64,000 nt of DNA. It comes from Mycolicibacterium anyangense. GTDB lineage: Bacteria; Actinomycetota; Actinomycetes; Mycobacteriales; Mycobacteriaceae. The notes below the pieces were generated by a model that was not told the DNA's origin, searched no databases, and saw only the letters and a program-made list of their open reading frames with translations. Positions 1 through 64,000 of this stretch are shown here, in pieces (the stretch's first letter is position 1; the number at the start of each line of letters is the position of its first letter). Made by a program: the position numbers and the translations under genes. The stretch is from assembly GCF_010731855.1 (NCBI RefSeq), contig NZ_AP022620.1, positions 3,224,001-3,288,000 of the forward strand. Direction: 5' to 3'.

Positions 1-1419
1 ACCCGGCGCGAGCTCACCAGCACCGCGCACTCCGCGCGCACCACGCTGCCGGCTGCGTCCGCGGCACTGCAAACCCCGACACTGCAGAGCACGGGGGCGC
101 CCGCCGCCGCGGCGCAGAACATCGGGATCATCATGGGGCCCAGCGGCGTGCCGGTGCCCACTGAGAACTACATCCTGAAGGTCTACCAGCTCTATGTTCA
201 GCCCAACAGCCCGAACGGGACCATTCCCATCGAACTCACCACGCCGGAGGGGTTGTACCCCATCACCGGCGTGAAGAGCCTGCCGCTGAACATCTCGGTG
301 ACCCAGGGCATCGCGAGCCTGCAGACTCAGATCGACCAGCAGATCGTCCAGCAGAACTCGATGACGATCTTCGGCTACTCACAGAGCGCCATCATCTCGT
401 CGCTCATCATGAACACCGAGCCGACCAGCGAACCGATCAACTTCGTCCTGGTCGGCAACGAGATGAACCCGAACGGCGGCTTCCTGTCCCGGTTCCCCGG
501 CCTGACCCTGCCGAGCCTGGGCCTGACCTTCTACGGCGCCACACCCAACGACCGCTTCCCGGTCGTCAACTACACCCAGGAGTACGACGGCTTCGCCGAT
601 TTCCCCAAGTACCCGCTGAACTTCCTGGCCGACCTCAACGCCGGGCTGGGCATCGTGTTCGTCCACACCAAGTACGCCGACCTCACCCAGCAGCAGGTAG
701 ATCAGGCCATCCTGTTGCCGAGCAGCTCTCCCACCCAGAAGTACTACATCATCCCGACCCAGAATCTGCCGCTGCTCGAGCCGCTGCGCCTGATACCGCT
801 GATCGGCAATCCGCTGGCCGACCTGCTGCAGCCGGCGTTGAAGGTGATCGTCAACCTCGGCTACGGCAGCGATCCTTACCAGGGCTGGTCGAGCGACGGG
901 TTCGCCGACCAGCTGCACCCGTTCGAATTCCTGCCGAACATCGACGTCGGTGAGGTGGTCGGGGCCCTCGTCGCCGGCGTCCAGCAGGGCATCCACGACT
1001 TCGTCGCGGACTTCCAGCCCGGTGGCTCCTTCTGGCAGGAAATGAGTTCCATCCACCTGCCCACCCTCGGCCCGATCGCCCTGCCCACGACACCCGATGG
1101 CATCATCACCGCGATCCAGAACGTGACGACCTCGGTGGCGTCGGCGATCTCGAACGCCGCTGCGTCGCTGTATGCGGCACTGCTGCCGACGGCCGACATC
1201 GTCAATGCCATCGTGACCATGCTGCCGGCCTACAACGTGACGTTGTTCCTCGACGGCATCCAGCAGGCGATCCACGGCGATCCGATCAACGGACTCCTCA
1301 ACGCCTTCGGTCGCCCCCTTGCCGCCGATGTCGGGCTGGTGACCACCGCCGGGCTGATCGAGTTCCTGGTCGTCGCCCAGGCCATCGCCGGTGTCTTCGG
1401 CGTCCCGGCCAGCACGTAG
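1..1419 (+). CDS. PE-PPE domain alpha/beta-hydrolase, 5' end missing
   Basis: The reading frame is open from the first base of the window, so the N-terminus lies outside and about 472 residues are visible. The stretch starting near position 121 (NIGIIMGPSGVPVPT) is the typical beginning of the PE-PPE domain (PF08237), a serine hydrolase-like fold found in mycobacterial cell-envelope proteins. The nucleophile elbow is visible as FGYSQSAI around position 375. No PE or PPE motif is seen in the visible part, so this is the stand-alone PE-PPE type, probably exported. The C-terminal third is hydrophobic and low in charge, as in relatives. Substrate unknown; esterase or acyl-transfer activity is inferred from the family. 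The next gene, on the other strand, ends only 7 bases away, so the two genes are convergent. Confidence 0.85.
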   Translation, partial: TRRELTSTAHSARTTLPAASAALQTPTLQSTGAPAAAAQNIGIIMGPSGVPVPTENYILKVYQLYVQPNSPNGTIPIELTTPEGLYPITGVKSLPLNISVTQGIASLQTQIDQQIVQQNSMTIFGYSQSAIISSLIMNTEPTSEPINFVLVGNEMNPNGGFLSRFPGLTLPSLGLTFYGATPNDRFPVVNYTQEYDGFADFPKYPLNFLADLNAGLGIVFVHTKYADLTQQQVDQAILLPSSSPTQKYYIIPTQNLPLLEPLRLIPLIGNPLADLLQPALKVIVNLGYGSDPYQGWSSDGFADQLHPFEFLPNIDVGEVVGALVAGVQQGIHDFVADFQPGGSFWQEMSSIHLPTLGPIALPTTPDGIITAIQNVTTSVASAISNAAASLYAALLPTADIVNAIVTMLPAYNVTLFLDGIQQAIHGDPINGLLNAFGRPLAADVGLVTTAGLIEFLVVAQAIAGVFGVPAST

Positions 1420-1426
1420 GGCCGCC

Positions 1427-2416
1427 TCAGGCGAGAGCGGGGATCACCTCACGCTCGAACAGCTCGATACCGGAGCGGTCGTACGCGGCCTCCGGGAAGT
1501 AGCAGATGACGTACTCGCAGCCCAGGTTCCGCAGGTTCGTCAGGCTCTCCACCACCTGCTCAGGCGTGCCGGCCGCCGAACCCGGTGCGCTGAACATCGA
1601 CAGCATCGCATCGGCGGCGCCGTCGCCACAGCTGCCCGCCAGCCGGTCGCGCACCCGCCCGATCCGCTGCTGCACATCGGACTCGCTGGTGCCAAGGATC
1701 GCGTTGACGTTCGCCGACCGCACGATGGCGCCGAAATCGGTGCCGACCTCGCGACAATGCGCCGCGAGGATGTCGGACTTGCTCTTGAACCCTGCAGGCT
1801 CGGCGGTGAAGTTGGTGTACTGGGCGTACTTCGCCGCGATCTTCAGCGTCACCTTCTCGCCGCCGCCGGCGATCCACAACGGAATTCCGTTCTGCTGCAA
1901 CGGCTTCGGCGCCACAATCGCGCCGTCGACCTGGTAGTGCTTGCCCTCGAAGCTCACCCGACCGTCGCGCCAGGCGTCGCGCATGATCTGCACGCCCTCG
2001 TCGAGGCGGCCCAGCCGCACCCCGGCTGAGGGGAACCCGTATCCGTAGGCCCGCCATTCGTGCTCGTACCAGCCGCCGCCGATACCCATTTGTACGCGGC
2101 CACCGGAGATGATGTCGGTGGTGGCGGCCACCTTGGCCAGGTAGGCCGGGTTGCGGTAGCTGATCGCGGTGCACATCTGACCGAGCTTGATCCGCGAGGT
2201 CGTGGCGGCGTAGGCCGCCATCAACGTCCACGCCTCATGGGTGGCCTCGTCGGTGGGCAACGGCACGGTGTGGAAGTGGTCATAGACCCACAGCGAGTCC
2301 CACGGCCCATTGTCGGCGTGGGCCGCGAGCCCGCTCATGACCTGCCAATGGTTTTCGGTGGGGATGCCGACCAGATCGAGCCGCCAGCCCTGGGGGATGA
2401 AGAGTCCGAAGCGCAT
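1427..2416 (-). CDS. LLM-class F420-dependent oxidoreductase
   Basis: A protein of 329 residues of the luciferase-like monooxygenase fold. The start is placed at MRFGLFIPQGW, because this is the conserved first beta strand of the family; nine extra in-frame upstream residues are not family-like. Family features include IKLGQMCTAI, the GRVQMGIGGGW segment and a C-terminal region with LTNLRNLGCEYVICYF. Actinobacterial members usually bind the deazaflavin F420 instead of FMN. The physiological substrate cannot be read from the sequence. The gene follows fadB on the same strand, but a strong hairpin between them suggests separate transcription. Confidence 0.82.
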   Translation of the reverse strand: MRFGLFIPQGWRLDLVGIPTENHWQVMSGLAAHADNGPWDSLWVYDHFHTVPLPTDEATHEAWTLMAAYAATTSRIKLGQMCTAISYRNPAYLAKVAATTDIISGGRVQMGIGGGWYEHEWRAYGYGFPSAGVRLGRLDEGVQIMRDAWRDGRVSFEGKHYQVDGAIVAPKPLQQNGIPLWIAGGGEKVTLKIAAKYAQYTNFTAEPAGFKSKSDILAAHCREVGTDFGAIVRSANVNAILGTSESDVQQRIGRVRDRLAGSCGDGAADAMLSMFSAPGSAAGTPEQVVESLTNLRNLGCEYVICYFPEAAYDRSGIELFEREVIPALA

Positions 2417-2446
2417 GGACTCGACTCTACGGGCGAGCCGCATAAC

Positions 2447-2488
2447 GCAGAAAGTCCCCGAGACAGAGACCGTCTCGGGGACTTCTGC
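2447..2488 (-). terminator. Hairpin terminator after fadB
   Basis: A 17-bp inverted repeat (arms 2447-2464 and 2472-2488, one bulged A in the left arm, 7-base loop) lies 10 bases past the fadB stop codon. The arms read GCAGAAAGTCCCCGAGAC and GTCTCGGGGACTTCTGC. There is only a weak T-run, which is common for mycobacterial intrinsic terminators. It separates fadBA from the downstream LLM gene. Confidence 0.8.
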
Positions 2489-2497
2489 TTGCGCTGT

Positions 2498-4636
2498 CTA
2501 GCTTTCCAGCGAGGCCGGTGGGTTGAACCGCTCGCCGTACTTGGCAGCCAGCTCCTTGGCCCGCGCGACGAACCCGGCCTTGCCACCATGCGGGTAGCCG
2601 GTGATCAGCTGCGCGGCGCCACCGGTCCACGGCGGGAAGCCGATGCCCATGATCGAGCCGATGTTGGCGTCGGCCGTCGTGGTGATCACGCCCTCGTCGA
2701 AACACTTCTGGGTTTCCAGCGCCTCGGCGAACAGCATGCGGTCGATCATGTCCTGCAACGGAATCTGCGTGCTACCGGAGTTGAACGTCTCGCGCAGGCC
2801 GGGCCACAACTGGGTGCGCTTGCCGTCGACGTACTCGTAGAAACCGGCACCGGACAACCGCGACGGACGCCCGATCTCGATCATCTTCTCGACGACCGCC
2901 TCAGCCGGATGCCCGGTGTAGGTGCCGCCGGCATCTTCGACACCCTTGCGGGTGGCGACGGCGATCTTGTGCATCAGCTCGAGGTTGAGCTCGTCGGACA
3001 GCTGCAACGGCGGGGCCGGGTAGCCGGCCTGGGAACCGGCGTGCTCGATGGACGCCGGCTCGACACCCTCACCGAGCATCGCCAGCGCCTCGTTGACGAA
3101 GGTGCCGATGACGCGGCTGGTGTAGAAACCGCGGCTGTCGTTGACCACGATCGGGGTCTTGCCGATGGCCAGGGTGTAATCGAACACCCGGGCCAGCGCC
3201 TCGTCAGAGGTCTTCTCGCCCTTGATGATCTCTACGAGCGGCATCTTGTCGACCGGAGAGAAGAAGTGGATGCCGATGAAATCGTCCTGGCGCTTCACGC
3301 CGGTCGCCAGTTCGGTGATCGGCAGCGTCGAGGTGTTCGATCCCAGCAGCGCGTTGGGCTCGACGATGTCCTCGATCTCCTGGAACACCTTGTGCTTCAG
3401 CTCGACCGACTCGAAGACGGCTTCGATCACGAAGTCGACACCCTTGAAGTCGGCCGCATCGGCGGTCGGGGTGATCCTCGCCAGCAGTGCGTCGGAGCGC
3501 TCCTTCGACGTCTTGCCACGCTCGAGAGCCTTGGCCTCCAGCTTCTCTGAGTAGCCCTTGCCCCGCTGCGCCGCCTCGATGGTGACGTCCTTGAGCACCA
3601 CGTCGAAACCGGCCTTGGCCGAGACGTAGGCGATACCGGCGCCCATCATGCCCGCACCGAGCACACCGATCTTGGTGATCGGGGTCTTGCCGATGCCCTC
3701 GGGCCGCGAGCCACCGGAGTTGATGGCCTGCAGGTCGAAGAAGAACGCCTGGATCATGTTCTTGGCGATCGGACCGGTGACCAGGTCGGTGAAGTACCGG
3801 CTCTCGATGCGGGTCGCGGTGTCGAAGTCCACCTGGGCACCCTCGACCGCGGCGGCCAGGATGTTGCGCGGCGCGGGCATTGGCGCACCCTTGAGCTGCT
3901 TGCGCAGCAGCGACGGAAACGAGGGCAGGATGGCGGCGAATGCCGGGCTGCTCGGAGTTCCGCCGGGCATCTTGTAGCCCTTGGCATCCCACGGCTGCAC
4001 GTGCGCATCGGGGTTGGCCTTGATCCAGGCCTTGGCGGCGGGCACCAATTCCTCGACGCTGGAGACCAATTCGTCGACCAGCCCGTTGTCCTTGGCTGCC
4101 GACGGCTTGAAGCGGGTGCCCTGGCTCAAGACGTTGACGAACGCGTTCTGGATACCGAGCATCCGCACGGTGCGCGCGACGCCGCCGCCACCGGGCAGCA
4201 GGCCCAGGGTGACCTCGGGCAGACCGATCTGCACACCCTTGACGTCGGCGACGATGCGGTGGTGAGTGGCCAGCGCGATCTCCAGGCCACCGCCGAGCGC
4301 TGCGCCGTTGATGGCGGCCACCACCGGCTTGCCGAAGGTCTCCAGGGTGCGCAGGTCGCGCTTGATGCCCTCGACCTCGTCGAAGATCTCACCGGCGTTC
4401 TCCGGGCCGGCCTTGATCATGCTCTTGAGGTCGCCACCGGCGAAGAAGGTCTTCTTACCGCTGGTGATCACCACGCCGGTGATCGAATCCTTCTCGGCCA
4501 CAAGGCGTTCCACAGCGTTGTGCATGGATTCCTTGTAGTGCTCGTTCATCACGTTGGCCGAGCCGGTCGGATCGTCCAGCGTCAGCGTGACGATGCCGTC
4601 GGCATCCTTGTCCCACTGGATGGTGTTCTCTGCCAT
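2498..4636 (-). CDS. fadB: 3-hydroxyacyl-CoA dehydrogenase / enoyl-CoA hydratase FadB
   Basis: A 712-residue bifunctional beta-oxidation alpha subunit. The N-terminal crotonase domain (about 1-190) shows the oxyanion-hole elements FAGGDLKSM and [14 protein letters not shown] and the catalytic Glu segment [14 protein letters not shown]. The NAD-binding domain begins near residue 325 ([14 protein letters not shown]) and carries the dehydrogenase His in [17 protein letters not shown], followed by the two C-terminal helical domains. It hydrates enoyl-CoA and oxidises 3-hydroxyacyl-CoA, and with the thiolase encoded 9 bases upstream it forms a trifunctional-type complex. Order and content match Rv0860-Rv0859 of M. 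tuberculosis. The start is the ATG of [11 protein letters not shown], which lies 9 bases after the thiolase stop. Confidence 0.95.
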
Positions 4637-4645
4637 AGGTTTTCC

Positions 4646-5857
<1,212 letters not shown>

Positions 5858-6016
5858 GGTGTGTTGCCCCTTCTGTCCTGTTCGGAGTGGGTGGGTCCGG
5901 CCCTTCGGAGCGTAGACCTCTGCATTGGCACCCTAACAGCCAGTTCGGCCAACCTGTTGGTTGGGCGCCTGAGCTGGGTTTTCCCCATCGCCGAGGGCTC
6001 ACTAGGCTCACTGGAC

Positions 6017-7186
6017 ATGACGGTTCAGCGGCTGCAGCCCTATGCGGTCAACATCTTCGCCGCCATGTCGGCACTGGCCGCGCGCGTCGGGGCGGTCAAC
6101 CTCGGCCAGGGCTTCCCCGACGAGGACGGCCCGGCCGCCATGCTCGACGCCGCCCGCCAAGCCATCACCGACGGGGTCAACCAGTACCCGCCCGGTCCGG
6201 GCATCCTGGCCCTGCGCCAGGCTGTCGCCGCCCAGCGCCTGCGCCGCTACGGCATGCAGTTCGACCCGGAGACCGAGGTGCTGATCACCGTCGGCGCCTC
6301 CGAGGCCATCGCGGCCTCGGTGCTGGGGCTGGTCGAGCCGGGCTCCGACGTCCTGGTGATCGAGCCGGCGTTCGACACCTACGCGCCCGTCATCGCGATG
6401 GCGGGCTGCAACCGGGTCACCGTTGCGCTGGTGCCCGACGGCCAAGGTTTCGCGCTCGACGTCGACGCCCTGCGGGCCGCCATCACGCCCCGCACCCGGG
6501 CGGTGATCGTCAACTCGCCGCACAATCCGACCGGGATGGTGCTCTCCGATACCGATCTGCGCGCCCTGGCCGGCGTCGCCGTCGAGGCCGACCTGCTGGT
6601 GATCAGTGATGAGGTCTACGAGCACCTGGTCTACGACGACACCCGGCACCTGCCGATCGCCACCTACCCCGGCATGGCGGCGCGCACGGTCACGATCTCG
6701 AGTGCGGCCAAGATGTTCAACTGCACTGGCTGGAAGATCGGGTGGGCCTGCGGCGCAACCGATCTCATCGCCGGCGTGCGGGCGGCCAAGCAGTACCTCT
6801 CCTATGTCGGTGGCGCGCCGTTCCAGCCGGCGGTGGCCTACGCGCTCAACACCGAGGATGCCTGGGTCGACGCGCTGCGCGACTCGCTGCAGGTCAAACG
6901 CGACGCACTCGCAGGCGCGCTGACCGACATCGGGTTCGCCGTGCACGACAGCGCAGGCACCTACTTCCTGTGCGCCGATCCGCGCCCACTCGGCTTTTCT
7001 GACAGCGCGGCGTTCTGCGCGGAGCTGCCCACCCGCGCCGGGGTGGCGGCGATCCCGATGTCGGCGTTCTGCGACCCGCACTCCGGGCACGCCGAGAAGT
7101 GGAATCACTTGGTGCGCTTCGCTTTCTGCAAACGCCAGGAAACTCTCGATGAAGCGATCAGGCGTCTCGCCGTGCTGCGCGCATGA
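6017..7186 (+). CDS. dapC: PLP aminotransferase, DapC-type
   Basis: A 389-residue fold-type I aminotransferase closely resembling M. tuberculosis Rv0858c, annotated as N-succinyldiaminopimelate aminotransferase DapC (lysine and diaminopimelate biosynthesis). Key elements are VNLGQGFPDEDGP at the N-terminus, SPHNPTG, DEVYEHLVYD and the PLP lysine K232 in SSAAKMFNCTGWKIGW. The open frame extends 52 codons upstream, but the ATG at 6017 (MTVQRLQPYAVNIF) matches the ortholog. The 3' end overlaps the convergent SRPBCC gene by 29 bases. The family also includes kynurenine- and methionine-type aminotransferases, so the exact substrate is inferred from orthology. Confidence 0.9.
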   Translation: MTVQRLQPYAVNIFAAMSALAARVGAVNLGQGFPDEDGPAAMLDAARQAITDGVNQYPPGPGILALRQAVAAQRLRRYGMQFDPETEVLITVGASEAIAASVLGLVEPGSDVLVIEPAFDTYAPVIAMAGCNRVTVALVPDGQGFALDVDALRAAITPRTRAVIVNSPHNPTGMVLSDTDLRALAGVAVEADLLVISDEVYEHLVYDDTRHLPIATYPGMAARTVTISSAAKMFNCTGWKIGWACGATDLIAGVRAAKQYLSYVGGAPFQPAVAYALNTEDAWVDALRDSLQVKRDALAGALTDIGFAVHDSAGTYFLCADPRPLGFSDSAAFCAELPTRAGVAAIPMSAFCDPHSGHAEKWNHLVRFAFCKRQETLDEAIRRLAVLRA

Positions 7187-7604
7187 CGTAGTGCCGCAGC
7201 CCCTCGGTGGCGGCGGCCAGCACCGTCTTCTTGGCGCGCTTGACCAGGAACTCCGGTAACGGCGCGGAGGGCTCCATGGTGATGTCGAAGCGCACCCGGG
7301 TCTGCCCGCCTTCGGGATGCAGCGTGTACTCGACGTGCTGGGCGTGCTGTTGGGGGGTGCGGTCGGCGTCCCACACCACCCAGTCGCGGCCCCAGTGGTA
7401 CTCCAGCATCTCGTGGTCGATCAGTCCGAGGATCTTGACGGTGACCTTGACGTGGTGCGGGCGTCCGTCGGCGTAGCGGTCGACCACGTGGGCGTGCTTG
7501 TGTACCGACGACCACGCCGGCACGGCCTCGATGTCGGCGAGCGCGTCGAGGATGACCTCCGGCGAGGCGTCGATCAGGATCTCCCGCGATGCCCGAACCG
7601 CCAT
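7158..7604 (-). CDS. SRPBCC (START-like) family protein
   Basis: A 148-residue polyketide-cyclase/START-like protein, of the type encoded by Rv0856/Rv0857 in the same neighbourhood. The start at 7604 (MAVRASREILIDASPE) is chosen because the family begins with this beta strand; the long upstream extension of the frame is not conserved-looking. Typical features are PEVILDALADIEAVPAW, DHEMLEYHW and a C-terminal helix ending in LRHYVM. Such proteins form a hydrophobic cavity that binds lipids or other small molecules. A second member is encoded at 10019-10462. Its stop lies inside the end of dapC on the other strand. Function is unknown beyond presumed ligand binding. Confidence 0.85.
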   Translation of the reverse strand: MAVRASREILIDASPEVILDALADIEAVPAWSSVHKHAHVVDRYADGRPHHVKVTVKILGLIDHEMLEYHWGRDWVVWDADRTPQQHAQHVEYTLHPEGGQTRVRFDITMEPSAPLPEFLVKRAKKTVLAAATEGLRHYVMRAARRDA

Positions 7605-7698
7605 CTGAGCCACAGTAGCCAGCCCGCGGAGCCTGCGGCGCGATTCTCCGAACCAAGAACCACCAGCACAAAGCATGTCGACGAGCAGAATCTGGTGA

Positions 7699-8883
7699 GT
7701 GCCGCTTACAGTTACCTCCGTGTCCAGACCCAGGCAGCGAAGATCGGATACTTTGCTGCTTGCCTGGAATCCGTCGTTGGCCAGATCAGTGGCTCGATGC
7801 CTGTACGACGCCGACATGACCTTCGAGTTGCTCGCGACCAGCCGTTGCCGAGGACTCAGCGCAATGCGCAATTGCACAGATCATGCCAGCGTCGCAGCTA
7901 GCGATATCGTGTCGGACAGCACCGAACTCCTCGGTCGATTGCGCGACAGAGTCGCACACACCGATACCGTGATCATTCCCGTCGGAATTCAACCGACCTT
8001 GTTCCTCGCTCGTAATGCGGCCGCCCTCCCGCCGCAGAATGTGTTCCCGCTTTCACCAGCCGCGGACCTGGAAGAGCTGAACGACAAGTGGCGTTTCTTC
8101 CAGCTGGTACAGCAACTCTCACTACCAACGCCTGCCACTGTCCTCATCTCCAGCGCCGACAACGTGCCGGAACTACCGGCAGGAAAGTTGGTACTGAAGC
8201 CAGTACACGGCGAGGGTTCGCTCGGCCTGCGGTTCGCAGACTCCCCCGCCGAAGTCGAATCGGTCATCGGACGAATCGACGCCGCTGGGCTTTTGCCAGT
8301 ACTGGTTCAGGAATATGTGCCAGGATTCGACCTGACGCTCAGCGTCATCGCACGGGATGGCTCAGTCCTCGGTGGCCGAGTTCAACAGGTCGCGCCGGAC
8401 AGATCATTGGAGTTCGTGAACCTTCCCTCCGCGATTGGCATGGCGGAGGAAATCGTGAGCGCCAAGTCGGTTCACGGAGTGCTGAGCTTTGACATGCGCG
8501 GAACCCCCAGTGAGGGGGGTTTATACCTTACCGAGTGCAATCCGCGGTTATGGGCTTCCTGCCACAAAGCCGCCTATACCGGAATGAACGTCGTCGACAT
8601 TGGCGTCGGCATGGCCCGCCGCGAGCCGGTCATGATCGAACCGGTCGTACCCACTTCAGTGCTCTCCCCAACGAGTACGGTCACCAGACTTCTCCGTGGC
8701 AACTTCGCCTCCGTTAGCCCGGCCTCACGACGATTCGCTCATGCCGAACTGGACAACTGGAGATCGGCCCTGACCTCGATAGTGGAAAAGAGACTCGGGG
8801 GTCCCTCAGCCGTTGAACGCGGCGAACTGCTGGAGCGCTGGGTGAGCTTCGATGACGAAGACGGACTGCGGCCTGCTTGGTGA
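7699..8883 (+). CDS. ATP-grasp domain protein, unknown substrate
   Basis: A protein of about 394 residues with an ATP-grasp fold. The N-terminal pre-ATP-grasp strand is SDTLLLAWNPSLARSVARCL, the ATP-binding lysine segment is GKLVLKPVHGEGSLGLRF, the hinge is LVQEYVPGFDLTLSVIA, and the metal-binding end is LYLTECNPRLWAS with conserved E and N. Such enzymes join a carboxylate to an amine or thiol through an acyl-phosphate. GTG 7699 is the longest start; GTG 7720 is also possible and neither has a clear ribosome-binding site. The gene sits between the Rv0856/0857- and Rv0855-like genes where M. tuberculosis has none, and its base composition is somewhat less GC-rich than the neighbours, suggesting gain by transfer. 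No obvious partner gene is adjacent. Confidence 0.75.
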   Translation: MPLTVTSVSRPRQRRSDTLLLAWNPSLARSVARCLYDADMTFELLATSRCRGLSAMRNCTDHASVAASDIVSDSTELLGRLRDRVAHTDTVIIPVGIQPTLFLARNAAALPPQNVFPLSPAADLEELNDKWRFFQLVQQLSLPTPATVLISSADNVPELPAGKLVLKPVHGEGSLGLRFADSPAEVESVIGRIDAAGLLPVLVQEYVPGFDLTLSVIARDGSVLGGRVQQVAPDRSLEFVNLPSAIGMAEEIVSAKSVHGVLSFDMRGTPSEGGLYLTECNPRLWASCHKAAYTGMNVVDIGVGMARREPVMIEPVVPTSVLSPTSTVTRLLRGNFASVSPASRRFAHAELDNWRSALTSIVEKRLGGPSAVERGELLERWVSFDDEDGLRPAW

Positions 8884-8921
8884 CCGCGGCCGGCAACCTC
8901 CCCAGGCTCTCATCGCGTTTC

Positions 8922-10004
8922 TTACCAACCGATGTCGGCGAGATCCGTGGACGCCTGTGGAGGTACGCCGATCGGTCCGGCCTGGCTGCGGGAGAACCGT
9001 GGCGCCGGTGCGGCCTGGGTGGTGCCGTCGACGTCCACCAAGGTGCCACGCTCCCGCAGGTGTGCGCTGACGGCCGCTTCGCTCCAGCTGAGCACCGGCG
9101 TGACACACGCGTCGGTGCCGGCGAAGATCTCCGTCCACTCGTCGCGGGTCTTGGTCGCGAAGCGCTCGGTGAAGATGCGCGCCATCTCGGCGCGGCCGGC
9201 GACATCGGACTGGGCCGGTACGTCGTCCGCCGATAAGCCAAGGCCTACAAGCAATTCCGCGAAAAACTGCGGTTCGATCGAGCCAACCGCCAGATATTTG
9301 CCGTCAGCGGTCTCATACGTGCGGTAGTAGGGGCAGCTGCCGTCGAGCAGGAAAGACTCGCGTTCATCGGAGACCCGGCCGGTCGACTTGATGGTCCACA
9401 TCGCCTGGGCCAGCACGCTGACACCGTCGACCATTGCGGCGTCGACCACCTGCCCCTGACCGGAGCGCTCCCGTTCGTAGAGTGCGGCGACGATGCCCAG
9501 CAGCACCAGCATGGATCCGCCGCCGAAGTCGGCGACCAGGTTCAGCGGCACCACCGGCGGCCGGTCGCGGTAGCCGATGGCGTTGAGCGCACCGGTCTGG
9601 GACAGGTAGTTGATGTCGTGGCCGGCCGTGGCGGCCAGCGGCCCGTGCTGGCCCCAGCCGGTCATCCGGGCGAACACCAGTCGTGGGTTGACCGCGGCGC
9701 ACTCGTCCGGTCCGATCCCGAGCCGCTCGCAGGTGCCGGGGCGGAAACAGTCCAACAGCACGTCGGCCCCGGCCACCAAGTCCAGCAACTCCTGGCGCTG
9801 CGACTTCATGTCCAGATCGACCACCCGTTTGCCGCGGTGGAACAGGTCGATGCTCTCGGCGGGCATCGCCATGCCGCCGCTGGGGCGGCGCACCCGCACG
9901 ACGTCGGCCCCGAGGTCGGCCAGCATCATGCCGGCGTGCGGTCCCGGCCCGATCCCGCCGAGTTCGATCACTCTGACCCCGGCCAGTGGCCCCGTGTTCG
10001 TCAC
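8922..10004 (-). CDS. far: CoA-transferase family III / alpha-methylacyl-CoA racemase-like
   Basis: A 360-residue family III CoA-transferase fold protein. The N-terminus LAGVRVIELGGIGPGPHAGMM is typical. H129 in TAGHDINYLS and D159 in LNLVADFGGGSML align with the acid/base pair of M. tuberculosis alpha-methylacyl-CoA racemase (His126, Asp156 there), so a 2-methylacyl-CoA epimerase activity is likelier than CoA transfer. The gene corresponds in position to Rv0855, called far. It lies 14 bases downstream of the SRPBCC gene on the same strand, so the two are probably cotranscribed. Methyl-branched acyl-CoA epimerisation would feed the fadB-fadA genes nearby. Confidence 0.88.
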   Translation of the reverse strand: MTNTGPLAGVRVIELGGIGPGPHAGMMLADLGADVVRVRRPSGGMAMPAESIDLFHRGKRVVDLDMKSQRQELLDLVAGADVLLDCFRPGTCERLGIGPDECAAVNPRLVFARMTGWGQHGPLAATAGHDINYLSQTGALNAIGYRDRPPVVPLNLVADFGGGSMLVLLGIVAALYERERSGQGQVVDAAMVDGVSVLAQAMWTIKSTGRVSDERESFLLDGSCPYYRTYETADGKYLAVGSIEPQFFAELLVGLGLSADDVPAQSDVAGRAEMARIFTERFATKTRDEWTEIFAGTDACVTPVLSWSEAAVSAHLRERGTLVDVDGTTQAAPAPRFSRSQAGPIGVPPQASTDLADIGW

Positions 10005-10018
10005 GCAAACACGCTAAC

Positions 10019-10462
10019 TCAGCCGCCGTTCTTGACCTTCAGGACCTGTTTGCGCAGCCCGTCGGTGGCGGTCTCCATCGCGCCCTTCATCGTTCGCTTG
10101 AGCAGGAAGCCCGGGATGGGTACCGACGGGTCAACGGTGATCTCGAAGCGAACCCTGGTCTTCTCGCCGTCCGGGGTCAGTGTGTACGAGGCATCCTGCG
10201 ACCGCAGCTGGCCAGCCTTGACCAGGGTCCAGCTGGCACCGCTGTCAGTCCAGGTGTACTCGACGATCTGCTCGTCGGTCAGGCCGGCGGCCTTGATCTT
10301 CATCTTGACCTGCCGCGGCCGGCCATTGTCGTAGCTGTCGAGCACCTCGGCGCTCTGGTACTGCGGTGACCAGGTCGGTGTCGATTCGACGTCGGCGATC
10401 ACGTCGAGGATCTCCTCGGGTGTCGCTTCGATGGTCACTTCCCGCGAATCGTTGACTGCCAT
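10019..10462 (-). CDS. SRPBCC (START-like) family protein
   Basis: A 147-residue SRPBCC protein, counterpart of Rv0854 by position next to far. The start at 10462 gives MAVNDSREVTIEATPEEIL; the nine residues upstream are not family-like. It shares the pattern of the copy at 7158-7604: a first strand, DVIADVESTPTWSPQ, then KVKMKIKAAGLTDEQ-like strands and a C-terminal helix with LKRTMKGAMETATDGLRK. The two are likely paralogs. It probably binds a hydrophobic ligand such as an acyl chain; no enzymatic residue set can be recognised. It heads a two-gene unit with the racemase-like gene. Confidence 0.85.
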   Translation of the reverse strand: MAVNDSREVTIEATPEEILDVIADVESTPTWSPQYQSAEVLDSYDNGRPRQVKMKIKAAGLTDEQIVEYTWTDSGASWTLVKAGQLRSQDASYTLTPDGEKTRVRFEITVDPSVPIPGFLLKRTMKGAMETATDGLRKQVLKVKNGG

Positions 10463-10516
10463 GGCGTGACCATAGCGACACGGCGTCACCCGTGGACCGG
10501 TTTGGCCATCGGCAGC

Positions 10517-11929
10517 TCAGGGCGACGGCGGGATCAGCATCGACTGCCAGGTCCGGTTGGACGGGTGCGCCAGGTCGGCCTGGGTATACGGCTTGCCATC
10601 GGGACCGATGTAGGTCCCGGTGGCCGGGTCGTAGGGAACGGCGGCAACCGGAGTCCCGGGCGGGTACTGCGGCACCCCCTGTCCGGAGAACGTCGCGTTG
10701 GGGTCACCCTTCCAGTTCAAGCCGTCGTTGAGCGGGACGTAATTCTCGTCGCTGTCACACATCTCCACCGTGGGTGCACGCTTACCCGGCTTGGTCTCAC
10801 ACGGAATGTTGCGTACGCCACGAACATTCATGTCGGAATCCTGCGGGATACGGCAGTAGAGGTCGCCGGCGGGACGCTCGGGGTAGTCCACGTCGGACGG
10901 CGAGCGCTGCTGGTGCACCGGAAGGAATCCGGTGTTACACGGTGGCGGCAGATTCAGGTTCAGGTTGAAGTCCAGATAGATACCCCGGAAGGCCTGCTTG
11001 ACCTTTGAATCCGGGACGGTGATGGCCTGCATGACGGCGGTGCCCTGCGGGAAGAGCACCAGCAGCTGCTCGATGTCGCTGCGGTAGGTGACGGCGATGT
11101 CGCCCAGGCTCACCAGGTTCGCCAGCAAGACCGGCAGGCCCGGGTTGATCCGGTCGAACAGCGCACGCCCTTGCGCGAGCGCCGGTGCCCCGGATCGAAG
11201 CAGGTCGGCCAACGCCGCGTCCTGCGAGGCGAACTGGCCGGTGATCGACGCCATGTGTGCCGCCCAGGCCGCGATCGAATCCGAGCTCTGGACTTGGGAA
11301 TTCAGCACCGGCGGCGACTGGTCGATCAGTTGGGTGATCGAGTCGACGTTGCGGCCGGCCTCGATGGCCAGCGCGGTGGAGCCGTCGACGATGCGGGCCA
11401 GCTCGGGCCCCAACCCGCCGACAGCCTTGGCCGCCTCGTCGACGACCGTTCGCAGATTCTCCTGCGGAATCGCTTGCAGCGCCGTATTCGTGGCGTCGAG
11501 AAGCTTCCCGATGTCGGGCGGGGTCTGCACCTGCGCGGCCGGGATGACGTCGCCGTTGCGCAGCGTGGGACCCGACCCGTTCTTGGGTGTCAGTTCGAGG
11601 AACTGCTCACCGACGGCGGATCGACTGTGCACCGCCGCCTCGACCGGAGTCGGAATCGGGATGCCGGAGTCGAGGTCCAGCACGGCACGCACGCCGTTGG
11701 CGGTGACGTCGATGGATTTCACCCGGCCCACCTCGGTACCGCGGTAGGTGACCACCGACGTCGGGTACAGCCCACCGGAGACCGGGAGGTTCACGCTGAC
11801 CGTGTAGCGCCCGATCCCCAGCAGTGCAGGCAGTTTGACGAATCCGAATGCCATGATGCTGACCGAGATGACGGTGATGGCGGCCAGGATCGCCAGTTGC
11901 CGCCACACGGAGCGGGGTAGTCGCAGCAT
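10517..11929 (-). CDS. mceF: Mce family protein MceF
   Basis: The last gene of the mce operon, 470 residues. One N-terminal membrane anchor (about residues 11-32, LAILAAITVISVSIMAFGFV) is followed by the MlaD/Mce beta-barrel domain (about 40-120, with YPTSVVTYRGTEVGRVKSI) and a long helical region that forms the needle of Mce tunnels. The C-terminal part, after about residue 330, contains several cysteines and a Pro/Gly-rich end. By family knowledge, six Mce proteins form a periplasm-spanning channel delivering lipids to the YrbE permease. One base separates it from mceE. No further mce-associated (mas) genes follow. Confidence 0.92.
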   Translation of the reverse strand: MLRLPRSVWRQLAILAAITVISVSIMAFGFVKLPALLGIGRYTVSVNLPVSGGLYPTSVVTYRGTEVGRVKSIDVTANGVRAVLDLDSGIPIPTPVEAAVHSRSAVGEQFLELTPKNGSGPTLRNGDVIPAAQVQTPPDIGKLLDATNTALQAIPQENLRTVVDEAAKAVGGLGPELARIVDGSTALAIEAGRNVDSITQLIDQSPPVLNSQVQSSDSIAAWAAHMASITGQFASQDAALADLLRSGAPALAQGRALFDRINPGLPVLLANLVSLGDIAVTYRSDIEQLLVLFPQGTAVMQAITVPDSKVKQAFRGIYLDFNLNLNLPPPCNTGFLPVHQQRSPSDVDYPERPAGDLYCRIPQDSDMNVRGVRNIPCETKPGKRAPTVEMCDSDENYVPLNDGLNWKGDPNATFSGQGVPQYPPGTPVAAVPYDPATGTYIGPDGKPYTQADLAHPSNRTWQSMLIPPSP

Positions 11930-11930
11930 C

Positions 11931-13046
11931 TCAGTACCCGTCGAAGTGGTAGGGGGCGATCAACGGGTTGCCCGCGGTGTAGGGACTGGGCATCTGGCCG
12001 ATCGTGCGGCCCCACTGCAGTTCGAGTTCGGTGAGATTGCCCTCCCAACGGGTGCCGGTGAACAGACTGCTGTCGATGCGGCTGAGTGTCAGGTCGACGA
12101 TCAGGGTGATGTTGGCGAAGTCGCCCCGAAACCAGTTCGGGATGGTGCTTTTCACCCATGGGTAGGTGGACAGGAAGTCCAGACCCCGGGTCAGCGCGGG
12201 CCCGGCGTTGGCGAGTTCCCGCAGCACGGGCGCCATGTTGCGGAGGTTGTCCACCAGTGCTTGCTTGGTCTGGTGGACGGTGTCGGCCGCGACGGCGCTG
12301 AACTTGCCGAGTGCGTCGATGGCGTTGGCCAGCTTGGTGCGCGAGTCGGCGAGCACGGCCAGCGCCTGCGGGATGGTGGTCAGGGCCTTGTCGACGGCCT
12401 GGTCCTTGGCGGCCACCTGGCCGGCCAGCGAATTGAGTTTCTCGGTGGCCGTGATGATGTCGTCGGTCTGGCCATTCAGCTGGCTGATGAACGTATCCAG
12501 CTGATTCAGAAGGCTTTTCATCACGTCCTCACGGCCGGACAGGGCCTTGGCGAACGCCTGGTTGATCTCCTGTAGCTGGCCCAGGCCGCCACCGTTGAGC
12601 AACACCGACACCGAGGCCAATGTCTGTTCGGTGGTGGGATAGGTGGCCGCCCGGGACAACGGGATGATCGAGCCGTCCGTGAGCTGCCCTTCCGGGGCTT
12701 CGTCGGTGGGTGGCGCGAGCTCGATGTGCATGGAGCCCAGCAGGCTGGTCTGTCCGACCTTGGCGGTGGCGTTGGCGGGCAGGTGCACATCGCCGTTGAT
12801 GCGCATCGTCACCAGGGCATGCCAATCCTGGACCTCGATCTTGGTGACGTTGCCGACGTTGACGTCGGCCACCCGCACCCGGGTGTTCTGCTGGATCGTC
12901 ACCACGTCGGGCAGCTGTGCCTGGATGGTGTAGGAGCCGTCCCCGCTGCCGGTGGTGCCCGGCAGGCTCAGCGAATTCAGGCCACGCCACTGGCATCCGG
13001 TGAGGCAGAACAGCACCACCAGGGTAGCGGCCACCAGCCGGCTCAC
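11931..13046 (-). CDS. mceE: Mce family lipoprotein MceE
   Basis: A 371-residue Mce protein that is a lipoprotein. The N-terminal signal ends in a lipobox LTGC with the acylated cysteine at residue 18 (VVLFCLTGCQWRGL), typical of the fifth Mce subunit (LprK/MceE position). The Mce domain (about 40-120) contains NTRVRVADVNVGNVTKIEV. Helical repeats with coiled-coil character follow. The GTG start overlaps the mceD stop by four bases (GTGA), showing tight translational coupling. It is anchored in the membrane by its lipid and forms one sixth of the Mce tunnel. Confidence 0.92.
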   Translation of the reverse strand: MSRLVAATLVVLFCLTGCQWRGLNSLSLPGTTGSGDGSYTIQAQLPDVVTIQQNTRVRVADVNVGNVTKIEVQDWHALVTMRINGDVHLPANATAKVGQTSLLGSMHIELAPPTDEAPEGQLTDGSIIPLSRAATYPTTEQTLASVSVLLNGGGLGQLQEINQAFAKALSGREDVMKSLLNQLDTFISQLNGQTDDIITATEKLNSLAGQVAAKDQAVDKALTTIPQALAVLADSRTKLANAIDALGKFSAVAADTVHQTKQALVDNLRNMAPVLRELANAGPALTRGLDFLSTYPWVKSTIPNWFRGDFANITLIVDLTLSRIDSSLFTGTRWEGNLTELELQWGRTIGQMPSPYTAGNPLIAPYHFDGY

Positions 13047-14347
13047 GGCGAACTCTCCGGAACCATCAGGCCTTCCAGTCCCGCACCAGGATCGGTCGAC
13101 GTCGCCGGTGGCACCTCGGCTGCCAACGCCGCGGCACCGTCAGTCGGCGCCGGCGCCGGATTGGCCGGCGGCAGATGCGGATTGAGCCGGTCCTCGCTGT
13201 AGGTGAGCTCGTTGGGCCGGGCGACGGCGCCGACGAACGGGTTGCCGCCAATCGGAAAGGTGTTGTACTGGCGGTTCTTGACGATTGGTGCCAGGTACTG
13301 GACACACAGCTTGGAGGACTGCTCCCAGCCTTCGCGTGACGCGGACTGGATTGCGCCGCAGATGAATCCGACGGTGTCGGCAAAGTTGACCGGCGCGAGG
13401 ATGCCGGTGATGGCACTCTGGGCCGGCTGGTAGATGTTGGTGAAGTTGCTGAACACGCTCGGCGCGATGTGCAGCACCTGCTTGACGTCGGTGCGGCTGT
13501 CGTTGAGCGCGGTGGTGATCGCGTTGAGGTGGTCGAAGGTCGTCCCCAGACCCTCCCGGTTGTCGGCGACGAAGCCCTGAAGGTCCTTCAGCGCGCCGTC
13601 GAGACCCTTGGTGGCGTCGGCGACTTCGTTGGGGGTGTTGGACAGCACGCCGGTGACCTCGGCGAGGTTGGTGTTGAAGGATGCCAGTAGGTCACTGCTC
13701 GAGGACAGCGCCGACACCAGCAGTTGCAGGTTCTTCACCGTGCCGAAGATGTCGGTGGCGTGATCGCCGAGTGCGGAGGTGGCCTGGGACAGCTTGATCA
13801 CCGTGTCGCGGGCGGTGTCGCCCTGGCCACGCAGGTTGTCCGCGGCGGTGTTGATGAACTCCCCCAGCGGGCTGGGCCCACCGGGCTCGGTGGGCTGCAG
13901 CGACGCGGTGAGCTTCTCGAGTTGACGGCGCAGGTCGTCCCATTCGACGGGGACCGCGGTGCGTTCGATCGGAATCGTCGCGCCGTCAGCGAGTTTCGGA
14001 CCATCGGAGTACGCGGGAACCAGCTGGACGGCTCGGGCCGACACCAGCGACGGCGACAGGATCGCCGCCTTGACGTCGGCGGGCACCGGATACTTGCGGT
14101 CGACGGTGAAGGTCACCTTGGCGGCCTGTGGCTGGGGCTCGATCTTCTCCACGGTGCCCACCGCGACGCCGAGGATGCGGATCTCGTCGCCGGTATACAG
14201 GCCGTTGGTGTTGGCGAAGTAGGCGACGTAGGTGTTCTGCGCGACGTGCCGCCACCACGGGGTGGCCACCACGGTGATCGCCACCGCGAGGATGGCGAGC
14301 AGGCTGATGCCGGCGCCGAATTGGATGGCACGCCGATGCCGGGTCAT
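13043..14347 (-). CDS. mceD: Mce family protein MceD
   Basis: A 434-residue Mce subunit with a single N-terminal membrane segment (ISLLAILAVAITVVATPWW), the MlaD-like domain with YTGDEIRILGVAVGTVEKI, a long alpha-helical region and a C-terminal Pro/Ala-rich tail. In the hetero-hexameric Mce complex the D subunit is one of the six needle chains. The gene is two bases downstream of mceC and overlaps mceE by four bases. The ATG start is close to the transmembrane helix as in other Mce proteins. Confidence 0.92.
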   Translation of the reverse strand: MTRHRRAIQFGAGISLLAILAVAITVVATPWWRHVAQNTYVAYFANTNGLYTGDEIRILGVAVGTVEKIEPQPQAAKVTFTVDRKYPVPADVKAAILSPSLVSARAVQLVPAYSDGPKLADGATIPIERTAVPVEWDDLRRQLEKLTASLQPTEPGGPSPLGEFINTAADNLRGQGDTARDTVIKLSQATSALGDHATDIFGTVKNLQLLVSALSSSSDLLASFNTNLAEVTGVLSNTPNEVADATKGLDGALKDLQGFVADNREGLGTTFDHLNAITTALNDSRTDVKQVLHIAPSVFSNFTNIYQPAQSAITGILAPVNFADTVGFICGAIQSASREGWEQSSKLCVQYLAPIVKNRQYNTFPIGGNPFVGAVARPNELTYSEDRLNPHLPPANPAPAPTDGAAALAAEVPPATSTDPGAGLEGLMVPESSP

Positions 14348-14349
14348 GG

Positions 14350-15666
14350 TCAGTTACCTCCCGCCGCGGGGTCGGGGGCCACCGGCGGGATCGACGGCGG
14401 CGGTAGCTGTCCCGGTGCGGGAGCCAGGGCCGGCGGGCCCGGCGGCGGGCCGCCGGGCGGCGGGGCGGGCAACGGCTCGCGGTAGGGGTAGCGCGGGTCA
14501 CCAGGGTTGCCGGCGATCGCATCGGGCAGCGTCAGGTTCGGGTCACCGCCCTGTCCGGTGCGCGGGTAGGGCACCGGCAGCGGCGGCGTGGCGGGCTGGC
14601 CGACACCAGGGTCGACGAGTTCCGAGGGCACCTTCACGTTTGGGTCCAAGCCGAGATCGGAGAACGCCGCGTCGATGAACGGCTGGGAGAACTGACCGGG
14701 GATGAGGTTGACCAGCGAGGCCTTGAAGAATGGGCCGGATCCCAGCACCTCACCGAACGACATCGCGTACCGGCGCAGCAGGTACAGCGTGCGCTGCAGT
14801 TCCTTCTTGCGGTTGTCCAGGATGGCCAGTACACCGTTGAGCTTGTCGAGGGCCGGCTTGATCTGGGTGCGGTTGTCGGCCACCAGACCGGAGATCTGAG
14901 CGGAGACCGCACTGAGGTTGGTCATCAATGCGTCGACCGAATTGCGCTGCGCCACAAGCTCTACCAGCAGTGCGTTGGCGTTGGCCACCAGTTGGGCGAT
15001 CTGGTCGCTGCGTTTGGCCAGCACTCCGGTGACCTTGTTGGCCTCAGCCAGCAGGTCGCGCAGTTTGGCGTCGCGGGTGTTGAGGGTGTCGGAGAACCGG
15101 GCCACCCCTTGCAGGGCGATCTTCAGATCCGGCGGGGTGTCTTTGAAGGTATCGGCCAGCGTGGTCAGCGCCGAGGACAGCTGCGCAGTGTCCAGTCCGC
15201 TGATGGTGGTGGTCAGATCACCCAGCGCATCGGTCAGGTCGTAGGGCGAGCGGGTGCGCTCCAGCGGGATCGGCCCGGCCAGCGAGCCGTCGCCCCGCGG
15301 CGTCAGTTCCAGATACTTGGTGCCCAGCACGGTTTCGGTCTTGATGGCGGCCTCGGTGCGGTCGCCGAGCTCGACACCGTCGGCAACGGTGAAGTCCACC
15401 AACACTTTCGTGCCCTCGAGCGAGATGCCGGAGACTCGTCCCACCGCCAGTCCCGATACCCGCACATCGCTGCCGGTCTTGATGCCACCGGCCTCGGCGA
15501 AGTAGGCGGATTGGTCGGTGGTGCCCTTGATGAACGGAATCTTGTCGTAGGAGAAGACCGCGACCACCAGCGCAAGCAGGATGAGCACACCGACCAGGCC
15601 GACGGTGAGCCGGTTGCGTTCGGCCAGCGGCGTGAATCGCGGACGCCGCAGGGAGATTCGTGTCAT
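14350..15666 (-). CDS. mceC: Mce family protein MceC
   Basis: An Mce subunit of 438 residues. I place the start at 15666 because ATG there overlaps the mceB stop as ATGA; a start four codons earlier (15678) is also open. After the basic N-terminus comes a membrane segment (VGVLILLALVVAVFSY), the Mce domain with KTGSDVRVSGLAVGRVSGI, a helical region and a very proline-rich tail (PAPPPGGPPPGPPALAPAPG). Proline-rich ends are usual for MceC and MceA and may cross or bind peptidoglycan. It is part of the putative lipid-import needle. Confidence 0.92.
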   Translation of the reverse strand: MTRISLRRPRFTPLAERNRLTVGLVGVLILLALVVAVFSYDKIPFIKGTTDQSAYFAEAGGIKTGSDVRVSGLAVGRVSGISLEGTKVLVDFTVADGVELGDRTEAAIKTETVLGTKYLELTPRGDGSLAGPIPLERTRSPYDLTDALGDLTTTISGLDTAQLSSALTTLADTFKDTPPDLKIALQGVARFSDTLNTRDAKLRDLLAEANKVTGVLAKRSDQIAQLVANANALLVELVAQRNSVDALMTNLSAVSAQISGLVADNRTQIKPALDKLNGVLAILDNRKKELQRTLYLLRRYAMSFGEVLGSGPFFKASLVNLIPGQFSQPFIDAAFSDLGLDPNVKVPSELVDPGVGQPATPPLPVPYPRTGQGGDPNLTLPDAIAGNPGDPRYPYREPLPAPPPGGPPPGPPALAPAPGQLPPPSIPPVAPDPAAGGN

Positions 15667-16691
15667 TTGGGTGTGCACCGTCCCGTGTCCTGCCCGGCGA
15701 GTTTGACGAACACCGGCTGGCCGCCCTTGCCGTTGACCTTGAGAATCGCGTCGCAGAGATAGAAGCCGAAGTAGTCGCCGTACAAGCCGTTGCGGGCCAG
15801 CACCTGGTAGGCGTCGGGCAGGGTCTTGACCAGATCGTCGACGTAGTCGTGGTCGGCCATCACTTGCCCGGCGAACCGGTCGGTCTGGGTGACGGTGTCC
15901 TTGATCGGCTGGCGCGCCGCGGTGAGCAGGTCGGCCACCGACCCGGCGGCGGCGTTGATGTAGGCCAGTCCGTTGCCGATGTCGCTGCGGCGGTCGGCCA
16001 GGCCCTGTACCAGTTGTGAGAGCTTGTCCAGGCCGGTGCCGAATTGTTCGTCGCGGGTGGCGAAGGTGCCCAGCACGGTGTTGAGGTTCGTGATGACCTC
16101 CCCGATCAGCTGGTCACGCCCGGCCAGGGTGGTGGTCAGTGCTGAGGTCTGCGCCAGCACCGACGAGATCGTGCCGCCCTGGCCCTGGAACACCCGTAAC
16201 AACTGCCCGGAAAGCGCATTGACCTGTTCGGGATCCAGGGCGCGGAACAGTGGCCGGAAGCCACCGATCAGCGCGTCGACGTCCAGCGCCGGTGAAGTCC
16301 GGGACAGCGGAATCGTCTGTCCCGGAAGCAGCCTGCGTACCGAGCCGGGGCCCTCCTCCAGGGACAGATACCGGTCCCCGATCAGGTTCTCGTAGCGCAC
16401 CACCGCCGTGGTGCCTTCGGTGAGTTGCAGTCCCTTATCGATGGCGAACTCGACGGTGACCGTGCCGTCCTTGTGCAGGGTCATGTCCCCGACCTTGCCG
16501 ACCTCGACGCCGGCGATGCGGACGAAGTTGCCGCCCTTGAGGCCGGAGACGTTGGAGAACACCGCGGAGTAGGAAGCGCGGGTGTCGAAGCGGAACTGGC
16601 CGAACACCGTGATGAGAACGAACGTGAAGATCAGGCACATCACGGTGAACAAGGACACCCTGATGACGGCCTTGGCGGTACTGGATCTCAC
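15663..16691 (-). CDS. mceB: Mce family protein MceB
   Basis: At 342 residues this is the shortest subunit of the operon, as usual for MceB. The N-terminal membrane helix VSLFTVMCLIFTFVLITVFG is followed by the Mce domain with KGGNFVRIAGVEVGKVGDM and helices. The C-terminus carries cysteines (FYLCDAIL and GRCTPK) that could pair in the periplasm. The gene overlaps both mceA (four bases) and mceC (four bases), consistent with a single transcript and equal stoichiometry. Confidence 0.92.
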   Translation of the reverse strand: MRSSTAKAVIRVSLFTVMCLIFTFVLITVFGQFRFDTRASYSAVFSNVSGLKGGNFVRIAGVEVGKVGDMTLHKDGTVTVEFAIDKGLQLTEGTTAVVRYENLIGDRYLSLEEGPGSVRRLLPGQTIPLSRTSPALDVDALIGGFRPLFRALDPEQVNALSGQLLRVFQGQGGTISSVLAQTSALTTTLAGRDQLIGEVITNLNTVLGTFATRDEQFGTGLDKLSQLVQGLADRRSDIGNGLAYINAAAGSVADLLTAARQPIKDTVTQTDRFAGQVMADHDYVDDLVKTLPDAYQVLARNGLYGDYFGFYLCDAILKVNGKGGQPVFVKLAGQDTGRCTPK

Positions 16692-18034
16692 GGCTGGCCT
16701 CCCGGTGGCGGCGGATACAGCGGTGTTCCGTCCGGGGCGTACTCGGGTGCGCCGTAGGCCGGTCCGCCCGGATAGGGCGGCGGCGGGCCGGGGGCAGGTC
16801 CGCCCGGGTACCGGATGCGCGGTTGTTCGGGGACTCCCTTGGTGGCCGGGAAGTAGTTGGCGAAGCCGGGGAATCCGATGCCCGGGTTGGGCCGCACGTC
16901 GAGTCCGGTGCCGAAACCGGTGTCGGTGACCAGGTACTTGACCGGGAAGTTCTTACTGGCGTCGGGCAACGAGCCGCAACTGGGCTTTCCACCGGGCCCG
17001 CCGGTGGCATTGGTGACGGGCAGGTTGTCCGGGTAGCGGTACGGGTCGTCCCCGGCCAGCAGTGCCGCGTCCATGATGACCGACTTGCCGTTGCCGCCCA
17101 GGGCGTCCCGTCCACCGTTATCCAGGAACCACTGCGCGCCCTCGAACAGGCAGGTGTAGGTCGGCGAGTACTTCATGAACAGCGCGGTGACCGGGTCGAG
17201 GATGTTCATGGCGCGCACCAGGTTCGGCTGGTTGGCCCCGAGCGTGGTGATACCGGACTGCGAGAAGCCGACCGCGGACAGCAGCAGGCTGTCGAGCGCT
17301 GCGGCATTGTCGGTGATGGTCGAGCTGGTGGTGGTGAAGTTGTCCAGGATCGCCAGGATGTTCTGTGCGGCATCGGAATACGCCTGCATCGTCTGACCGA
17401 ACAGCTGCCAGTCCCGCTGTACGGTCGGCATTCTGGGGTTGACCGCCAGCAAGACGGTGTTGGCGTCGGAAATCGCCTGACCCATCCGTTCACCCTTGCC
17501 GCGGACGGCATCGGCGACGGCGGTGAACACCGCGTTGAGCTTGGCCGGGTCGATCGAGCGCACCACCGACTGAAGGTTCTCGAAGACGGTGTTGACCTCG
17601 ACGGTCACATTGCGCGAGTGCAGCACCGCACCAGGCGCCAAATGTCCTGCGGCACTGCCGGAATCCGGGACGACCAGGTCGACGTACTTGGCCCCGAACG
17701 CCGTGCTGGACTTGATCTCCGCCTCGACGTTGCCGGGCAGGTACTGGAACGGTCCCGGATCGATCTTGAGTCGCAGTGTGGACAGGTTGGCGCCGCCGGC
17801 GTGCTCGGCGCCGACGGAGGCCACCTCGCCGATCTGCACACCCCGCAGCTTGACCTTGGCGCCGTCCTCCATCACCAGGCCAGCACGGTCCGACACCACG
17901 GTCAACGGAACGGTGGTGCGCAGCCCTCCGGAGAACAGCACGGCGGTCAGGGCGGTGAGCGCGGCGATCACCAGGATCAGGACGGGGGCGTACCAGATCG
18001 GATCGATCTTCGCCCGCCGGGACGAGTTGGCCAC
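16688..18034 (-). CDS. mceA: Mce family protein MceA
   Basis: The first Mce subunit, 448 residues, with a GTG start four bases after yrbEB. It has a membrane helix near residues 17-36 (VLILVIAALTALTAVLFSGG), the MlaD-like domain (MEDGAKVKLRGVQIGEVASV), a helical needle segment and a C-terminal tail rich in Pro, Gly and Tyr (PPPYPGGPAYGAPEYAPDG). The tail type is typical for MceA. It cooperates with the YrbE permease pair encoded immediately upstream. The substrate class (fatty acid, sterol or other lipid) cannot be decided from sequence. Confidence 0.92.
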   Translation of the reverse strand: MANSSRRAKIDPIWYAPVLILVIAALTALTAVLFSGGLRTTVPLTVVSDRAGLVMEDGAKVKLRGVQIGEVASVGAEHAGGANLSTLRLKIDPGPFQYLPGNVEAEIKSSTAFGAKYVDLVVPDSGSAAGHLAPGAVLHSRNVTVEVNTVFENLQSVVRSIDPAKLNAVFTAVADAVRGKGERMGQAISDANTVLLAVNPRMPTVQRDWQLFGQTMQAYSDAAQNILAILDNFTTTSSTITDNAAALDSLLLSAVGFSQSGITTLGANQPNLVRAMNILDPVTALFMKYSPTYTCLFEGAQWFLDNGGRDALGGNGKSVIMDAALLAGDDPYRYPDNLPVTNATGGPGGKPSCGSLPDASKNFPVKYLVTDTGFGTGLDVRPNPGIGFPGFANYFPATKGVPEQPRIRYPGGPAPGPPPPYPGGPAYGAPEYAPDGTPLYPPPPGGQP

Positions 18035-18038
18035 CCGG

Positions 18039-18896
18039 TCACCCCGACAGATGGAAGTTGCCGGACTGTCCGTAGACGGACAGCGTGATGGTCAGCAGGA
18101 TGAAGACGCCGGCGGTGATCGAGGTGCGCACCGCCCGGCCGACGGCCTCCCCGACGCCGGCCGGTCCTCCGGTGGCGCTGTAGCCGTAGTAGGTGTGGAT
18201 GGTCATCACCACCGCCGCCATGGCCAGGGCTTCGATGAACGACCACATCAGGTCGCTCGGGTGCAGGAACGTCGAGAAGTAGTGGTCGTACACGCCCCGG
18301 GACTGGCCGTAGATGATGGTGGTGCCGAACCTGGTGGCCAGGAACGACATCAGCACGGCGACCGTGTAGATCGGGATGACCGCCAGCACACCGGCGACGA
18401 TGCGCGTCGAGGCCAGATAGGTCACCGCCCGGATGCCCATCACCTCCAGCGCATCGATCTCCTCGTTGATCCGCATCGCCCCGAGCTGAGCGGTGGCGCC
18501 GGCGCCGATGGTGGCGGCCAGTGCCACGCCCGCGGTCGCCGGAGCGATGAAGCGGACGTTGAGGAAGGCACCGAGGAAGCCGGTGAGGGCTTCGATGCCG
18601 ACGTTGGACAAGGTGTTGTAGCCCTGCACCGCGATCAACGCACCGGTGGACAGCGTCAGGAAGCCGACGATCACCACGGTGCCGCCGATGACGGCGAGCG
18701 CGCCGGTGCCCATGCCCATCCCGGCGATCAGTCGCAGCACCTCGGCGGGGTACCGGCGCAGGGCGTCGGGGGTGGCGGCCAGGGCGTTGCCGTAGAAGAC
18801 CGTCTGCTCACCCAGTTTGCGGGTGGAGTCGATCACCCGGTTGCCCTCGCTGGTGCTCACGGCCCACTGCGCGATCCCGCTTCGCTTCTCGCTCAC
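18039..18896 (-). CDS. yrbEB: YrbEB, MlaE-family permease
   Basis: A 285-residue MlaE-type permease. The GTG start at 18896 (MSEKRSGIAQWAVS) overlaps the stop of yrbEA as GTGA; the longer frame upstream is only the other-frame reading of yrbEA. Hydrophobic segments are abundant (ALAVIGGTVVIVGFLTLS, ATAGVALAATIGAGATAQLG), and the permease signature with MRINEEIDALEVMGI is present. It pairs with YrbEA to form the membrane core of the Mce ABC importer, whose ATPase (MceG/Mkl) is encoded elsewhere. Confidence 0.93.
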   Translation of the reverse strand: MSEKRSGIAQWAVSTSEGNRVIDSTRKLGEQTVFYGNALAATPDALRRYPAEVLRLIAGMGMGTGALAVIGGTVVIVGFLTLSTGALIAVQGYNTLSNVGIEALTGFLGAFLNVRFIAPATAGVALAATIGAGATAQLGAMRINEEIDALEVMGIRAVTYLASTRIVAGVLAVIPIYTVAVLMSFLATRFGTTIIYGQSRGVYDHYFSTFLHPSDLMWSFIEALAMAAVVMTIHTYYGYSATGGPAGVGEAVGRAVRTSITAGVFILLTITLSVYGQSGNFHLSG

Positions 18897-19726
18897 GGCG
18901 CCACCTTCACACCGAACGCCGTGGCCAGGATGTTGATCAGGAACAGCGCCATGAACGCGAAAACCACAGTCTCGTTGACGGCATTGCCGACCGCGGTCGG
19001 ACCGCCGCCCACGGACAGGCCCTTGTAGCAGGCGATCAATCCGGCCGAGAGGCCGAACAACAGCGCCTTGACCAGAGAGACGATCACCTGCGGCAGCCCG
19101 GTGAGCAGGGTCATGCCGGCGACGAACGCCCCCGGCGTGACGTGCTGGATGTAGACGACGAAGAAGTAGCTGCCGGCCAGGCCGACCACCGCGACCACCG
19201 AATACAGCATCAGCGCAACGAAAGTCGCGGCGATCACCCGCGGCACCACCAGCGCTTGAATCGGGTCGACGCCGATCACCTTCATCGCGTCGATCTCCTC
19301 GCGGATGGTGCGGGCGCCGAGGTCCGCGCACATCGCGGTCGAGCCGGCGCCGGCGACGACGATCGCCGTCACCACCGGGCCGACCTGGGTGACCGAGGCG
19401 AGCGCGGCGCCGGCACCGGACAGGTCACCCGCGCCGACCTCCAGCAGAACGATGTTCAGGGTGAAGACGATCAACACCGTGTAGGGAATCGACAGCACCA
19501 CGGTGGGCACGATCGACACCCGGGCCACGAACCAGATCTGGTCGAGGAGCTCACGCCAGGCGAACGGGCGGCGGAACATCGCCGCACACGTCTCCCCCAC
19601 CAGCACCACGAAGTCGCCGATGGAAAAAACGGGCTTGGACCAGGCCCCAACCTTCACCGGGGGCCGCCGAGGATTCGCGGGTGAGGCAAGGACGTCGGCG
19701 CCATGACGGCTGCCAGGCGCCAGCAC
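18893..19726 (-). CDS. yrbEA: YrbEA, MlaE-family permease
   Basis: The first gene of the mce operon, 277 residues with a GTG start at 19726. After about 55 polar residues come the MlaE-family membrane segments (SIVPTVVLSIPYTVLIVFTL, VVTAIVVAGAGSTAMCADLG) and the conserved EEIDAMKVIGVDPIQALV signature. It forms the permease dimer with YrbEB. The operon promoter should lie in the 222 bases between this start and the divergent UBP zinc-finger gene. No dedicated regulator gene is adjacent. Confidence 0.92.
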   Translation of the reverse strand: MLAPGSRHGADVLASPANPRRPPVKVGAWSKPVFSIGDFVVLVGETCAAMFRRPFAWRELLDQIWFVARVSIVPTVVLSIPYTVLIVFTLNIVLLEVGAGDLSGAGAALASVTQVGPVVTAIVVAGAGSTAMCADLGARTIREEIDAMKVIGVDPIQALVVPRVIAATFVALMLYSVVAVVGLAGSYFFVVYIQHVTPGAFVAGMTLLTGLPQVIVSLVKALLFGLSAGLIACYKGLSVGGGPTAVGNAVNETVVFAFMALFLINILATAFGVKVAP

Positions 19727-19935
19727 CCCGCTGCGGATCCCACATGTAGTCCTCTCATCGCCCCGGCTTGAGCGGGACGCTAAGAGAGCACCCAGGGGCT
19801 GTCAACGCGGGATGGCAGGGAAGCTGGAGCGTCAAATATCGGTATCGGCAGGTCGCCGCACAGCATTTCGTTTCGCTCAGACGGATTGAATCTCGGTGAG
19901 CACAATTGTTGCCCGCCGTGCCCGGCGACCGCCGG

Positions 19936-19948
19936 TAGCCTGGGGTTC
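19936..19948 (+). promoter_or_regulatory. Leaderless promoter -10 for the UBP zinc-finger gene
   Basis: TAGCCT at 19936-19941 is followed by seven bases and then the ATG at 19949. A TANNNT box 6-7 bases before a start codon is the hallmark of mycobacterial leaderless transcripts. No ribosome-binding site precedes the ATG, which fits. Confidence 0.6.
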
Positions 19949-20302
19949 ATGGCTGACGCGGTGGACCCGTCCGTCCCTCCGAGCGGTACAGGCTGCGTCG
20001 AGTGCGACGCCGCCGGCGGCTGGTGGGTGCACCTGCGCCGCTGCGCTGCCTGCGGCCACATCGGGTGCTGCGACGACTCACCGAAGCGCCATGCCGCCGC
20101 GCACTGGCGGCAGTCCGGTCACGCGATCATCCGGTCGTTCGAGCCGGGCGAGGACTGGTTCTGGAACTACCAGGACAACCAGTACTACGACGGACCGCGA
20201 CTGGCGCCGCCGGAGAGCCGGCCGGTCGACGAGACAGTGCCCGGCCCGCGCGGCCGGGTGCCCAGCGACTGGGCCGAGATCCTGCGCACGCGGGCAGACT
20301 GA
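19949..20302 (+). CDS. UBP-type zinc-finger protein
   Basis: A small protein of 117 residues with a ZnF-UBP-like domain. Cysteines and histidines occur in the order GCVECDAAGGWWVHLRRC, CGHIGCCDDS, RHAAAHW and GHAIIRSFEPGEDW, which is the full metal-binding pattern. Bacterial copies are common in actinobacteria; ubiquitin itself is absent there, so the role is unknown and may be binding of free C-termini. The ATG at 19949 is preferred because the domain starts just after it and a leaderless -10 box is correctly placed. It diverges from the mce operon. Confidence 0.85.
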   Translation: MADAVDPSVPPSGTGCVECDAAGGWWVHLRRCAACGHIGCCDDSPKRHAAAHWRQSGHAIIRSFEPGEDWFWNYQDNQYYDGPRLAPPESRPVDETVPGPRGRVPSDWAEILRTRAD

Positions 20303-20598
20303 GTCAACGCATCGGCGCCGCCGCGACGGCGCAGGCACACGGTGGCCCGAACGTCGTCGAGTCGGGTGATCACGTCATCGTCGACGACGACCCGCTTGGT
20401 CCGCAGGACCGAACGTCCACATGCGACGAAAGGTACTGGCGCCGCGAACTCCTCGGCGACCACCGCGACGCTGTCGTCGAAGCGCAGGCCGAGCTCGGAT
20501 TGGTCGAAGTAGACCGTGTAGCGCAGGGTGAACAGCCAGGTGGCGTCCGGACGCCGGACGGCTCGAACGATCAGGGAGTCGTGGCCGATCCGCGCCAT
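20185..20598 (-). CDS. Hypothetical protein overlapping UBP gene, uncertain
   Basis: An open frame that would encode about 137 residues starting MARIGHDSLIVRAVRRPD. The segment WLFTLRYTVYFDQSELGLRF looks like genuine beta-rich protein and fills an otherwise gene-free stretch (20303-20649). Against it, the last 118 bases overlap the UBP gene on the other strand and that part (many Arg, Ser, Gly) reads like an antisense artefact. A real gene with a readthrough tail, or a degraded gene, are both possible. No family recognised. Confidence 0.35.
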   Translation of the reverse strand: MARIGHDSLIVRAVRRPDATWLFTLRYTVYFDQSELGLRFDDSVAVVAEEFAAPVPFVACGRSVLRTKRVVVDDDVITRLDDVRATVCLRRRGGADALTQSARVRRISAQSLGTRPRGPGTVSSTGRLSGGASRGPS

Positions 20599-20649
20599 GG
20601 GTTCGATGGTGCTCCGCACCCGCGGTCAAGTGTGGGAGCACACGCCGTG

Positions 20650-21057
20650 TCAGCCCGAAAGACCGGACCGCTGCATCTCTTTCGCGAATTCCTCGCTCAT
20701 CCGCTCGGCGAAGGCGTTGACGGCCCGCAGCGGACGCAGCATCACGGTGAACTCGTCGATGAGCCCGTCGGCATCGACGTGCAGGAAATCGCACCCGTTG
20801 ATATCGAGTTCGCCAACCTTGGCGGTGAACACCAACGCGTGGTCGGCAGCGCCCTCGGCGCCGATCTCCCGGACATAGGTCAGGTCGGCGAACACCCGCG
20901 AGACGGCCCGAAGGATCACCCCGACGGTCTCGCGACCCTGGTACGGCTTGTGCGCAATGGGGCTGCGGAACACCACGTCGTCGGCCATCAGCGCGGGCAG
21001 GGCATCGAAGTCACCGGCTTCGACAGCAGCGCGAAATGCATGCATGGCGGCCAGCAT
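20650..21057 (-). CDS. SnoaL/NTF2-like protein
   Basis: A protein of 135 residues with the NTF2-like cone fold: an initial helix (MHAFRAAVEAGDFDALPALM), then ADDVVFRSPIAHKPYQGRETV and strands ending in DFLHVDADGLIDEFTVMLRP. This family includes isomerases, dehydratases and ligand-binding proteins; no catalytic set can be assigned. ATG at 21057 or 21045 are both possible. It begins 23 bases after the TetR gene on the same strand, so the two are likely cotranscribed and the protein may act on the ligand sensed by the regulator. Confidence 0.78.
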   Translation of the reverse strand: MLAAMHAFRAAVEAGDFDALPALMADDVVFRSPIAHKPYQGRETVGVILRAVSRVFADLTYVREIGAEGAADHALVFTAKVGELDINGCDFLHVDADGLIDEFTVMLRPLRAVNAFAERMSEEFAKEMQRSGLSG

Positions 21058-21080
21058 GCCACGGCCGGAGGCCCCGGACG

Positions 21081-21689
21081 CTAGCCGGTGAGGTGGTCGG
21101 GGCGCAGGAGCGCGAGCGCGGCGCGACACAACCGCTGGAGTTCCTCCAGCGACTGGTCATCACCGGTCATCCACATCTCCATGGCACCGAAGACGGCTGC
21201 GGCGATGCAGCGGGACGAGACGATGACGTAGAGGCGTTCATCCACCGAGGCCGCCTCGGCACCGGCCGACATCTGTTCGGCGACGGCATCGGCGAATTCG
21301 GCCTCCACCTGCCGGGTATGCCGCACGATGCTGCCGGGGTCCAGTTCCTTGGCGCGCAGTGCGGCAATCTGCGCGACGGCCTCCGGGTCATACGGGGAGG
21401 CGTCGATGGCCGATTGCACGGATTCCAGGATCGGCTCCGCGGGCGAGCGCGCCTTCAGCGCGGCGCGGAACCACTCCAGCCCGGCGTCGTAGTCGGCGAA
21501 CAGCAGGTCGTGTTTGGAGGTGAAGTGGCGGTAGAAGGTGCGCAGCGACACCCCGGCGTCCGCCGCGATCTGCTCGGCCGAGGTCTCTTCGACGCCCTGG
21601 GCGAGGAACCGAACCATGGCGGCGCGCCGCAGCGCGTCGCGGGTGCGCTCGCTGCGAGCGGTCTGAGCAGGCCGAATCACGGACGACAA
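21081..21689 (-). CDS. TetR-family transcriptional regulator
   Basis: A 202-residue TetR repressor. The helix-turn-helix is at about residues 37-60 (TSAEQIAADAGVSLRTFYRHF) and the C-terminal ligand domain is helical. It diverges from the DUF2834 membrane-protein gene across 65 bases that contain a perfect 8-bp inverted repeat, which I infer is its operator controlling both directions. The NTF2-like gene follows in the same operon. Effector unknown. Confidence 0.9.
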   Translation of the reverse strand: MSSVIRPAQTARSERTRDALRRAAMVRFLAQGVEETSAEQIAADAGVSLRTFYRHFTSKHDLLFADYDAGLEWFRAALKARSPAEPILESVQSAIDASPYDPEAVAQIAALRAKELDPGSIVRHTRQVEAEFADAVAEQMSAGAEAASVDERLYVIVSSRCIAAAVFGAMEMWMTGDDQSLEELQRLCRAALALLRPDHLTG

Positions 21690-21704
21690 CCTACCTCACT
21701 TTGA

Positions 21705-21722
21705 TTTGTCAAAATTGACAAA
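21705..21722. promoter_or_regulatory. Candidate TetR operator
   Basis: A perfect inverted repeat, TTTGTCAA, two-base spacer, TTGACAAA, sits in the middle of the divergent promoter region, 16 bases from the TetR start and 33 from the DUF2834 start. It is much more AT-rich than its surroundings. Size and position fit an autoregulatory TetR site. Confidence 0.72.
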
Positions 21723-21754
21723 ACACCGGACTGGTTGGTCTACATTCACCAACC

Positions 21755-22243
21755 ATGACGCTGATCGTGCATGCCGTGCTCGCCGTCCTGGTGATCGCCT
21801 GGGTCATCCAGTCCAACCCGACGATCTTTCGTCGGCCCGCCACCGGGCCGGCGTTGAGTGCCCTCGAGGTGGCCTACTACGTGGCCGGTATCGCCTCGGT
21901 CGTGTTGGGCTGGTACTTCAACATCAAGTTCGTCCACCAGTACGCCGACGGCACCGGCAACGTCTTCAGCGGTAATGGAAGCTGGTGGCAATTCATCACT
22001 TTGGGCTACGACAACCCGGCTGCGGCGTCGGCCAGCCAGGACTACACCATCGGCAACGTCATCCTGCTGCCGTTGTTCACCATCGTGGACGGCTACCGGC
22101 GCGGGATTCGCAGACCCTGGCTGTTCTTCGTCTCCAGCCTGTTCACCAGCTTCGCTTTCGCGTGGGCGTTCTACCTGGCGACCGCGGAGCGCCAGCGCCG
22201 CCACCAGAAGGCGGCTCAGACGGTCGTCGCCAGCGTCGGGTAG
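21755..22243 (+). CDS. DUF2834 membrane protein
   Basis: A 162-residue protein with about four membrane helices: LIVHAVLAVLVIAWVIQS, ALEVAYYVAGIASVVLGW, GNVILLPLFTIVDG and PWLFFVSSLFTSFAFAWAFYL. The second half matches the DUF2834 pattern (helix, GYRRGIRRPW, helix). The N-terminal half has an additional pair of helices. Function unknown. Expression is probably controlled by the divergent TetR gene. The 3' end overlaps the convergent old yellow enzyme gene by 28 bases. Confidence 0.8.
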   Translation: MTLIVHAVLAVLVIAWVIQSNPTIFRRPATGPALSALEVAYYVAGIASVVLGWYFNIKFVHQYADGTGNVFSGNGSWWQFITLGYDNPAAASASQDYTIGNVILLPLFTIVDGYRRGIRRPWLFFVSSLFTSFAFAWAFYLATAERQRRHQKAAQTVVASVG

Positions 22244-23307
22244 TCGACGTAGCCCCGCGGGCCGGGTGAATAGAACGTCGCCACGTCGGGCTCGGTGAGT
22301 TCGGCACCCAGCAGCAACCGGTCGATCAGATCGGGATTGGCCAGGTAGGACCGACCGACGGTGGCGGCACTGATGACACCCCAGTCCGCGAGGTTCTCCA
22401 ACTGGCAGAAGCTGGTCTGCACGTCACGGCCGGTGTTGAGCACGAAGGTGCCCGGCCACAGCGCGCGAATCGTCCCGAACTCCTCGGCGTCGGGATTCAT
22501 CAGGACATGCAGATAGGCCAGATCCAACGATGAAATGCGCTGCAGCAGAGCCTCGTACGCGGAGACGGTGTCAATCTCGTGAATGTCGCCGGCGTGGCTT
22601 CCCGGCGAGATCCGCACCCCGACCCGGTCGGGGCCGATCTCCTGGGCAACCGCCTCGATGACCTCGGCCGCCAGCCGCGCACGATTCTCCGGTGAGCCGC
22701 CGTAGTGGTCGGTGCGCCGATTGGTCGAGTCGGCCAGGAACTGGTGCAACAGATAGCCGTTGGCGGAGTGGATCTCGACGCCGTCCATGCCGGCGTCCAC
22801 GGCCCGCCGGGCCGCTGCGCGGAAGTGTGCGACGATCCCGGGGATTTCGGCGGTCTCCAGCGCCCGCGGCACCGGCAACGGCTTCTTGCCGTCCGGCGTG
22901 TGCGCGGACATCTCGGCAGCGATCGCCGAGGGCGCCACCGATTCGCCGCCGCTGATGTCGGGGTGCGCCATCCGACCGACGTGCCAGATCTGCATGAAGA
23001 TCAGTCCGTCACGATCATGGACGGCCTCGGCGACCTCGGCCCACTGGCGCTCGTGGGCATCGGTGTAGATGCCCGGAGTGTTGAGATAGGCGCCGTTGCC
23101 ACCCGGCGAGACGGCGGTGGCCTCGGTGATGATCAGACCTGCCGCCGCCCGCTGCGCGTAGTACTCGACCTGCAGATCACTCGGAGTGCCGTCAGCCTGT
23201 GCCCGGCTGCGGGTGAGCGGCGCCATGAAGATCCGATTACGCGCGGTCACAGTGCCGATGGTGATCGGTGCAAGCAGAGCTGCGTCAGCGGCCAGGGTGT
23301 ACGTCAT
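22216..23307 (-). CDS. Old yellow enzyme family alkene reductase
   Basis: A 363-residue FMN-dependent ene-reductase of the NADH:flavin oxidoreductase family. The start is set at MTYTLAADAALLAPI, since the family begins LFxPxxIG; the upstream extension is not family-like. Signatures include NRIFMAPLTRSRA, QIWHVGRMAHP, HSANGYLLHQFLADSTNRRT, DHYGGSPENR and the C-terminal VGRSYLANPDL. The His and Asn of HSANGYL bind the carbonyl of the substrate in the family. It probably reduces enals, enones or nitro compounds. It ends convergently with the DUF2834 gene. Confidence 0.92.
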   Translation of the reverse strand: MTYTLAADAALLAPITIGTVTARNRIFMAPLTRSRAQADGTPSDLQVEYYAQRAAAGLIITEATAVSPGGNGAYLNTPGIYTDAHERQWAEVAEAVHDRDGLIFMQIWHVGRMAHPDISGGESVAPSAIAAEMSAHTPDGKKPLPVPRALETAEIPGIVAHFRAAARRAVDAGMDGVEIHSANGYLLHQFLADSTNRRTDHYGGSPENRARLAAEVIEAVAQEIGPDRVGVRISPGSHAGDIHEIDTVSAYEALLQRISSLDLAYLHVLMNPDAEEFGTIRALWPGTFVLNTGRDVQTSFCQLENLADWGVISAATVGRSYLANPDLIDRLLLGAELTEPDVATFYSPGPRGYVDYPTLATTV

Positions 23308-23336
23308 GCCTGCCTCAAGCGCCACGGGACACCGAT

Positions 23337-24698
23337 TCATTCCCGGCGCGGGCCTTCGCGTTCCCTGAGAAAGCGCTCCGGATGGTGATAGGCATTGGTG
23401 CCACCGGGCAGTGGCAGGTGCGACGGCGGTATCCATTCGGTGTCCCCGTTGGGCAGCTTTCGGGTACTCCAGCCACCGTTCTCGACGAGCAGGTTGTCAC
23501 ACTGGCACGCGAACGCGAGTTCATCGATGTTGGTGGCGCCACCGTCGGACCAGTCCTTGGCCGCATGCTGCACCTGACAGCCGTAACCCGGCACCGTGCA
23601 TCCCGGTGCTGTACAGCCACGATCCCTGGCGTGCAACACGATTCGCTGGTCCGCAGTGGCCAGCCGTTTGGTGCGCCCCAGCCAGAGCGACTGCCCGGTG
23701 ACCCCGTCGAACAGGGCGAGGTAGTGGTAGGAATGGGCGGCCATCCGGATGACGTCTTCCATCGGCACCAGCCCTCCTCCGCCGGTGACGCCGTAGCCGG
23801 TGCGCTCCTGCAACTCCTGCAGCGTGGCCGAGACCACCACGGTCACCGGCAGGCCGTGGTGCCGGCCCAGTTTCGGATCTCCCAATGTGGAGCGCAGCAC
23901 AGCCATCAGAGCATCGTGATGGCGTTGGGCCACGGTGCGGGTGTCCGCTTGAACCTGGGCCTGCACCGGTTCACCGTCGGTGACGGCGGTCTGGTCGGCC
24001 GGATTACACATGCCCGGGGCGCCGAACTTGGCCAGCAGAGCTTCCAGATAGGACCGCAGCTCCGGGGTGGCGCACAGCCTGGCCTCGGTCATCCCGTCCG
24101 AGCGCTGGCGGCCCAGGATGAACCCTCGCTTGCGGGCGCGGTCCTCGTCGCTGAATACCCCGTCTGGATTGAGCTCGATGGCCAGTCGGTCGGCGAGCCG
24201 GGCCAGCTGGTCGGGACGCAGCAGCCGGGCATGCTCGGCGAGAAACGCTTCGGCCTTCTCCCGTTGCGCCGCCGTGACGTCCAGCGGCAGGTCGGCCAGG
24301 AAGCGCTGGATGACGCGCACGTGTTCGCCGTCGAGATCGCCGGATCGCCAGGCCTGCGCCGTGGCCGGCTGGTGAGGCGCCAACGCTTCACCGGTGAGGG
24401 TGGTGCGCTCGGCCAGGGGTTCGGCGACCCGGGCACGGCGGCGAGCTTCGGCGGGGCTGATGCGCAGCCAGTCCGCCAGTACCTTGGCCGGAGCGCCCCC
24501 GACTTCGGCGACGCCGCGACGGCTCACGTGCAGACTGACGTCGTGGGATATCACGGTGAGCCGGCGCAAGGTCTTCTCGGTGAGGGCGGCCAGGTGCAGT
24601 AGCTGCTGCGGATCGAGCCCACTCAGATCCACCTCGGCGACGGCATCGAGCGCGGCGTTGACCTCCGCGAATCCTTCCACCACCACACTCGAAAGCAT
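23337..24698 (-). CDS. 13E12-type DUF222 / HNH endonuclease domain protein
   Basis: A 453-residue protein of the mycobacterial 13E12 repeat family: an N-terminal DUF222 region (VNAALDAVAEVDLSGLD, WLRISPAEARRRARVAE) and a C-terminal HNH nuclease domain with cysteine pair CTAPGCTVPGYGC, the motif QVQHAAKDWSDGG and the later Asn in QCDNLLVENGGW. The HNH His is preceded by Gln where many family members have His. The start ATG at 24698 lies inside a LexA-box-like palindrome, as known for this SOS-controlled family. The true biological role of 13E12 proteins is unsettled; a DNA-damage-linked nuclease is the usual guess. Confidence 0.88.
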   Translation of the reverse strand: MLSSVVVEGFAEVNAALDAVAEVDLSGLDPQQLLHLAALTEKTLRRLTVISHDVSLHVSRRGVAEVGGAPAKVLADWLRISPAEARRRARVAEPLAERTTLTGEALAPHQPATAQAWRSGDLDGEHVRVIQRFLADLPLDVTAAQREKAEAFLAEHARLLRPDQLARLADRLAIELNPDGVFSDEDRARKRGFILGRQRSDGMTEARLCATPELRSYLEALLAKFGAPGMCNPADQTAVTDGEPVQAQVQADTRTVAQRHHDALMAVLRSTLGDPKLGRHHGLPVTVVVSATLQELQERTGYGVTGGGGLVPMEDVIRMAAHSYHYLALFDGVTGQSLWLGRTKRLATADQRIVLHARDRGCTAPGCTVPGYGCQVQHAAKDWSDGGATNIDELAFACQCDNLLVENGGWSTRKLPNGDTEWIPPSHLPLPGGTNAYHHPERFLREREGPRRE

Positions 24699-24704
24699 GT
24701 TCGA
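24689..24704 (-). promoter_or_regulatory. SOS (LexA) box over the 13E12 start codon
   Basis: TCGAAAGCATGTTCGA differs by one base from the mycobacterial LexA consensus TCGAAC-N4-GTTCGA. It contains the start codon of the 13E12-type gene, so LexA binding would block both transcription initiation and the leader region. Members of this family in M. tuberculosis are known DNA-damage-induced genes. Confidence 0.75.
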
Positions 24705-24795
24705 AACGCTACTCCAACCCACCGGGCAAGAGCCGCCCCGTCGGTTCCTGCTGTGGATGAAACCGGGACTGTGGAAAGCCTTGGCGGACAACCGC

Positions 24796-25281
24796 TCAGG
24801 CCGGGTCGGCAACAATCTGTTCGCGCAGGATGTCCGCGTGACCGCAGTGGTGAGCGAATTCCCGCAGAACCTGTAGGTACACCCAGTGCAGCGTGCGCGG
24901 TCCGGCCTGATGGCCCGTCACAACAGCGTCGAGTGGCAGGCCGGCTACGGCCGCTCGGGCAGTCTCACAGGATTGTCGGTAGGCCGCCGTCACGGATGCG
25001 ATGGTGTCGCCGTCGCCGAGCCTGAACGACTCGTCCACACTCTGAACCAGGCCGAGTTCTCGCCGGGACATCCCAACGACGCATTGTTCGAACCACACTC
25101 GCTGCATCCATGTGACGTGCTTGAGCAACCCGAGCAACGTCGTCGCCGACGGCACCAGCCGGATCCGAACCTGCTCCTCGGTGAGACCGCTCAGTGTCGC
25201 CTCGATAGCGGCCCGATATTCCTCGACAAACGCGTCCAGTTGGGTGCGCTCATCGGCCATGAGTACCTCGAACGGGACCAT
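24796..25281 (-). CDS. DinB-superfamily (DUF664) protein
   Basis: A 161-residue four-helix-bundle protein of the DUF664/DinB superfamily. The three metal-ligand histidines are visible: one in LLGLLKHVTWMQRVW and two in EFAHHCGHADILREQ. Members related to mycothiol-dependent enzymes transfer or isomerise thiol conjugates, but many have no known substrate. ATG 25281 is supported by GGAAGG a few bases upstream; ATG 25260 is an alternative. The gene diverges from the carboxyltransferase gene. Confidence 0.85.
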   Translation of the reverse strand: MVPFEVLMADERTQLDAFVEEYRAAIEATLSGLTEEQVRIRLVPSATTLLGLLKHVTWMQRVWFEQCVVGMSRRELGLVQSVDESFRLGDGDTIASVTAAYRQSCETARAAVAGLPLDAVVTGHQAGPRTLHWVYLQVLREFAHHCGHADILREQIVADPA

Positions 25282-25387
25282 CAGCACCTTCCGATCGCGC
25301 CTGCGAACACCGCCCGCCGCCACGGGCCGGACGCTACAGTGGGCGCTTCAGTGGGGTCAACGCGCGCAGTGAGATGAGGGCACCTCG

Positions 25388-26885
25388 ATGAGCAACGCGC
25401 AGGACTGGCAGGACACGCTGCACGACCTGCGCCGTCGCCGCCAGCATGCGCAGGCCATGGGCGGCCAGGAAAAACTGGCCAAGCACCACGCTACCGGAAA
25501 ACTCGACGCCCGCGCCCGCATCGATCATCTGCTCGACGCCGACAGCTTCCAGGAGTTCGGCACTCTGGTCGGGGGCGAGATCGCCGCCGACGGCATCGTC
25601 GCCGGCGCCGGTCGCGTCGGCGGCACACCGGTGATGGTTGGGGCCGAGGACTTCACCACCCTGGCCGGCACCATCGGCGCCGGGGGCAACGCAAAGCGCT
25701 ACCGACTGGCAGAACTGGCTCTACGCAACAAGATTCCGCTGATCATGCTGTTGGAAGGCGCGGGCTTCCGGCCACGCGGAGAGCATGCCGGGCGCAGCCC
25801 CACCGACCTGATCGCGCAGGCACGGTGCTCGGGCAAGGTGCCGACCGTCGCGGCCGTCCTGGGCCCGTCAGCGGGCCACGGTGCCCTCGTCGCTCCGGTG
25901 TGCGACTTCACCATCATGAGCAGTCAGGGTTCCATCTTCACCGCCGGACCGCCGGTGGTGAAAGAGGCCACCGGAGAGGATGTTTCGAAGGAAGACCTGG
26001 GCGGCCCCGAGGTGTCCCTGCGCAGCGGGGTCATCCATAACCATGCCGATACCGACGAAGCCGTCCTCGACGACATCCGCCGCTACCTTTCCTACTTCCC
26101 GTCCAGTGCCTGGTCCTACCCACCGGCGCGGCTTCACGACGATGCCGCCGCGGTGCGGCCGACTCCGGAACTCTTGGACATCGTCTCGCGGGACAACCGG
26201 CGCAGCTACGACATGCGCAGGGTCATCGACGCGGTGTTCGATGACGCCGACTGGCTGGAAATCCAGCCGACGTTCGGTCCGGCTATCATCTGCGCGCTCG
26301 CTCATCTCGGTGGTCATCCGGTGGCCGTCGTGGCCAACCAGCCGACCAGGCTGGCCGGCTCCATCGATTCCGATGCCGCTGACAAGGCAGCACATTTCAT
26401 CACGGTGGCCGACTCGTTCCACCTACCGATCGTGTTCCTCGCCGATAATCCCGGCATGCTGCCCGGCAGCCAGTCCGAGCGTAACGGGGTGCTGCGCTCA
26501 GGTGCCCGGATGTTCGTCGCGCAGACCACGGCCACGACACTGAAGCTTCATCTGACACTGCGCAAGGCATTCGGGTTCGGCTCGATGGTGATGTCACTCG
26601 TGGGCTTCGACAACCCAGGTGGCCACCTTCGCCTACCCCGGCGCCACCATGGGCGCGATGAGCGCGGCTGCGCTCAGCCGCGCGTCACACGCCGACGCCG
26701 ACATCGCCGAGACCCTCGAACAGATGGAACTGGAGGCGTCCTACCGGACGGCCGCGACCCTCGGGTTCGACGAGTTGATCGCACCGGAGGAGACCCGCAA
26801 CGCGCTGCTGCTGGCCCTGCAACGCGGGATCTACAGCCGTCAGCAGGTCGCCGAACCGGTGGCGCGCACCGCCATCACACCGTAG
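25388..26885 (+). pseudogene. Acyl-CoA carboxylase carboxyltransferase (beta) subunit, frameshifted
   Basis: The first 408 codons encode a biotin-dependent carboxyltransferase (ARARIDHLLDADSFQEFG, LLEGAGFRPRGEHAGRSP, IFTAGPPVVKEATGEDV, DNPGMLPGSQSERNG, LTLRKAFGFGSMVMS). At 26614-26616 a run of three C replaces the two expected: the frame should continue DNQVATFAYPGATMGAMS, which is found intact in the next frame until the stop at 26885. One extra base therefore breaks a gene of about 498 codons. The shifted reading would end at 26959 with an unrelated tail. Either a recent null mutation or a sequencing error. The family carboxylates acetyl-, propionyl- or other acyl-CoAs with a separate biotin subunit, which is not encoded nearby. 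Confidence 0.85.
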
Positions 26886-27918
26886 CGCGGTACGCGGTGA
26901 CGACCGGCTCCAACTCGTCGGGGGTCGCACCGTGCATGATCACCGCGTCGGCACCGTAATCGAATTCCTTGCGCACCCGGGCCGCGCACTGCTGGGCCGA
27001 TCCGGTCGCCGACGGCTCCAGCCATTCCTCGGGAATCAGCGTGGCGATGTGTTCGATCTGCTCGGCGGTGGCCTTGTGGTCGATGCCACCCCCGATCGAC
27101 TGCACCACGGCATCAGCCCGGAAGCGTTCCAGCACAGCGGGATCCCACTTGTTGGTAGTGACCATCAGGTCGCCGTAGCCCTGCAGGTAGGTAGCCAGGC
27201 GGGCTACAGTCTTCTTCAACCGGAGTTCCTCGGGGAGATGATCGCCGACGGTGGCGAAACAGGACCAGACGCGCACACTGTCCGGGTCCCGTCCGGTCTG
27301 CTCGGCGGCGTCCTTGACGGTCTTGACGCAGCGCGCCAGCGTCTCCGGCGTGAAGTAGGTGTGCAGGATGACGTCGTCGAACGCTCGGCCGCCGAGCTTG
27401 AGGGTGTTCGGGCCGAACGCCACCAGCGCCAGCCTGATGTCCTCCCGGAAGTCGGGGTCAAGGCCCAGAATCTGATACTTCCCGATCGGACCGTCGTGGT
27501 TGAAGATGTACTCACCCTGCCACATGCGGCGCATGACGTTGGCAAAGTCCTCCATCTGCGCGGTGGTGACTGCAGGGATGCCGAATGCCGAGTAGATGGC
27601 CCCGATTCCCCGACCGATGCCCAGCGTGAACCGACCGCCGGACAGCCGGTGCATGGTGGTGGCCCACGATCCGGTGATCAGCGGGTGGCGGGTGTTGTGA
27701 TTGGTTGCGGCCGTGGCGATCTGCATCCGGTCGGTGACGGCGCAGGCTGCGCCGACGAGCGAGGACGCCTCTTTGACATTGAAGCGCTCGGAGATGAAGG
27801 CCGTGCCGAAACCGAGTTCTTCACCACGACGGGCCTCGTCCACCAACGTCCTGGGGCCTTCACCACCCGCACCGGCCAGCAGGTAGTAACCGAGCTCATC
27901 GAGCAGGGGTTGACTCAC
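26875..27918 (-). CDS. LLM-class F420-dependent oxidoreductase
   Basis: A 347-residue luciferase-like oxidoreductase (ELGYYLLAGAGGEGP, FISERFNVKEASSL, ATAATNHNTRHPL, GGRFTLGIGRGIG). It resembles a mycobacterial subfamily of probable F420-dependent enzymes (TIGR03857-like, from memory). I choose GTG 27918 because it overlaps the stop of the upstream SnoaL gene as GTGA and has AGGAG at a proper distance; GTG 27924 is too close to that site. Substrate unknown; neighbours point to lipid or steroid-like acyl-CoA metabolism. The 3' end overlaps the frameshifted carboxyltransferase by 11 bases. Confidence 0.85.
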   Translation of the reverse strand: MSQPLLDELGYYLLAGAGGEGPRTLVDEARRGEELGFGTAFISERFNVKEASSLVGAACAVTDRMQIATAATNHNTRHPLITGSWATTMHRLSGGRFTLGIGRGIGAIYSAFGIPAVTTAQMEDFANVMRRMWQGEYIFNHDGPIGKYQILGLDPDFREDIRLALVAFGPNTLKLGGRAFDDVILHTYFTPETLARCVKTVKDAAEQTGRDPDSVRVWSCFATVGDHLPEELRLKKTVARLATYLQGYGDLMVTTNKWDPAVLERFRADAVVQSIGGGIDHKATAEQIEHIATLIPEEWLEPSATGSAQQCAARVRKEFDYGADAVIMHGATPDELEPVVTAYRATV

Positions 27919-28289
27919 TTCCACTCTCCTTGTTTGTGGCCACAGTTCCAGACCTCGACGATCCGGCCGTCGACGACGCGGAAGATCTCCATACTTCCGA
28001 TGCAGAGCTCGGTGCCGTCGGTGAGTCGCATCGGTGACTGGTAGACGAGGGCGACATGTTCGTCGTCGTCACCGGCGACCACCAGGTTCAGCTCGAAGCG
28101 GATCTCGTCGAACATCTCCCAGGTGTCCACCACCCGCTGGACGGCCTGGTCACGGGTGAGGACGTGCGACTCGCCCACCTCGTGACGTATCACGTTGTCG
28201 CCCAACAATTCCTCCGCGAGAGCGAAGTCCCGGGCGTTCCAGACCACCAGGTTGTACAGCTCGACGACCTCGCGTGCACTCCTGGCCAT
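27915..28289 (-). CDS. SnoaL-like (NTF2-fold) protein
   Basis: A 124-residue NTF2-fold protein: helix AREVVELYNLVVWNARDFAL, IRHEVGESHVLTRDQAV, and a beta sheet ending in GSMEIFRVVDGRIVEVWNC. Similar proteins act as hydratases or isomerases on cyclic or acyl substrates, but no catalytic set is certain. It is the first gene of a two-gene operon with the F420 oxidoreductase (four-base overlap) and diverges from a TetR gene, its likely regulator. Confidence 0.82.
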   Translation of the reverse strand: MARSAREVVELYNLVVWNARDFALAEELLGDNVIRHEVGESHVLTRDQAVQRVVDTWEMFDEIRFELNLVVAGDDDEHVALVYQSPMRLTDGTELCIGSMEIFRVVDGRIVEVWNCGHKQGEWK

Positions 28290-28314
28290 TCCGGCAACAT
28301 AGTTGTCGTGTGTT

Positions 28315-28326
28315 TAATATGCAAGG
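28315..28326 (+). promoter_or_regulatory. Leaderless promoter -10 for the TetR gene
   Basis: TAATAT (28315-28320) is followed by six bases and GTG 28327, the arrangement of a leaderless transcript. Ten bases upstream, CAAC-ATA-GTTG (28295-28305) is a short imperfect palindrome that could be part of the repressor's operator. Confidence 0.6.
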
Positions 28327-28965
28327 GTGCCCTCGCCTGAACGCGGCCTGACGCAACCGCAGCGGGTCGAGACCTCTCGACGCCGGCTGATGGCGGCTGC
28401 CGCCGAGCTGATCGTCGAGAAGGGCTGGGAAGCAACCACTGCTGCCGAGATCGGCCGACGGGCCGGTTACAGCAGGACCATGGTGCACGCCCGCTACGGC
28501 AGCAAGGACGCCCTCCTCGAAGAGTTCGTCGAGGAGTACATCAGCATGCTCAACCCGGATCCGGACCCCGCGTCGACGGGACTGAACCAGGTGCTGGCTC
28601 ATCTCGACCGGATCCGCGACGTCTACGCCAACGACCCCGACGTGCTGCGCGCCATGTTCGTGGCGAACTTCGAAGCCCTCAAGACCACCTCGCCGTTGCG
28701 CGAACGAGTCAACCACCAGTTGGCCGCCGGCGTGCGCAAGGTGACGGCCAGTCTGCGAAAGGGATTGCGCGACGGTTCGGTTCGCCCCGGAATCGACGTG
28801 TCCGTCGCGAGCGCCGACATCACAGCGGCAACCTTCGGGGCGGCCTTCCTGTGGCTTGCCCTGCCCGCCCGATTCGACGTGGAGCGCGAACTCGCCAACA
28901 CGCGCCAGCGGATCATCCAGGACTACGGGGCGGCAGGCGCCGCTCAGGGCCGCATGACGCGCTGA
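28327..28965 (+). CDS. TetR-family transcriptional regulator
   Basis: A 212-residue TetR regulator with an N-terminal helix-turn-helix (TTAAEIGRRAGYSRTMVHARYG, near residues 36-58) and a helical C-terminal domain. The GTG start follows a -10 box by six bases, so the transcript is probably leaderless. It diverges from the SnoaL/F420 oxidoreductase operon with only 37 bases between the genes and most likely controls it. Its 3' end overlaps the convergent GntR gene by 22 bases. Confidence 0.88.
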   Translation: MPSPERGLTQPQRVETSRRRLMAAAAELIVEKGWEATTAAEIGRRAGYSRTMVHARYGSKDALLEEFVEEYISMLNPDPDPASTGLNQVLAHLDRIRDVYANDPDVLRAMFVANFEALKTTSPLRERVNHQLAAGVRKVTASLRKGLRDGSVRPGIDVSVASADITAATFGAAFLWLALPARFDVERELANTRQRIIQDYGAAGAAQGRMTR

Positions 28966-29627
28966 GCGACGCCCTTCTTGACCAGGTGCTCGATGAGCGG
29001 TCCGGCACCGGTGGCCAGATGCTCGGACATCGCCGCCCGCGCTGCTCCCTCGTCGCGACGGCTCAGTGCCGCGACGATCCGCTCGTGGTCGGCCACCGAC
29101 TGCGTCGGCCAGCCCTCGATCGTGGGAAACACCGATTCCGGTGCATACCGAGTGATCTGGGACATCAGCTGCGCCAGCTTCGGCGAGTCGGCAGCGACGT
29201 TGATCGCGCGGTGGAAGTCATGGTTCAGCCGCACCGCACGGTCACCGTCGTTGGCGGCATAGGCATCGGTCAGGGCCGCGTGGATCGCGGCGAGTTCCTC
29301 TAGTTGTTCGTCAGTGATGTTCGCCGCGGCTCGGGCTGCCAGCAGTCCGCCCACGTGAGCCTGGAGATCGGCGACGTCGGTGATGTCGCGGTCGGTGAAC
29401 GGCAGCACCACGAAACCGCGCCGGGGCAGCTGATCCAGCAGCCCTTCACCGCGCAACTCGAAGAGGGCCTCGCGCACGGGCGTCACGCTGATCCCGAGCT
29501 CGGCCGCGAGCTGATCGAGCCGGATGTACTCGCCGGCAGGATAGGTCCCGTCGAATATGCGGCGGCGGACGAACCGCGCCACGTCCTCGGCCAGCTGCGG
29601 CCGAGGGGTGAATTCGGGTGCGCTCAC
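28944..29627 (-). CDS. GntR-family (FadR subfamily) regulator
   Basis: A 227-residue regulator. The winged helix (about 10-75: IFDGTYPAGEYIRLDQLA, ELGISVTPVREALFELRGEG) is followed by an all-helical FCD ligand domain with metal-type residues in NHDFHRAINVA and VADHERIVAAL. GTG 29627 starts one base after the stop of the acyl-CoA dehydrogenase gene, so it is the last gene of a four-gene operon (SDR, thiolase, dehydrogenase, regulator). It likely senses an acyl-CoA or carboxylic acid from this pathway. The 10-bp inverted repeat at 32816-32840 is a candidate site. Confidence 0.88.
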   Translation of the reverse strand: MSAPEFTPRPQLAEDVARFVRRRIFDGTYPAGEYIRLDQLAAELGISVTPVREALFELRGEGLLDQLPRRGFVVLPFTDRDITDVADLQAHVGGLLAARAAANITDEQLEELAAIHAALTDAYAANDGDRAVRLNHDFHRAINVAADSPKLAQLMSQITRYAPESVFPTIEGWPTQSVADHERIVAALSRRDEGAARAAMSEHLATGAGPLIEHLVKKGVAQRVMRP

Positions 29628-29628
29628 G

Positions 29629-30822
29629 TCAGATCCGGTAGTCGGCCAGCAGGCGCTTGCTGATGATGTTCTTCTGGATCTCACTGGTGCCCTCCCCGAT
29701 CAGCAGGAAGGGGGCATCGCGCATCAGGCGTTCGATCTCGTACTCCTTGGAGTAGCCGTAGCCGCCGTGGATGCGGAAGCTCTGCTGGGTGACCTCGGAG
29801 CAGAACTCACTGGCCAGGTATTTCGCCATCCCGGCCGCGACGTCGTTGCGTTCGCCGGAGTCCTTGAGCCGGGCCGCGTTGACCATCATCAGATGTGCCG
29901 CTTCGACTTTGGTGGCCATCTCGGCAAGCTGGAAGGCGATGGCCTGATGCTCGGCGATCGGCTTGCCGAAGGTGGTGCGCTGTTGGGCGTACCGGGCGGC
30001 GAGCTCGAACGCCCGCACCCCCACCCCACACGCTCGGGCAGCGACATTGACCCGGCCGACCTCCACGCCGTCCATCATCTGGAAGAAGCCCTGGCCGGGC
30101 TTGGCGCCGAGGATGTTCTGGGCCCCGCACACGTAGCCGTCGAAGATCAGTTCGGTGGTGTCGATGCCCTTGTAGCCGAGCTTGTCGATCTTGCCGGGAA
30201 TGGTCAGCCCGGGCGCCACTTCACCGAAACCGGAGGGCTTTTCGATGAGGAATGCGGTGAGGTTGCGGTGCGGTTTGTCCGCGCCCTCGTCGGTGCGCAC
30301 CAGGGCGGCCACCAGTGTCGAGCTGCCGCCGTTGGTCAGCCACATCTTCTGCCCGTCGATGGTGTAGGTACCGTCGCCGTTGTCGCGGGCGCGGGTGCGG
30401 ATGGCCGCGACGTCCGAGCCGAGCTCGGGCTCCGACATCGAGAACGCGCCCCGGACCTCACCGGTGGCCATCCGCGGCAGGAATCGCTGCTTCTGCTCGT
30501 CGGTGCCGTGCTGGCGGATCATGTACGCGACGATGAAGTGGGTGTTGACCACGCCTGAAATGCTCATCCAGCCGCGGGCCAGTTCCTCGACGCACAATGC
30601 ATACGTGAGCAGGGACTCACCGAGCCCACCGTACTGCTCGGGCACCATGAGGCCGAACAGCCCCATCTCGCGCATCTGATCGACGATGGCCTGCGGGTAG
30701 CTGTCGGAGTGTTCCAGCTCCTGGGCGTTGGGGATGATCTCCTTGTCGACGAATTGCCTTACCGTGGAGATGATTTCGGTTTGAAACTCGGTGAGGCCGA
30801 GCGTCTGGGCCAAGCGTGTCAT
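29629..30822 (-). CDS. Acyl-CoA dehydrogenase
   Basis: A 397-residue flavin acyl-CoA dehydrogenase. Start ATG 30822 (MTRLAQTLGLTEFQTEI) begins four bases past the thiolase stop. FAD- and substrate-binding motifs include GAFSMSEPELGSDVAA, KMWLTNGG, RIHGGYGYSKEYEIERLMRD and the C-terminal catalytic-base region LIGEGTSEIQKNIIS. It introduces the alpha-beta double bond into an acyl-CoA. The operon provides dehydrogenase, SDR-type hydroxyacyl dehydrogenase and thiolase, but no hydratase is adjacent. Confidence 0.92.
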   Translation of the reverse strand: MTRLAQTLGLTEFQTEIISTVRQFVDKEIIPNAQELEHSDSYPQAIVDQMREMGLFGLMVPEQYGGLGESLLTYALCVEELARGWMSISGVVNTHFIVAYMIRQHGTDEQKQRFLPRMATGEVRGAFSMSEPELGSDVAAIRTRARDNGDGTYTIDGQKMWLTNGGSSTLVAALVRTDEGADKPHRNLTAFLIEKPSGFGEVAPGLTIPGKIDKLGYKGIDTTELIFDGYVCGAQNILGAKPGQGFFQMMDGVEVGRVNVAARACGVGVRAFELAARYAQQRTTFGKPIAEHQAIAFQLAEMATKVEAAHLMMVNAARLKDSGERNDVAAGMAKYLASEFCSEVTQQSFRIHGGYGYSKEYEIERLMRDAPFLLIGEGTSEIQKNIISKRLLADYRI

Positions 30823-30826
30823 GCCG

Positions 30827-32038
30827 TCACACCCTCTCGAACACAGCGGCGAGGCCCTGCCCGCCCCCGATGCACATCGTCTCCACGCCATAGCGCGCGT
30901 CGCGCCGATGCAACTCACGCGCCAACGTCGCCAACATGCGTCCGCCGGTGGCACCCACCGGGTGGCCCAGCGAGATTCCCGAGCCGTGCACGTTGGTGCG
31001 CTCCAGGTCGGTCTCGGTGAACTTCCACTCCCGCATCACCGCCAGGGCCTGCGCGGCGAAGGCTTCGTTGAGCTCGATGACGTCGACCTCGGCAAGACTC
31101 AGGCCAGCCTTGCGCAGTGCGGCATCGGTCGCCGGCACCGGACCGATGCCCATGACAGCCGGGCCCACTCCCGCCGACGCCCAGGACACCAGCCGCACGA
31201 GTGGACGCAGACCCAACTCATCGGCCATCTGCGGGGTGGTGACCAGACACGCCGAAGCGGCATCGTTCTGTCCGCTGGAGTTGCCCGCGGTCACGGTGGA
31301 ATCCGGATCCTGTTTGATCAGAACGGGTTTGAGCGTGGCCAGCGACTCGATTGTGGTGTCGGCACGCGGGTGCTCGTCGGTGTCGATGACCTGATCACCG
31401 TGACGGGTCGACACGGTGACGGGAATGATCTCCTCGGCGAACACGCCACTGGCCTGGGCGGCGACTGCACGCTGGTGGGAGGCGACGGCCAGTTCATCCT
31501 GCTCCTGCCGGGAGATGCCGTATTCGCGGCGCAGGTTCTCCGCGGTCTCCAGCATGCCGCCGGGCACCGGGTAGAACCGGCCGCCTGCGGTGGTGCGGCC
31601 CCGCGCCAGGCCGTCGTGCACCGCCACCCCGTGGCGGGCTCCACCCCAGCGCATGTCGGTGGAGTAGAACGCGACGTTGCTCATGCTCTCCGCGCCGCCG
31701 GCGACCACGAGATCGTTGTCGCCAGAGGACACTTGCAGACACGCCTGGATCACAGCCTGCAGGCCGGAACCGCAGCGCCGGTCGACCTGCATGCCTGGCA
31801 CGGTGACGGGCAGACCGGCGTCGAGTGCGACGACGCGGCCGATCGCGGGCGCCTCGCTGTTGGGGTAGCAGTGCCCGAAGATGACGTCCTGTACCGCATC
31901 GCCGGGCACCCCGGTTCGTTCGAGCAGCCCGGTGAGTGCGGCGACGCCCAGATCGACAGCGCTCAAAGACTGGAATATTCCGCCGTAGCGCCCGATCGGC
32001 GTGCGCACCGGCTCGCAGATGACGGCCTCGCGGGTCAC
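30827..32038 (-). CDS. Acetyl-CoA C-acyltransferase (thiolase)
   Basis: A 403-residue thiolase, second in the window. Nucleophile C89 lies in [13 protein letters not shown], the His in [15 protein letters not shown] and the second Cys in [17 protein letters not shown] 32038 overlaps the stop of the upstream SDR gene as GTGA. It probably releases acetyl- or propionyl-CoA in the pathway encoded by this operon. It differs clearly from FadA (4646-5857) in the active-site flanks, so it is not a recent duplicate. Confidence 0.93.
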
Positions 32039-32775
32039 AGGTGCCGTCCTCCGGTGACCTCGAGGACGGTGCCGGTCATGTACGACGACAGGTCGGATGC
32101 CAGAAACAGCGCCACCTTGGCCACTTCCGACGGCTCGCCGGCGCGCCCCATCGGCACCTCGGCGACCTTGGAATCCCAAATGCGTTGCGGCATGGCCTCG
32201 GTCATGGCCGACCGAATCAGCCCGGGCTGGATCGCGTTGACGCGTACGCCCAGGTGCGCGAGCTCCTTGGCGGCAGCCTTCGTCATGCCCACGATGCCGG
32301 CCTTGGCCGCGGAGTAGTTGGTCTGGCCGATCATCCCGACCTTGCCGGAGATCGACGACATGTTCACGATCGCCCCGCTGTTCTGTTCGCGCATGATCGA
32401 CGCGGCCTTCTTCAAGCCGTTCCAGGTGCCTTTCAGGTGCACCGAGATGACCTGATCGAACTCGTCCTCGGTCATCTTGCGCAGCGTGGCGTCCCGGGTG
32501 ATACCGGCGTTGTTCACCATGATGTCGAAGCGGCCGAATTGCTCGATCGCGGTGTCGACGAGCACGTCGATGTCGGCGTAGGAGGTGACATCGCATTTCA
32601 CCGCACGGGCCACGTCCGCGCCGCCGAGCTTCTCGGCCGCTTCCTGGGTGGCCGCCAGGTTGATGTCGCCGATCACCACCCGGGCGCCCTCGGCGATGAA
32701 CAGCTCGGCGATCGCAAAGCCCAGACCCTGCGCGCCTCCGGTGATGACTGCCGTCTGGCCGGCCAGCAATGACAT
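32035..32775 (-). CDS. SDR-family oxidoreductase (FabG-like)
   Basis: A 246-residue classical short-chain dehydrogenase with the nucleotide-binding motif [14 protein letters not shown], the catalytic Ser region [10 protein letters not shown] and YSAAK. The 16 residues upstream of MSLLAGQT in the open frame are not part of the fold, and the operator-like palindrome would fall in front of them, so ATG 32775 is chosen. It likely oxidises a 3-hydroxyacyl-CoA for the thiolase encoded next. First gene of the operon, divergent from an acyl-CoA dehydrogenase gene. Confidence 0.92.
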
Positions 32776-32815
32776 CTGCTCTCCCCTTTTCCTGGCTGAG
32801 TACGAGAAACTGAAG

Positions 32816-32840
32816 GCGATCATATTTCATATATGATCGC
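32816..32840. promoter_or_regulatory. Perfect 10-bp inverted repeat, candidate operator
   Basis: Arms GCGATCATAT and ATATGATCGC flank a five-base spacer (TTCAT) in the 99 bases between two divergent acyl-CoA metabolism operons. Both operons could be controlled from one site. The GntR regulator encoded at 28944-29627 at the end of the left operon is the most likely binder; this is inference. Confidence 0.75.
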
Positions 32841-32874
32841 CACGGCCTGCCCCCCACGTTCCCGAGGAGCTGCG

Positions 32875-34038
32875 ATGAGTGACGTCAGCGACGACGACTT
32901 CCGCGAGATCCTGGCGCAGACCCGCCAGTTCGTTCGCAGCGCGGTGGTGCCGCGCGAGTCGGAGATCGTGGCCGGCGACAAGGTCCCGGACGACCTGCGC
33001 GACCAGGCCATGAAGATGGGGCTGTTCGGCTACGCGATCCCGCAACAGTGGGGCGGCCTCGGCCTGGACATCACCCAGGATGTCGAGTTGGCCATGGAGC
33101 TGGGCTACACCTGCCTGTCGCTGCGGTCGATGTTCGGCACCAACAACGGCATCGCGGGCCAGGTGCTGGTCGGTTTCGGCACCGACGAACAGCGGACCCG
33201 CTGGCTCGAGCCGATCGCCACCGGCGAGGTGGTGGCCTCGTTCGCCCTGACCGAACCCGGCGCCGGGTCCAACCCGTCGGGGCTGAAGACGAAAGCCGTT
33301 CGGGACGGCGATCATTGGGTGATCAACGGGAGTAAGCAGTACATCACCAACGCCCCGGTGGCCAACCTCTTTATCGTGTTCGCCCGCACCCGGCCGGCCG
33401 ACGCCAACGGCGCCGGCATCGCGGTGTTCCTGGTACCCGCCGACACCCGCGGCGTGGAGGTCGGTAGCAAGGACGCCAAGATGGGCCAGGAGGGCGCCTG
33501 GACCTCGGATGTGACCTTCACCGACGTGCGGGTCGGCACCGACGCCCTGATCGGCGGCAGCGAGGACCACGGCTATCGCGCGGCGATGACATCGCTGGCC
33601 CGCGGACGCATCCACATCGCGGCGCTGGCCGTCGGCACCGCGCAACGCGCGCTCGACGAGTCGGTGGCCTACGCCGCGACCGCAACCCAGGGCGGCACCC
33701 CGATCGGGAGCTTCCAACTGGTGCAGGCGATGCTGGCCGACCAGCAGTCCGGCGTGATGGCCGGCCGCGCGCTGGTGCGCGACGCCGCCCAGAAATGGCT
33801 GCACGACGAGGACCGCCGGATCGCGCCATCGGTGGCGAAGTTGTTCTGCACAGAGATGGCCGGCAAGGTCGCCGACCTGGCGGTGCAGGTGCACGGCGGA
33901 GCGGGATACATGCGCGGCGTTCCCGTCGAACGGATCTACCGCGAAGTGCGGCTGCTACGACTCTATGAGGGCACCAGCGAGATTCAGCGCCTCATCATCG
34001 GCGGCGGTCTGGTCAAGGAAGCGCAGCGCAGCCGGTGA
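32875..34038 (+). CDS. Acyl-CoA dehydrogenase
   Basis: A 387-residue acyl-CoA dehydrogenase. The start ATG 32875 (MSDVSDDDFREIL) has GAGGAGC at a good distance; the longer frame would place the operator palindrome inside the gene. Motifs are ASFALTEPGAGSNPSG, KQYITNAPVANLF, VQVHGGAGYMRGVPVERIYR and LYEGTSEIQRLIIG with the catalytic Glu. It overlaps the next SDR gene by four bases (GTGA). The pair diverges from the SDR-thiolase-dehydrogenase-GntR operon. Confidence 0.92.
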   Translation: MSDVSDDDFREILAQTRQFVRSAVVPRESEIVAGDKVPDDLRDQAMKMGLFGYAIPQQWGGLGLDITQDVELAMELGYTCLSLRSMFGTNNGIAGQVLVGFGTDEQRTRWLEPIATGEVVASFALTEPGAGSNPSGLKTKAVRDGDHWVINGSKQYITNAPVANLFIVFARTRPADANGAGIAVFLVPADTRGVEVGSKDAKMGQEGAWTSDVTFTDVRVGTDALIGGSEDHGYRAAMTSLARGRIHIAALAVGTAQRALDESVAYAATATQGGTPIGSFQLVQAMLADQQSGVMAGRALVRDAAQKWLHDEDRRIAPSVAKLFCTEMAGKVADLAVQVHGGAGYMRGVPVERIYREVRLLRLYEGTSEIQRLIIGGGLVKEAQRSR

Positions 34039-34856
34039 GCGCCCGACTGTCCGGCAAGGTCGCGTTCATCACCGGAGCAGCCCGCGGCCAGGGGCGCGCC
34101 CACGCGGTACGGATGGCCCGCGAGGGCGCCGACATCATCGCCGTCGACATCGCAGGGCCGCTGCCGGAGTGCGTGCCCTATCACCCCGCAACCCCGGCGG
34201 ACCTCGCCGAGACGGTCCGACTCGTCGAAGCGACCGGTCAGCGCATCCTAGCCTCGGCTGTCGACATCCGGGACCTCGATGGCTTGAAAGCGGCTGTGGC
34301 ACAGGGTCTTGACATGTTCGGCAGACTCGATGTGATCGTCGCCAACGCCGGCATCACCTCGCCGGCGGCGTGGGACGAGATCACCCCGGACGCCTTCCGG
34401 GATGTCATGGACGTCAACGTCACCGGCACGTGGAACACCGTGATGGCCGGCGCGCCGGCGATCGTCGAGGGAGGCCGTGGCGGTTCGATCACCCTGATCA
34501 GCTCGGCAGCGGGAATCAAGTTGCAGCCGTTCATGGTTCACTACACCGCCAGCAAGCACGCGGTCACGGGAATGGCCAGGGCGTTCGCCGCCGAACTGGG
34601 CAAGCACAACATCCGGGTCAACAGCGTCCATCCGGGGCCGGTCAACACCGACATGGGAACCGGCGACATGGTGGCCGAACTCGGCAGGGCGATGGAGACC
34701 AACCCGGCGCTGCAGAACATGATGCTGCCTTTCCTGCCGGTCTACATCGCCGAGCCGGAGGACATCGCCGCCGCGGTCTGCTTCCTGGCCAGTGACGATG
34801 CCAAACTGATTACCGCTGAGGCGATTTCCGTCGACCAGGGCTCGACGAAGTACTGA
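34035..34856 (+). CDS. Mycofactocin-coupled SDR oxidoreductase
   Basis: A 273-residue short-chain dehydrogenase of the type that binds its nicotinamide cofactor non-exchangeably and passes electrons to mycofactocin (TIGR03971-like). Signs are GKVAFITGAARGQGRAHAV, ADIIAVDIAGP, an insertion PYHPATPADLAETVRLVE after the second strand, VANAGI, LISSAAG and YTASKHAVTG. It would oxidise an alcohol produced in the same pathway. The GTG start overlaps the acyl-CoA dehydrogenase stop. Confidence 0.88.
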   Translation: MSARLSGKVAFITGAARGQGRAHAVRMAREGADIIAVDIAGPLPECVPYHPATPADLAETVRLVEATGQRILASAVDIRDLDGLKAAVAQGLDMFGRLDVIVANAGITSPAAWDEITPDAFRDVMDVNVTGTWNTVMAGAPAIVEGGRGGSITLISSAAGIKLQPFMVHYTASKHAVTGMARAFAAELGKHNIRVNSVHPGPVNTDMGTGDMVAELGRAMETNPALQNMMLPFLPVYIAEPEDIAAAVCFLASDDAKLITAEAISVDQGSTKY

Positions 34857-34882
34857 GGGCGCGGCTCAGGGACGCCGTCGTG

Positions 34883-35959
34883 CTATTCGGCAGCGATGAG
34901 GTCCAGCGTGTCGAGGTCGCGGATGGCCTGGCAGCCGCGGCGCAGCATGGTCGCCACCATGTCGTCGCCGCGCTCGGTCTCCACCGAGAAGGCGAACCCC
35001 AGAGCAGAGATCAGCGGTACCTGGATCATGCCGAGGCGATAGTCGAGCCAGCAGGTGTCCACGTCGTAGTCGGCGACGCCCTGTTCGGTCAGCGCTTGGT
35101 GGTAGTCGGCGACCAGGTCCTTCTCCACGGCTGCGCGCAGATCGGGTTCCAGGCTGGTGCCGGTGAAGTAGGCGAGGTCGCGGCCGGCCAGACCGACGCC
35201 GAGGGTCTGCCAGTCGACCACGGTCACGCGGTCGTGATCGAACAGCAGGTTGTCCAGCCGGTAGTCGCCGTGCAGCAGGGCGAAGCGGTCGGGTGCCTGC
35301 AGAAGCCACGGCGTCACCGCCGCCATGGCCACCGACAGCGTCTCGGCGTCGTCGTCGCTGAGCTTGCCGGCGAGCTTGTCCCTGGTGATGTCGGCGGCCA
35401 TCTTCGCGATCTCGCCGAAGCCGCGGATGGTGTCCTCGCCGATGGTGGTCATGATCAGGCCTTCGAAGGTCTGCCAGTACGGATCGCACCACGTCGGCGC
35501 GTGCAGCCCGGCCAGTGCCCGCACGGCCAGGCGGGCCTGCTCGACTCCGCAGCCGGCGAGCTGGTCACCCTGGACCGCCGGGGCCTGGTCGGCGAGCAAG
35601 AGGGCGAAGCTCAAGCCCTCGTCGGCGATCGCGCAGTGGAAGCATTCCGCGATCGGGATGGCGACCCGGTCGGCGACTGATTGGTAGAAGGCGCTCTCGC
35701 TGCGGTACGCCAGTGCAACCCGGTCCCGGACGGCGTCGTCACCCGAGGGCAGCTTCAGGATGAACGTGTCGGGCACGTCGTGCGGATTCGCGTCGTAGGT
35801 GGCCGTCACCCGGAAGGTGGCGCCGGTCTGCCCGGTACCGACCGGGCGGACGTCGACGGACGCGACCTCGGTGGCCGTTCCGCGGCCGGCCAGGATGCGG
35901 GCCAGCCAGCCGGGCGTGACGTCGGCGGGATACCGGGGAATAGTAGACACATCGCTCAT
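34883..35959 (-). CDS. APH-like phosphotransferase family protein
   Basis: A 358-residue protein of the aminoglycoside phosphotransferase / choline kinase-like fold. The catalytic loop LLHGDYRLDNLLF (HxDxxxxN type) and the metal-binding Asp in VTVVDWQTLG are present, with an N-lobe containing PDTFILKLPSGD. Mycobacteria have many of these near acyl-CoA dehydrogenases and SDRs; they are usually annotated as unknown kinases. The substrate is unknown. It is convergent with the mycofactocin SDR gene. Confidence 0.85.
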   Translation of the reverse strand: MSDVSTIPRYPADVTPGWLARILAGRGTATEVASVDVRPVGTGQTGATFRVTATYDANPHDVPDTFILKLPSGDDAVRDRVALAYRSESAFYQSVADRVAIPIAECFHCAIADEGLSFALLLADQAPAVQGDQLAGCGVEQARLAVRALAGLHAPTWCDPYWQTFEGLIMTTIGEDTIRGFGEIAKMAADITRDKLAGKLSDDDAETLSVAMAAVTPWLLQAPDRFALLHGDYRLDNLLFDHDRVTVVDWQTLGVGLAGRDLAYFTGTSLEPDLRAAVEKDLVADYHQALTEQGVADYDVDTCWLDYRLGMIQVPLISALGFAFSVETERGDDMVATMLRRGCQAIRDLDTLDLIAAE

Positions 35960-36023
35960 AGTGTCATTTGCCGCCCGGCTGCGGAACGGCGCTGAGACTG
36001 GAAGCTGGTCGACGCCTCGCGAG

Positions 36024-36410
36024 CTACCCGCGAGCGGCTACTGCCTGTCTGGCTGCCCCGACCAGATACTCAGCCGCGCGGTTCATCTTCTTCAACTCCG
36101 CGGCGGTCAAGTCCTGATGCGTGTAAGCGGCCTTGTTCTTCAGGTTGAGCAACGTGTTCAGATGCCGTTCGGATCCGCTGTCCGCTCGCTTGAGCAAGGC
36201 GACAGCCTCGCTGTGGTTGCCCGTGTTGGAGTGCACGCCGAGGCGTACGCAGCAGATGACGTCCGATGCGGCGATTCCCGCGTCCACGTAAAGGTCCCCG
36301 GCAGCGTTCGGCATCTCGGTCCCGAGATGATCTGCGGCGTCGAAGAATTCATTCGCCTTGGACATGCGGCCCGCGGTGACCGCTGAGTCACAGTTGCGTT
36401 GTCCTGCCAT
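36024..36410 (-). CDS. HEPN-like protein, putative toxin of an MNT/HEPN pair
   Basis: A 128-residue helical protein. ATG 36410 overlaps the stop of the nucleotidyltransferase gene by one base (TGATG), so the two are translationally coupled. Sequence features resemble HEPN-like bundles: KANEFFDAADHL, AASDVICCVRLGVHS and NLKNKAAYTHQDLTAAELKK, in which a Lys-Asn...Tyr-x-His pattern stands where typical HEPN RNases have R-x4-6-H. The arginine is therefore not standard and nuclease activity is uncertain. In known pairs of this kind the nucleotidyltransferase partner AMPylates the HEPN toxin. The role as toxin is inferred from gene order. Confidence 0.65.
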   Translation of the reverse strand: MAGQRNCDSAVTAGRMSKANEFFDAADHLGTEMPNAAGDLYVDAGIAASDVICCVRLGVHSNTGNHSEAVALLKRADSGSERHLNTLLNLKNKAAYTHQDLTAAELKKMNRAAEYLVGAARQAVAARG

Positions 36411-37039
36411 CACGGCTTCCTCACCGTGCGCAGCTGCGCGGTGAACCACGCGCGGGTGCCGGCGACAGTCAGCCCCTGGACCGACACATCACGTAACAGG
36501 GGCTCACCGGCGGCTGCCGCGGCACGGAATTCCTCCTCGGCGTACTCGACGATGCGGCCGTCGTTTCCGGTCCACGCGGTGACCAGTCGGGCGAGTTCAG
36601 TCACCCGCTGATCCCAGTCGTCATCTCTGGAGCCAGCAGCGCGAACCAGGAACACGTCGATGTCGCTGTCCAGCGTCATTCGCCCGGTCGCCGCCGACCC
36701 GAACACCGCGGCGTACCGCAGCACAGCCCCCCACCCGTTCAGGTGTTGTTCGAGACGGGCGAGAAACGTGGCGTTCAACCGCGACAGCGCGATGATCGGC
36801 TCGGCCGCGAGGTGCTCGCTGTTGAGGCGGTACGTGTGCGTCCTGCCCACCTCGTCGTGCAGCACAACCCCCTGCGCGCTCAGGCGGTTGAGGACCTTGC
36901 GGATGCCCTCCCCTGACGCAGTGGTGAGGATGCGCCGAACCTGACTGATCGTGAATGCGACGTCTGCGCCCGCCAAGACGGCGAGGACATCACCATCCAG
37001 CGTCGGCGTCACGGTAGCGAACGGCTTGTTCAACTGCAT
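36410..37039 (-). CDS. Winged-helix / minimal nucleotidyltransferase, putative antitoxin
   Basis: A 209-residue protein with two parts. Residues 10-75 form a winged helix (FTISQVRRILTTASGEGIRK, then LNRLSAQGVVLHDEVGRTH). Residues 105-200 are an MNT-type nucleotidyltransferase with the GSx10DxD motif (G114-S115 and D126-x-D128 in FGSAATGRMTLDSDIDVF). Such proteins are the antitoxin of HEPN/MNT systems. The fused DNA-binding domain suggests autoregulation through the repeated palindromes just upstream of the start. ATG 37039 is chosen; six upstream residues in frame are unlikely because they run into the operator. Confidence 0.8.
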   Translation of the reverse strand: MQLNKPFATVTPTLDGDVLAVLAGADVAFTISQVRRILTTASGEGIRKVLNRLSAQGVVLHDEVGRTHTYRLNSEHLAAEPIIALSRLNATFLARLEQHLNGWGAVLRYAAVFGSAATGRMTLDSDIDVFLVRAAGSRDDDWDQRVTELARLVTAWTGNDGRIVEYAEEEFRAAAAAGEPLLRDVSVQGLTVAGTRAWFTAQLRTVRKP

Positions 37040-37051
37040 GACCAGAACCCT

Positions 37052-37090
37052 CTCCAACTAAAGTTAGAGTAACACAACTATAGTTTGAGT
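37052..37090 (-). promoter_or_regulatory. Two tandem operator repeats upstream of the MNT/HEPN operon
   Basis: Two copies of CAACTWWAGTTWGAGT occur at 37055-37070 and 37075-37090, exactly 20 bases (two helical turns) apart. Each is centred on a palindrome (AACT-AA-AGTT and AACT-AT-AGTT); the first extends to CTCNAACTNNAGTTNGAG at 37052-37069. They lie 13-51 bases before the start codon and are strongly AT-rich against the background. The likely binder is the winged-helix antitoxin. Confidence 0.75.
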
Positions 37091-37138
37091 CGATGAGGAG
37101 GCGCCGGCTCGGTTTCACCAAGACCAGAACCGCACGGC

Positions 37139-37175
37139 CAGAAAAGAAAAAACCACCCGCTAGACCGGGTGGTTC
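37139..37175 (-). terminator. Intrinsic terminator after tRNA-Phe
   Basis: On the minus strand a 9-bp hairpin (arms AACCACCCG 37152-37160 and CGGGTGGTT 37167-37175) is followed by a T-rich run (complement of 37139-37151, almost all A on the plus strand). This is a classical Rho-independent terminator ending the Glu-Asp-Phe tRNA transcript. Confidence 0.88.
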
Positions 37176-37182
37176 TTGACGT

Positions 37183-37256
37183 GGCCAGGGCCGGGATCGA
37201 ACCGGCGACCTTCCGCTTTTCAGGCGGACGCTCGTACCAACTGAGCTACCTGGCCG
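37183..37256 (-). tRNA. tRNA-Phe (GAA)
   Basis: A 74-base cloverleaf. The acceptor stem is GGCCAGG paired with CCTGGCC, the discriminator is A and the anticodon loop is CTGAAAA giving GAA. The T arm is GCCGGTTCGATCCCGGC. CCA is not encoded. It is the last tRNA of a three-gene minus-strand cluster and is followed by a terminator. Confidence 0.95.
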
Positions 37257-37292
37257 GAAGGCACCACGTCCAAAAGTGCCTCACCACATGCA

Positions 37293-37369
37293 TGGCGACC
37301 CTGACGGGACTCGAACCCGCGACCTCCGCCGTGACAGGGCGGCGCGCTAACCAACTGCGCCACAGGGCC
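37293..37369 (-). tRNA. tRNA-Asp (GTC)
   Basis: The acceptor stem GGCCCTG pairs with CAGGGTC, the discriminator is G and CCA is encoded (37293-37295). The anticodon loop CTGTCAC gives GTC for aspartate. The T arm carries GGGTTCGAGTCCC. It lies in the middle of the minus-strand tRNA cluster, 36 bases after the Phe gene boundary. Confidence 0.95.
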
Positions 37370-37400
37370 TTGCTGTGCCTTCACGTTTCCGTGTCGTGCG

Positions 37401-37473
37401 TACCCCCAACGGGATTCGAACCCGTGCTACCGCCGTGAAAGGGCGGCGTCCTAGGCCACTAGACGATGGGGGC
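37401..37473 (-). tRNA. tRNA-Glu (TTC)
   Basis: A 73-base gene with acceptor stem GCCCCCA pairing with TGGGGGT and discriminator A. The anticodon loop CTTTCAC gives TTC. The T arm is CGGGTTCGAATCCCG. CCA is not encoded. It is the first tRNA of the minus-strand cluster. Confidence 0.95.
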
Positions 37474-37594
37474 CCGGCCGAATCTCTTCGGGGTACTCAC
37501 AACGACTTAACGCTGGAGCGTCGTTAGCTTAGGGCACGGGGAGCCCAATCCCAAAACCAGGGCCCCAACCCGGAGGCAGTATTCTGTCCGACGC

Positions 37595-37670
37595 GCCCCT
37601 ATAGCTCAGTCGGTAGAGCTACGGACTTTTAATCCGCAGGTCCCAGGTTCGAGCCCTGGTGGGGGCACCA
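37595..37670 (+). tRNA. tRNA-Lys (TTT), integration site
   Basis: A complete cloverleaf on the plus strand: acceptor GCCCCTA pairing with TGGGGGC, discriminator A, encoded CCA (37668-37670), anticodon loop CTTTTAA giving TTT. The 3' part from 37623 on is repeated at 44054-44103, so this gene is the attachment site used by the adjacent element. Integration left the tRNA intact because the element carries the same 3' sequence. Confidence 0.95.
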
Positions 37671-37957
37671 GCAGCTCCGCCGTCGTCGTCTCCGCCACCG
37701 TCGTGACCGGAGACCGAGCGGAAGAACGTCGCAGGGTGGACGCCCAGTACATCGGCGACACGCTCAAGTTCGTCGACCGTGAACGCGTCTCGCTCACTCG
37801 TTGGCTTCAACCGCCGATTCAGTGTCGACTGCGAGATGCCGGCAGCCGAGGCAAGAGCGGACTCCTTGATACCGATGCGCGCCATTTCGACGCGAACCTC
37901 GGTCGCCACCTTCGCGCGGGCAGCCGACCGATCCGACATGTAGATGACCTTGCTCAT
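37619..37957 (-). CDS. XRE-type repressor whose 3' end spans the att core
   Basis: A 112-residue DNA-binding protein; the helix-turn-helix is at about 31-50 (KESALASAAGISQSTLNRRL) and VDELERVADVLGVHPATFF follows, typical of Cro/CI-type XRE proteins. A linker rich in Gly and Asp leads to a tail APTRARTWDLRIKSP that is simply the antisense of tRNA-Lys, and the stop TAG (37619-37621) lies in the chromosomal half of the tRNA. In the reconstructed attP the frame instead continues with 14 more residues, ending RLGAAA. The start may also be ATG 37939. It diverges from a Cro-like gene with two matching operators between them. It should maintain the silent state of the element. Confidence 0.82.
   Translation of the reverse strand: MSKVIYMSDRSAARAKVATEVRVEMARIGIKESALASAAGISQSTLNRRLKPTSERDAFTVDELERVADVLGVHPATFFRSVSGHDGGGDDDGGAAGAPTRARTWDLRIKSP
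37623..37672 (+). repeat. Left attachment site core (attL)
   Basis: Fifty bases from the anticodon arm of tRNA-Lys through its CCA end plus GC. They match 44054-44103 with one difference (G at 37653, C at 44084). The core also encodes, in antisense, the last residues of the element's repressor. Confidence 0.92.
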
Positions 37958-37990
37958 GACAGCCGATACTAGATCCACCAGTGCATAAAA

Positions 37991-38008
37991 TCACCCACAT
38001 CTGGGTGA
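37991..38008. promoter_or_regulatory. Operator 1 of the repressor/Cro switch
   Basis: TCACCCA-CATC-TGGGTGA is a perfect 7-bp inverted repeat located 34 bases upstream of the repressor start. Its centre ACCCACATCTGGGT is one base different from operator 2 at 38067-38080, so both should bind the same protein. Confidence 0.8.
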
Positions 38009-38066
38009 AACATTCACACAGGTTTGACGCTCCCAGCCATGACGAGACCAACAGGCCTTGACTTTA

Positions 38067-38080
38067 ACCCACATGTGGGT
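38067..38080. promoter_or_regulatory. Operator 2 of the repressor/Cro switch
   Basis: ACCCACATGTGGGT is a perfect 14-bp palindrome 13 bases before the Cro-like gene. It matches operator 1 and lies 74 bases from it. Occupation would block the rightward promoter of the element. Confidence 0.8.
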
Positions 38081-38093
38081 AAATTACTCTTTC

Positions 38094-38318
38094 ATGGTCG
38101 ATTCGCCGACAGGTGGGATAGCAGCTGAGGTGCGTGCCATCATGGCCCGTAACCGGATTTCACAGCAGGAAGCGGCTGACGCAGCGGGCATCTCGCAGTC
38201 ATCCATTTCGCGTCGCCTCGCAGGGGTAGCGCCGTTCACCGTGAATGAGATCTACCAAATCGCATCTCTCTGCGGCGTCGACCCGACTGACCTGCTGCCT
38301 ACGAAGGCCAGCGCGTGA
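38094..38318 (+). CDS. Cro-like XRE regulator
   Basis: A 74-residue XRE protein. The helix-turn-helix is SQQEAADAAGISQSSISRRL followed by VNEIYQIASLCGVDPTDLL. It shares the recognition-helix region AAGISQS with the divergent repressor, so both probably read the ACCCACAT operators. ATG 38094 is chosen because the longer frame would include operator 2. It is the first gene of the rightward operon of the element; the next small gene overlaps its stop codon (GTGA). Confidence 0.85.
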   Translation: MVDSPTGGIAAEVRAIMARNRISQQEAADAAGISQSSISRRLAGVAPFTVNEIYQIASLCGVDPTDLLPTKASA

Positions 38319-38473
38319 ACAGCGCGCTGGTGGCTGCCCTGTTCATCCTCATGTTGGCAGGTGGGATCGGCTTCGGTGCATCTCTAAGTCTGCGGAAGGC
38401 AAAGCCACCGCCACGTTCGGCCGACGACCGCGACATCGATGAGTGGTACGCCGATCTGTGGTGGACGCGATGA
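38315..38473 (+). CDS. Small membrane protein of the element
   Basis: A 52-residue frame with GTG start overlapping the Cro stop. It has one membrane helix (LVAALFILMLAGGIGFGASL) followed by a basic turn RKAKPPPR and an acidic/aromatic end DIDEWYADLWW. The TGA overlaps an ATG at 38470 that opens a 13-codon frame ending exactly at the start of the next gene (38511), so ribosomes could pass through the whole set by coupling. Function unknown. Confidence 0.6.
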   Translation: MNSALVAALFILMLAGGIGFGASLSLRKAKPPPRSADDRDIDEWYADLWWTR

Positions 38474-38510
38474 CGGCGCCGCGTTCAGCTGGCTCGCGGT
38501 TCGGTGGCTG

Positions 38511-38714
38511 ATGGATCCATTGGCCCTGGCTGCTCTCGGAGTGGCGGCATTGGTTTCCATCGCGTTGTCCCTCGCCAACCGTGTGCAACTGGCGGAGCGT
38601 CGTAGCCACTCGCGCGCGTACCTGCCGACGCCGGATCCGCTTGGCTCCAGTGACCTTGTCACCGCGGACGAGATGTGCACGTCGTGCCAACAACCCCGAT
38701 GCAGTTGCCGATAG
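38511..38714 (+). CDS. Small membrane protein with C-terminal cysteines
   Basis: A 67-residue protein. ATG 38511 overlaps a preceding TGA (TGATG). A membrane helix LALAALGVAALVSIALSLAN is followed by a basic region and the cysteine-rich end EMCTSCQQPRCSCR, which could bind a metal. It lies in the early operon of the element. No family recognised. Confidence 0.6.
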   Translation: MDPLALAALGVAALVSIALSLANRVQLAERRSHSRAYLPTPDPLGSSDLVTADEMCTSCQQPRCSCR

Positions 38715-38814
38715 CAGCCACACAGGCCCTTCTTCTCCACCTGAAAAAGCTGGAGGGCCGCCATGCCCGGCGACCCTCCGAAATGACACCGGTACCCAAG
38801 GTGAAAGGAACCCG

Positions 38815-39132
38815 ATGTCGTATTCCACGGTAGCCCAAGAGCCCTTTGCAATCCGCGAGGGACTCACGGGAACGCCGGGTAGCACGGTCTCTCACCCGTT
38901 CATTGACGGCATGGTCGGCGGCCAGGCTGTCGTCACCGCGTTCGAATCACTGGCACAACGCGACGACGGCGGTTCGCCGCAATGGTTTCTGGTGACCTAC
39001 CCCGACGTGGCGCACTTTGCCGGTGTCGATCACCCTGCCACGGTAGCGATCTCTGACGAAAGCCAAGCTCGCCAGTGGGTTTCGTTCATCGCTGCGTTGT
39101 GCGCCAAGGCCACCACGGCGGTGTCATCGTGA
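38815..39132 (+). CDS. Hypothetical element protein
   Basis: A 105-residue protein starting at an ATG with GAAAGGA upstream. The sequence (PFIDGMVGGQAVVTAFESLA, PQWFLVTYPDVAHFAGVDHP, ARQWVSFIAALCAKA) looks like a compact globular domain. No family recognised. The 100 bases before it (38715-38814) also contain a 44-codon frame in another phase, which I do not call. Codon use is consistent with translation. Confidence 0.65.
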   Translation: MSYSTVAQEPFAIREGLTGTPGSTVSHPFIDGMVGGQAVVTAFESLAQRDDGGSPQWFLVTYPDVAHFAGVDHPATVAISDESQARQWVSFIAALCAKATTAVSS

Positions 39133-39165
39133 CCCATTGGCAGAGCCGCGCAGCCTGCGCCGCGC

Positions 39166-39423
39166 ATGGCACCTAACGCTCCGGCTCCGCTCGTACGCCG
39201 CATGTTCGCGCTCTTTCGCGAAGGTGGGGTCGAGTGCCGCCCGCACAGGTTGGCCGTCTGCTCGTTCATCACCTGGCGCTCAGTCGAATCCACCAACGAC
39301 CTCACCGAGCGCGACGTTCGGGCGATCGGCGCCACGCTTGAGTACTGGAAAGCCTGCGGCGTAATCGAATACCGGTGCCGCCGTATCGCTAACACCTTGC
39401 AGGGGGCGGTGCCGAATGTCTGA
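39166..39423 (+). CDS. Hypothetical element protein, possibly DNA-related
   Basis: An 85-residue, mostly helical and basic protein (APLVRRMFALFREGGVECRP, TERDVRAIGATLEYWKACGV). Its stop overlaps the start of the replication-type gene by eight bases, so the two are coupled. No family recognised. The position directly before a replication gene suggests a helper or regulatory role, by inference only. Confidence 0.6.
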   Translation: MAPNAPAPLVRRMFALFREGGVECRPHRLAVCSFITWRSVESTNDLTERDVRAIGATLEYWKACGVIEYRCRRIANTLQGAVPNV

Positions 39424-40207
39424 GCGGATGACTATCACGCCCGAGCAGCGCCGACAGTGGGTGCGTCGGGTCATCGGTTGTGAGGACCTCACCGCCGCAC
39501 AGAAAGCCGTTGTGCTGGCTCTGGAGACCTTCTCTGACTACCGCGACGGTTCGAACGCCCACCCGGGGGAAGCGAACCTGGCCGAAATTTGCTGCATCAC
39601 AACACGCGCCGTCCGCAGCGCGCTGGAGCGCGGCCGCACGATCGGACTCATTCAGCAAACCGCACCAGCAAACCCGCGAGCCGCCCGAGCAGCTGTCTAT
39701 CGCATCGTCGTACCCACTTTGTTCACCGGAACGGCTGTTCCTGTTGGCAACCCCATCACCGGAACGACGCATCCTGTGAACAACTCCACCGCCGGAACGT
39801 ACAAGTCACCATCACCGGAACAGCCGTTCCTCCCACCAGAGTCATTCACCAAAAATACTGGTGTGTCACCCAACTCGGGTACGTCACCACGGGCCCACGC
39901 GGACGCACACATCGACGGGCCGCCATCACGATTCTGCGACAACCATCCGTACGGGACCAGGCACAAATGCTCCGACTGCGCCAATGCCCGAACAGCTTTC
40001 GACGCGTGGCAAACACATCGCCTCGAGCACAACGACGCTCTGGCCGCTGCCAACGATTTCGAACGGCGTCGGCGGCAGCGACTCATCGACAACTGCCCGC
40101 TGGGCTGTGACGACTTTGGACGAATCAGCGGTGTGGACTACGCCGGCAACGAAACTCTCAGGCCTTGCGATCACGGGCTATCGCTAGTGGTAGCTGCTGA
40201 TGGCTGA
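39416..40207 (+). CDS. Helix-turn-helix replication-type protein with internal repeats
   Basis: A 263-residue protein. The N-terminal 100 residues form a helix-turn-helix domain resembling phage replication initiators (LTAAQKAVVLALETFSDYRD, ANLAEICCITTRAVRSALER, IGLIQQT). A Thr/Pro-rich linker contains repeated TGTAVP/TGTTHP/AGTYKSP segments, whose DNA forms iteron-like repeats. The C-terminus has several Cys and His residues (FCDNHPYGTRHKCSDC, CPLGCDDFG) that may bind zinc. Like lambda O it may bind repeats inside its own gene as origin. Function is inferred. Confidence 0.65.
   Translation: MSERMTITPEQRRQWVRRVIGCEDLTAAQKAVVLALETFSDYRDGSNAHPGEANLAEICCITTRAVRSALERGRTIGLIQQTAPANPRAARAAVYRIVVPTLFTGTAVPVGNPITGTTHPVNNSTAGTYKSPSPEQPFLPPESFTKNTGVSPNSGTSPRAHADAHIDGPPSRFCDNHPYGTRHKCSDCANARTAFDAWQTHRLEHNDALAAANDFERRRRQRLIDNCPLGCDDFGRISGVDYAGNETLRPCDHGLSLVVAADG
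39724..39830 (+). repeat. Iteron-like repeats inside the replication-type gene
   Basis: Four copies of CACCGGAACG or a one-base variant start at 39724, 39757, 39790 and 39813, spaced 33, 33 and 23 bases (three and two helical turns). The first and last copies are part of GGAACGGCTGTTCC and its exact reverse complement GGAACAGCCGTTCC. This is a candidate replication origin. Confidence 0.6.
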
Positions 40208-40255
40208 CCGTCAGGATATTGCCGAGACTCGAGCCCAATCACCATGTGAGGGAAG

Positions 40256-40885
40256 ATGACTGCCACGACGCCGGGACGACGCCCCAACCTCACCGCCGCC
40301 GTCCACAGGCTCCGCAGCGCTATCGACCGGCTCATCACACCGACCACGGGCTACCAGAACAACGCCTACATTGAGGCCCCCGGGCTCTACACCCAACTCA
40401 AGGACGCCGTCGAACTCGGTCAACAGAGCAACACTGGTAGCGGCCGAGGATCGAAATCGCGCCCGCCGTTCTGGACCGACGCGGCCGTCCAGCTCCACAA
40501 CATCGATCTCATGATCACGGTCTGGTGTCGATCCGCCGGCACCACCGTCGTCAAACTTCGCACACTGTCGGCCAAGACATGGACCGTCGAAGACACCGCC
40601 GAAGTCCGCCGCAAGGCCGGCATCATCAATGCCTGGGCTGATGACATCGACATCCTGCTCAATCACGGCCACGTCCAATACATCTCCGCGGCCTGCCCGT
40701 GCTGTGGTGCAGCCACCGCCCAAAAACGAGACAGCGCAGGAGAACTCATCCGATCACCAGCGCTTCAAGTGATCGCCGAATACGGCTGCACCTGCCAACA
40801 ATGCGGCTACTTCTGGGCACCCGATAAGTACATCGACCTCTGCCAGCAACTGGGCCTCCCGCTCCCGGCCGGCGTCCTCGAGTAG
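40256..40885 (+). CDS. DUF7341-like phage protein with zinc ribbon
   Basis: A 209-residue protein of a type common in mycobacterial prophages (DUF7341, from memory). The N-terminal part is helical (LTAAVHRLRSAIDRLITP, PGLYTQLKDAVE), and the C-terminus has a zinc-ribbon pattern CPCCGA ... CTCQQCGYFW. A decayed partial copy of its C-terminus lies at 42310-42425. Role unknown; such genes lie near replication functions. Confidence 0.75.
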   Translation: MTATTPGRRPNLTAAVHRLRSAIDRLITPTTGYQNNAYIEAPGLYTQLKDAVELGQQSNTGSGRGSKSRPPFWTDAAVQLHNIDLMITVWCRSAGTTVVKLRTLSAKTWTVEDTAEVRRKAGIINAWADDIDILLNHGHVQYISAACPCCGAATAQKRDSAGELIRSPALQVIAEYGCTCQQCGYFWAPDKYIDLCQQLGLPLPAGVLE

Positions 40886-40920
40886 AGCCATATCGGCGGT
40901 AAGCTCCCGGCACGTCGCCG

Positions 40921-40974
40921 ATGACCGAGCCGCTATTGACACAGCCTGAATTGCCCGCCTCGCCATCAGGCTAA
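40921..40974 (+). pseudogene. Truncated start of a phage gene (first copy)
   Basis: ATG opens a 17-codon frame MTEPLLTQPELPASPSG and then stops. The same peptide start, with synonymous codon differences, appears at 43188. MTEPLLT is a usual beginning of small phage helix-turn-helix or excisionase-type genes. I read it as the 5' remnant of such a gene cut by a deletion. Confidence 0.45.
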
Positions 40975-41060
40975 GACTCGCATCTCTTCGGCGACCGGCG
41001 AGGAAGCCGATTTCGTGGGATCAGGTTCCTCCTCGGCCTGTGAAGACCGGGTGAGGGGCA

Positions 41061-41498
41061 CTACGGCGGCGTCACCGGATTGGAACACCTGACCGCGCCC
41101 GATTTGAAACCTGTGGGGTCCGCATCGCTGGCCGTCTGGTTGGCCGCATCCTGAAGAGCGCTCGCTTCGTCTGGTCCGCGGCCGCCAGTGAATCCCCCAG
41201 TACGCTGGTTGATCGCGACGGCAGCACAACCATATTCGGTCGTTGATCCCACATAGCACGGATACTTACCCGCGTTTTCTCTATTGCAAAGATCCATGGC
41301 GATCCGCACAGCTTCATCCTGGGTCCCCGCCATGCCGTATTTTATGGAAGGCTCGGGCGCGAAAGGGGCGACGACTAGGGCCACCCAATCTTCGCCGTAG
41401 GGGTCTTCAGGGCTGGCGCGCGCGAACGTGGGCGCGACGCTCCAGATCGTCACGACCGCCGCCAGTGCACCAAACTTTGCTGCGGCAATCCTGTTCAT
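41061..41498 (-). CDS. Secreted DUF4189-like protein
   Basis: A 145-residue exported protein. ATG 41498 starts a signal peptide (AAAKFGALAAVVTIWSVAPTFARA), and the mature part resembles DUF4189 (DEAVRIAMDLCNRENAGKYPC, EYGCAAVAINQRTGGF, ASALQDAANQ) with paired cysteines. The open frame continues far upstream but without a plausible protein. It lies in reverse orientation to the replication genes, as cargo of the element. A related gene is at 42426-42881. Confidence 0.75.
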   Translation of the reverse strand: MNRIAAAKFGALAAVVTIWSVAPTFARASPEDPYGEDWVALVVAPFAPEPSIKYGMAGTQDEAVRIAMDLCNRENAGKYPCYVGSTTEYGCAAVAINQRTGGFTGGRGPDEASALQDAANQTASDADPTGFKSGAVRCSNPVTPP

Positions 41499-41763
41499 GG
41501 CCTGAGAGCTTATGCCATTATGCGGCGTTACGGGAACCAGCAGCTCGGCTCCGAAGGGGTCCAGCAATTCGAAGAGGACCGCGGCGCCGATCCCGAGGCA
41601 CGCGTGCGAATCCCGGTTGTCGGCAGGTTCTGGTGGCGTAGCAACATCTTGTACGACGCGTACGTTCACGCCAAGCGCGACAGTATGGGGTAAAACCCGC
41701 ACACGAGTCGAGATCGCCCGCGAGCCTTCGGGAGGGGGCGAGTTTAGACCATTTGGGGCCGAA

Positions 41764-42195
41764 CTACTGGACGCCAGATAGATTATTCGGGCAGTAGGCC
41801 ATTGCCGCGGCGACCAAAAAAGGGGTCGCCTGATCAATGTTGAAGCCAGCATCGAGCATCCATTGCAAGGTGCCAACCTTGCCGACGGTATCGAACCTGT
41901 TGCACGCCATGTGTGCCGAGTCGAACAGGCTGCCGCGCTCCACGGTGGAAAAGAATGACCATTGTGACGACGACTGCAGCTGGGCTAGGAACACCCGGTC
42001 TTGGTCGGTGATGTCGCCGGGTCGTGTTGTGGACGTCGGCGCGGCGGTCGCCGCATCGGTGGCCGACGGACTGCTGGACGTAACCGTGACCGTCGACACC
42101 GTCGCAGGATGTTGCTCGGTTGTCGTCCCGCAACCGACCAAGCTCACTGCCGTGGCCCCGATACCGCACCAAAACGCGCCTATACGCATTCCCAT
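41764..42195 (-). CDS. Lipoprotein, DUF732-like
   Basis: A 143-residue lipoprotein. The signal segment ends in SLVGC, a lipobox with the cysteine about 20 residues from the start, followed by a Ser/Thr-rich linker and a C-terminal domain (FDSAHMACNRFDTVGKVGT, ATPFLVAAAMAYCPNN) with a Cys pair, typical of mycobacterial DUF732 proteins. ATG 42195 and 42189 are both possible. Together with the two DUF4189-like proteins it makes an exported cargo set in the element. Function unknown. Confidence 0.75.
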   Translation of the reverse strand: MGMRIGAFWCGIGATAVSLVGCGTTTEQHPATVSTVTVTSSSPSATDAATAAPTSTTRPGDITDQDRVFLAQLQSSSQWSFFSTVERGSLFDSAHMACNRFDTVGKVGTLQWMLDAGFNIDQATPFLVAAAMAYCPNNLSGVQ

Positions 42196-42309
42196 ACCCC
42201 GTCCCAGACATGCCGCTGACAATTACCTGTGAGCGGGGAGGCTACGGCACCACATTCGACTGCAGCAAGGTGGGACGACTTTCCCCGTGCTGGCGGATAA
42301 GCGCGCCGC

Positions 42310-42425
42310 GCGAGAGACCTCCGTCAGAACTCATCCGATCGCCACCGCTTCAACAATGCGGTTACTTCTGGGCACCGAACAAGTTCGTTGGCCTCTGCCA
42401 ATCACTCGACCTCCCGCTAGCGGCG
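42310..42425 (+). pseudogene. Decayed partial copy of the DUF7341-like gene
   Basis: The translation SELIRSPPLQ-QCGYFWAPNKFVGLCQSLDLPLA matches the C-terminus of the gene at 40256-40885 (ELIRSPALQ ... QCGYFWAPDKYIDLCQQLG) with a 10-codon internal deletion that removes half of the zinc ribbon. Upstream sequence is lost. It shows that a second copy of this module once existed here. Confidence 0.75.
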
Positions 42426-42881
42426 CTAGGGCGCGGAGCAATAGTAGGCCCAAATATGCCCTTCTCCATTATGGTTTAGGCGACTCAATGCATCTGCTGA
42501 AGCGGCTTCCGGTGTGGGCCCGATCCCTGCTTGGGTCATGGGATCGTCGTCGTATGCAAGTGCGATACAGCCATTTTGGGTTTGGGCGATGGTTTCGCAA
42601 GCCGAGTTGGTCGCCGCGATGCATTGGGCTATCGAGATACGGCTGGCTTCTTGCGGGCTGGATCCTCTGCCCCAGTAAAGTTCTTGAGCACTAGCAGAGG
42701 CCGATAATGCGACGTAGTCATTGCCGGGCGTGTTTGGTAGGCACGCACTCAAATCGTCGGGATTGACGTACGAACCCGGTGGGCATTGCGGTGCTGCGAC
42801 GACCGGGGTCGCATGAGCCGCTGGTGTGACCAGAAAGCCGACGGTGACCAGTGCGGTGATGATGGCAAAGCGACAAATCAC
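42426..42881 (-). CDS. Secreted DUF4189-like protein
   Basis: A protein of about 151 residues with a signal peptide (ICRFAIITALVTVGFLVTPAAHA). GTG 42881 has AGGA seven bases upstream; a TTG eight codons earlier is the other option. The mature region NDYVALSASASAQELYWGRG, EASRISIAQCIAATNSACET and QNGCIALAYDDD follows the DUF4189 pattern. It is the second DUF4189-like gene of the element and is diverged from the first, so not a recent duplication. Its stop adjoins the decayed DUF7341 copy. Confidence 0.72.
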   Translation of the reverse strand: MICRFAIITALVTVGFLVTPAAHATPVVAAPQCPPGSYVNPDDLSACLPNTPGNDYVALSASASAQELYWGRGSSPQEASRISIAQCIAATNSACETIAQTQNGCIALAYDDDPMTQAGIGPTPEAASADALSRLNHNGEGHIWAYYCSAP

Positions 42882-43411
42882 GGTTTGTCCTGTCAGGGGC
42901 TTCAAATGAGTAGGGTAGCGAAGGTTTCATCGCTCTATCATCGCCGAATACTAGCGCTCGCTGGCGGTTCACTGTGAAGGTGTTGAACTTGGACCGGATT
43001 ACATCGCGAATATCGACAGACGCCGCCGGTCCATCCACTGGGTCTGCTGCATGATGCAATGCCAGCATCGGCGGAGGATCAACCACGCCGCCGTGCGCGG
43101 GCAAAATCGATCTCGCACGGATTGGGTGCGGGTTCGCCCTAGGTAGGTTTGCCTGGGACCAAGACACAAGATCTCCGACACGCCGCGTTGACCGAACCAC
43201 TCTTGACGCAGCCAGAATTTCGTGCAAACTAGGGGGGCGCGCTACACGTGTGCCCATAGCCCGGTAGACGCAAATCCCCCAGAATTTTGGCAGCACAACG
43301 CCGGCCTGGGGTGCAGCGATTCAGCCAGATATTCCGGCGGGTCGCCAGAACTGCTCAACCACAAACACTCTCAGCGCCACGCACGAGTCGCGGGCGGGCC
43401 GATCGGCGGAT
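42882..43411. other. Gene-poor decayed stretch of the element
   Basis: I see no convincing gene in these 530 bases. A minus-strand frame through 42718-43296 has no family-like sequence and overlaps the DUF4189 gene. The short relic at 43188-43232 lies inside. The missing integrase catalytic domain would have been encoded at the right-hand end of this stretch, so it probably contains a deletion junction. Confidence 0.6.
43188..43232 (+). pseudogene. Truncated start of a phage gene (second copy)
   Basis: TTG opens MTEPLLTQPEFRAN and stops. It shares MTEPLLTQPE with the frame at 40921, with several synonymous third-base changes, which indicates that both descend from a once-translated gene. This copy follows the decayed DUF7341 copy, as the first follows the intact one. 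Confidence 0.45.
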
Positions 43412-43855
43412 TCACCACGCTAGACGCTGGGAAATGCACGGTTCCAGCCCGGCCAGAAGGGCGAGCAGGATCATGCGCCGTGTTGAAGTCCACATGCGAG
43501 TCTGCAGGAGTTTCACCACTTCAGCGTCAGTGATCGGTCGGGGCTCCCGGTCGGGTGTGCGCGGGGTGCCGACCTTGATCATGGGGTTGTCGGCGCGGCG
43601 GTCGGTCACCTGCAGCCATTTGAACCAGGCGGAGAGGTAGCTGGTGTAGGTACAGACGGTGGAGTCACCCCACTGGTATTCGTGGTCGGCGATCCATCGG
43701 ACGACACCCGGAGCGTCGATACTGATCGGTTGCACACCGGTGTCGATGTGGCACTGCCGGATGACCCGCAACCGTTCGTCGATGGTCCGGCGTGAGAGTC
43801 GTTGCGCGACTTGCCAAACCTCCCAATCAGCCAATCCGGTTGTGTGCGTCGTCAT
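43412..43855 (-). pseudogene. int: Tyrosine recombinase (integrase), C-terminal catalytic domain lost
   Basis: From ATG 43855 about 135 residues read as the N-terminal part of a phage integrase: WEVWQVAQRLSRRTIDERLR, IDAPGVVRWIADHEYQWGD, STVCTYTSYLSAWFKWLQVT, then PRPITDAEVVKLLQTRM and the first catalytic-domain helix MILLALLAGL. At the point where the first catalytic arginine segment (usually LRVxE) should begin, the sequence changes to unrelated residues and stops. R, HxxR and Tyr are all missing, so the element cannot excise itself. The gene begins 200 bases from the right attachment site and points into the element. Confidence 0.8.
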
Positions 43856-44053
43856 GGCAGGCAATATTGCGGTATTGCTGAGACGTTCCTGGCAATTATT
43901 TGACGTGTTAACTAATTTGTGACGATGCTGACGCTCACTCGTTGCGCCCGCAAGCTTCTCCCCTTCTGGCGGGTAACGGCCGTAGTTAACCACGGCCGCG
44001 TCGCGGCTCATGCCGCCGCACCTAACCGGGTAAGAAAAAAGAGCCCATTGGAA

Positions 44054-44103
44054 GGACTTTTAATCCGCAGGTCCCAGGTTCGACCCCTGGTGGGGGCACC
44101 AGC
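44054..44103 (+). repeat. Right attachment site core (attR), tRNA-Lys 3' fragment
   Basis: A copy of the last part of tRNA-Lys, 49/50 identical to 37623-37672. It lacks the 5' half, so it is not a tRNA gene. Left of it the sequence encodes, on the minus strand in attP, the alternative tail of the repressor. Confidence 0.92.
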
Positions 44104-44474
44104 TCCATCGCCGTCCACAGTCGCGGGCCGGCGTGGCACTGTTCCCAGCCGCACCGCACGGCGAATTCCGCATCCGATCCGCCCGACCCATCACCGATCG
44201 TTGTCTTCAGCAAAATTCTCGTCGGAAATGAGATTGGTGGACAGCACGTGGATACCGCGCCACTTCACCGCGCGACAAATCTTTCCCATCGTCAAAGATC
44301 GACACCAAAGACCAAGGGCGCCAGCACTCTAACGGGTTTGCGAGATACGCGCGCGTCAATTTTGACTGGCGCTCGCAGCCAAAAAATGACATTTCGCATC
44401 TCGGATGTGTGAGGTATTTCAGCAACGGGTAAGTAAGCTCACAATTCAGGTCGGGACCGGTTCAGGAGAGCCCT
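44104..44474. other. Gene-free chromosomal junction
   Basis: About 370 bases right of attR without a credible gene. The open frames here are short and have no family-like content. The region must hold the promoter of the small gene at 44475, whose AGGAG is at 44464-44468. Confidence 0.6.
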
Positions 44475-44633
44475 ATGAGCAGCCCGTGGGTCACCTCGAC
44501 CGATGTCGTGCGGTACGCCATCGCCGACACGGTCCGCAAGCTCGGCGGCGACGAGGAAGCGATCGACGACATCGCCACTGCGGCCACCTACGCGATCTGG
44601 TGTTCGGCCTTCACAACCGGCCAGAGCCGCTGA
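44475..44633 (+). CDS. Small conserved-looking protein
   Basis: A 52-residue frame with a strong ribosome-binding site (AGGAG, six bases before the ATG). The peptide is helical and acidic (WVTSTDVVRYAIADTVRKLG, DEEAIDDIATAATYAIW). The next gene starts 25 bases later. No family recognised; amino-acid content and start context make real translation likely. Confidence 0.6.
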   Translation: MSSPWVTSTDVVRYAIADTVRKLGGDEEAIDDIATAATYAIWCSAFTTGQSR

Positions 44634-44658
44634 CACCAACCGCCTAAAATCATCGGCG

Positions 44659-45015
44659 ATGGACGATCCCCGTAGCTCCGCGCCGTACTGGCGGCGTCAC
44701 CCGATGCTGACCCTGGCGATCGTGGGCCTGCTCTGCTTCGCCGTCGCTAACGGGTGGTACCTGACCGCCACGGCGATTGCAGCCGTCGTCGCCGCGGTCA
44801 CCACCCGGCGGGCGCTGCGCGCGGCCGCGCGTCGCAGGGCCGCACTACGCGCCCGTGCCGACTACGAACACACCCTGCACCTCGCCGGCGACCCGCGCGG
44901 CGGCTACGGGCAGTTCCCGCCGGTCGTGCCCGGCTGGTTTCCCGACCCGGGCCAACGTCGGCAGTGGCGCTACTTCGACGGCGCCGTCTGGACCGGGCAG
45001 GTCGCCCCGAGGTAG
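44659..45015 (+). CDS. DUF2510 membrane protein
   Basis: A 118-residue protein. Two membrane segments (LTLAIVGLLCFAVANGWYL and ATAIAAVVAAVTT) are followed by a basic helix and a C-terminal DUF2510 motif (PGWFPDPGQRRQWRYFDGAVW). DUF2510 is a short tryptophan-rich domain often found at the ends of actinobacterial membrane proteins. ATG 44659 is preferred to the longer frame because that would overlap the upstream small gene. The last 46 bases overlap the convergent MpaB-type gene. Confidence 0.8.
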   Translation: MDDPRSSAPYWRRHPMLTLAIVGLLCFAVANGWYLTATAIAAVVAAVTTRRALRAAARRRAALRARADYEHTLHLAGDPRGGYGQFPPVVPGWFPDPGQRRQWRYFDGAVWTGQVAPR

Positions 45016-46004
45016 TGGATCCCGTTGTCCCGGTGATCCACCGGTGGCAGGTTCCGGGTTGGCGTATGCACCAGCGGGGCGTCGGCGGGACTGCGCCCGG
45101 TCGCACGATCCCAGCCCGCACGTGCTCGCGGATGCATCCGGCGCCGGGGCGGTACCAGTTTGAAGGCCAGGTTCACCGCGCGGCCGAACAGCCAGTGCAA
45201 TCGCTCGTCGCGCCGCGACCAGGGGTAGCCCATCAGCTCCCGCACCGGCTCGTCATAGAGCCCGACCGTCAGCCACACCGCGAGAGGCCCCATCACCTTC
45301 AGGTACGCCGACCACAGCGGGTCCGGAATCCATTCCAGTGACGGGTGTTTGGGCATCGTGGACAGGTCAAGAACCTCGCGGGTGGCCCAGTTGTTCTCCA
45401 GCACCTCGCGGCACATGTGGTCCCAGTAGGCCTGGAAGTCCTCCCAGGTCTTCGGCACCGGCCGCATGCTCATGCCGTACATCCGGTACCAGGTGACGTG
45501 TTCGTCGAAGAGCTGGCGCTTCTGGGCTTCGGTCAGCCCGTCGCCGAAGTGCTCGGCGGTCAGGATGGTGCCCATGAAGAATGTCGCGTGCGCCCAGTAG
45601 AAGACATCGGGATTCAGCGCGCTGTAACGACGCCCCTGCTCGTCGACGCCCTTGATCGGGATGTGGTAGTCGCGGACCTCGGCGCCGGTGACCGGGGCAC
45701 GGTCGCCGTCGAACACCACGCCACCGATCGGATACAGCGAGCGCAGCAGCCGTGGCAGCCGCTCCCGGAAGAAGATCGAGTGTTCCTGAACCGCCGCCCC
45801 GAGTTGGGGATGCATGTTCTGCATCGAACCCGCCCAGGGGCCTTGCAGGAGCCCGCGCCAGTCGCCGAAGTACTTCCAGGTCAGCGAGTCGGGACCAAGG
45901 ACATCAGGCAGCATGTCGTAACCACCCGCGCTCACCGGGCAGCCCGGCCCGAGGGCAGCGCCGTCGGTGGTGTCCGGGTGCGCCTCGGACGTATCTTGGC
46001 TCAA
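44970..46004 (-). CDS. MpaB-family (DUF2236) oxygenase-like protein
   Basis: A 344-residue member of the oxygenase MpaB / DUF2236 family (YFGDWRGLLQGPWAGSMQ, HSIFFRERLPRLLRSLYPIG, NPDVFYWAHATFFMG, EHVTWYRMYG). The family contains haem-type enzymes related to rubber oxygenase and mycophenolate-pathway MpaB. Rv0826 holds the same relative position. The start is TTG 46004 with GAAGG at a proper distance. It diverges from a TetR gene; TGATGAC (46006-46012) and its reverse complement GTCATCA (46037-46043) flank the promoter region. Substrate unknown. Confidence 0.82.
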   Translation of the reverse strand: MSQDTSEAHPDTTDGAALGPGCPVSAGGYDMLPDVLGPDSLTWKYFGDWRGLLQGPWAGSMQNMHPQLGAAVQEHSIFFRERLPRLLRSLYPIGGVVFDGDRAPVTGAEVRDYHIPIKGVDEQGRRYSALNPDVFYWAHATFFMGTILTAEHFGDGLTEAQKRQLFDEHVTWYRMYGMSMRPVPKTWEDFQAYWDHMCREVLENNWATREVLDLSTMPKHPSLEWIPDPLWSAYLKVMGPLAVWLTVGLYDEPVRELMGYPWSRRDERLHWLFGRAVNLAFKLVPPRRRMHPRARAGWDRATGRSPADAPLVHTPTRNLPPVDHRDNGIHYLGATCPVQTAPSK

Positions 46005-46059
46005 CTGATGACCTTCACATTCTGACTACGTGCGTTGTCATCACGAGCTTAGGAGCCAT

Positions 46060-46641
46060 GTGACGTCGGGTCAACGACGGGGCCGCTGGTCGGGCGTGCC
46101 GCTGCAGGATCGCCAGACGCTGCGCCGCGACGAACTGCTCGCCGCGGGCCTGACACTGCTGGGCGATGCCGCGGGGCCCGCACTGACCGTGCGCGCCGTC
46201 TGCCGCACGTCCGGGCTGACCGAGCGTTACTTCTACGAAAGCTTCAGCGACCGCGACGATTTCGTCCGCGCCGTCTACGACGACGTCTGTAATCGCGCGA
46301 TGGCCACCCTGATGACGGCGAGCACACCCCGCGAAGCCGTCGAGCGGTTCGTCGCGCTGATGGTCGACGATCCGGTGCGCGGGCGGGTCCTGCTACTGGC
46401 GCCGGAGGTCGAGCCCGTGCTGATCCACTCCGGAGCGGAGTGGATGCCGAGCTTCATCAAGCTGCTGCAGGGCAAGCTCACCGAGATCGCCGACCCGACG
46501 ATGCAGAACATGGTCGCCACCGGTTTGATCGGGGCGCTGACGGCATTGTTCACCGCCTACCTGGACGGCCGGCTGGCAGCCTCGCGCGAGCAGTTCATCG
46601 ACTACTGCGTAGACCTGCTGCTCAGCCGAGCGGCGGGTTAG
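46060..46641 (+). CDS. TetR-family transcriptional regulator
   Basis: A 193-residue TetR protein. GTG 46060 has AGGAG five bases upstream. The helix-turn-helix reads LTVRAVCRTSGLTERYFYESF (residues about 36-56). The ligand domain is helical. It is divergent from the MpaB-type gene, its probable target. The 3' end overlaps the next convergent gene by four bases. Confidence 0.87.
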   Translation: MTSGQRRGRWSGVPLQDRQTLRRDELLAAGLTLLGDAAGPALTVRAVCRTSGLTERYFYESFSDRDDFVRAVYDDVCNRAMATLMTASTPREAVERFVALMVDDPVRGRVLLLAPEVEPVLIHSGAEWMPSFIKLLQGKLTEIADPTMQNMVATGLIGALTALFTAYLDGRLAASREQFIDYCVDLLLSRAAG

Positions 46642-47108
46642 CCGCCGGCGACCTGCCCGGCCTCACCCGGGACCTGGCCGTCCTGCAGAAGCTCACTGGA
46701 CGACGACTGCTGAGCCTGCGCTTGCTGCTCGGCCAGCTTCTCCTCGTACGCCGACCGGGCCTGGCGCCCCTCCGGGCTGCCGATCGAGTTACCCGGCACA
46801 CCGGCTGCGGCGAAGCTGTTGTTGCAGTTCAGGTAGAGCAGCACATTGCTACCAGTGCTGGAACCGCTGGAATCGAGGAAGTTGGCGCTGCGCGAACCGG
46901 TGACCGTGCACTGATCGGTCGGCAGGAAGCTGCCCACCCGGGTCGCGATCACCGGGGACTGGCCCGCATTGCTGATGGCCTGGGCCGCGTCGGCGTAGGT
47001 CTGCCCGGCGTATTCGTTGACCGCCGAGGCCACACCCGAACCGAAGACCGCGAACGATGCTGCCGCAACACCAACGGCTCCCATGCCGAGGACAAGGGGC
47101 TTCTTCAC
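46638..47108 (-). CDS. Secreted protein, PASTA-like segment
   Basis: A 156-residue exported protein. GTG 47108 with GGAGG upstream starts a signal peptide (KPLVLGMGAVGVAAASFAVF ... SGVASA). The mature part begins NEYAGQTYADAAQAISNAGQSP, which resembles one PASTA unit, and contains two cysteines (DQCTVTGS, LNCNNS). The end is a Gln/Ser-rich tail. The upstream extension of the open frame is rejected because of the clear signal sequence and ribosome-binding site. Function unknown; it may bind cell-wall material. Confidence 0.75.
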   Translation of the reverse strand: MKKPLVLGMGAVGVAAASFAVFGSGVASAVNEYAGQTYADAAQAISNAGQSPVIATRVGSFLPTDQCTVTGSRSANFLDSSGSSTGSNVLLYLNCNNSFAAAGVPGNSIGSPEGRQARSAYEEKLAEQQAQAQQSSSSELLQDGQVPGEAGQVAGG

Positions 47109-47296
47109 GTCTGCAACCTCCGAGTTGGGCATTTCCTGCGCGTTTACTGGAGAAACGCTTGTGGCTTCAGAATCGGAAGAGTACTCCACCGCGCCCGTCC
47201 GCGCAGGGGCACCGACCAGCAATTTGTGCGCCGCGCGTCGCCCACCGTGGACCGCGGCGAGCGGCCGCGGCCACCCGACTCGCCCGGGGCGGCAAC

Positions 47297-47326
47297 TTGA
47301 ATGTCACCGGGATACACAGATATATT
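47297..47326 (+). promoter_or_regulatory. Housekeeping-type promoter for desA1
   Basis: TTGAAT (47297-47302), an 18-base spacer and TATATT (47321-47326) make a good SigA-type promoter about 36 bases before the desA1 ATG. The gene also has a strong GGAGG site. Confidence 0.6.
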
Positions 47327-47361
47327 GGTGCAACTACTGGAAACAGATAACTGGAGGGTTC

Positions 47362-48357
47362 ATGTCGAAAGACCTGACCGACCTCGAACTTTTGCGTCAG
47401 CTCGAACCGGTGGCGGAGAAGCTGATCAACCGGCACCTGTCGATGTTCAAAGACTGGAACCCGCACGACTACATCCCATGGTCGGAGGGCAAGAACTACT
47501 ACGCTCTCGGCGGCCAGGACTGGCATCCCGACCAGGCCCAGCTCTCCGAGGTGGCCCGTACCGCGATGGTGCAGAACCTGCTGACCGAGGACAACCTGCC
47601 CGCCTACCACCGCGAGATCGCGATGAACTTCTCCACCGACGGCCCGTGGGGCTACTGGGTCAACCGGTGGACCGCCGAGGAGAACCGGCACGGCATCTCG
47701 ATCCGTGACTACCTCGTCGTCACCCGCAACTGCGATCCCGTCGAACTCGAGGAACTGCGCGTCGAGCAGATGACCCGCGGCTTCTCCCCCGGCCAGAATC
47801 AGCAGGGCGACCTGTTCGCCGAGAGCCTGTTCGACTCGGTGATGTACGTCAGCTTCCAGGAACTGGCCACCCGCGTCTCGCACCGCAACACCGGTAAGGC
47901 CTGCCAGGAGCCGGTCGCCGAGCAGCTGCTGGCGCGGATCTCCAATGACGAGAACCTGCACATGATCTTCTACCGGGACATCAGCGAAGCCGGGTTCGAT
48001 GTCGCCCCCAACCAGGCCATGACGTCGCTGCACCGGGTGCTGCGCAACTTCAAGATGCCCGGATACACCGTGCCGGACTTCCGCCGTAAGGCCGTCATCA
48101 TCGCCATGGGCGGCGTCTACGACCCGCGCATCCACCTCGACGATGTCGTGATGCCGGTGCTGAAGAAGTGGCGCATCTTCGAGCGTGAGGACTTCACCGG
48201 CGAGGCCGCCCGGCTGCGCGACGACCTGGGCAATCTGATCAAGGAGCTCGAGGAGACCTGCGACAAGTTCGAAGAGGCCAAGGCGCGCAAGCTGGAACGC
48301 GACGCGAAGCTGGCCGAGAAGCGGGCCGCCAAGGCACTCGCGGGAGCTTCGACATAG
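47362..48357 (+). CDS. desA1: Acyl-ACP desaturase DesA1
   Basis: A 331-residue soluble diiron desaturase, ortholog of Rv0824c. Iron-binding motifs are the first Glu in LLTEDNLPAYHREIAM, EENRHG and ISNDENLHMIFYRD (two ExxH motifs). It introduces a double bond into acyl chains on acyl carrier protein during mycolic acid synthesis and is essential in M. smegmatis as known from the literature. ATG 47362 is set by the strong ribosome-binding site and the conserved N-terminus. The dihydrouridine synthase gene follows directly. Confidence 0.95.
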   Translation: MSKDLTDLELLRQLEPVAEKLINRHLSMFKDWNPHDYIPWSEGKNYYALGGQDWHPDQAQLSEVARTAMVQNLLTEDNLPAYHREIAMNFSTDGPWGYWVNRWTAEENRHGISIRDYLVVTRNCDPVELEELRVEQMTRGFSPGQNQQGDLFAESLFDSVMYVSFQELATRVSHRNTGKACQEPVAEQLLARISNDENLHMIFYRDISEAGFDVAPNQAMTSLHRVLRNFKMPGYTVPDFRRKAVIIAMGGVYDPRIHLDDVVMPVLKKWRIFEREDFTGEAARLRDDLGNLIKELEETCDKFEEAKARKLERDAKLAEKRAAKALAGAST

Positions 48358-48422
48358 TCGACACCTCACCAGCCACCACCGGGCTGCGGATCGGGCCCTT
48401 CGCCCTCCGCAGCCCGGTTGTC

Positions 48423-49517
48423 TTGGCGCCGATGGCCGGCGTCACCAACGTCGCGTTCCGCACCCTGTGCCGGGAACTCGAAGAGGCCAAGGTCGGAACC
48501 GTTTCAGGCCTCTACGTCTGCGAGATGGTCACCGCCCGCGCCCTCGTCGAACGACATCCCGTGACGATGCACATGACGACATTCGCCCCGCAGGAGTCCC
48601 CGCGCTCGCTGCAGCTCTACACCGTCGACCCGGCCACCACCTATGAGGCGGCCAAGATGGTCGTCGAGGAGAACCTCGCCGACCACATCGACATGAACTT
48701 CGGCTGTCCTGTGCCCAAAGTCACACGCCGCGGTGGCGGGGCGGCGCTGCCCTACAAGCGACGCCTGTTCGGCCAGATCGTCGCGGCTGCCGTGCGCGCC
48801 ACCGAGGGCACCTCGGTCCCGGTGACGGTGAAGTTCCGCATCGGCGTCGACGACGCCCACCGCACCCATCTCGACGCCGGCCGCATCGCCGAGCAGGAAG
48901 GCGCGGCAGCGGTGGCGCTGCACGCCCGCACCGCAGCTCAGCGGTACTCCGGCACCGCCGACTGGGACGAGATCGGAAAGCTCAAGGAGGCGGTGACCTC
49001 CATCCCGGTTCTGGGTAACGGCGATATCTTCGAAGCCAACGACGCCCTGGCCATGATGGCTGCCACCGGATGCGACGGGGTCGTCATCGGACGCGGCTGC
49101 CTGGGCCGGCCCTGGCTGTTCGCCGAGCTCTCGGCGGCCTTCACCGGCTCACCTGCACCGACGCCACCCACCCTCGGTGAGGTCGCCGACATCATGCGCC
49201 GCCACGGCGGGCTCCTGGCCGAGCACTTCGGCGAGGACAAGGGCATGCGGGACATGCGCAAGCACATCGCCTGGTATCTGCACGGCTTCCCAGCGGGCGC
49301 CGACCTGCGTCGGGCATTGGCCCTGGTCAAGACCCTCGATGAGCTCGACGGACTGCTCGACCAGCTCGACCCGGAGGTGCCCTTCCCGGCGGCGGCGACC
49401 GGCCCGCGCGGGCGCCAGGGCTCGGCCGCCTCGGTGTCGCTGCCCGAAGGCTGGCTCGACGATCCGGACGACTGCACTGTGCCCGAAGGCGCCGAGATCA
49501 TGGGATCGGGTGGCTGA
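48423..49517 (+). CDS. dus: tRNA-dihydrouridine synthase (Dus)
   Basis: A DusB-type flavoenzyme, counterpart of Rv0823c, that reduces uridines in tRNA. Motifs are LAPMAGVTNVAFR, the catalytic Cys in NFGCPVPKVTRRGGGAAL, VTVKFRIGVDD, LHARTAAQRYSG and VIGRGCLGRPWL. The coordinates begin at TTG 48423, the first normal start codon, but homology-like sequence continues upstream (GLRIGPFALRSPVV) to about 48357 without any ATG, GTG or TTG. The true start is therefore uncertain and may use a rare codon close to the desA1 stop. It is probably cotranscribed with desA1. Confidence 0.88.
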   Translation: MAPMAGVTNVAFRTLCRELEEAKVGTVSGLYVCEMVTARALVERHPVTMHMTTFAPQESPRSLQLYTVDPATTYEAAKMVVEENLADHIDMNFGCPVPKVTRRGGGAALPYKRRLFGQIVAAAVRATEGTSVPVTVKFRIGVDDAHRTHLDAGRIAEQEGAAAVALHARTAAQRYSGTADWDEIGKLKEAVTSIPVLGNGDIFEANDALAMMAATGCDGVVIGRGCLGRPWLFAELSAAFTGSPAPTPPTLGEVADIMRRHGGLLAEHFGEDKGMRDMRKHIAWYLHGFPAGADLRRALALVKTLDELDGLLDQLDPEVPFPAAATGPRGRQGSAASVSLPEGWLDDPDDCTVPEGAEIMGSGG

Positions 49518-49706
49518 TTCGAGACGGTCCCGACATCTCGGTGAGCTGGCGGCCACACATCTTGTCTCAGTACGATGAGGAACTTGTTGTAGACCGCCCC
49601 AGGAGCGGATCCGGGGCGAGAGGACGGCATTCCTCACCGAAGGTGCCAAGCAAGCCGTACCGCGCGACGACGCGCAAGACCCACCGGAGTCGGAGGCGAC
49701 TGGAAC

Positions 49707-51743
49707 ATGAGTGACGGCGATAGCGCCACTCCTGGCCAGCGCGACGGCACCGAACCGGTCAGCGGCGAGCGCGTCACCCGAACACCGCGGCCCGCACACA
49801 GTCCCGCGCCCTGGGAACGCGCCGCGGCGTCCCACCGTGCCCCAGAGATGGCCCCAGAGCCGGCCTCCCGCCCGCGACCGTCGGGCAACCACACCGAAGG
49901 CGTCACGGTTGCCGACCTGATCGCGAAGGTCGCCGGGACCCCTGCCACACCGGCTGCGCCCAACCGGCACCGGATACAGGCGCCCGTCGAGCCGGCCGAC
50001 GATGCGGCGGACCGGACCGAACCGATCCCGGTTGTCACGGCCGCCTACGCCGCTGAGCTGCCCGACCTGGAAGCCATCAGCCGTGCCCGCGGGCCGCTGG
50101 TCGCCGATCCCGACCCCGCCACACCCCGGAAGAAGACCGCCAGGAAGGCGGAAAAGAACAAGACCAAGCGCCGCAGACCCGTCCTGCTGGCCGGGCGGTC
50201 GGCGGCCGCCGTGTTCGCGGTATCCGCCCTGGCCCTGACCGGCGGGGCCTGGCAGTGGCAGTCCACCAAGAACGATCAGCTGCGCAATGTGGCGGCACTG
50301 GACCCGAACTCGCGGGACATCCTGGACCCCAATGCTCAGCACGGCGACGAGAACTTCCTGATCGTCGGCGTCGACTCACGGACCGGGGCCAACGGCCAGA
50401 TGGGGGCGGGCAGCACCGCCGATGCCGAAGGCGCGCGCTCCGACACCATCATGCTGGTCAACATCCCGGCCGACCGGAAACGGGTGGTCGCGGTCTCCTT
50501 CCCCCGTGATCTGGCGATCACCCCGATGAAGTGTCAGGCCTGGAACTCCGACACCGGCGCCTACGGCCCGGTGTACGACGCCAACACCGGCGAGTGGAGC
50601 GACGACTGGCGCTACACCGAGACCAAGATCAATTCCGCCTACGCACTGGGCGGCCCGAAGTGCCTGGTCAAGGTCATCCAGAAGATGTCCGGCCTGTCGA
50701 TCAACCGGTTCATGGCGGTGGACTTCGCCGGCTTCGCCAAGATGGTCGACGCCGTCGGGGGTGTGGAGGTCTGCAGCACCACACCGCTGGAGGACTACGA
50801 GCTGGGCACGGTGCTGGCCAACGCCGGACGGCAAACCCTGGACGGCCACACCGCCCTGAACTACGTGCGAGCCCGCCAGGTCACCACCGAACTCAACGGT
50901 GACTACGGCCGGATCAAACGCCAGCAGCTGTTCCTGTCCTCGCTGCTGCGCTCGATCATCTCCAAGGACACGCTGTTCAGCCTCAGCAAACTCAACAACG
51001 TCGTCAACATGTTCATCGACGACACCTATGTCGACAACGTACGGACCAAGGACCTGGTCGACCTCGGCCAGTCACTGCAGGGCATCAACGCCGGCCGGAT
51101 CACCTTCGTCACCGTCCCGACGACCGGCATCACCGATTCCGACGGCAACGAGGAACCGCGGACCCAGGACATCAGGGCGCTGTTCGACGCGATCATCAAC
51201 GATGACCCGCTGCCCGGCGAGAACGACACCAACGCGACCACCAGCCCGATGACCGCGGCCAAGAAGGCCGAGGAAGCCGCCCCCAGCGCCACCACGCAGG
51301 AGCCGGACGGGACCACCCAGACCGAACTGGTCAACGCGGTGACCACCAACCCGGCCGACGTCACCGTCCAGGTCTCGAACTCCACCGGTCAGCAGGGCCT
51401 GGGCGCGACCGCCACGACCGCGTTGCAGCAGCACGGCTTCAACGTGCTCGAGCCCGACGACTACACCGGCACCGTCAGCGGCACCACCGTGATGTTCTCG
51501 GCCGGCAACGAGGAGGCGGCCGCCACCGTGGCCGCAGCGTTCCCGAACGCGGCGATGCAACGGGTGTCCGGGCTGGGGCAGACGGTGCAGGTGGTCCTCG
51601 GTCCGGACTTCAGCAGCGTCGCCCCGCCACCGCCGAGCGGTTCGGCGGTCAGCGTGCATGTCAGCCACACCGCGGGCAGCACGCCGACGCCGTTGCCCGA
51701 AGACCTCACGGTGACCAACGGAGCCGACGTCACCTGCGAATAA
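49707..51743 (+). CDS. LCP (LytR-CpsA-Psr) family cell-wall ligase with LytR_C domain
   Basis: A 678-residue protein, ortholog of Rv0822c. A long cytoplasmic N-terminus (about 160 residues, Pro/Arg-rich) precedes one membrane helix (AAAVFAVSALALTGGA). The LCP domain runs from about 215 to 460 with NFLIVGVDSR, EGARSDTIMLVNI, VSFPRDLAI and later DYGRIKRQQLFL, which holds catalytic Asp and Arg residues. A LytR_C domain (VQVSNSTGQQGLGATATTAL) follows at about 550-640. LCP enzymes attach arabinogalactan to peptidoglycan outside the membrane. The C-terminus ends in a Ser/Pro-rich stretch. Confidence 0.92.
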   Translation: MSDGDSATPGQRDGTEPVSGERVTRTPRPAHSPAPWERAAASHRAPEMAPEPASRPRPSGNHTEGVTVADLIAKVAGTPATPAAPNRHRIQAPVEPADDAADRTEPIPVVTAAYAAELPDLEAISRARGPLVADPDPATPRKKTARKAEKNKTKRRRPVLLAGRSAAAVFAVSALALTGGAWQWQSTKNDQLRNVAALDPNSRDILDPNAQHGDENFLIVGVDSRTGANGQMGAGSTADAEGARSDTIMLVNIPADRKRVVAVSFPRDLAITPMKCQAWNSDTGAYGPVYDANTGEWSDDWRYTETKINSAYALGGPKCLVKVIQKMSGLSINRFMAVDFAGFAKMVDAVGGVEVCSTTPLEDYELGTVLANAGRQTLDGHTALNYVRARQVTTELNGDYGRIKRQQLFLSSLLRSIISKDTLFSLSKLNNVVNMFIDDTYVDNVRTKDLVDLGQSLQGINAGRITFVTVPTTGITDSDGNEEPRTQDIRALFDAIINDDPLPGENDTNATTSPMTAAKKAEEAAPSATTQEPDGTTQTELVNAVTTNPADVTVQVSNSTGQQGLGATATTALQQHGFNVLEPDDYTGTVSGTTVMFSAGNEEAAATVAAAFPNAAMQRVSGLGQTVQVVLGPDFSSVAPPPPSGSAVSVHVSHTAGSTPTPLPEDLTVTNGADVTCE

Positions 51744-51766
51744 GCCTGTCGGCCCGGTTTGCTTCC

Positions 51767-51784
51767 ATTCACCGTTCGTTCACC
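51767..51784 (+). promoter_or_regulatory. Pho box upstream of phoU
   Basis: ATTCACC and GTTCACC are spaced 11 bases apart (51767-51773, 51778-51784). This is the direct-repeat pattern bound by PhoP of streptomycetes and by RegX3-type regulators. It lies 46 bases before the phoU start. Confidence 0.55.
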
Positions 51785-51829
51785 GACCGGCGGCATACTC
51801 CGCTCACCTTCAGAAAGTAGGGTGGAGCA

Positions 51830-52495
51830 ATGCGGACCGCATATCATGAGCAGCTCGATGCGCTGACGAACCAACTGGCCGAGATGTGCCGGATGGCCGG
51901 GGTGGCGATGGAGCGTGCGACACAGTCCCTGCTGCAGGCCGACCTGGTGTTGGCCGAGCAGGTGATCGGCGACCACGAGGCGCTCTCGAGCGCCAGTGCG
52001 CGCGCCGAAGAGGCGGCCTTCGTGCTGCTGGCCCTGCAGGCGCCGGTGGCCGGCGACCTGCGCGCGATCGTCAGCTCCATCCAGATCGTTGCCGACGTCG
52101 ACCGGATGGGCGCGCTGGCACTGCACGTTGCCAAGATCGCCCGCCGCCGCCACCCGCAGCACGCGCTGCCCGAAGAGGTCAACGGCTACTTCGCCGAAAT
52201 GGGAAGGGTCGCAGTCGAATTGGGGAACAGCGCCCGCGAGGTGCTGCTGTCCCGGGATCCGGAGAAGGCGCGTCGCATCCGCGAGGAAGACGATGCGATG
52301 GATGACCTGCACCGGCACCTGTTCAGCGTCATGATGGACCGCGAGTGGAAGCATGGTGTGGCCGCCGCGGTCGACGTCACCCTGCTGGGCCGGTTCTACG
52401 AGCGCTTCGCCGACCACGCCGTGGAGATCTCCCGCCGGGTGATCTTCCAGGTGACCGGTCACCTGCCCGAGGAAGAGGAGATTCCGACCTACTGA
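51830..52495 (+). CDS. phoY2: Phosphate signalling regulator PhoU/PhoY2
   Basis: A 221-residue PhoU protein, ortholog of Rv0821c. It is a two-repeat helical bundle with the acidic metal-binding motif pattern in each half ([20 protein letters not shown] and [20 protein letters not shown]). PhoU connects the Pst transporter to the SenX3-RegX3 two-component system and blocks the phosphate starvation response when phosphate is sufficient. It faces the pstSCAB operon tail to tail across a strong terminator. A Pho box stands upstream. Confidence 0.95.
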
Positions 52496-52526
52496 GTCGG
52501 GATCTCAACCGGGACAACCGAATACC

Positions 52527-52573
52527 TACGACAAAGGGGCTGCCACGCTGAGCGTGGCAGCCCCTTTGTCGTA
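52527..52573. terminator. Bidirectional terminator between phoU and pstB
   Basis: A perfect 22-bp inverted repeat (52527-52548 and 52552-52573) with a three-base loop. The arm core is GGGGCTGCCACGC, and A- and T-rich ends (TACGACAAAG and CTTTGTCGTA) serve as tails for either direction. It separates two convergent operons. Confidence 0.92.
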
Positions 52574-52580
52574 TCGAGCG

Positions 52581-53357
52581 TTATCCGAAGCGGCCGGAGA
52601 TGTAGTCCTCGGTGGCCTTCTGGCTGGGGTTGGAGAAGATCTTTTCGGTGTCGTCGATCTCCACCAGCTTGCCCGGCTTGCCGGTGGCCTCCAGGTTGAA
52701 GAACGCGGTCTGATCACTCACCCGGGCAGCCTGCTGCATGTTGTGGGTGACGATCACGATGGTGAAGTCCTGCTTGAGTTCGGAGATCAGATCCTCCACC
52801 GCAAGGGTCGAGATCGGATCCAGCGCCGAGCAGGGCTCGTCCATCAGCAGCACGTCGGGCTGCACGGCGATGGCGCGGGCGATACACAACCGCTGCTGCT
52901 GGCCGCCGGACAGGCCGCCACCGGGCTTGTCGAGACGATCCTTGACCTCGTTCCAGAGGTTGGCGCCCTTGAGCGAGCGCTCGCAGGTCTCGTCGAGAAC
53001 CTTGCGGTTGCGCACGCCCTGCAGCTTGAGGCCGGCCACCACGTTGTCGCGAATCGACATGGTGGGGAACGGGTTCGGCCGCTGGAACACCATGCCGATG
53101 GTCTTGCGCACACCCACCGGGTCGACCCCGGAGCCGTAGATGTCCTCGCCGTCGAGCAGCACCGACCCCTCGACGCGGGCGCCGGGGATGACCTCGTGCA
53201 TGCGGTTGAGAGTGCGCAGCACCGTGGACTTGCCACAGCCCGACGGGCCGATGAAGGCCGTCACGCTACGGGGCGGCACGGACATCGACACGTCGGAGAC
53301 CGCGTGGAACGAGCCGTAGTAGATGTTGACCTCTTTGAGGTCGAGACGCTTGGCCAT
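52581..53357 (-). CDS. pstB: Phosphate ABC transporter ATPase PstB/PhoT
   Basis: A 258-residue ABC ATPase. Walker A is GPSGCGKST (37-45), the signature is [14 protein letters not shown], Walker B is [13 protein letters not shown] and the switch His lies in [14 protein letters not shown]. It powers the PstSCA phosphate importer. ATG 53357 follows pstA by eight bases; the long upstream open frame is the shadow of pstA. In M. tuberculosis the ortholog Rv0820 (phoT) stands alone at this locus; here it closes a full pst operon. Confidence 0.96.
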
Positions 53358-53365
53358 GGTGACTC

Positions 53366-54283
53366 CTAAACCTTCTTGGGAGCGAAGAATTTCGCGATGA
53401 AGCGGGCGCCGATGTTGAGCACCGCGATGAGCAGGATCAGCGTCAGTGCCGCGCCCCACAGCCGGTCGGTGGGGACCGGGTTGGCGCCGGCACCGGCCGA
53501 GGTCTGGTCGTACATCATGCCCGGCAGCGAGCCCATGAACCCGTTGAACATGTCGAAGTTCATCGCCTGGGAGTAGCCGACCAGGATCAGCAGCGGCGCA
53601 GTCTCGCCCATCACGCGGGCCAGGGCCAGCATGATGCCGGTGACGATGCCCGACAACGCTGTCGGAATGACAATGAGCGCAATGGTTTTCCACTTCGGAA
53701 CGCCCAGTGCGTAGCTGGCTTCACGCAGATCCATCGGCACGATCCGCAGCATCTCCTCGGTGGATCGCACGATGACCGGGATCATCAGCAACACCAGCGC
53801 CAGCGAGACGGCGAACCCGGAGCGCTGGAAGCCCAGAGTGGCGACCCACAGCGCGTAGATGAACAGCGCGGCGACGATCGAGGGCACACCGGTGAGGATG
53901 TCGACCATGAAGGTGGTGATCTTGCCCAGCTTGGTGCCGCCGCCGTATTCGACGAGATAGATACCGGTGAAGACACCGATCGGAATGGAGATGACCGCGC
54001 AGACCAGGCCCTGCAGCAGGGTGCCGATCAGTGCGTGGTACACGCCGCCGCCGGCCGCGAAGGCCGTCATCCCGGCCTGCGAGTTGGTCCACCAAGTGCT
54101 GTCCAGCACGGTGCTCAGCCCCTTGGTGATCACCGAATACAGCACCCACAGCAGGGGAACCACGGCGATCAGCACCGAGAGCGACACCAGCACGGTCGCG
54201 GTGTTGTTGACGATCTTGCGCTTGAGCCCGACGGGCTGGAACGTCGGCCCCTTGACCGGTCGGTCCAAGGTCTCGGCGGTCAT
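53366..54283 (-). CDS. pstA: Phosphate ABC transporter permease PstA
   Basis: A 305-residue permease with six membrane helices ([60 protein letters not shown] and others). The EAA-type loop is [23 protein letters not shown] 54283 overlaps the stop of pstC (ATGA). It forms the channel with PstC. The start agrees with the coupling. Confidence 0.95.
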
Positions 54284-55353
54284 CGGGCACCCCTTCCGGT
54301 CACCGCGGCGCGGGCCGCCGAGTTGACCACGAATGTCAGCACGAACAGCACCAGACCCGCCGCGATGTAGGCGCCCGCCTTGTATTGGTCGTTGAATTCC
54401 GATGCGGCCGAGGCGATCTTGCTGGCGAAGGTGTAACCGGCGTCGAACAACGACCAGCCGAACGCCTTCTGCGTGCCGCGCAGGATGATCAGCAGCGCGA
54501 TCGTCTCACCGAGGGCTCGGCCCAGACCGAGCATCGCCCCGCTGATGTAGCCGGACAACCCGAACGGCAGCACGGTGGTCCTGACCACTTCCCAGCGGGT
54601 GGCGCCCAGCGCCAGCGCGGCCTCGATCTGGCCGCGTGGGGTCTGGACGAACACCTCGCGGGCGACCGCGGTGATGATCGGCAGGATCATCACCGCGAGC
54701 ACGATGCCCGCGGTGAAGATCGTGCCACCGCCGGCCACCGATGCATTGCCTGTCGAGAACAGGAACAACCAACCCAGATTCGTGTTGAGCCACAACGCCA
54801 GCGGCTTGATCACCGGCGCCAGGACGTACAGGCCCCAGACGCCGTAGATGATCGACGGCACCGCGGCCAGCAGGTCCACCATGTAGCCCAACGGCCCGGC
54901 CACCCGGCGCGGCGCGTACTGGGTCAGGAAGATCGCGATACCCAACGCCACCGGCATGGCGAGAACCAGCGCGAACAGCGACACGAACACCGTCACCTGG
55001 AGCAGGTCCAGGATGCCGAACTTCATGTGCGCCGTGTCGGTGGTGACCCAGTTCCCGCCGTAGGTGAAGAAGTTCACCTCGTTGCGCGACAGCGCGGGCA
55101 CCGCGCGCCAGACGAGGAAGAAGCCGATTGCGGCGATCAGGGTGATGATCAGGATGCCGGAGCCCTCCGAGAGTCCTCGGAAGATCCGGTCACCGAGCCT
55201 TACCTTGCTGTGCCCCGACGGATTCGTCGGAAGCGCCGGCTTTTCCGGGATGGGCTGCGCCACAACCTCACCTGACCCGGCATCCACCGGGTCAGGACCG
55301 GCCGTGTGATCGCTCACGTCCACCCCATCGCTCACTGATCTCTCCATCGTCAC
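54280..55353 (-). CDS. pstC: Phosphate ABC transporter permease PstC
   Basis: A permease of up to 357 residues. A polar N-terminus (about 65 residues) is followed by six helices ([57 protein letters not shown] and others) and the EAA-type loop [23 protein letters not shown] 55353 is the longest start; GTG 55335 has GGAGAG four bases before it and may be the real one. It lies 27 bases after pstS. Confidence 0.94.
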
Positions 55354-55380
55354 CGCAATCGACCTACCTCGCCAGTCTTG

Positions 55381-56511
55381 TTACTGAATTGCGTTGACGG
55401 CGGTCAGCAGCCGCTGCTTGAACGCGTCGGGCAGCGGCACATAGCCCGCAGCCGGGAGACCGGACTGGCCGTCGTTGGCGGCCACCGTCAGGAACGACTT
55501 GACCGCGGCGGCGGTGTCGGCGTCGTAGCCCTTGGAGCAGACGATCTCGTAGGTCGCCAGCATCAGCGGGTAGGCGCCGGGCTCCTTGGTCGCGTAGATC
55601 GAGTTCAGATCCAGCACCAGGTCGTTGCCCTCGGCCTTGAACTTGGCGGCGTCGATGGCCTTCTTCGCGGAATCGTCGCTCAGCGCCACAGCCCCGCCAC
55701 CGTTGTCGATCGACGCCGTGGCCAGGTTGGCCTGGCTGGCGAAGCCCTTCTCGACGTAGCCGATCGCGCCCGGGGTGGCCTGGATGGCCTGCACCACACC
55801 AGCGGACTTCTGCGCGCCTTCACCGGCGCCACCCTGGAACTCCTTGCCCGCACCCTTGGTCCAGCTCTGCGGAGCGGCGGCAGTCAGGTACTTCTGGAAG
55901 TTGTCGGTGGTGCCCGAGGAATCCGACCGGTAGATCGGGGTGATCTTCTGGTCCGGCAGGCTCACGCCGCTGTTCTCGGCGGCGATGGCCGGGTCGTTCC
56001 AGTTGGTGATGCCGCCGCTGAAGATCTTGGCGATGGTGTCACTGGTCAGGGTCAGCTTGTCGGCGCCGGGGACGTTGTAGGCCAGCGCGACCGGGCCGAA
56101 GACCAGCGGCAGGTTCCAGGCCGGGTTTCCGCCGCAGCGCTTGGCGGCGGCGTCCGGCTGATCCTTGGACAGCGCCGAGTCCGAGCCGGCGAAATCCACC
56201 TGGCCGGCGATGAACTGGGTGACGCCCGCACCGGAACCGGTCGGGTTGTACGACAGGTTCTTGCCCGCGCACTTCTGGCCCCACACCTGGTTGAACACCG
56301 CGATCGCATTCTGCTGCGCGGTCGAACCCTCGGCGGTCAGCGCGTTCTTGCCCCCGCAATCGGCCGAGGACGCCGACGAGCCGGATGCACCGGCCGACGA
56401 GGACGACGACTTGCTGTTGTTGTCGCTACCGCAGGCGGTCAACGTCAACCCGGTGATCGCTGTCGCGGACACGGTCACGAGGAACGCCTTGCCAAAGCTG
56501 TTCAGATTCAC
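55381..56511 (-). CDS. pstS: Phosphate-binding lipoprotein PstS
   Basis: A 376-residue lipoprotein. The signal peptide ends in the lipobox LTAC (TAITGLTLTACGSDNN), a Ser-rich linker follows, and the mature domain shows the phosphate-binding loops ALTAEGSTAQQNA, NPTGSGAGVTQF, DFAGSDSALSKD and YRSDSSGTTDNF. It captures phosphate outside the membrane for PstCAB. It is the first gene of the operon; three GTTCACC-type boxes lie about 95-125 bases upstream. Confidence 0.96.
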   Translation of the reverse strand: MNLNSFGKAFLVTVSATAITGLTLTACGSDNNSKSSSSSAGASGSSASSADCGGKNALTAEGSTAQQNAIAVFNQVWGQKCAGKNLSYNPTGSGAGVTQFIAGQVDFAGSDSALSKDQPDAAAKRCGGNPAWNLPLVFGPVALAYNVPGADKLTLTSDTIAKIFSGGITNWNDPAIAAENSGVSLPDQKITPIYRSDSSGTTDNFQKYLTAAAPQSWTKGAGKEFQGGAGEGAQKSAGVVQAIQATPGAIGYVEKGFASQANLATASIDNGGGAVALSDDSAKKAIDAAKFKAEGNDLVLDLNSIYATKEPGAYPLMLATYEIVCSKGYDADTAAAVKSFLTVAANDGQSGLPAAGYVPLPDAFKQRLLTAVNAIQ

Positions 56512-56604
56512 CTATCCCACTTTCTCCAGTTCGGTTCGCCTCGGCACAGCCGAACGCGTCATCGGGGAAGTTATGCGCCAGGGGTGGACGGAACCCGTTG
56601 AGAA

Positions 56605-56634
56605 GATGAACCCGGGGTGAACAGGTTGGTGAAC
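56605..56634 (-). promoter_or_regulatory. Triple Pho box upstream of pstS
   Basis: On the minus strand GTTCACC (56628-56634), GTTCACC (56616-56622) and GTTCATC (56605-56611) follow at 12- and 11-base intervals. This matches tandem PhoP/RegX3 boxes and predicts induction of pstSCAB by phosphate starvation. Confidence 0.7.
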
Positions 56635-56679
56635 GTGGCGTTGCGACCAGCCGGGCATCGGCTGTGACCGTCGCTGCCG

Positions 56680-58433
<1,754 letters not shown>

Positions 58434-58640
58434 CAGACTCTCCAATGCTCTGGATGGGAAACCGTCGACAGCGTCGTCGCGGTGACCTACCAGACTCATG
58501 GGCGACATATGGCCGTTACCGACCATGGGTCAACTAACTTTAACCCGCGACCTGCTATTTAGCCGATCTGAGCTCTTTCTGGACACCTCGGCGGGGTGCG
58601 CGGCCGCCGGTCGCGGCATCCGATAGGCAAGAATGTGCAG

Positions 58641-59438
58641 GTGCGGAAGCTGCTGACGGCCCTCGGCGCCGCGCTGCTCGCGGTGGTCATCGGGGCGGTC
58701 GGCGCCGACTTCGGGGCCACTATCTACGCCGAATACCGGCTGGCCCGGACCGTGCGCAGTGTCGCGGGACTGTCCTTCGACCCGTCGGTGGCGATCCTCG
58801 GCTTCCCGTTCATCCGGCAGGCCATGCGCCACCACTACAACGAGATCGAGATCAAGGCCAACGGGGTCGACCACGCCGTGACGGGCAAGGCGTCGCTGGA
58901 GGCCACCATGCACAACATCGACCTCACCGAGGCCTCCTGGCTGATCAGGCCACACGCCGAGCTGCCGGTGGGCAAGCTGGAGAGCCGGATCATCATCGAC
59001 TCCTCGCACCTTGGCCGCTACATCGGCATCAAGGATCTGATGGTCGAGGCGCCGTCGAGGGAGACCAATGACGCCACCGGCGGCACCACCGAGTCGGGCA
59101 TCTCGGGGAGCAAGGGGCTGGTGTTCACCGGGACGCCGAAGAAGGCCGGCTTCGACAGATCGGTCAGCGTGACCGTCGACCTGTCGATGGCCGGTCCGGA
59201 CCAGACCACCCTGGTGTTCACTGCCACCGGGATCGAGATGGGCCCCGGCACCGCGGACCAGGGCGTCCCGGAGGACAAGAAGGCCGCCGTGCTCGCCGCG
59301 TTCAGTGGCAGCCTGCCCGGCCAGAAGCTGCCGTTCGGTGTGCGTCCGACCACCCAAGGTGCCCGCGGATCGGACATCATCATCGAAGGCATCTCCGAGG
59401 GAGTAACCATCCGCCTCGACGGGTTCCCACAATCATGA
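58641..59438 (+). CDS. lmeA: LmeA, lipomannan elongation protein (DUF2993)
   Basis: A 265-residue exported protein, ortholog of Rv0817c. The N-terminal membrane/signal segment is LLTALGAALLAVVIGAVGAD. The DUF2993 body has ILGFPFIRQAMRHHYNEIEI, EATMHNIDLTEASWL and SRIIIDSSHLGRYIGIKDL. LmeA binds phospholipids and is needed for mannan polymerisation in lipomannan and lipoarabinomannan (literature on M. smegmatis). GTG 58641 is chosen, and GTG 58635 is equally possible. The next gene overlaps by four bases. Confidence 0.9.
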   Translation: MRKLLTALGAALLAVVIGAVGADFGATIYAEYRLARTVRSVAGLSFDPSVAILGFPFIRQAMRHHYNEIEIKANGVDHAVTGKASLEATMHNIDLTEASWLIRPHAELPVGKLESRIIIDSSHLGRYIGIKDLMVEAPSRETNDATGGTTESGISGSKGLVFTGTPKKAGFDRSVSVTVDLSMAGPDQTTLVFTATGIEMGPGTADQGVPEDKKAAVLAAFSGSLPGQKLPFGVRPTTQGARGSDIIIEGISEGVTIRLDGFPQS

Positions 59439-59857
59439 CTCCTGCACTTGTCACCGCGATCGTGGCGATCGTCGCCGCCTTGGGCATCGCCGCGGTGGCC
59501 GGCGTCCTGCACAACCGCCGCTCCGGCGTGCTGCGCGACACCGCCGAACCGTCCGCGATCGACACCAGCGACCTGGGCCTGTCCCGGACCGGACCGACCA
59601 TCGTGCACTTCAGCGCGGTCTGGTGCGGTCCGTGCAGCGGAGTGCGGCGGGTGGTCAACCAGGTGTGCGCCGAGATGCGTGAGGTAGCTCACGTCGAGAT
59701 CGATATGGATGCCAATCCGGCTGCTGCGCGCAAGCTTTCGGTGCTGTCCTTGCCGACGACGTTCATCTTCGACGCGCAGGGCCGGCAGCGGTACCGGACA
59801 TCGGGGGTCCCCAAGGTCGCTGACCTGCGCTCCGCCCTCGAGCCTCTATTGGCTTAA
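59435..59857 (+). CDS. thiX: Membrane-anchored thioredoxin-like protein ThiX
   Basis: A 140-residue thioredoxin-fold protein, ortholog of Rv0816c. An N-terminal membrane helix (VTAIVAIVAALGIAAVAGVL) is followed by the active site VWCGPCSGV and the cis-proline region LSLPTTFIFD. It probably acts as a disulfide reductase or thiol carrier; the sulfur genes follow downstream. ATG overlaps the lmeA stop (ATGA). Confidence 0.9.
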   Translation: MTPALVTAIVAIVAALGIAAVAGVLHNRRSGVLRDTAEPSAIDTSDLGLSRTGPTIVHFSAVWCGPCSGVRRVVNQVCAEMREVAHVEIDMDANPAAARKLSVLSLPTTFIFDAQGRQRYRTSGVPKVADLRSALEPLLA

Positions 59858-59874
59858 CGACGGGGTCATTGGGT

Positions 59875-59880
59875 ACCATG
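59875..59880 (+). promoter_or_regulatory. -10 box of the leaderless polycysteine leader
   Basis: TACCAT is followed by six bases and GTG 59887. Spacing is that of a leaderless mycobacterial transcript. Confidence 0.6.
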
Positions 59881-59886
59881 GCTGCC

Positions 59887-59979
59887 GTGTCCGCCCGCCT
59901 CGAGCTCATGCTCACCAAGCGCCGCGCAGTGGATCTGTGCCGCGTTGCGGGTTGTTGCTGTTGTTGTTGTAGCTGCTGA
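59887..59979 (+). CDS. Polycysteine leader peptide (cysteine attenuator)
   Basis: A 30-codon frame from GTG 59887 (ATG 59878 three codons upstream is the alternative). The peptide ends AGCCCCCCSC with six consecutive Cys codons and a further one before the stop. Polycysteine leaderless small ORFs are described in mycobacteria as cysteine-responsive attenuators; the one of this operon in M. smegmatis is Ms5788A, as I recall. Ribosome progress through the Cys codons decides whether the downstream ribosome-binding site is free. The peptide itself likely has no function. Confidence 0.88.
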   Translation: MSARLELMLTKRRAVDLCRVAGCCCCCCSC

Positions 59980-60060
59980 GTAGCTGCGCCTTTCTCGCGT
60001 CGCCACTCGGAGCAGGCCTTCTTGGCGTGTCTCCCCACCAGCCCACCCCAGCAACAGGAG
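59953..60060 (+). promoter_or_regulatory. Attenuator: Cys-codon segment pairs with the DUF4395 Shine-Dalgarno region
   Basis: TGTTGCTG (59953-59960), inside the Cys codon run, is the exact reverse complement of CAGCAACA (60049-60056), which directly abuts GGAG (60057-60060), the ribosome-binding site of the gene at 60068. A stalled ribosome on the Cys codons would cover the left arm and free the site. Confidence 0.65.
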
Positions 60061-60067
60061 TAGCTCC

Positions 60068-60535
60068 ATGTCGACCACGTCCAACACCTCTGCGACACCC
60101 GATCAGGTGGACGTCCGCGGCCCGCGTTTCGCGGCCTGGGTGACCACCGCCGTCCTGGTGGCGGTGCTCATCGTCTCGGCGGTCAGCACGGCTGGCGCGG
60201 CGATCCTCCTCGGTCTGCAGGCGGTGGTGTTCGCCATCGGCGCACTCGGCGGTCCGCGCAAGCATCCCTACGGCCGGATCTTCGCCACCGTGGTCGCGCC
60301 CCGCAAGGGGCCGGTCACCGAACGGGAACCCGTGCCGCCGTTGAAGTTTGCCCAACTGGTCGGATTCATTTTCGCCGTCGTCGGGTTCGCCGGGTTCGCC
60401 TTCGGCGCTCCGCTGCTCGGCGTCATCGCCACCGCCTTCGCACTGTTCGCCGCGTTCCTCAACGCGGCGTTCGGCATCTGCCTGGGCTGCCAGCTCTACC
60501 CGCTGGTGACCCGAGTGCGCCGTATCCCCGCATAA
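60068..60535 (+). CDS. DUF4395 membrane protein
   Basis: A 155-residue membrane protein with DUF4395: pairs of helices (WVTTAVLVAVLIVSAVSTAG, LLGLQAVVFAIGALGG, FAQLVGFIFAVVGFAGFAFG, IATAFALFAAFLNAAFG) and a conserved CLGCQLY cysteine pair at the end. It is the first gene of the cysteine-controlled operon with cysA and sseC. A role in sulfur compound transport or membrane sulfur transfer is inferred from this linkage. Confidence 0.85.
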   Translation: MSTTSNTSATPDQVDVRGPRFAAWVTTAVLVAVLIVSAVSTAGAAILLGLQAVVFAIGALGGPRKHPYGRIFATVVAPRKGPVTEREPVPPLKFAQLVGFIFAVVGFAGFAFGAPLLGVIATAFALFAAFLNAAFGICLGCQLYPLVTRVRRIPA

Positions 60536-60572
60536 GCCTGTACGACACAAAAGAATCGAAAGGAACCACTTC

Positions 60573-61406
60573 ATGGCTCGCTCCGACGTCCTGGTCTCCG
60601 CCGACTGGGCCGAGAGCAATCTCGACAACCCCAAGGTCGTCTTCGTCGAGGTCGACGAAGACGCCAGCGCCTACGACACCGGTCACATCGCCGGTGCCGT
60701 CAAGCTGGACTGGAAGAAGGATCTCCAGGATCCCATCAAGCGGGATTTCGTTGACGCCCAACAGTTCTCGAAGCTACTGAGCGACCGCGGCATCGGCAAC
60801 GACCACACCGTCGTGCTGTACGGCGGCAACAACAACTGGTTCGCCGCCTACGCCTACTGGTACTTCAAGCTCTACGGCCACGAGGACGTCAAGCTCCTCG
60901 ACGGCGGGCGCAAGAAGTGGGAGCTCGACGGCCGTCCGCTGAGCGCCGATACCGTCGAGCGGCCCGCCACCAGCTACACCGCCAAGGCCCTCGACAACAG
61001 CATCCGAGCACTGCGCGACGAGGTCATCGCCGCGATCGGTACCAAGAACCTGGTGGATGTCCGCTCACCTGACGAGTTCTCGGGCAAGATCCTGGCTCCG
61101 GCCCACCTGCCGCAGGAGCAGAGCCAGCGCCCCGGCCACATCCCCGGTGCCATCAACGTGCCGTGGAGCAAGGCCGCCAACGAGGACGGCACCTTCAAGT
61201 CGGACGAGGACCTGGCCAAGCTCTACGCCGACGCCGGCCTGGACGGCGAGAAGGAGACCATCGCCTACTGCCGCATCGGTGAGCGCTCGTCGCACACCTG
61301 GTTCGTGCTGCAGGAACTGTTGGGCCACAAGAACGTCAAGAACTACGACGGCAGTTGGACGGAATACGGCGCCCTGGTGGGTGCCCCAATCGAGTTGGGA
61401 AATTGA
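60573..61406 (+). CDS. cysA: Thiosulfate sulfurtransferase CysA (rhodanese)
   Basis: A 277-residue two-domain rhodanese, ortholog of Rv0815c (cysA2). The active cysteine is near residue 233 in IAYCRIGERSSHTW. The N-terminal domain (AYDTGHIAGAVKLDW, VVLYGGNNNWFA) lacks a catalytic Cys, as usual. It transfers sulfane sulfur from thiosulfate to acceptors. A good site (GAAAGGA) precedes the ATG. The operon continues with sseC. Confidence 0.95.
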   Translation: MARSDVLVSADWAESNLDNPKVVFVEVDEDASAYDTGHIAGAVKLDWKKDLQDPIKRDFVDAQQFSKLLSDRGIGNDHTVVLYGGNNNWFAAYAYWYFKLYGHEDVKLLDGGRKKWELDGRPLSADTVERPATSYTAKALDNSIRALRDEVIAAIGTKNLVDVRSPDEFSGKILAPAHLPQEQSQRPGHIPGAINVPWSKAANEDGTFKSDEDLAKLYADAGLDGEKETIAYCRIGERSSHTWFVLQELLGHKNVKNYDGSWTEYGALVGAPIELGN

Positions 61407-61408
61407 TC

Positions 61409-61711
61409 ATGTGCTCTGCACCGAAACAAGGACAGAACCTGCCCGCAGGCGTCGACCTGGAGAAGGAGACGGTGATCACCGGTCGCGTCGTCGATGGCAC
61501 CGGCCAGACCGTGGGCGGCGCCTTCGTGCGTCTGCTGGACTCCAGCGACGAGTTCACCGCTGAGGTCGTCGCCTCGGCCACCGGTGACTTCCGGTTCTTC
61601 GCCGCCCCCGGCACCTGGAAGGTGCGGGCGCTGTCGAAGCTGGGCAACGGTGACGTGACCGTCGCCCCCACCGGCGCCGGCATCCACGAAGTCGACATCA
61701 AGGTCGCCTGA
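61409..61711 (+). CDS. sseC: SseC, DUF1416 sulfur metabolism protein
   Basis: A 100-residue protein, ortholog of Rv0814c. ATG 61409 begins two bases after the cysA stop; longer frames overlap cysA and are rejected. The fold is carboxypeptidase-regulatory-like beta sandwich ([37 protein letters not shown]), and the N-terminus has a cysteine (MCSAPKQG). It always accompanies CysA rhodanese in mycobacteria; its exact job is unknown. Confidence 0.92.
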
Positions 61712-61744
61712 GCCGGTCACCGGCTCACGCTGACGTATCGCTGA

Positions 61745-61777
61745 CAGGGCTCGGGTGGCGACGCCGCCCGAGCCCTG
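61745..61777 (+). terminator. Hairpin terminator after sseC
   Basis: A 15-bp stem with one G-T pair (arms 61745-61759 and 61763-61777, core CAGGGCTCGGG) and a three-base loop, 33 bases past the stop. No T-run follows, as often in mycobacteria. It closes the sulfur operon just before a new promoter. Confidence 0.75.
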
Positions 61778-61783
61778 CGCGGT

Positions 61784-61795
61784 TAGACTCTCATC
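61784..61795 (+). promoter_or_regulatory. Leaderless promoter -10 for the 32-residue gene
   Basis: TAGACT (61784-61789) stands six bases before GTG 61796. This is a typical leaderless arrangement and starts the nitrobindin operon. Confidence 0.65.
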
Positions 61796-61894
61796 GTGGT
61801 TCTTTTCTACGAGATCCTTCTGGTTTCCACCGTCGTGCTGATCACCTGGTTCGCGCTCTATGCGCTGTACCGACTGATCACCGACGAGTCGTGA
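61796..61894 (+). CDS. 32-residue membrane peptide
   Basis: A very short gene, GTG start, sequence [20 protein letters not shown] then LYRLITDES: one membrane helix with a basic/acidic end. Its stop overlaps the start of nitrobindin (GTGA), so its translation delivers ribosomes to that gene. A leaderless promoter precedes it. It may be a real small membrane protein or mainly a coupling leader. Confidence 0.7.
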
Positions 61895-62538
61895 CCTCTG
61901 ACGACATCGCCGGCAGCGGTGATCGGGCGGTCGCCGCGGCAGTCGAGCGCGCCAAGGAGACGGCGGGACGCAACATCCCGGCGTTCGACGACCTTCCGAT
62001 GCCCGCCGACACCGCCAACCTGCGCCAGGGTGCCGATCTGCACGACGCGCTGCTCGCGCTGCTCCCGCTGATCGGGGTGTGGCGCGGCGAAGGCGAGGGC
62101 CGCGGAGCAACCGGCGACTACCGGTTCGGTCAGCAGATCGTCGTGTCCCACGACGGCGGCGACTACCTGAACTGGGAAGCACGCTCCTGGCGGCTCGACG
62201 AAGAGGGCGCCTACCACTCCCCCGGCCTGCGCGAAACCGGCTTCTGGCGGTTCGTCACCGACCCCGAGGACCCGGCCGAGTCACAGGCCATCGAGCTGCT
62301 GCTGGCCCACTCGGCCGGCTACGTGGAGCTGTTCTACGGGCAGCCCCGCACCCAGTCCTCCTGGGAGCTGGTGACCGACGCGCTGGCCCGCAGCAAGTCC
62401 GGCGTTCTCGTCGGTGGCGCCAAGCGGCTCTACGGCATCGTCGAGAACGGCGACCTGGCCTATGTCGAGGAGCGGGTCGATGCCGACGGCGGGCTCGTGC
62501 CCCACTTGTCGGCCCGGCTGACGCGATACATCGGCTGA
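61891..62538 (+). CDS. Nitrobindin family haem protein (Rv0813c type)
   Basis: A 215-residue beta-barrel protein, ortholog of Rv0813c. The signature [13 protein letters not shown] (GxWxGxGxG type) marks the fatty-acid-binding-like barrel and H205 in [12 protein letters not shown] is the proximal haem ligand position. Nitrobindins bind ferric haem and isomerise peroxynitrite to nitrate. The N-terminal 55 residues are extra as in mycobacterial members. Coupled to the small gene before and the lipoprotein gene after. Confidence 0.9.
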
Positions 62539-62822
62539 TGCGGCGACTGCTCATCGGTGCGGCTGCCGCGGCCGCACTGCTTTCCGGATGTTCGTCGAGC
62601 CCCACCCCGTCGGGCCCGCCCACCACCATCAGCCCGGCTCCGACCGAGGCCACCATCACTCCCGCCGAGCACGGTTCGCTGGCGCACTGCCTCGCCCAGC
62701 ACGGCGTCGATGAGTCCGGCGGCTCGGTGGTCCTGGGCCCGCCGCCCGGCGTGGACCAGAAGACCTGGAACGACGCGATGAAGGCGTGCTCGACGCTGGG
62801 CCCCGGCCCGGCCGGCTCCTGA
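62538..62822 (+). CDS. Small lipoprotein
   Basis: A 94-residue lipoprotein. ATG 62538 overlaps the nitrobindin stop (TGATG). The signal peptide ends in LLSGC (AAAAAALLSGCSSSP); a Pro/Thr linker leads to a small domain with two cysteines (AHCLAQHGVDESGG, MKACSTLGPG). This HCLxxHGV...CxxL pattern occurs in many small mycobacterial exported proteins. Function unknown. Confidence 0.82.
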   Translation: MRRLLIGAAAAAALLSGCSSSPTPSGPPTTISPAPTEATITPAEHGSLAHCLAQHGVDESGGSVVLGPPPGVDQKTWNDAMKACSTLGPGPAGS

Positions 62823-62823
62823 A

Positions 62824-63570
62824 CTAGTCGCCCCTGACCCCGGTCACCCGGCGCAGGAACTGCTGGGTCCGTTCCTGCTGAGGGTTGGTCAAAACCTGTT
62901 CGGCGGAACCGGATTCGATGATTCGGCCACCGTCGAGGAAGCACACGGTGTTGGCGACCTGGCGGGCGAACCCCATCTCGTGGGTGGCCATCACGATGGT
63001 GCGCCCGGCCGCCGCCAGTTCACCGACCAGATCCAGCACCTCGCCGACCAGTTCGGGGTCCAGGGCGCTGGTGATCTCGTCGAGCAGCAGTAGCCGGGGG
63101 TCATAGGCCAGCGCCCGGGCGATGGCAACCCGCTGCTGCTGGCCGCCGGACAGCTTGTCCGGGTAGGCGTCGGCCTTGTCGGCCAACCCGACCCGGGCCA
63201 GCAGGTCGCGGCCGCGCTCCTCGGCTTCGCGGCGGTCCCGGCGATGCACCACCCGCGGCGCGAGGGTGACGTTGTCGAGGACCTTCATGTGCGGGAACAA
63301 GTTGAACGACTGGAAGACCATGCCCATCGGCCGGCGGGCCGTGTCGGCGTTGACGCGCGGGTCGCTGATGTCGCGGCCGTCGAGGAAGATCTGCCCGTCG
63401 TCGATATCCTCGAGCAGATCCACACAGCGCAACAACGTGGACTTGCCCGATCCAGACGCGCCGATCAGCACCACCACCTCATGCTCGGCGACGTCGAGGT
63501 CCACGCCGTCGAGAACGGTGCGTTCGCCGTAGCTCTTGACCAGTCCACGGACCGACAGAACGTTGGTCAC
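62824..63570 (-). CDS. Polar amino-acid ABC transporter ATPase
   Basis: A 248-residue ABC ATPase of the GlnQ type: Walker A GASGSGKST, Q-loop VFQSFNLFPHM, signature [14 protein letters not shown], Walker B LLLLDEITSALDP and THEMGFARQVA. GTG 63570 overlaps the permease stop (GTGA). It energises uptake of an amino acid, probably glutamine, glutamate or a similar substrate. Its end is adjacent to the convergent lipoprotein gene. Confidence 0.93.
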   Translation of the reverse strand: MTNVLSVRGLVKSYGERTVLDGVDLDVAEHEVVVLIGASGSGKSTLLRCVDLLEDIDDGQIFLDGRDISDPRVNADTARRPMGMVFQSFNLFPHMKVLDNVTLAPRVVHRRDRREAEERGRDLLARVGLADKADAYPDKLSGGQQQRVAIARALAYDPRLLLLDEITSALDPELVGEVLDLVGELAAAGRTIVMATHEMGFARQVANTVCFLDGGRIIESGSAEQVLTNPQQERTQQFLRRVTGVRGD

Positions 63571-64000
63571 AACGCACCCTGCCGCGTCGCCGCGCGACGG
63601 GTCGCCCAATCGGCCAGCCGCGCCGAAGGCACCGCCAGTGCCACGAACAGCAGCCCGGCCACCACGTAGGGGGTGAAGTTGTAGCTCGTGGCGGCCTGGA
63701 TCTGCGCGGCGCGCACCGCGTCGACCGCCCCGAGGACCGAGATCAGCCCGCAGTCCTTCTGCAGGGCGACGAAATCGTTGAGCAACGCCGGGGTGACCCG
63801 ACGGGCCGCCTGGGGCAGCACCACCAGACGCATGGTCCTGCGGTAGTTCAGCCCCAGCGACTTGGCCGCCGCGAGCTGAGACGGGTGCACCGACTCAATG
63901 CCGGCCCGGAAGACCTCCGCGACGTAGGCGGAGTAGACCAGCACCAGCGCGAGTCCGCCCAGCAGCACCGGGTTGTTGGGTACGCCGGCCAGCCGCAGAC
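63567..64000 (-). CDS. Amino-acid ABC transporter permease, N-terminus cut off
   Basis: The reading frame is open to the window edge, so about 144 C-terminal residues are visible. The sequence LRLAGVPNNPVLLGGLALVL, VYSAYVAEVFRAGIESV, the EAA loop AAAKSLGLNYRRTMRLVVLP and the last helix YVVAGLLFVALAVPSARLAD are typical of HisM/GlnP-type permeases. It forms the transporter with the ATPase encoded next; a substrate-binding protein may lie beyond the window. Confidence 0.93.
   Translation of the reverse strand, partial: LRLAGVPNNPVLLGGLALVLVYSAYVAEVFRAGIESVHPSQLAAAKSLGLNYRRTMRLVVLPQAARRVTPALLNDFVALQKDCGLISVLGAVDAVRAAQIQAATSYNFTPYVVAGLLFVALAVPSARLADWATRRAATRQGAL

Follow-up and report, generated by a model that had tools for sequence, protein, structure and literature searches.

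A decayed prophage in a tRNA-Lys gene of Mycolicibacterium anyangense as the probable remnant of an integration-dependent repressor switch

The founding paper of integration-dependent immunity is said to be that of Broussard in 2013. In the mycobacteriophage BPs, attP lies within the repressor gene, the prophage form of the repressor is shorter than the viral form (gp33-103 versus gp33-136) and the viral form is removed via an ssrA-like tag (available text of PMC4557955). Integration removes the tag, a stop codon at attL ends the protein and the shortened repressor then confers immunity, as set out in the accessible parts of the literature (PMC9262239, PMC4557955, PMC8092301). Such systems have been described for phages of clusters N, G and P and for prophages in sequenced Mycobacterium genomes (PMC9262239, PMC8092301), and provision of the stop by host bases has equally been published (PMC8092301, PMC9262239). 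A tRNA-Lys gene serves as attB of cluster N phages (PMC7542560). An -AA end of the repressor is typical and not required, because the systems presented in the accessible part of PMC8092301 include repressors without it; equally, an -AA end of the integrase is not required, because systems without it are listed there. The locus analysed here is a decayed addition to this already known system, its new points being a dead integrase, a sister remnant and a survey of reading frames.

The window, that is the whole stretch of 64,000 nucleotides that was analysed (contig NZ_AP022620.1, positions 3,224,001 to 3,288,000), harbours approximately 6.4 kb of phage-like DNA between two copies of an attachment core, which is the 3' part of a host tRNA-Lys gene repeated at the far end of the element (Table 1). 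This element is a decayed prophage remnant comprising an XRE repressor gene (minus strand) and a cro-like gene divergent from it, together with early phage genes, two small DUF732 and DUF4189 genes and a piece of a tyrosine integrase. Among 396 genomes of the genus, a sample drawn from a larger group, the tRNA-Lys 3' end was matched in 286 with at most three mismatches and was single-copy in about 257 of these (counted from the table), so that the uninterrupted site, which the preliminary description had proposed to look for in relatives, is common.

Table 1 Position of the features of the element and its target gene within the window
Feature	Position	Strand	Basis
Host tRNA-Lys, anticodon TTT, intact	37595..37670	+	ARAGORN; antisense-frame stops read
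XRE-family repressor, prophage form, 112 aa, ends RIKSP and stop	37619..37957	-	Pfam HTH matches; PHROG 4583 and 2328 (transcriptional repressor)
attL core, 50 bases	37623..37672		Direct repeat; 50/50 to attP of phage IdentityCrisis
Candidate operator ACCCACATCTGGGT	37993..38006		Inferred from pattern in sequence
Candidate operator ACCCACATGTGGGT	38067..38080		Inferred from pattern in sequence
Cro-like HTH gene, divergent from repressor	38094..38318	+	Pfam HTH_3; PHROG 4583
Small early phage gene, function unassigned	39166..39423	+	PHROG 25178
HTH early phage gene, replication-initiator-like	39416..40207	+	PHROG 26991, 2447, 3171
DUF7341/DUF7340 phage gene	40256..40885	+	Domain matches; phage relatives up to 43%
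Tyrosine integrase stump, without catalytic part	43412..43855	-	Homologous to about 43445, then unrelated sequence
Deduced viral repressor tail-coding stretch adjoining attR, tail SNGLFFLTRLGAAA and stop	44008..44053	-	attR reading
attR core	44054..44103		49/50 (98%) to attL core; direct repeat

The repressor frame is open through both core copies, and the attP site thus falls within the repressor gene. In the integrated state the antisense strand of the tRNA-Lys supplies the last residues of the repressor and its stop, TAG at 37621-37619 (nt 27-25 of the tRNA), just past the core; the ORF at 37957-37619 confirms the 112 residues read through the core into host DNA that the preliminary description had reported. 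On the other side of the element, a minus-strand reading of attR by itself, which requires no joining of DNA, gives GDGAGAPTRGRTWDLRIKSPSNGLFFLTRLGAAA up to a stop at 44010-44008, a reading also given as GAPTRGRTWDLRIKSPSNGLFFLTRLGAAA and ending in LTRLGAAA. These 14 extra residues bear out the continuation to an LGAAA end and about 126 residues that had been proposed. Integration thereby gives a repressor shortened by the stop at attL, with 112 residues compared with 112 + 14 = 126 in the viral form, the latter having no single gene in this genome and being deduced from attL, attR and relatives. The viral form would carry a C-terminal degradation tag, to judge from its LGAAA end; the tmRNA tag of the host, ADSHQRDYALAA, ends in ALAA.

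Among free phages, IdentityCrisis (MN234184) holds the identical core (50/50) inside its repressor in the same frame, the protein ending in RIKSPLESPFASVELEAA with the tail VELEAA, and WST1 (PV574450) holds a core matching at 47/50, again inside the repressor and in the same frame, with a tail ending in LEAA. The repressors of both match the window repressor at 40-41% and their integrases are 78-80% identical to the window stump, while they differ from the element in being complete phages with a 290-aa integrase. The suggested comparison of the long form with phage repressors has found, in IdentityCrisis, the same core, frame and type of tail. Cluster N phages (Charlie, Redi and relatives) equally have the tRNA-Lys core inside the repressor and an integrase about 77-78% identical to the stump, but the core, matching at 42-46 of 50 positions, is read in another frame (WCPHQGSNLGPAD), and the tails of all sampled cluster N phages end in -SAA except that of Kevin1 (-VA). 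That cluster N phages use the same tRNA-Lys, as stated in the preliminary description, agrees with the accessible part of PMC7542560 and with these cores. BPs differs in its tRNA-Arg target, in the loss of 33 residues rather than 14 and in being an active phage, whereas the window element is a remnant. A free form whose attP leaves the repressor unextended, which would speak against the proposed switch, was searched for, and in 14 of the 14 picked core-bearing phages the repressor frame is extended.

The nearest free-phage match to the DNA-binding part of the repressor is found in JustASigh (55% over 82 residues); the same part as query gave no matches among the genome contigs or viral contigs searched. 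JustASigh was considered as donor of the whole module and rejected, since the best match to the tRNA-Lys core in its fetched stretch is 25/50 and no operator-like site at two or fewer mismatches is present there. The repressor module is likely a mosaic of a JustASigh-type DNA-binding part and an IdentityCrisis-type core end. What can be called cluster N-type is the module, integrase included, and not the phage, the genome of which is mostly deleted.

The tRNA-Lys end can be entered by a repressor in more than one way. On its antisense strand (37606-37672) three frames are all open into the tRNA, each for at least 13 codons, and each meets a stop inside it, namely TAG (nt 27-25), TAA (nt 37-35, anticodon loop) and TGA (nt 14-12) in the window. 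The frame GAPTRARTWDLRI is used by the window repressor, by IdentityCrisis, WST1 and Rem711 and by the prophages of genomes G294, G161, G222 and G354, and with GAPSRTRTYDLRI by L052; the WCPHQGSNLGPAD-like frame by Redi, Charlie, Phishy and others; and the frame VPPPGLEPGTCGLK by G377. No statement on the use of three frames was found in the open-access text searched, and no priority is claimed. As the antisense strand is open in all three frames, a run-through is easy, and it can be argued that the window repressor merely runs out into the tRNA, with the -AAA tail in attR being meaningless. This coincidence is, however, very improbable: an -AA end occurs in 20 of 21 tails read through the core in the repressor frame, compared with 0 of the 42 readings in the remaining frames and a background of 12 among the 1108 stop-to-stop frames of at least 30 aa within the window, and the mechanism is published for relatives. 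The 21 rows comprise 14 phages, hand-picked from 220 records with an integrase match and from a list of integrase matches, one viral contig and six prophages, many of them related and representing about ten lineages by eye. The only tail without -AA is that of Kevin1; in the attR copy of G354, the core is interrupted by an in-frame stop distal to the phage arm, and the phage-side tail counted among the 21 ends in DEAAA. Left out of the rows were JustASigh (without core), prophiT50-1 (repressor outside the fetched stretch), the viral contigs L049, L050, L051 and L053 (core match at most 36/50) and the MAG contig L054 (repressor side at the contig end).

The integrase gene, not recognized as truncated in the earlier account of the locus, retains approximately 137 homologous residues of the 290 in IdentityCrisis. 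Identity to cluster N-type integrases is 76-80% over 133-137 residues up to a break near 43445, where homology stops after LLALLAGL. The DNA at the break (window 43175-43447) aligns elsewhere in the G294 sister element (L028 12803-13076), which makes the break a deletion junction and not a reading error. With the IdentityCrisis integrase as query, no other close relative of the stump was found elsewhere in this genome, the other matches being at most 40% identical and confined to the C-terminal half of the query. By sequence, the element cannot excise by its own integrase, although a related outside integrase may rescue it. An -AA end, such as the LRAA of the IdentityCrisis integrase, is not seen, the C-terminus having been lost. 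In the circle, the integrase gene lies downstream of the repressor and on the same strand, as had been claimed, even if it is now a stump. Translational coupling of the repressor to the integrase through an ATG at 44011-44009 overlapping the repressor stop was considered and rejected, since homology to the IdentityCrisis integrase starts at the ATG at 43855. Gene order, attP within the repressor gene, a stop on the host side, an ssrA-like -AA tail and a tRNA target all match the accessible publications on BPs, Charlie and their like, with which the preliminary description had aligned the locus (PMC9262239, PMC4557955, PMC8092301).

Taken from sequence, the element is with a probability of about 0.9 the remnant of a phage with an integration-dependent repressor switch in tRNA-Lys, now frozen in the immune setting. 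On this reading, a temperate phage whose integrase was of the cluster N type would have inserted into the tRNA-Lys via the attP inside its own repressor gene, and the insertion would have swapped the 3' end of the repressor for host tRNA, with loss of the 14-residue LGAAA tail and gain of the TAG after RIKSP. By analogy with published work on relatives, the viral repressor would be removed via its ssrA-like end, and the prophage repressor would persist, hold the early promoter off and so provide immunity. Later deletions would have taken most of the phage and the catalytic half of the integrase, leaving the switch in the immune setting, expressed or not. The integration-dependent switch of the preliminary description stands in its repressor and attP anatomy and falls as a device still operable by the element, since without the catalytic half its own integrase would no longer return it to the viral form.

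Whether such arrangements recur was addressed in the 396 genomes, 21 of which carry at least two same-strand copies of the tRNA-Lys end, 19 of them on one contig. In six of the 19 (window genome, G294, G161, G222, G354 and G377) a repressor-like ORF of at least 60 residues runs into the attL core. The repressors of all but G294 have HTH matches, those of G161 and G377 below the Pfam curated cut-off; the G294 repressor, outside the HTH scan, is 96% identical to that of the window. ORFs through the attL core in two further genomes were rejected, that of G055, tried as a seventh prophage of this kind, having no HTH match and that of G062 looking unlike a repressor. In four of the six prophages the element measures 52-63 kb and its integrase matches extend over 273-284 of 290 residues, which is not the case for the window element and that of G294. 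The G294 element (L028 5324-17591) shares with the window element the same tRNA-Lys, the 96%-identical repressor and the want of a full integrase at the element, and its attR tail is open and ends in IVPPLGKAA. It differs in its 12.2 kb between the cores, in tail-gene sequence (tape measure, major tail and tail terminator) and in its deletions. Two separate integrase C-terminal scraps are found there (L028 12307-12489 and 10141-10290), and the findings at this site suggest that more than one prophage decayed there.

The same tRNA-Lys is also occupied by elements of another size class. Elements of 10-14 kb were observed in at least eight genomes (G062, G084, G128, G130, G143, G170, G324 and G354; L068, L070, L071, L072, L073, L074, L076 and L077), each sharing at least four protein matches with another one over compared stretches that include approximately 2 kb of host flank per side. 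The scanned one, that of G128, encodes a major head protein together with an integrase and resembles a capsid-bearing phage satellite in this. On contig C51 of G354, a single tRNA-Lys is occupied by the 12.4-kb element (L077) and the 52-kb prophage (L082) in a tandem arrangement with three consecutive core copies.

Of the early genes of the window element, that at 39416..40207 has its nearest relatives in WST1 (53%) and in the M. abscessus prophage phiGD21-1 (53%). In the gap between repressor and cro-like gene, two ACCCACATNTGGGT sites are possible operators. The exact pair was reached in 0 of 200 Markov copies of the window, the pattern itself being derived from the same sequence, and with two mismatches allowed the observed site count was reached in 11 of 100 shuffles. 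The sites are diverged in G294 by one and two bases, and the stretches fetched for JustASigh and L052 contain none at two or fewer mismatches. As further observations, the DUF7340 end of the gene at 40256-40885 (40741-40869) is partly repeated in pieces at 42326-42424 with 80-93% identity, as might result from a merger of two related prophages or from duplication of a segment prior to decay. The DUF732 and DUF4189 genes lie at 41764-42222 and 42426-42905, and G294 (L028 8656-12249) holds several relatives of them, one oppositely oriented.

The age of the two remnants bears on what the repressor may still do. Between the window genome (G000) and G294, considering pairs with omega below 0.45, the synonymous divergence (dS) ranges from 0.054 to 0.363 in seven ORFs of the element (repressor 0.19, cro-like gene 0.11, DUF7341 gene 0.05), compared with a range of 0.264 to 0.751 (median 0.55) in the 14 neighbouring host ORFs that have at least 190 codons; among host ORFs that are shorter or antisense, values as low as 0.123 occur. 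The element range excludes two antisense ORFs and the DUF4189 pair (0.838), which is probably a pair of paralogues because the gene has the opposite orientation in G294. Ancient inheritance of one locked remnant by both genomes is not supported, as the synonymous divergence of the element is mostly lower than that of host genes, and the divergence is better explained by independent captures of related phages, or by a later transfer, than by a single remnant retained ever since the species split. The capture is, on the same grounds, probably more recent than that split, with no host selection needed. It is hence somewhat probable that the element is debris of a once-working switch, its leftover repressor being useless to the host and still open only on account of a recent insertion or decay; the loss of most of the phage is in line with such a view. 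Against this speaks that the repressor is open in both elements without full integrase, with a dN/dS of 0.12, even if this ratio need not reflect selection in the host and selection may have acted in the phages.

On the other hand, hosts may have retained the frozen short repressor after the break of the integrase for a continuing block of phages that share its operators. Indeed, the same tRNA holds two elements from which different deletions removed the integrase, while in both the repressor remained open and the cro-like gene and early genes were kept. This reading is nevertheless unlikely: only two of the six tRNA-Lys prophages of this kind were found without a full integrase, dS argues against long vertical retention, the candidate operators differ between the two elements, and the repressor is not singled out by conservation, because other early genes are conserved too. 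Equally doubtful is the broader proposal of a switch locked in the on state, in which the truncated repressor would be unable to regain its degron once the integrase was lost, and mycobacteria would keep grounded remnants as a bare inherited immunity module against phages sharing those operators.

The favoured reading of a frozen switch means that a known regulatory system can still be made out in a decayed element from its raw sequence, and that a natural case exists in which the switch would no longer be reversible by the element's own integrase. The survey further shows three frames of one tRNA-Lys end in use by repressors and an -AA end in nearly all of the unintegrated tails. As each of the three frames meets a host stop and the tails so consistently share this end, frame and tail together can serve as an aid in identifying systems of this kind where a prophage is half lost.
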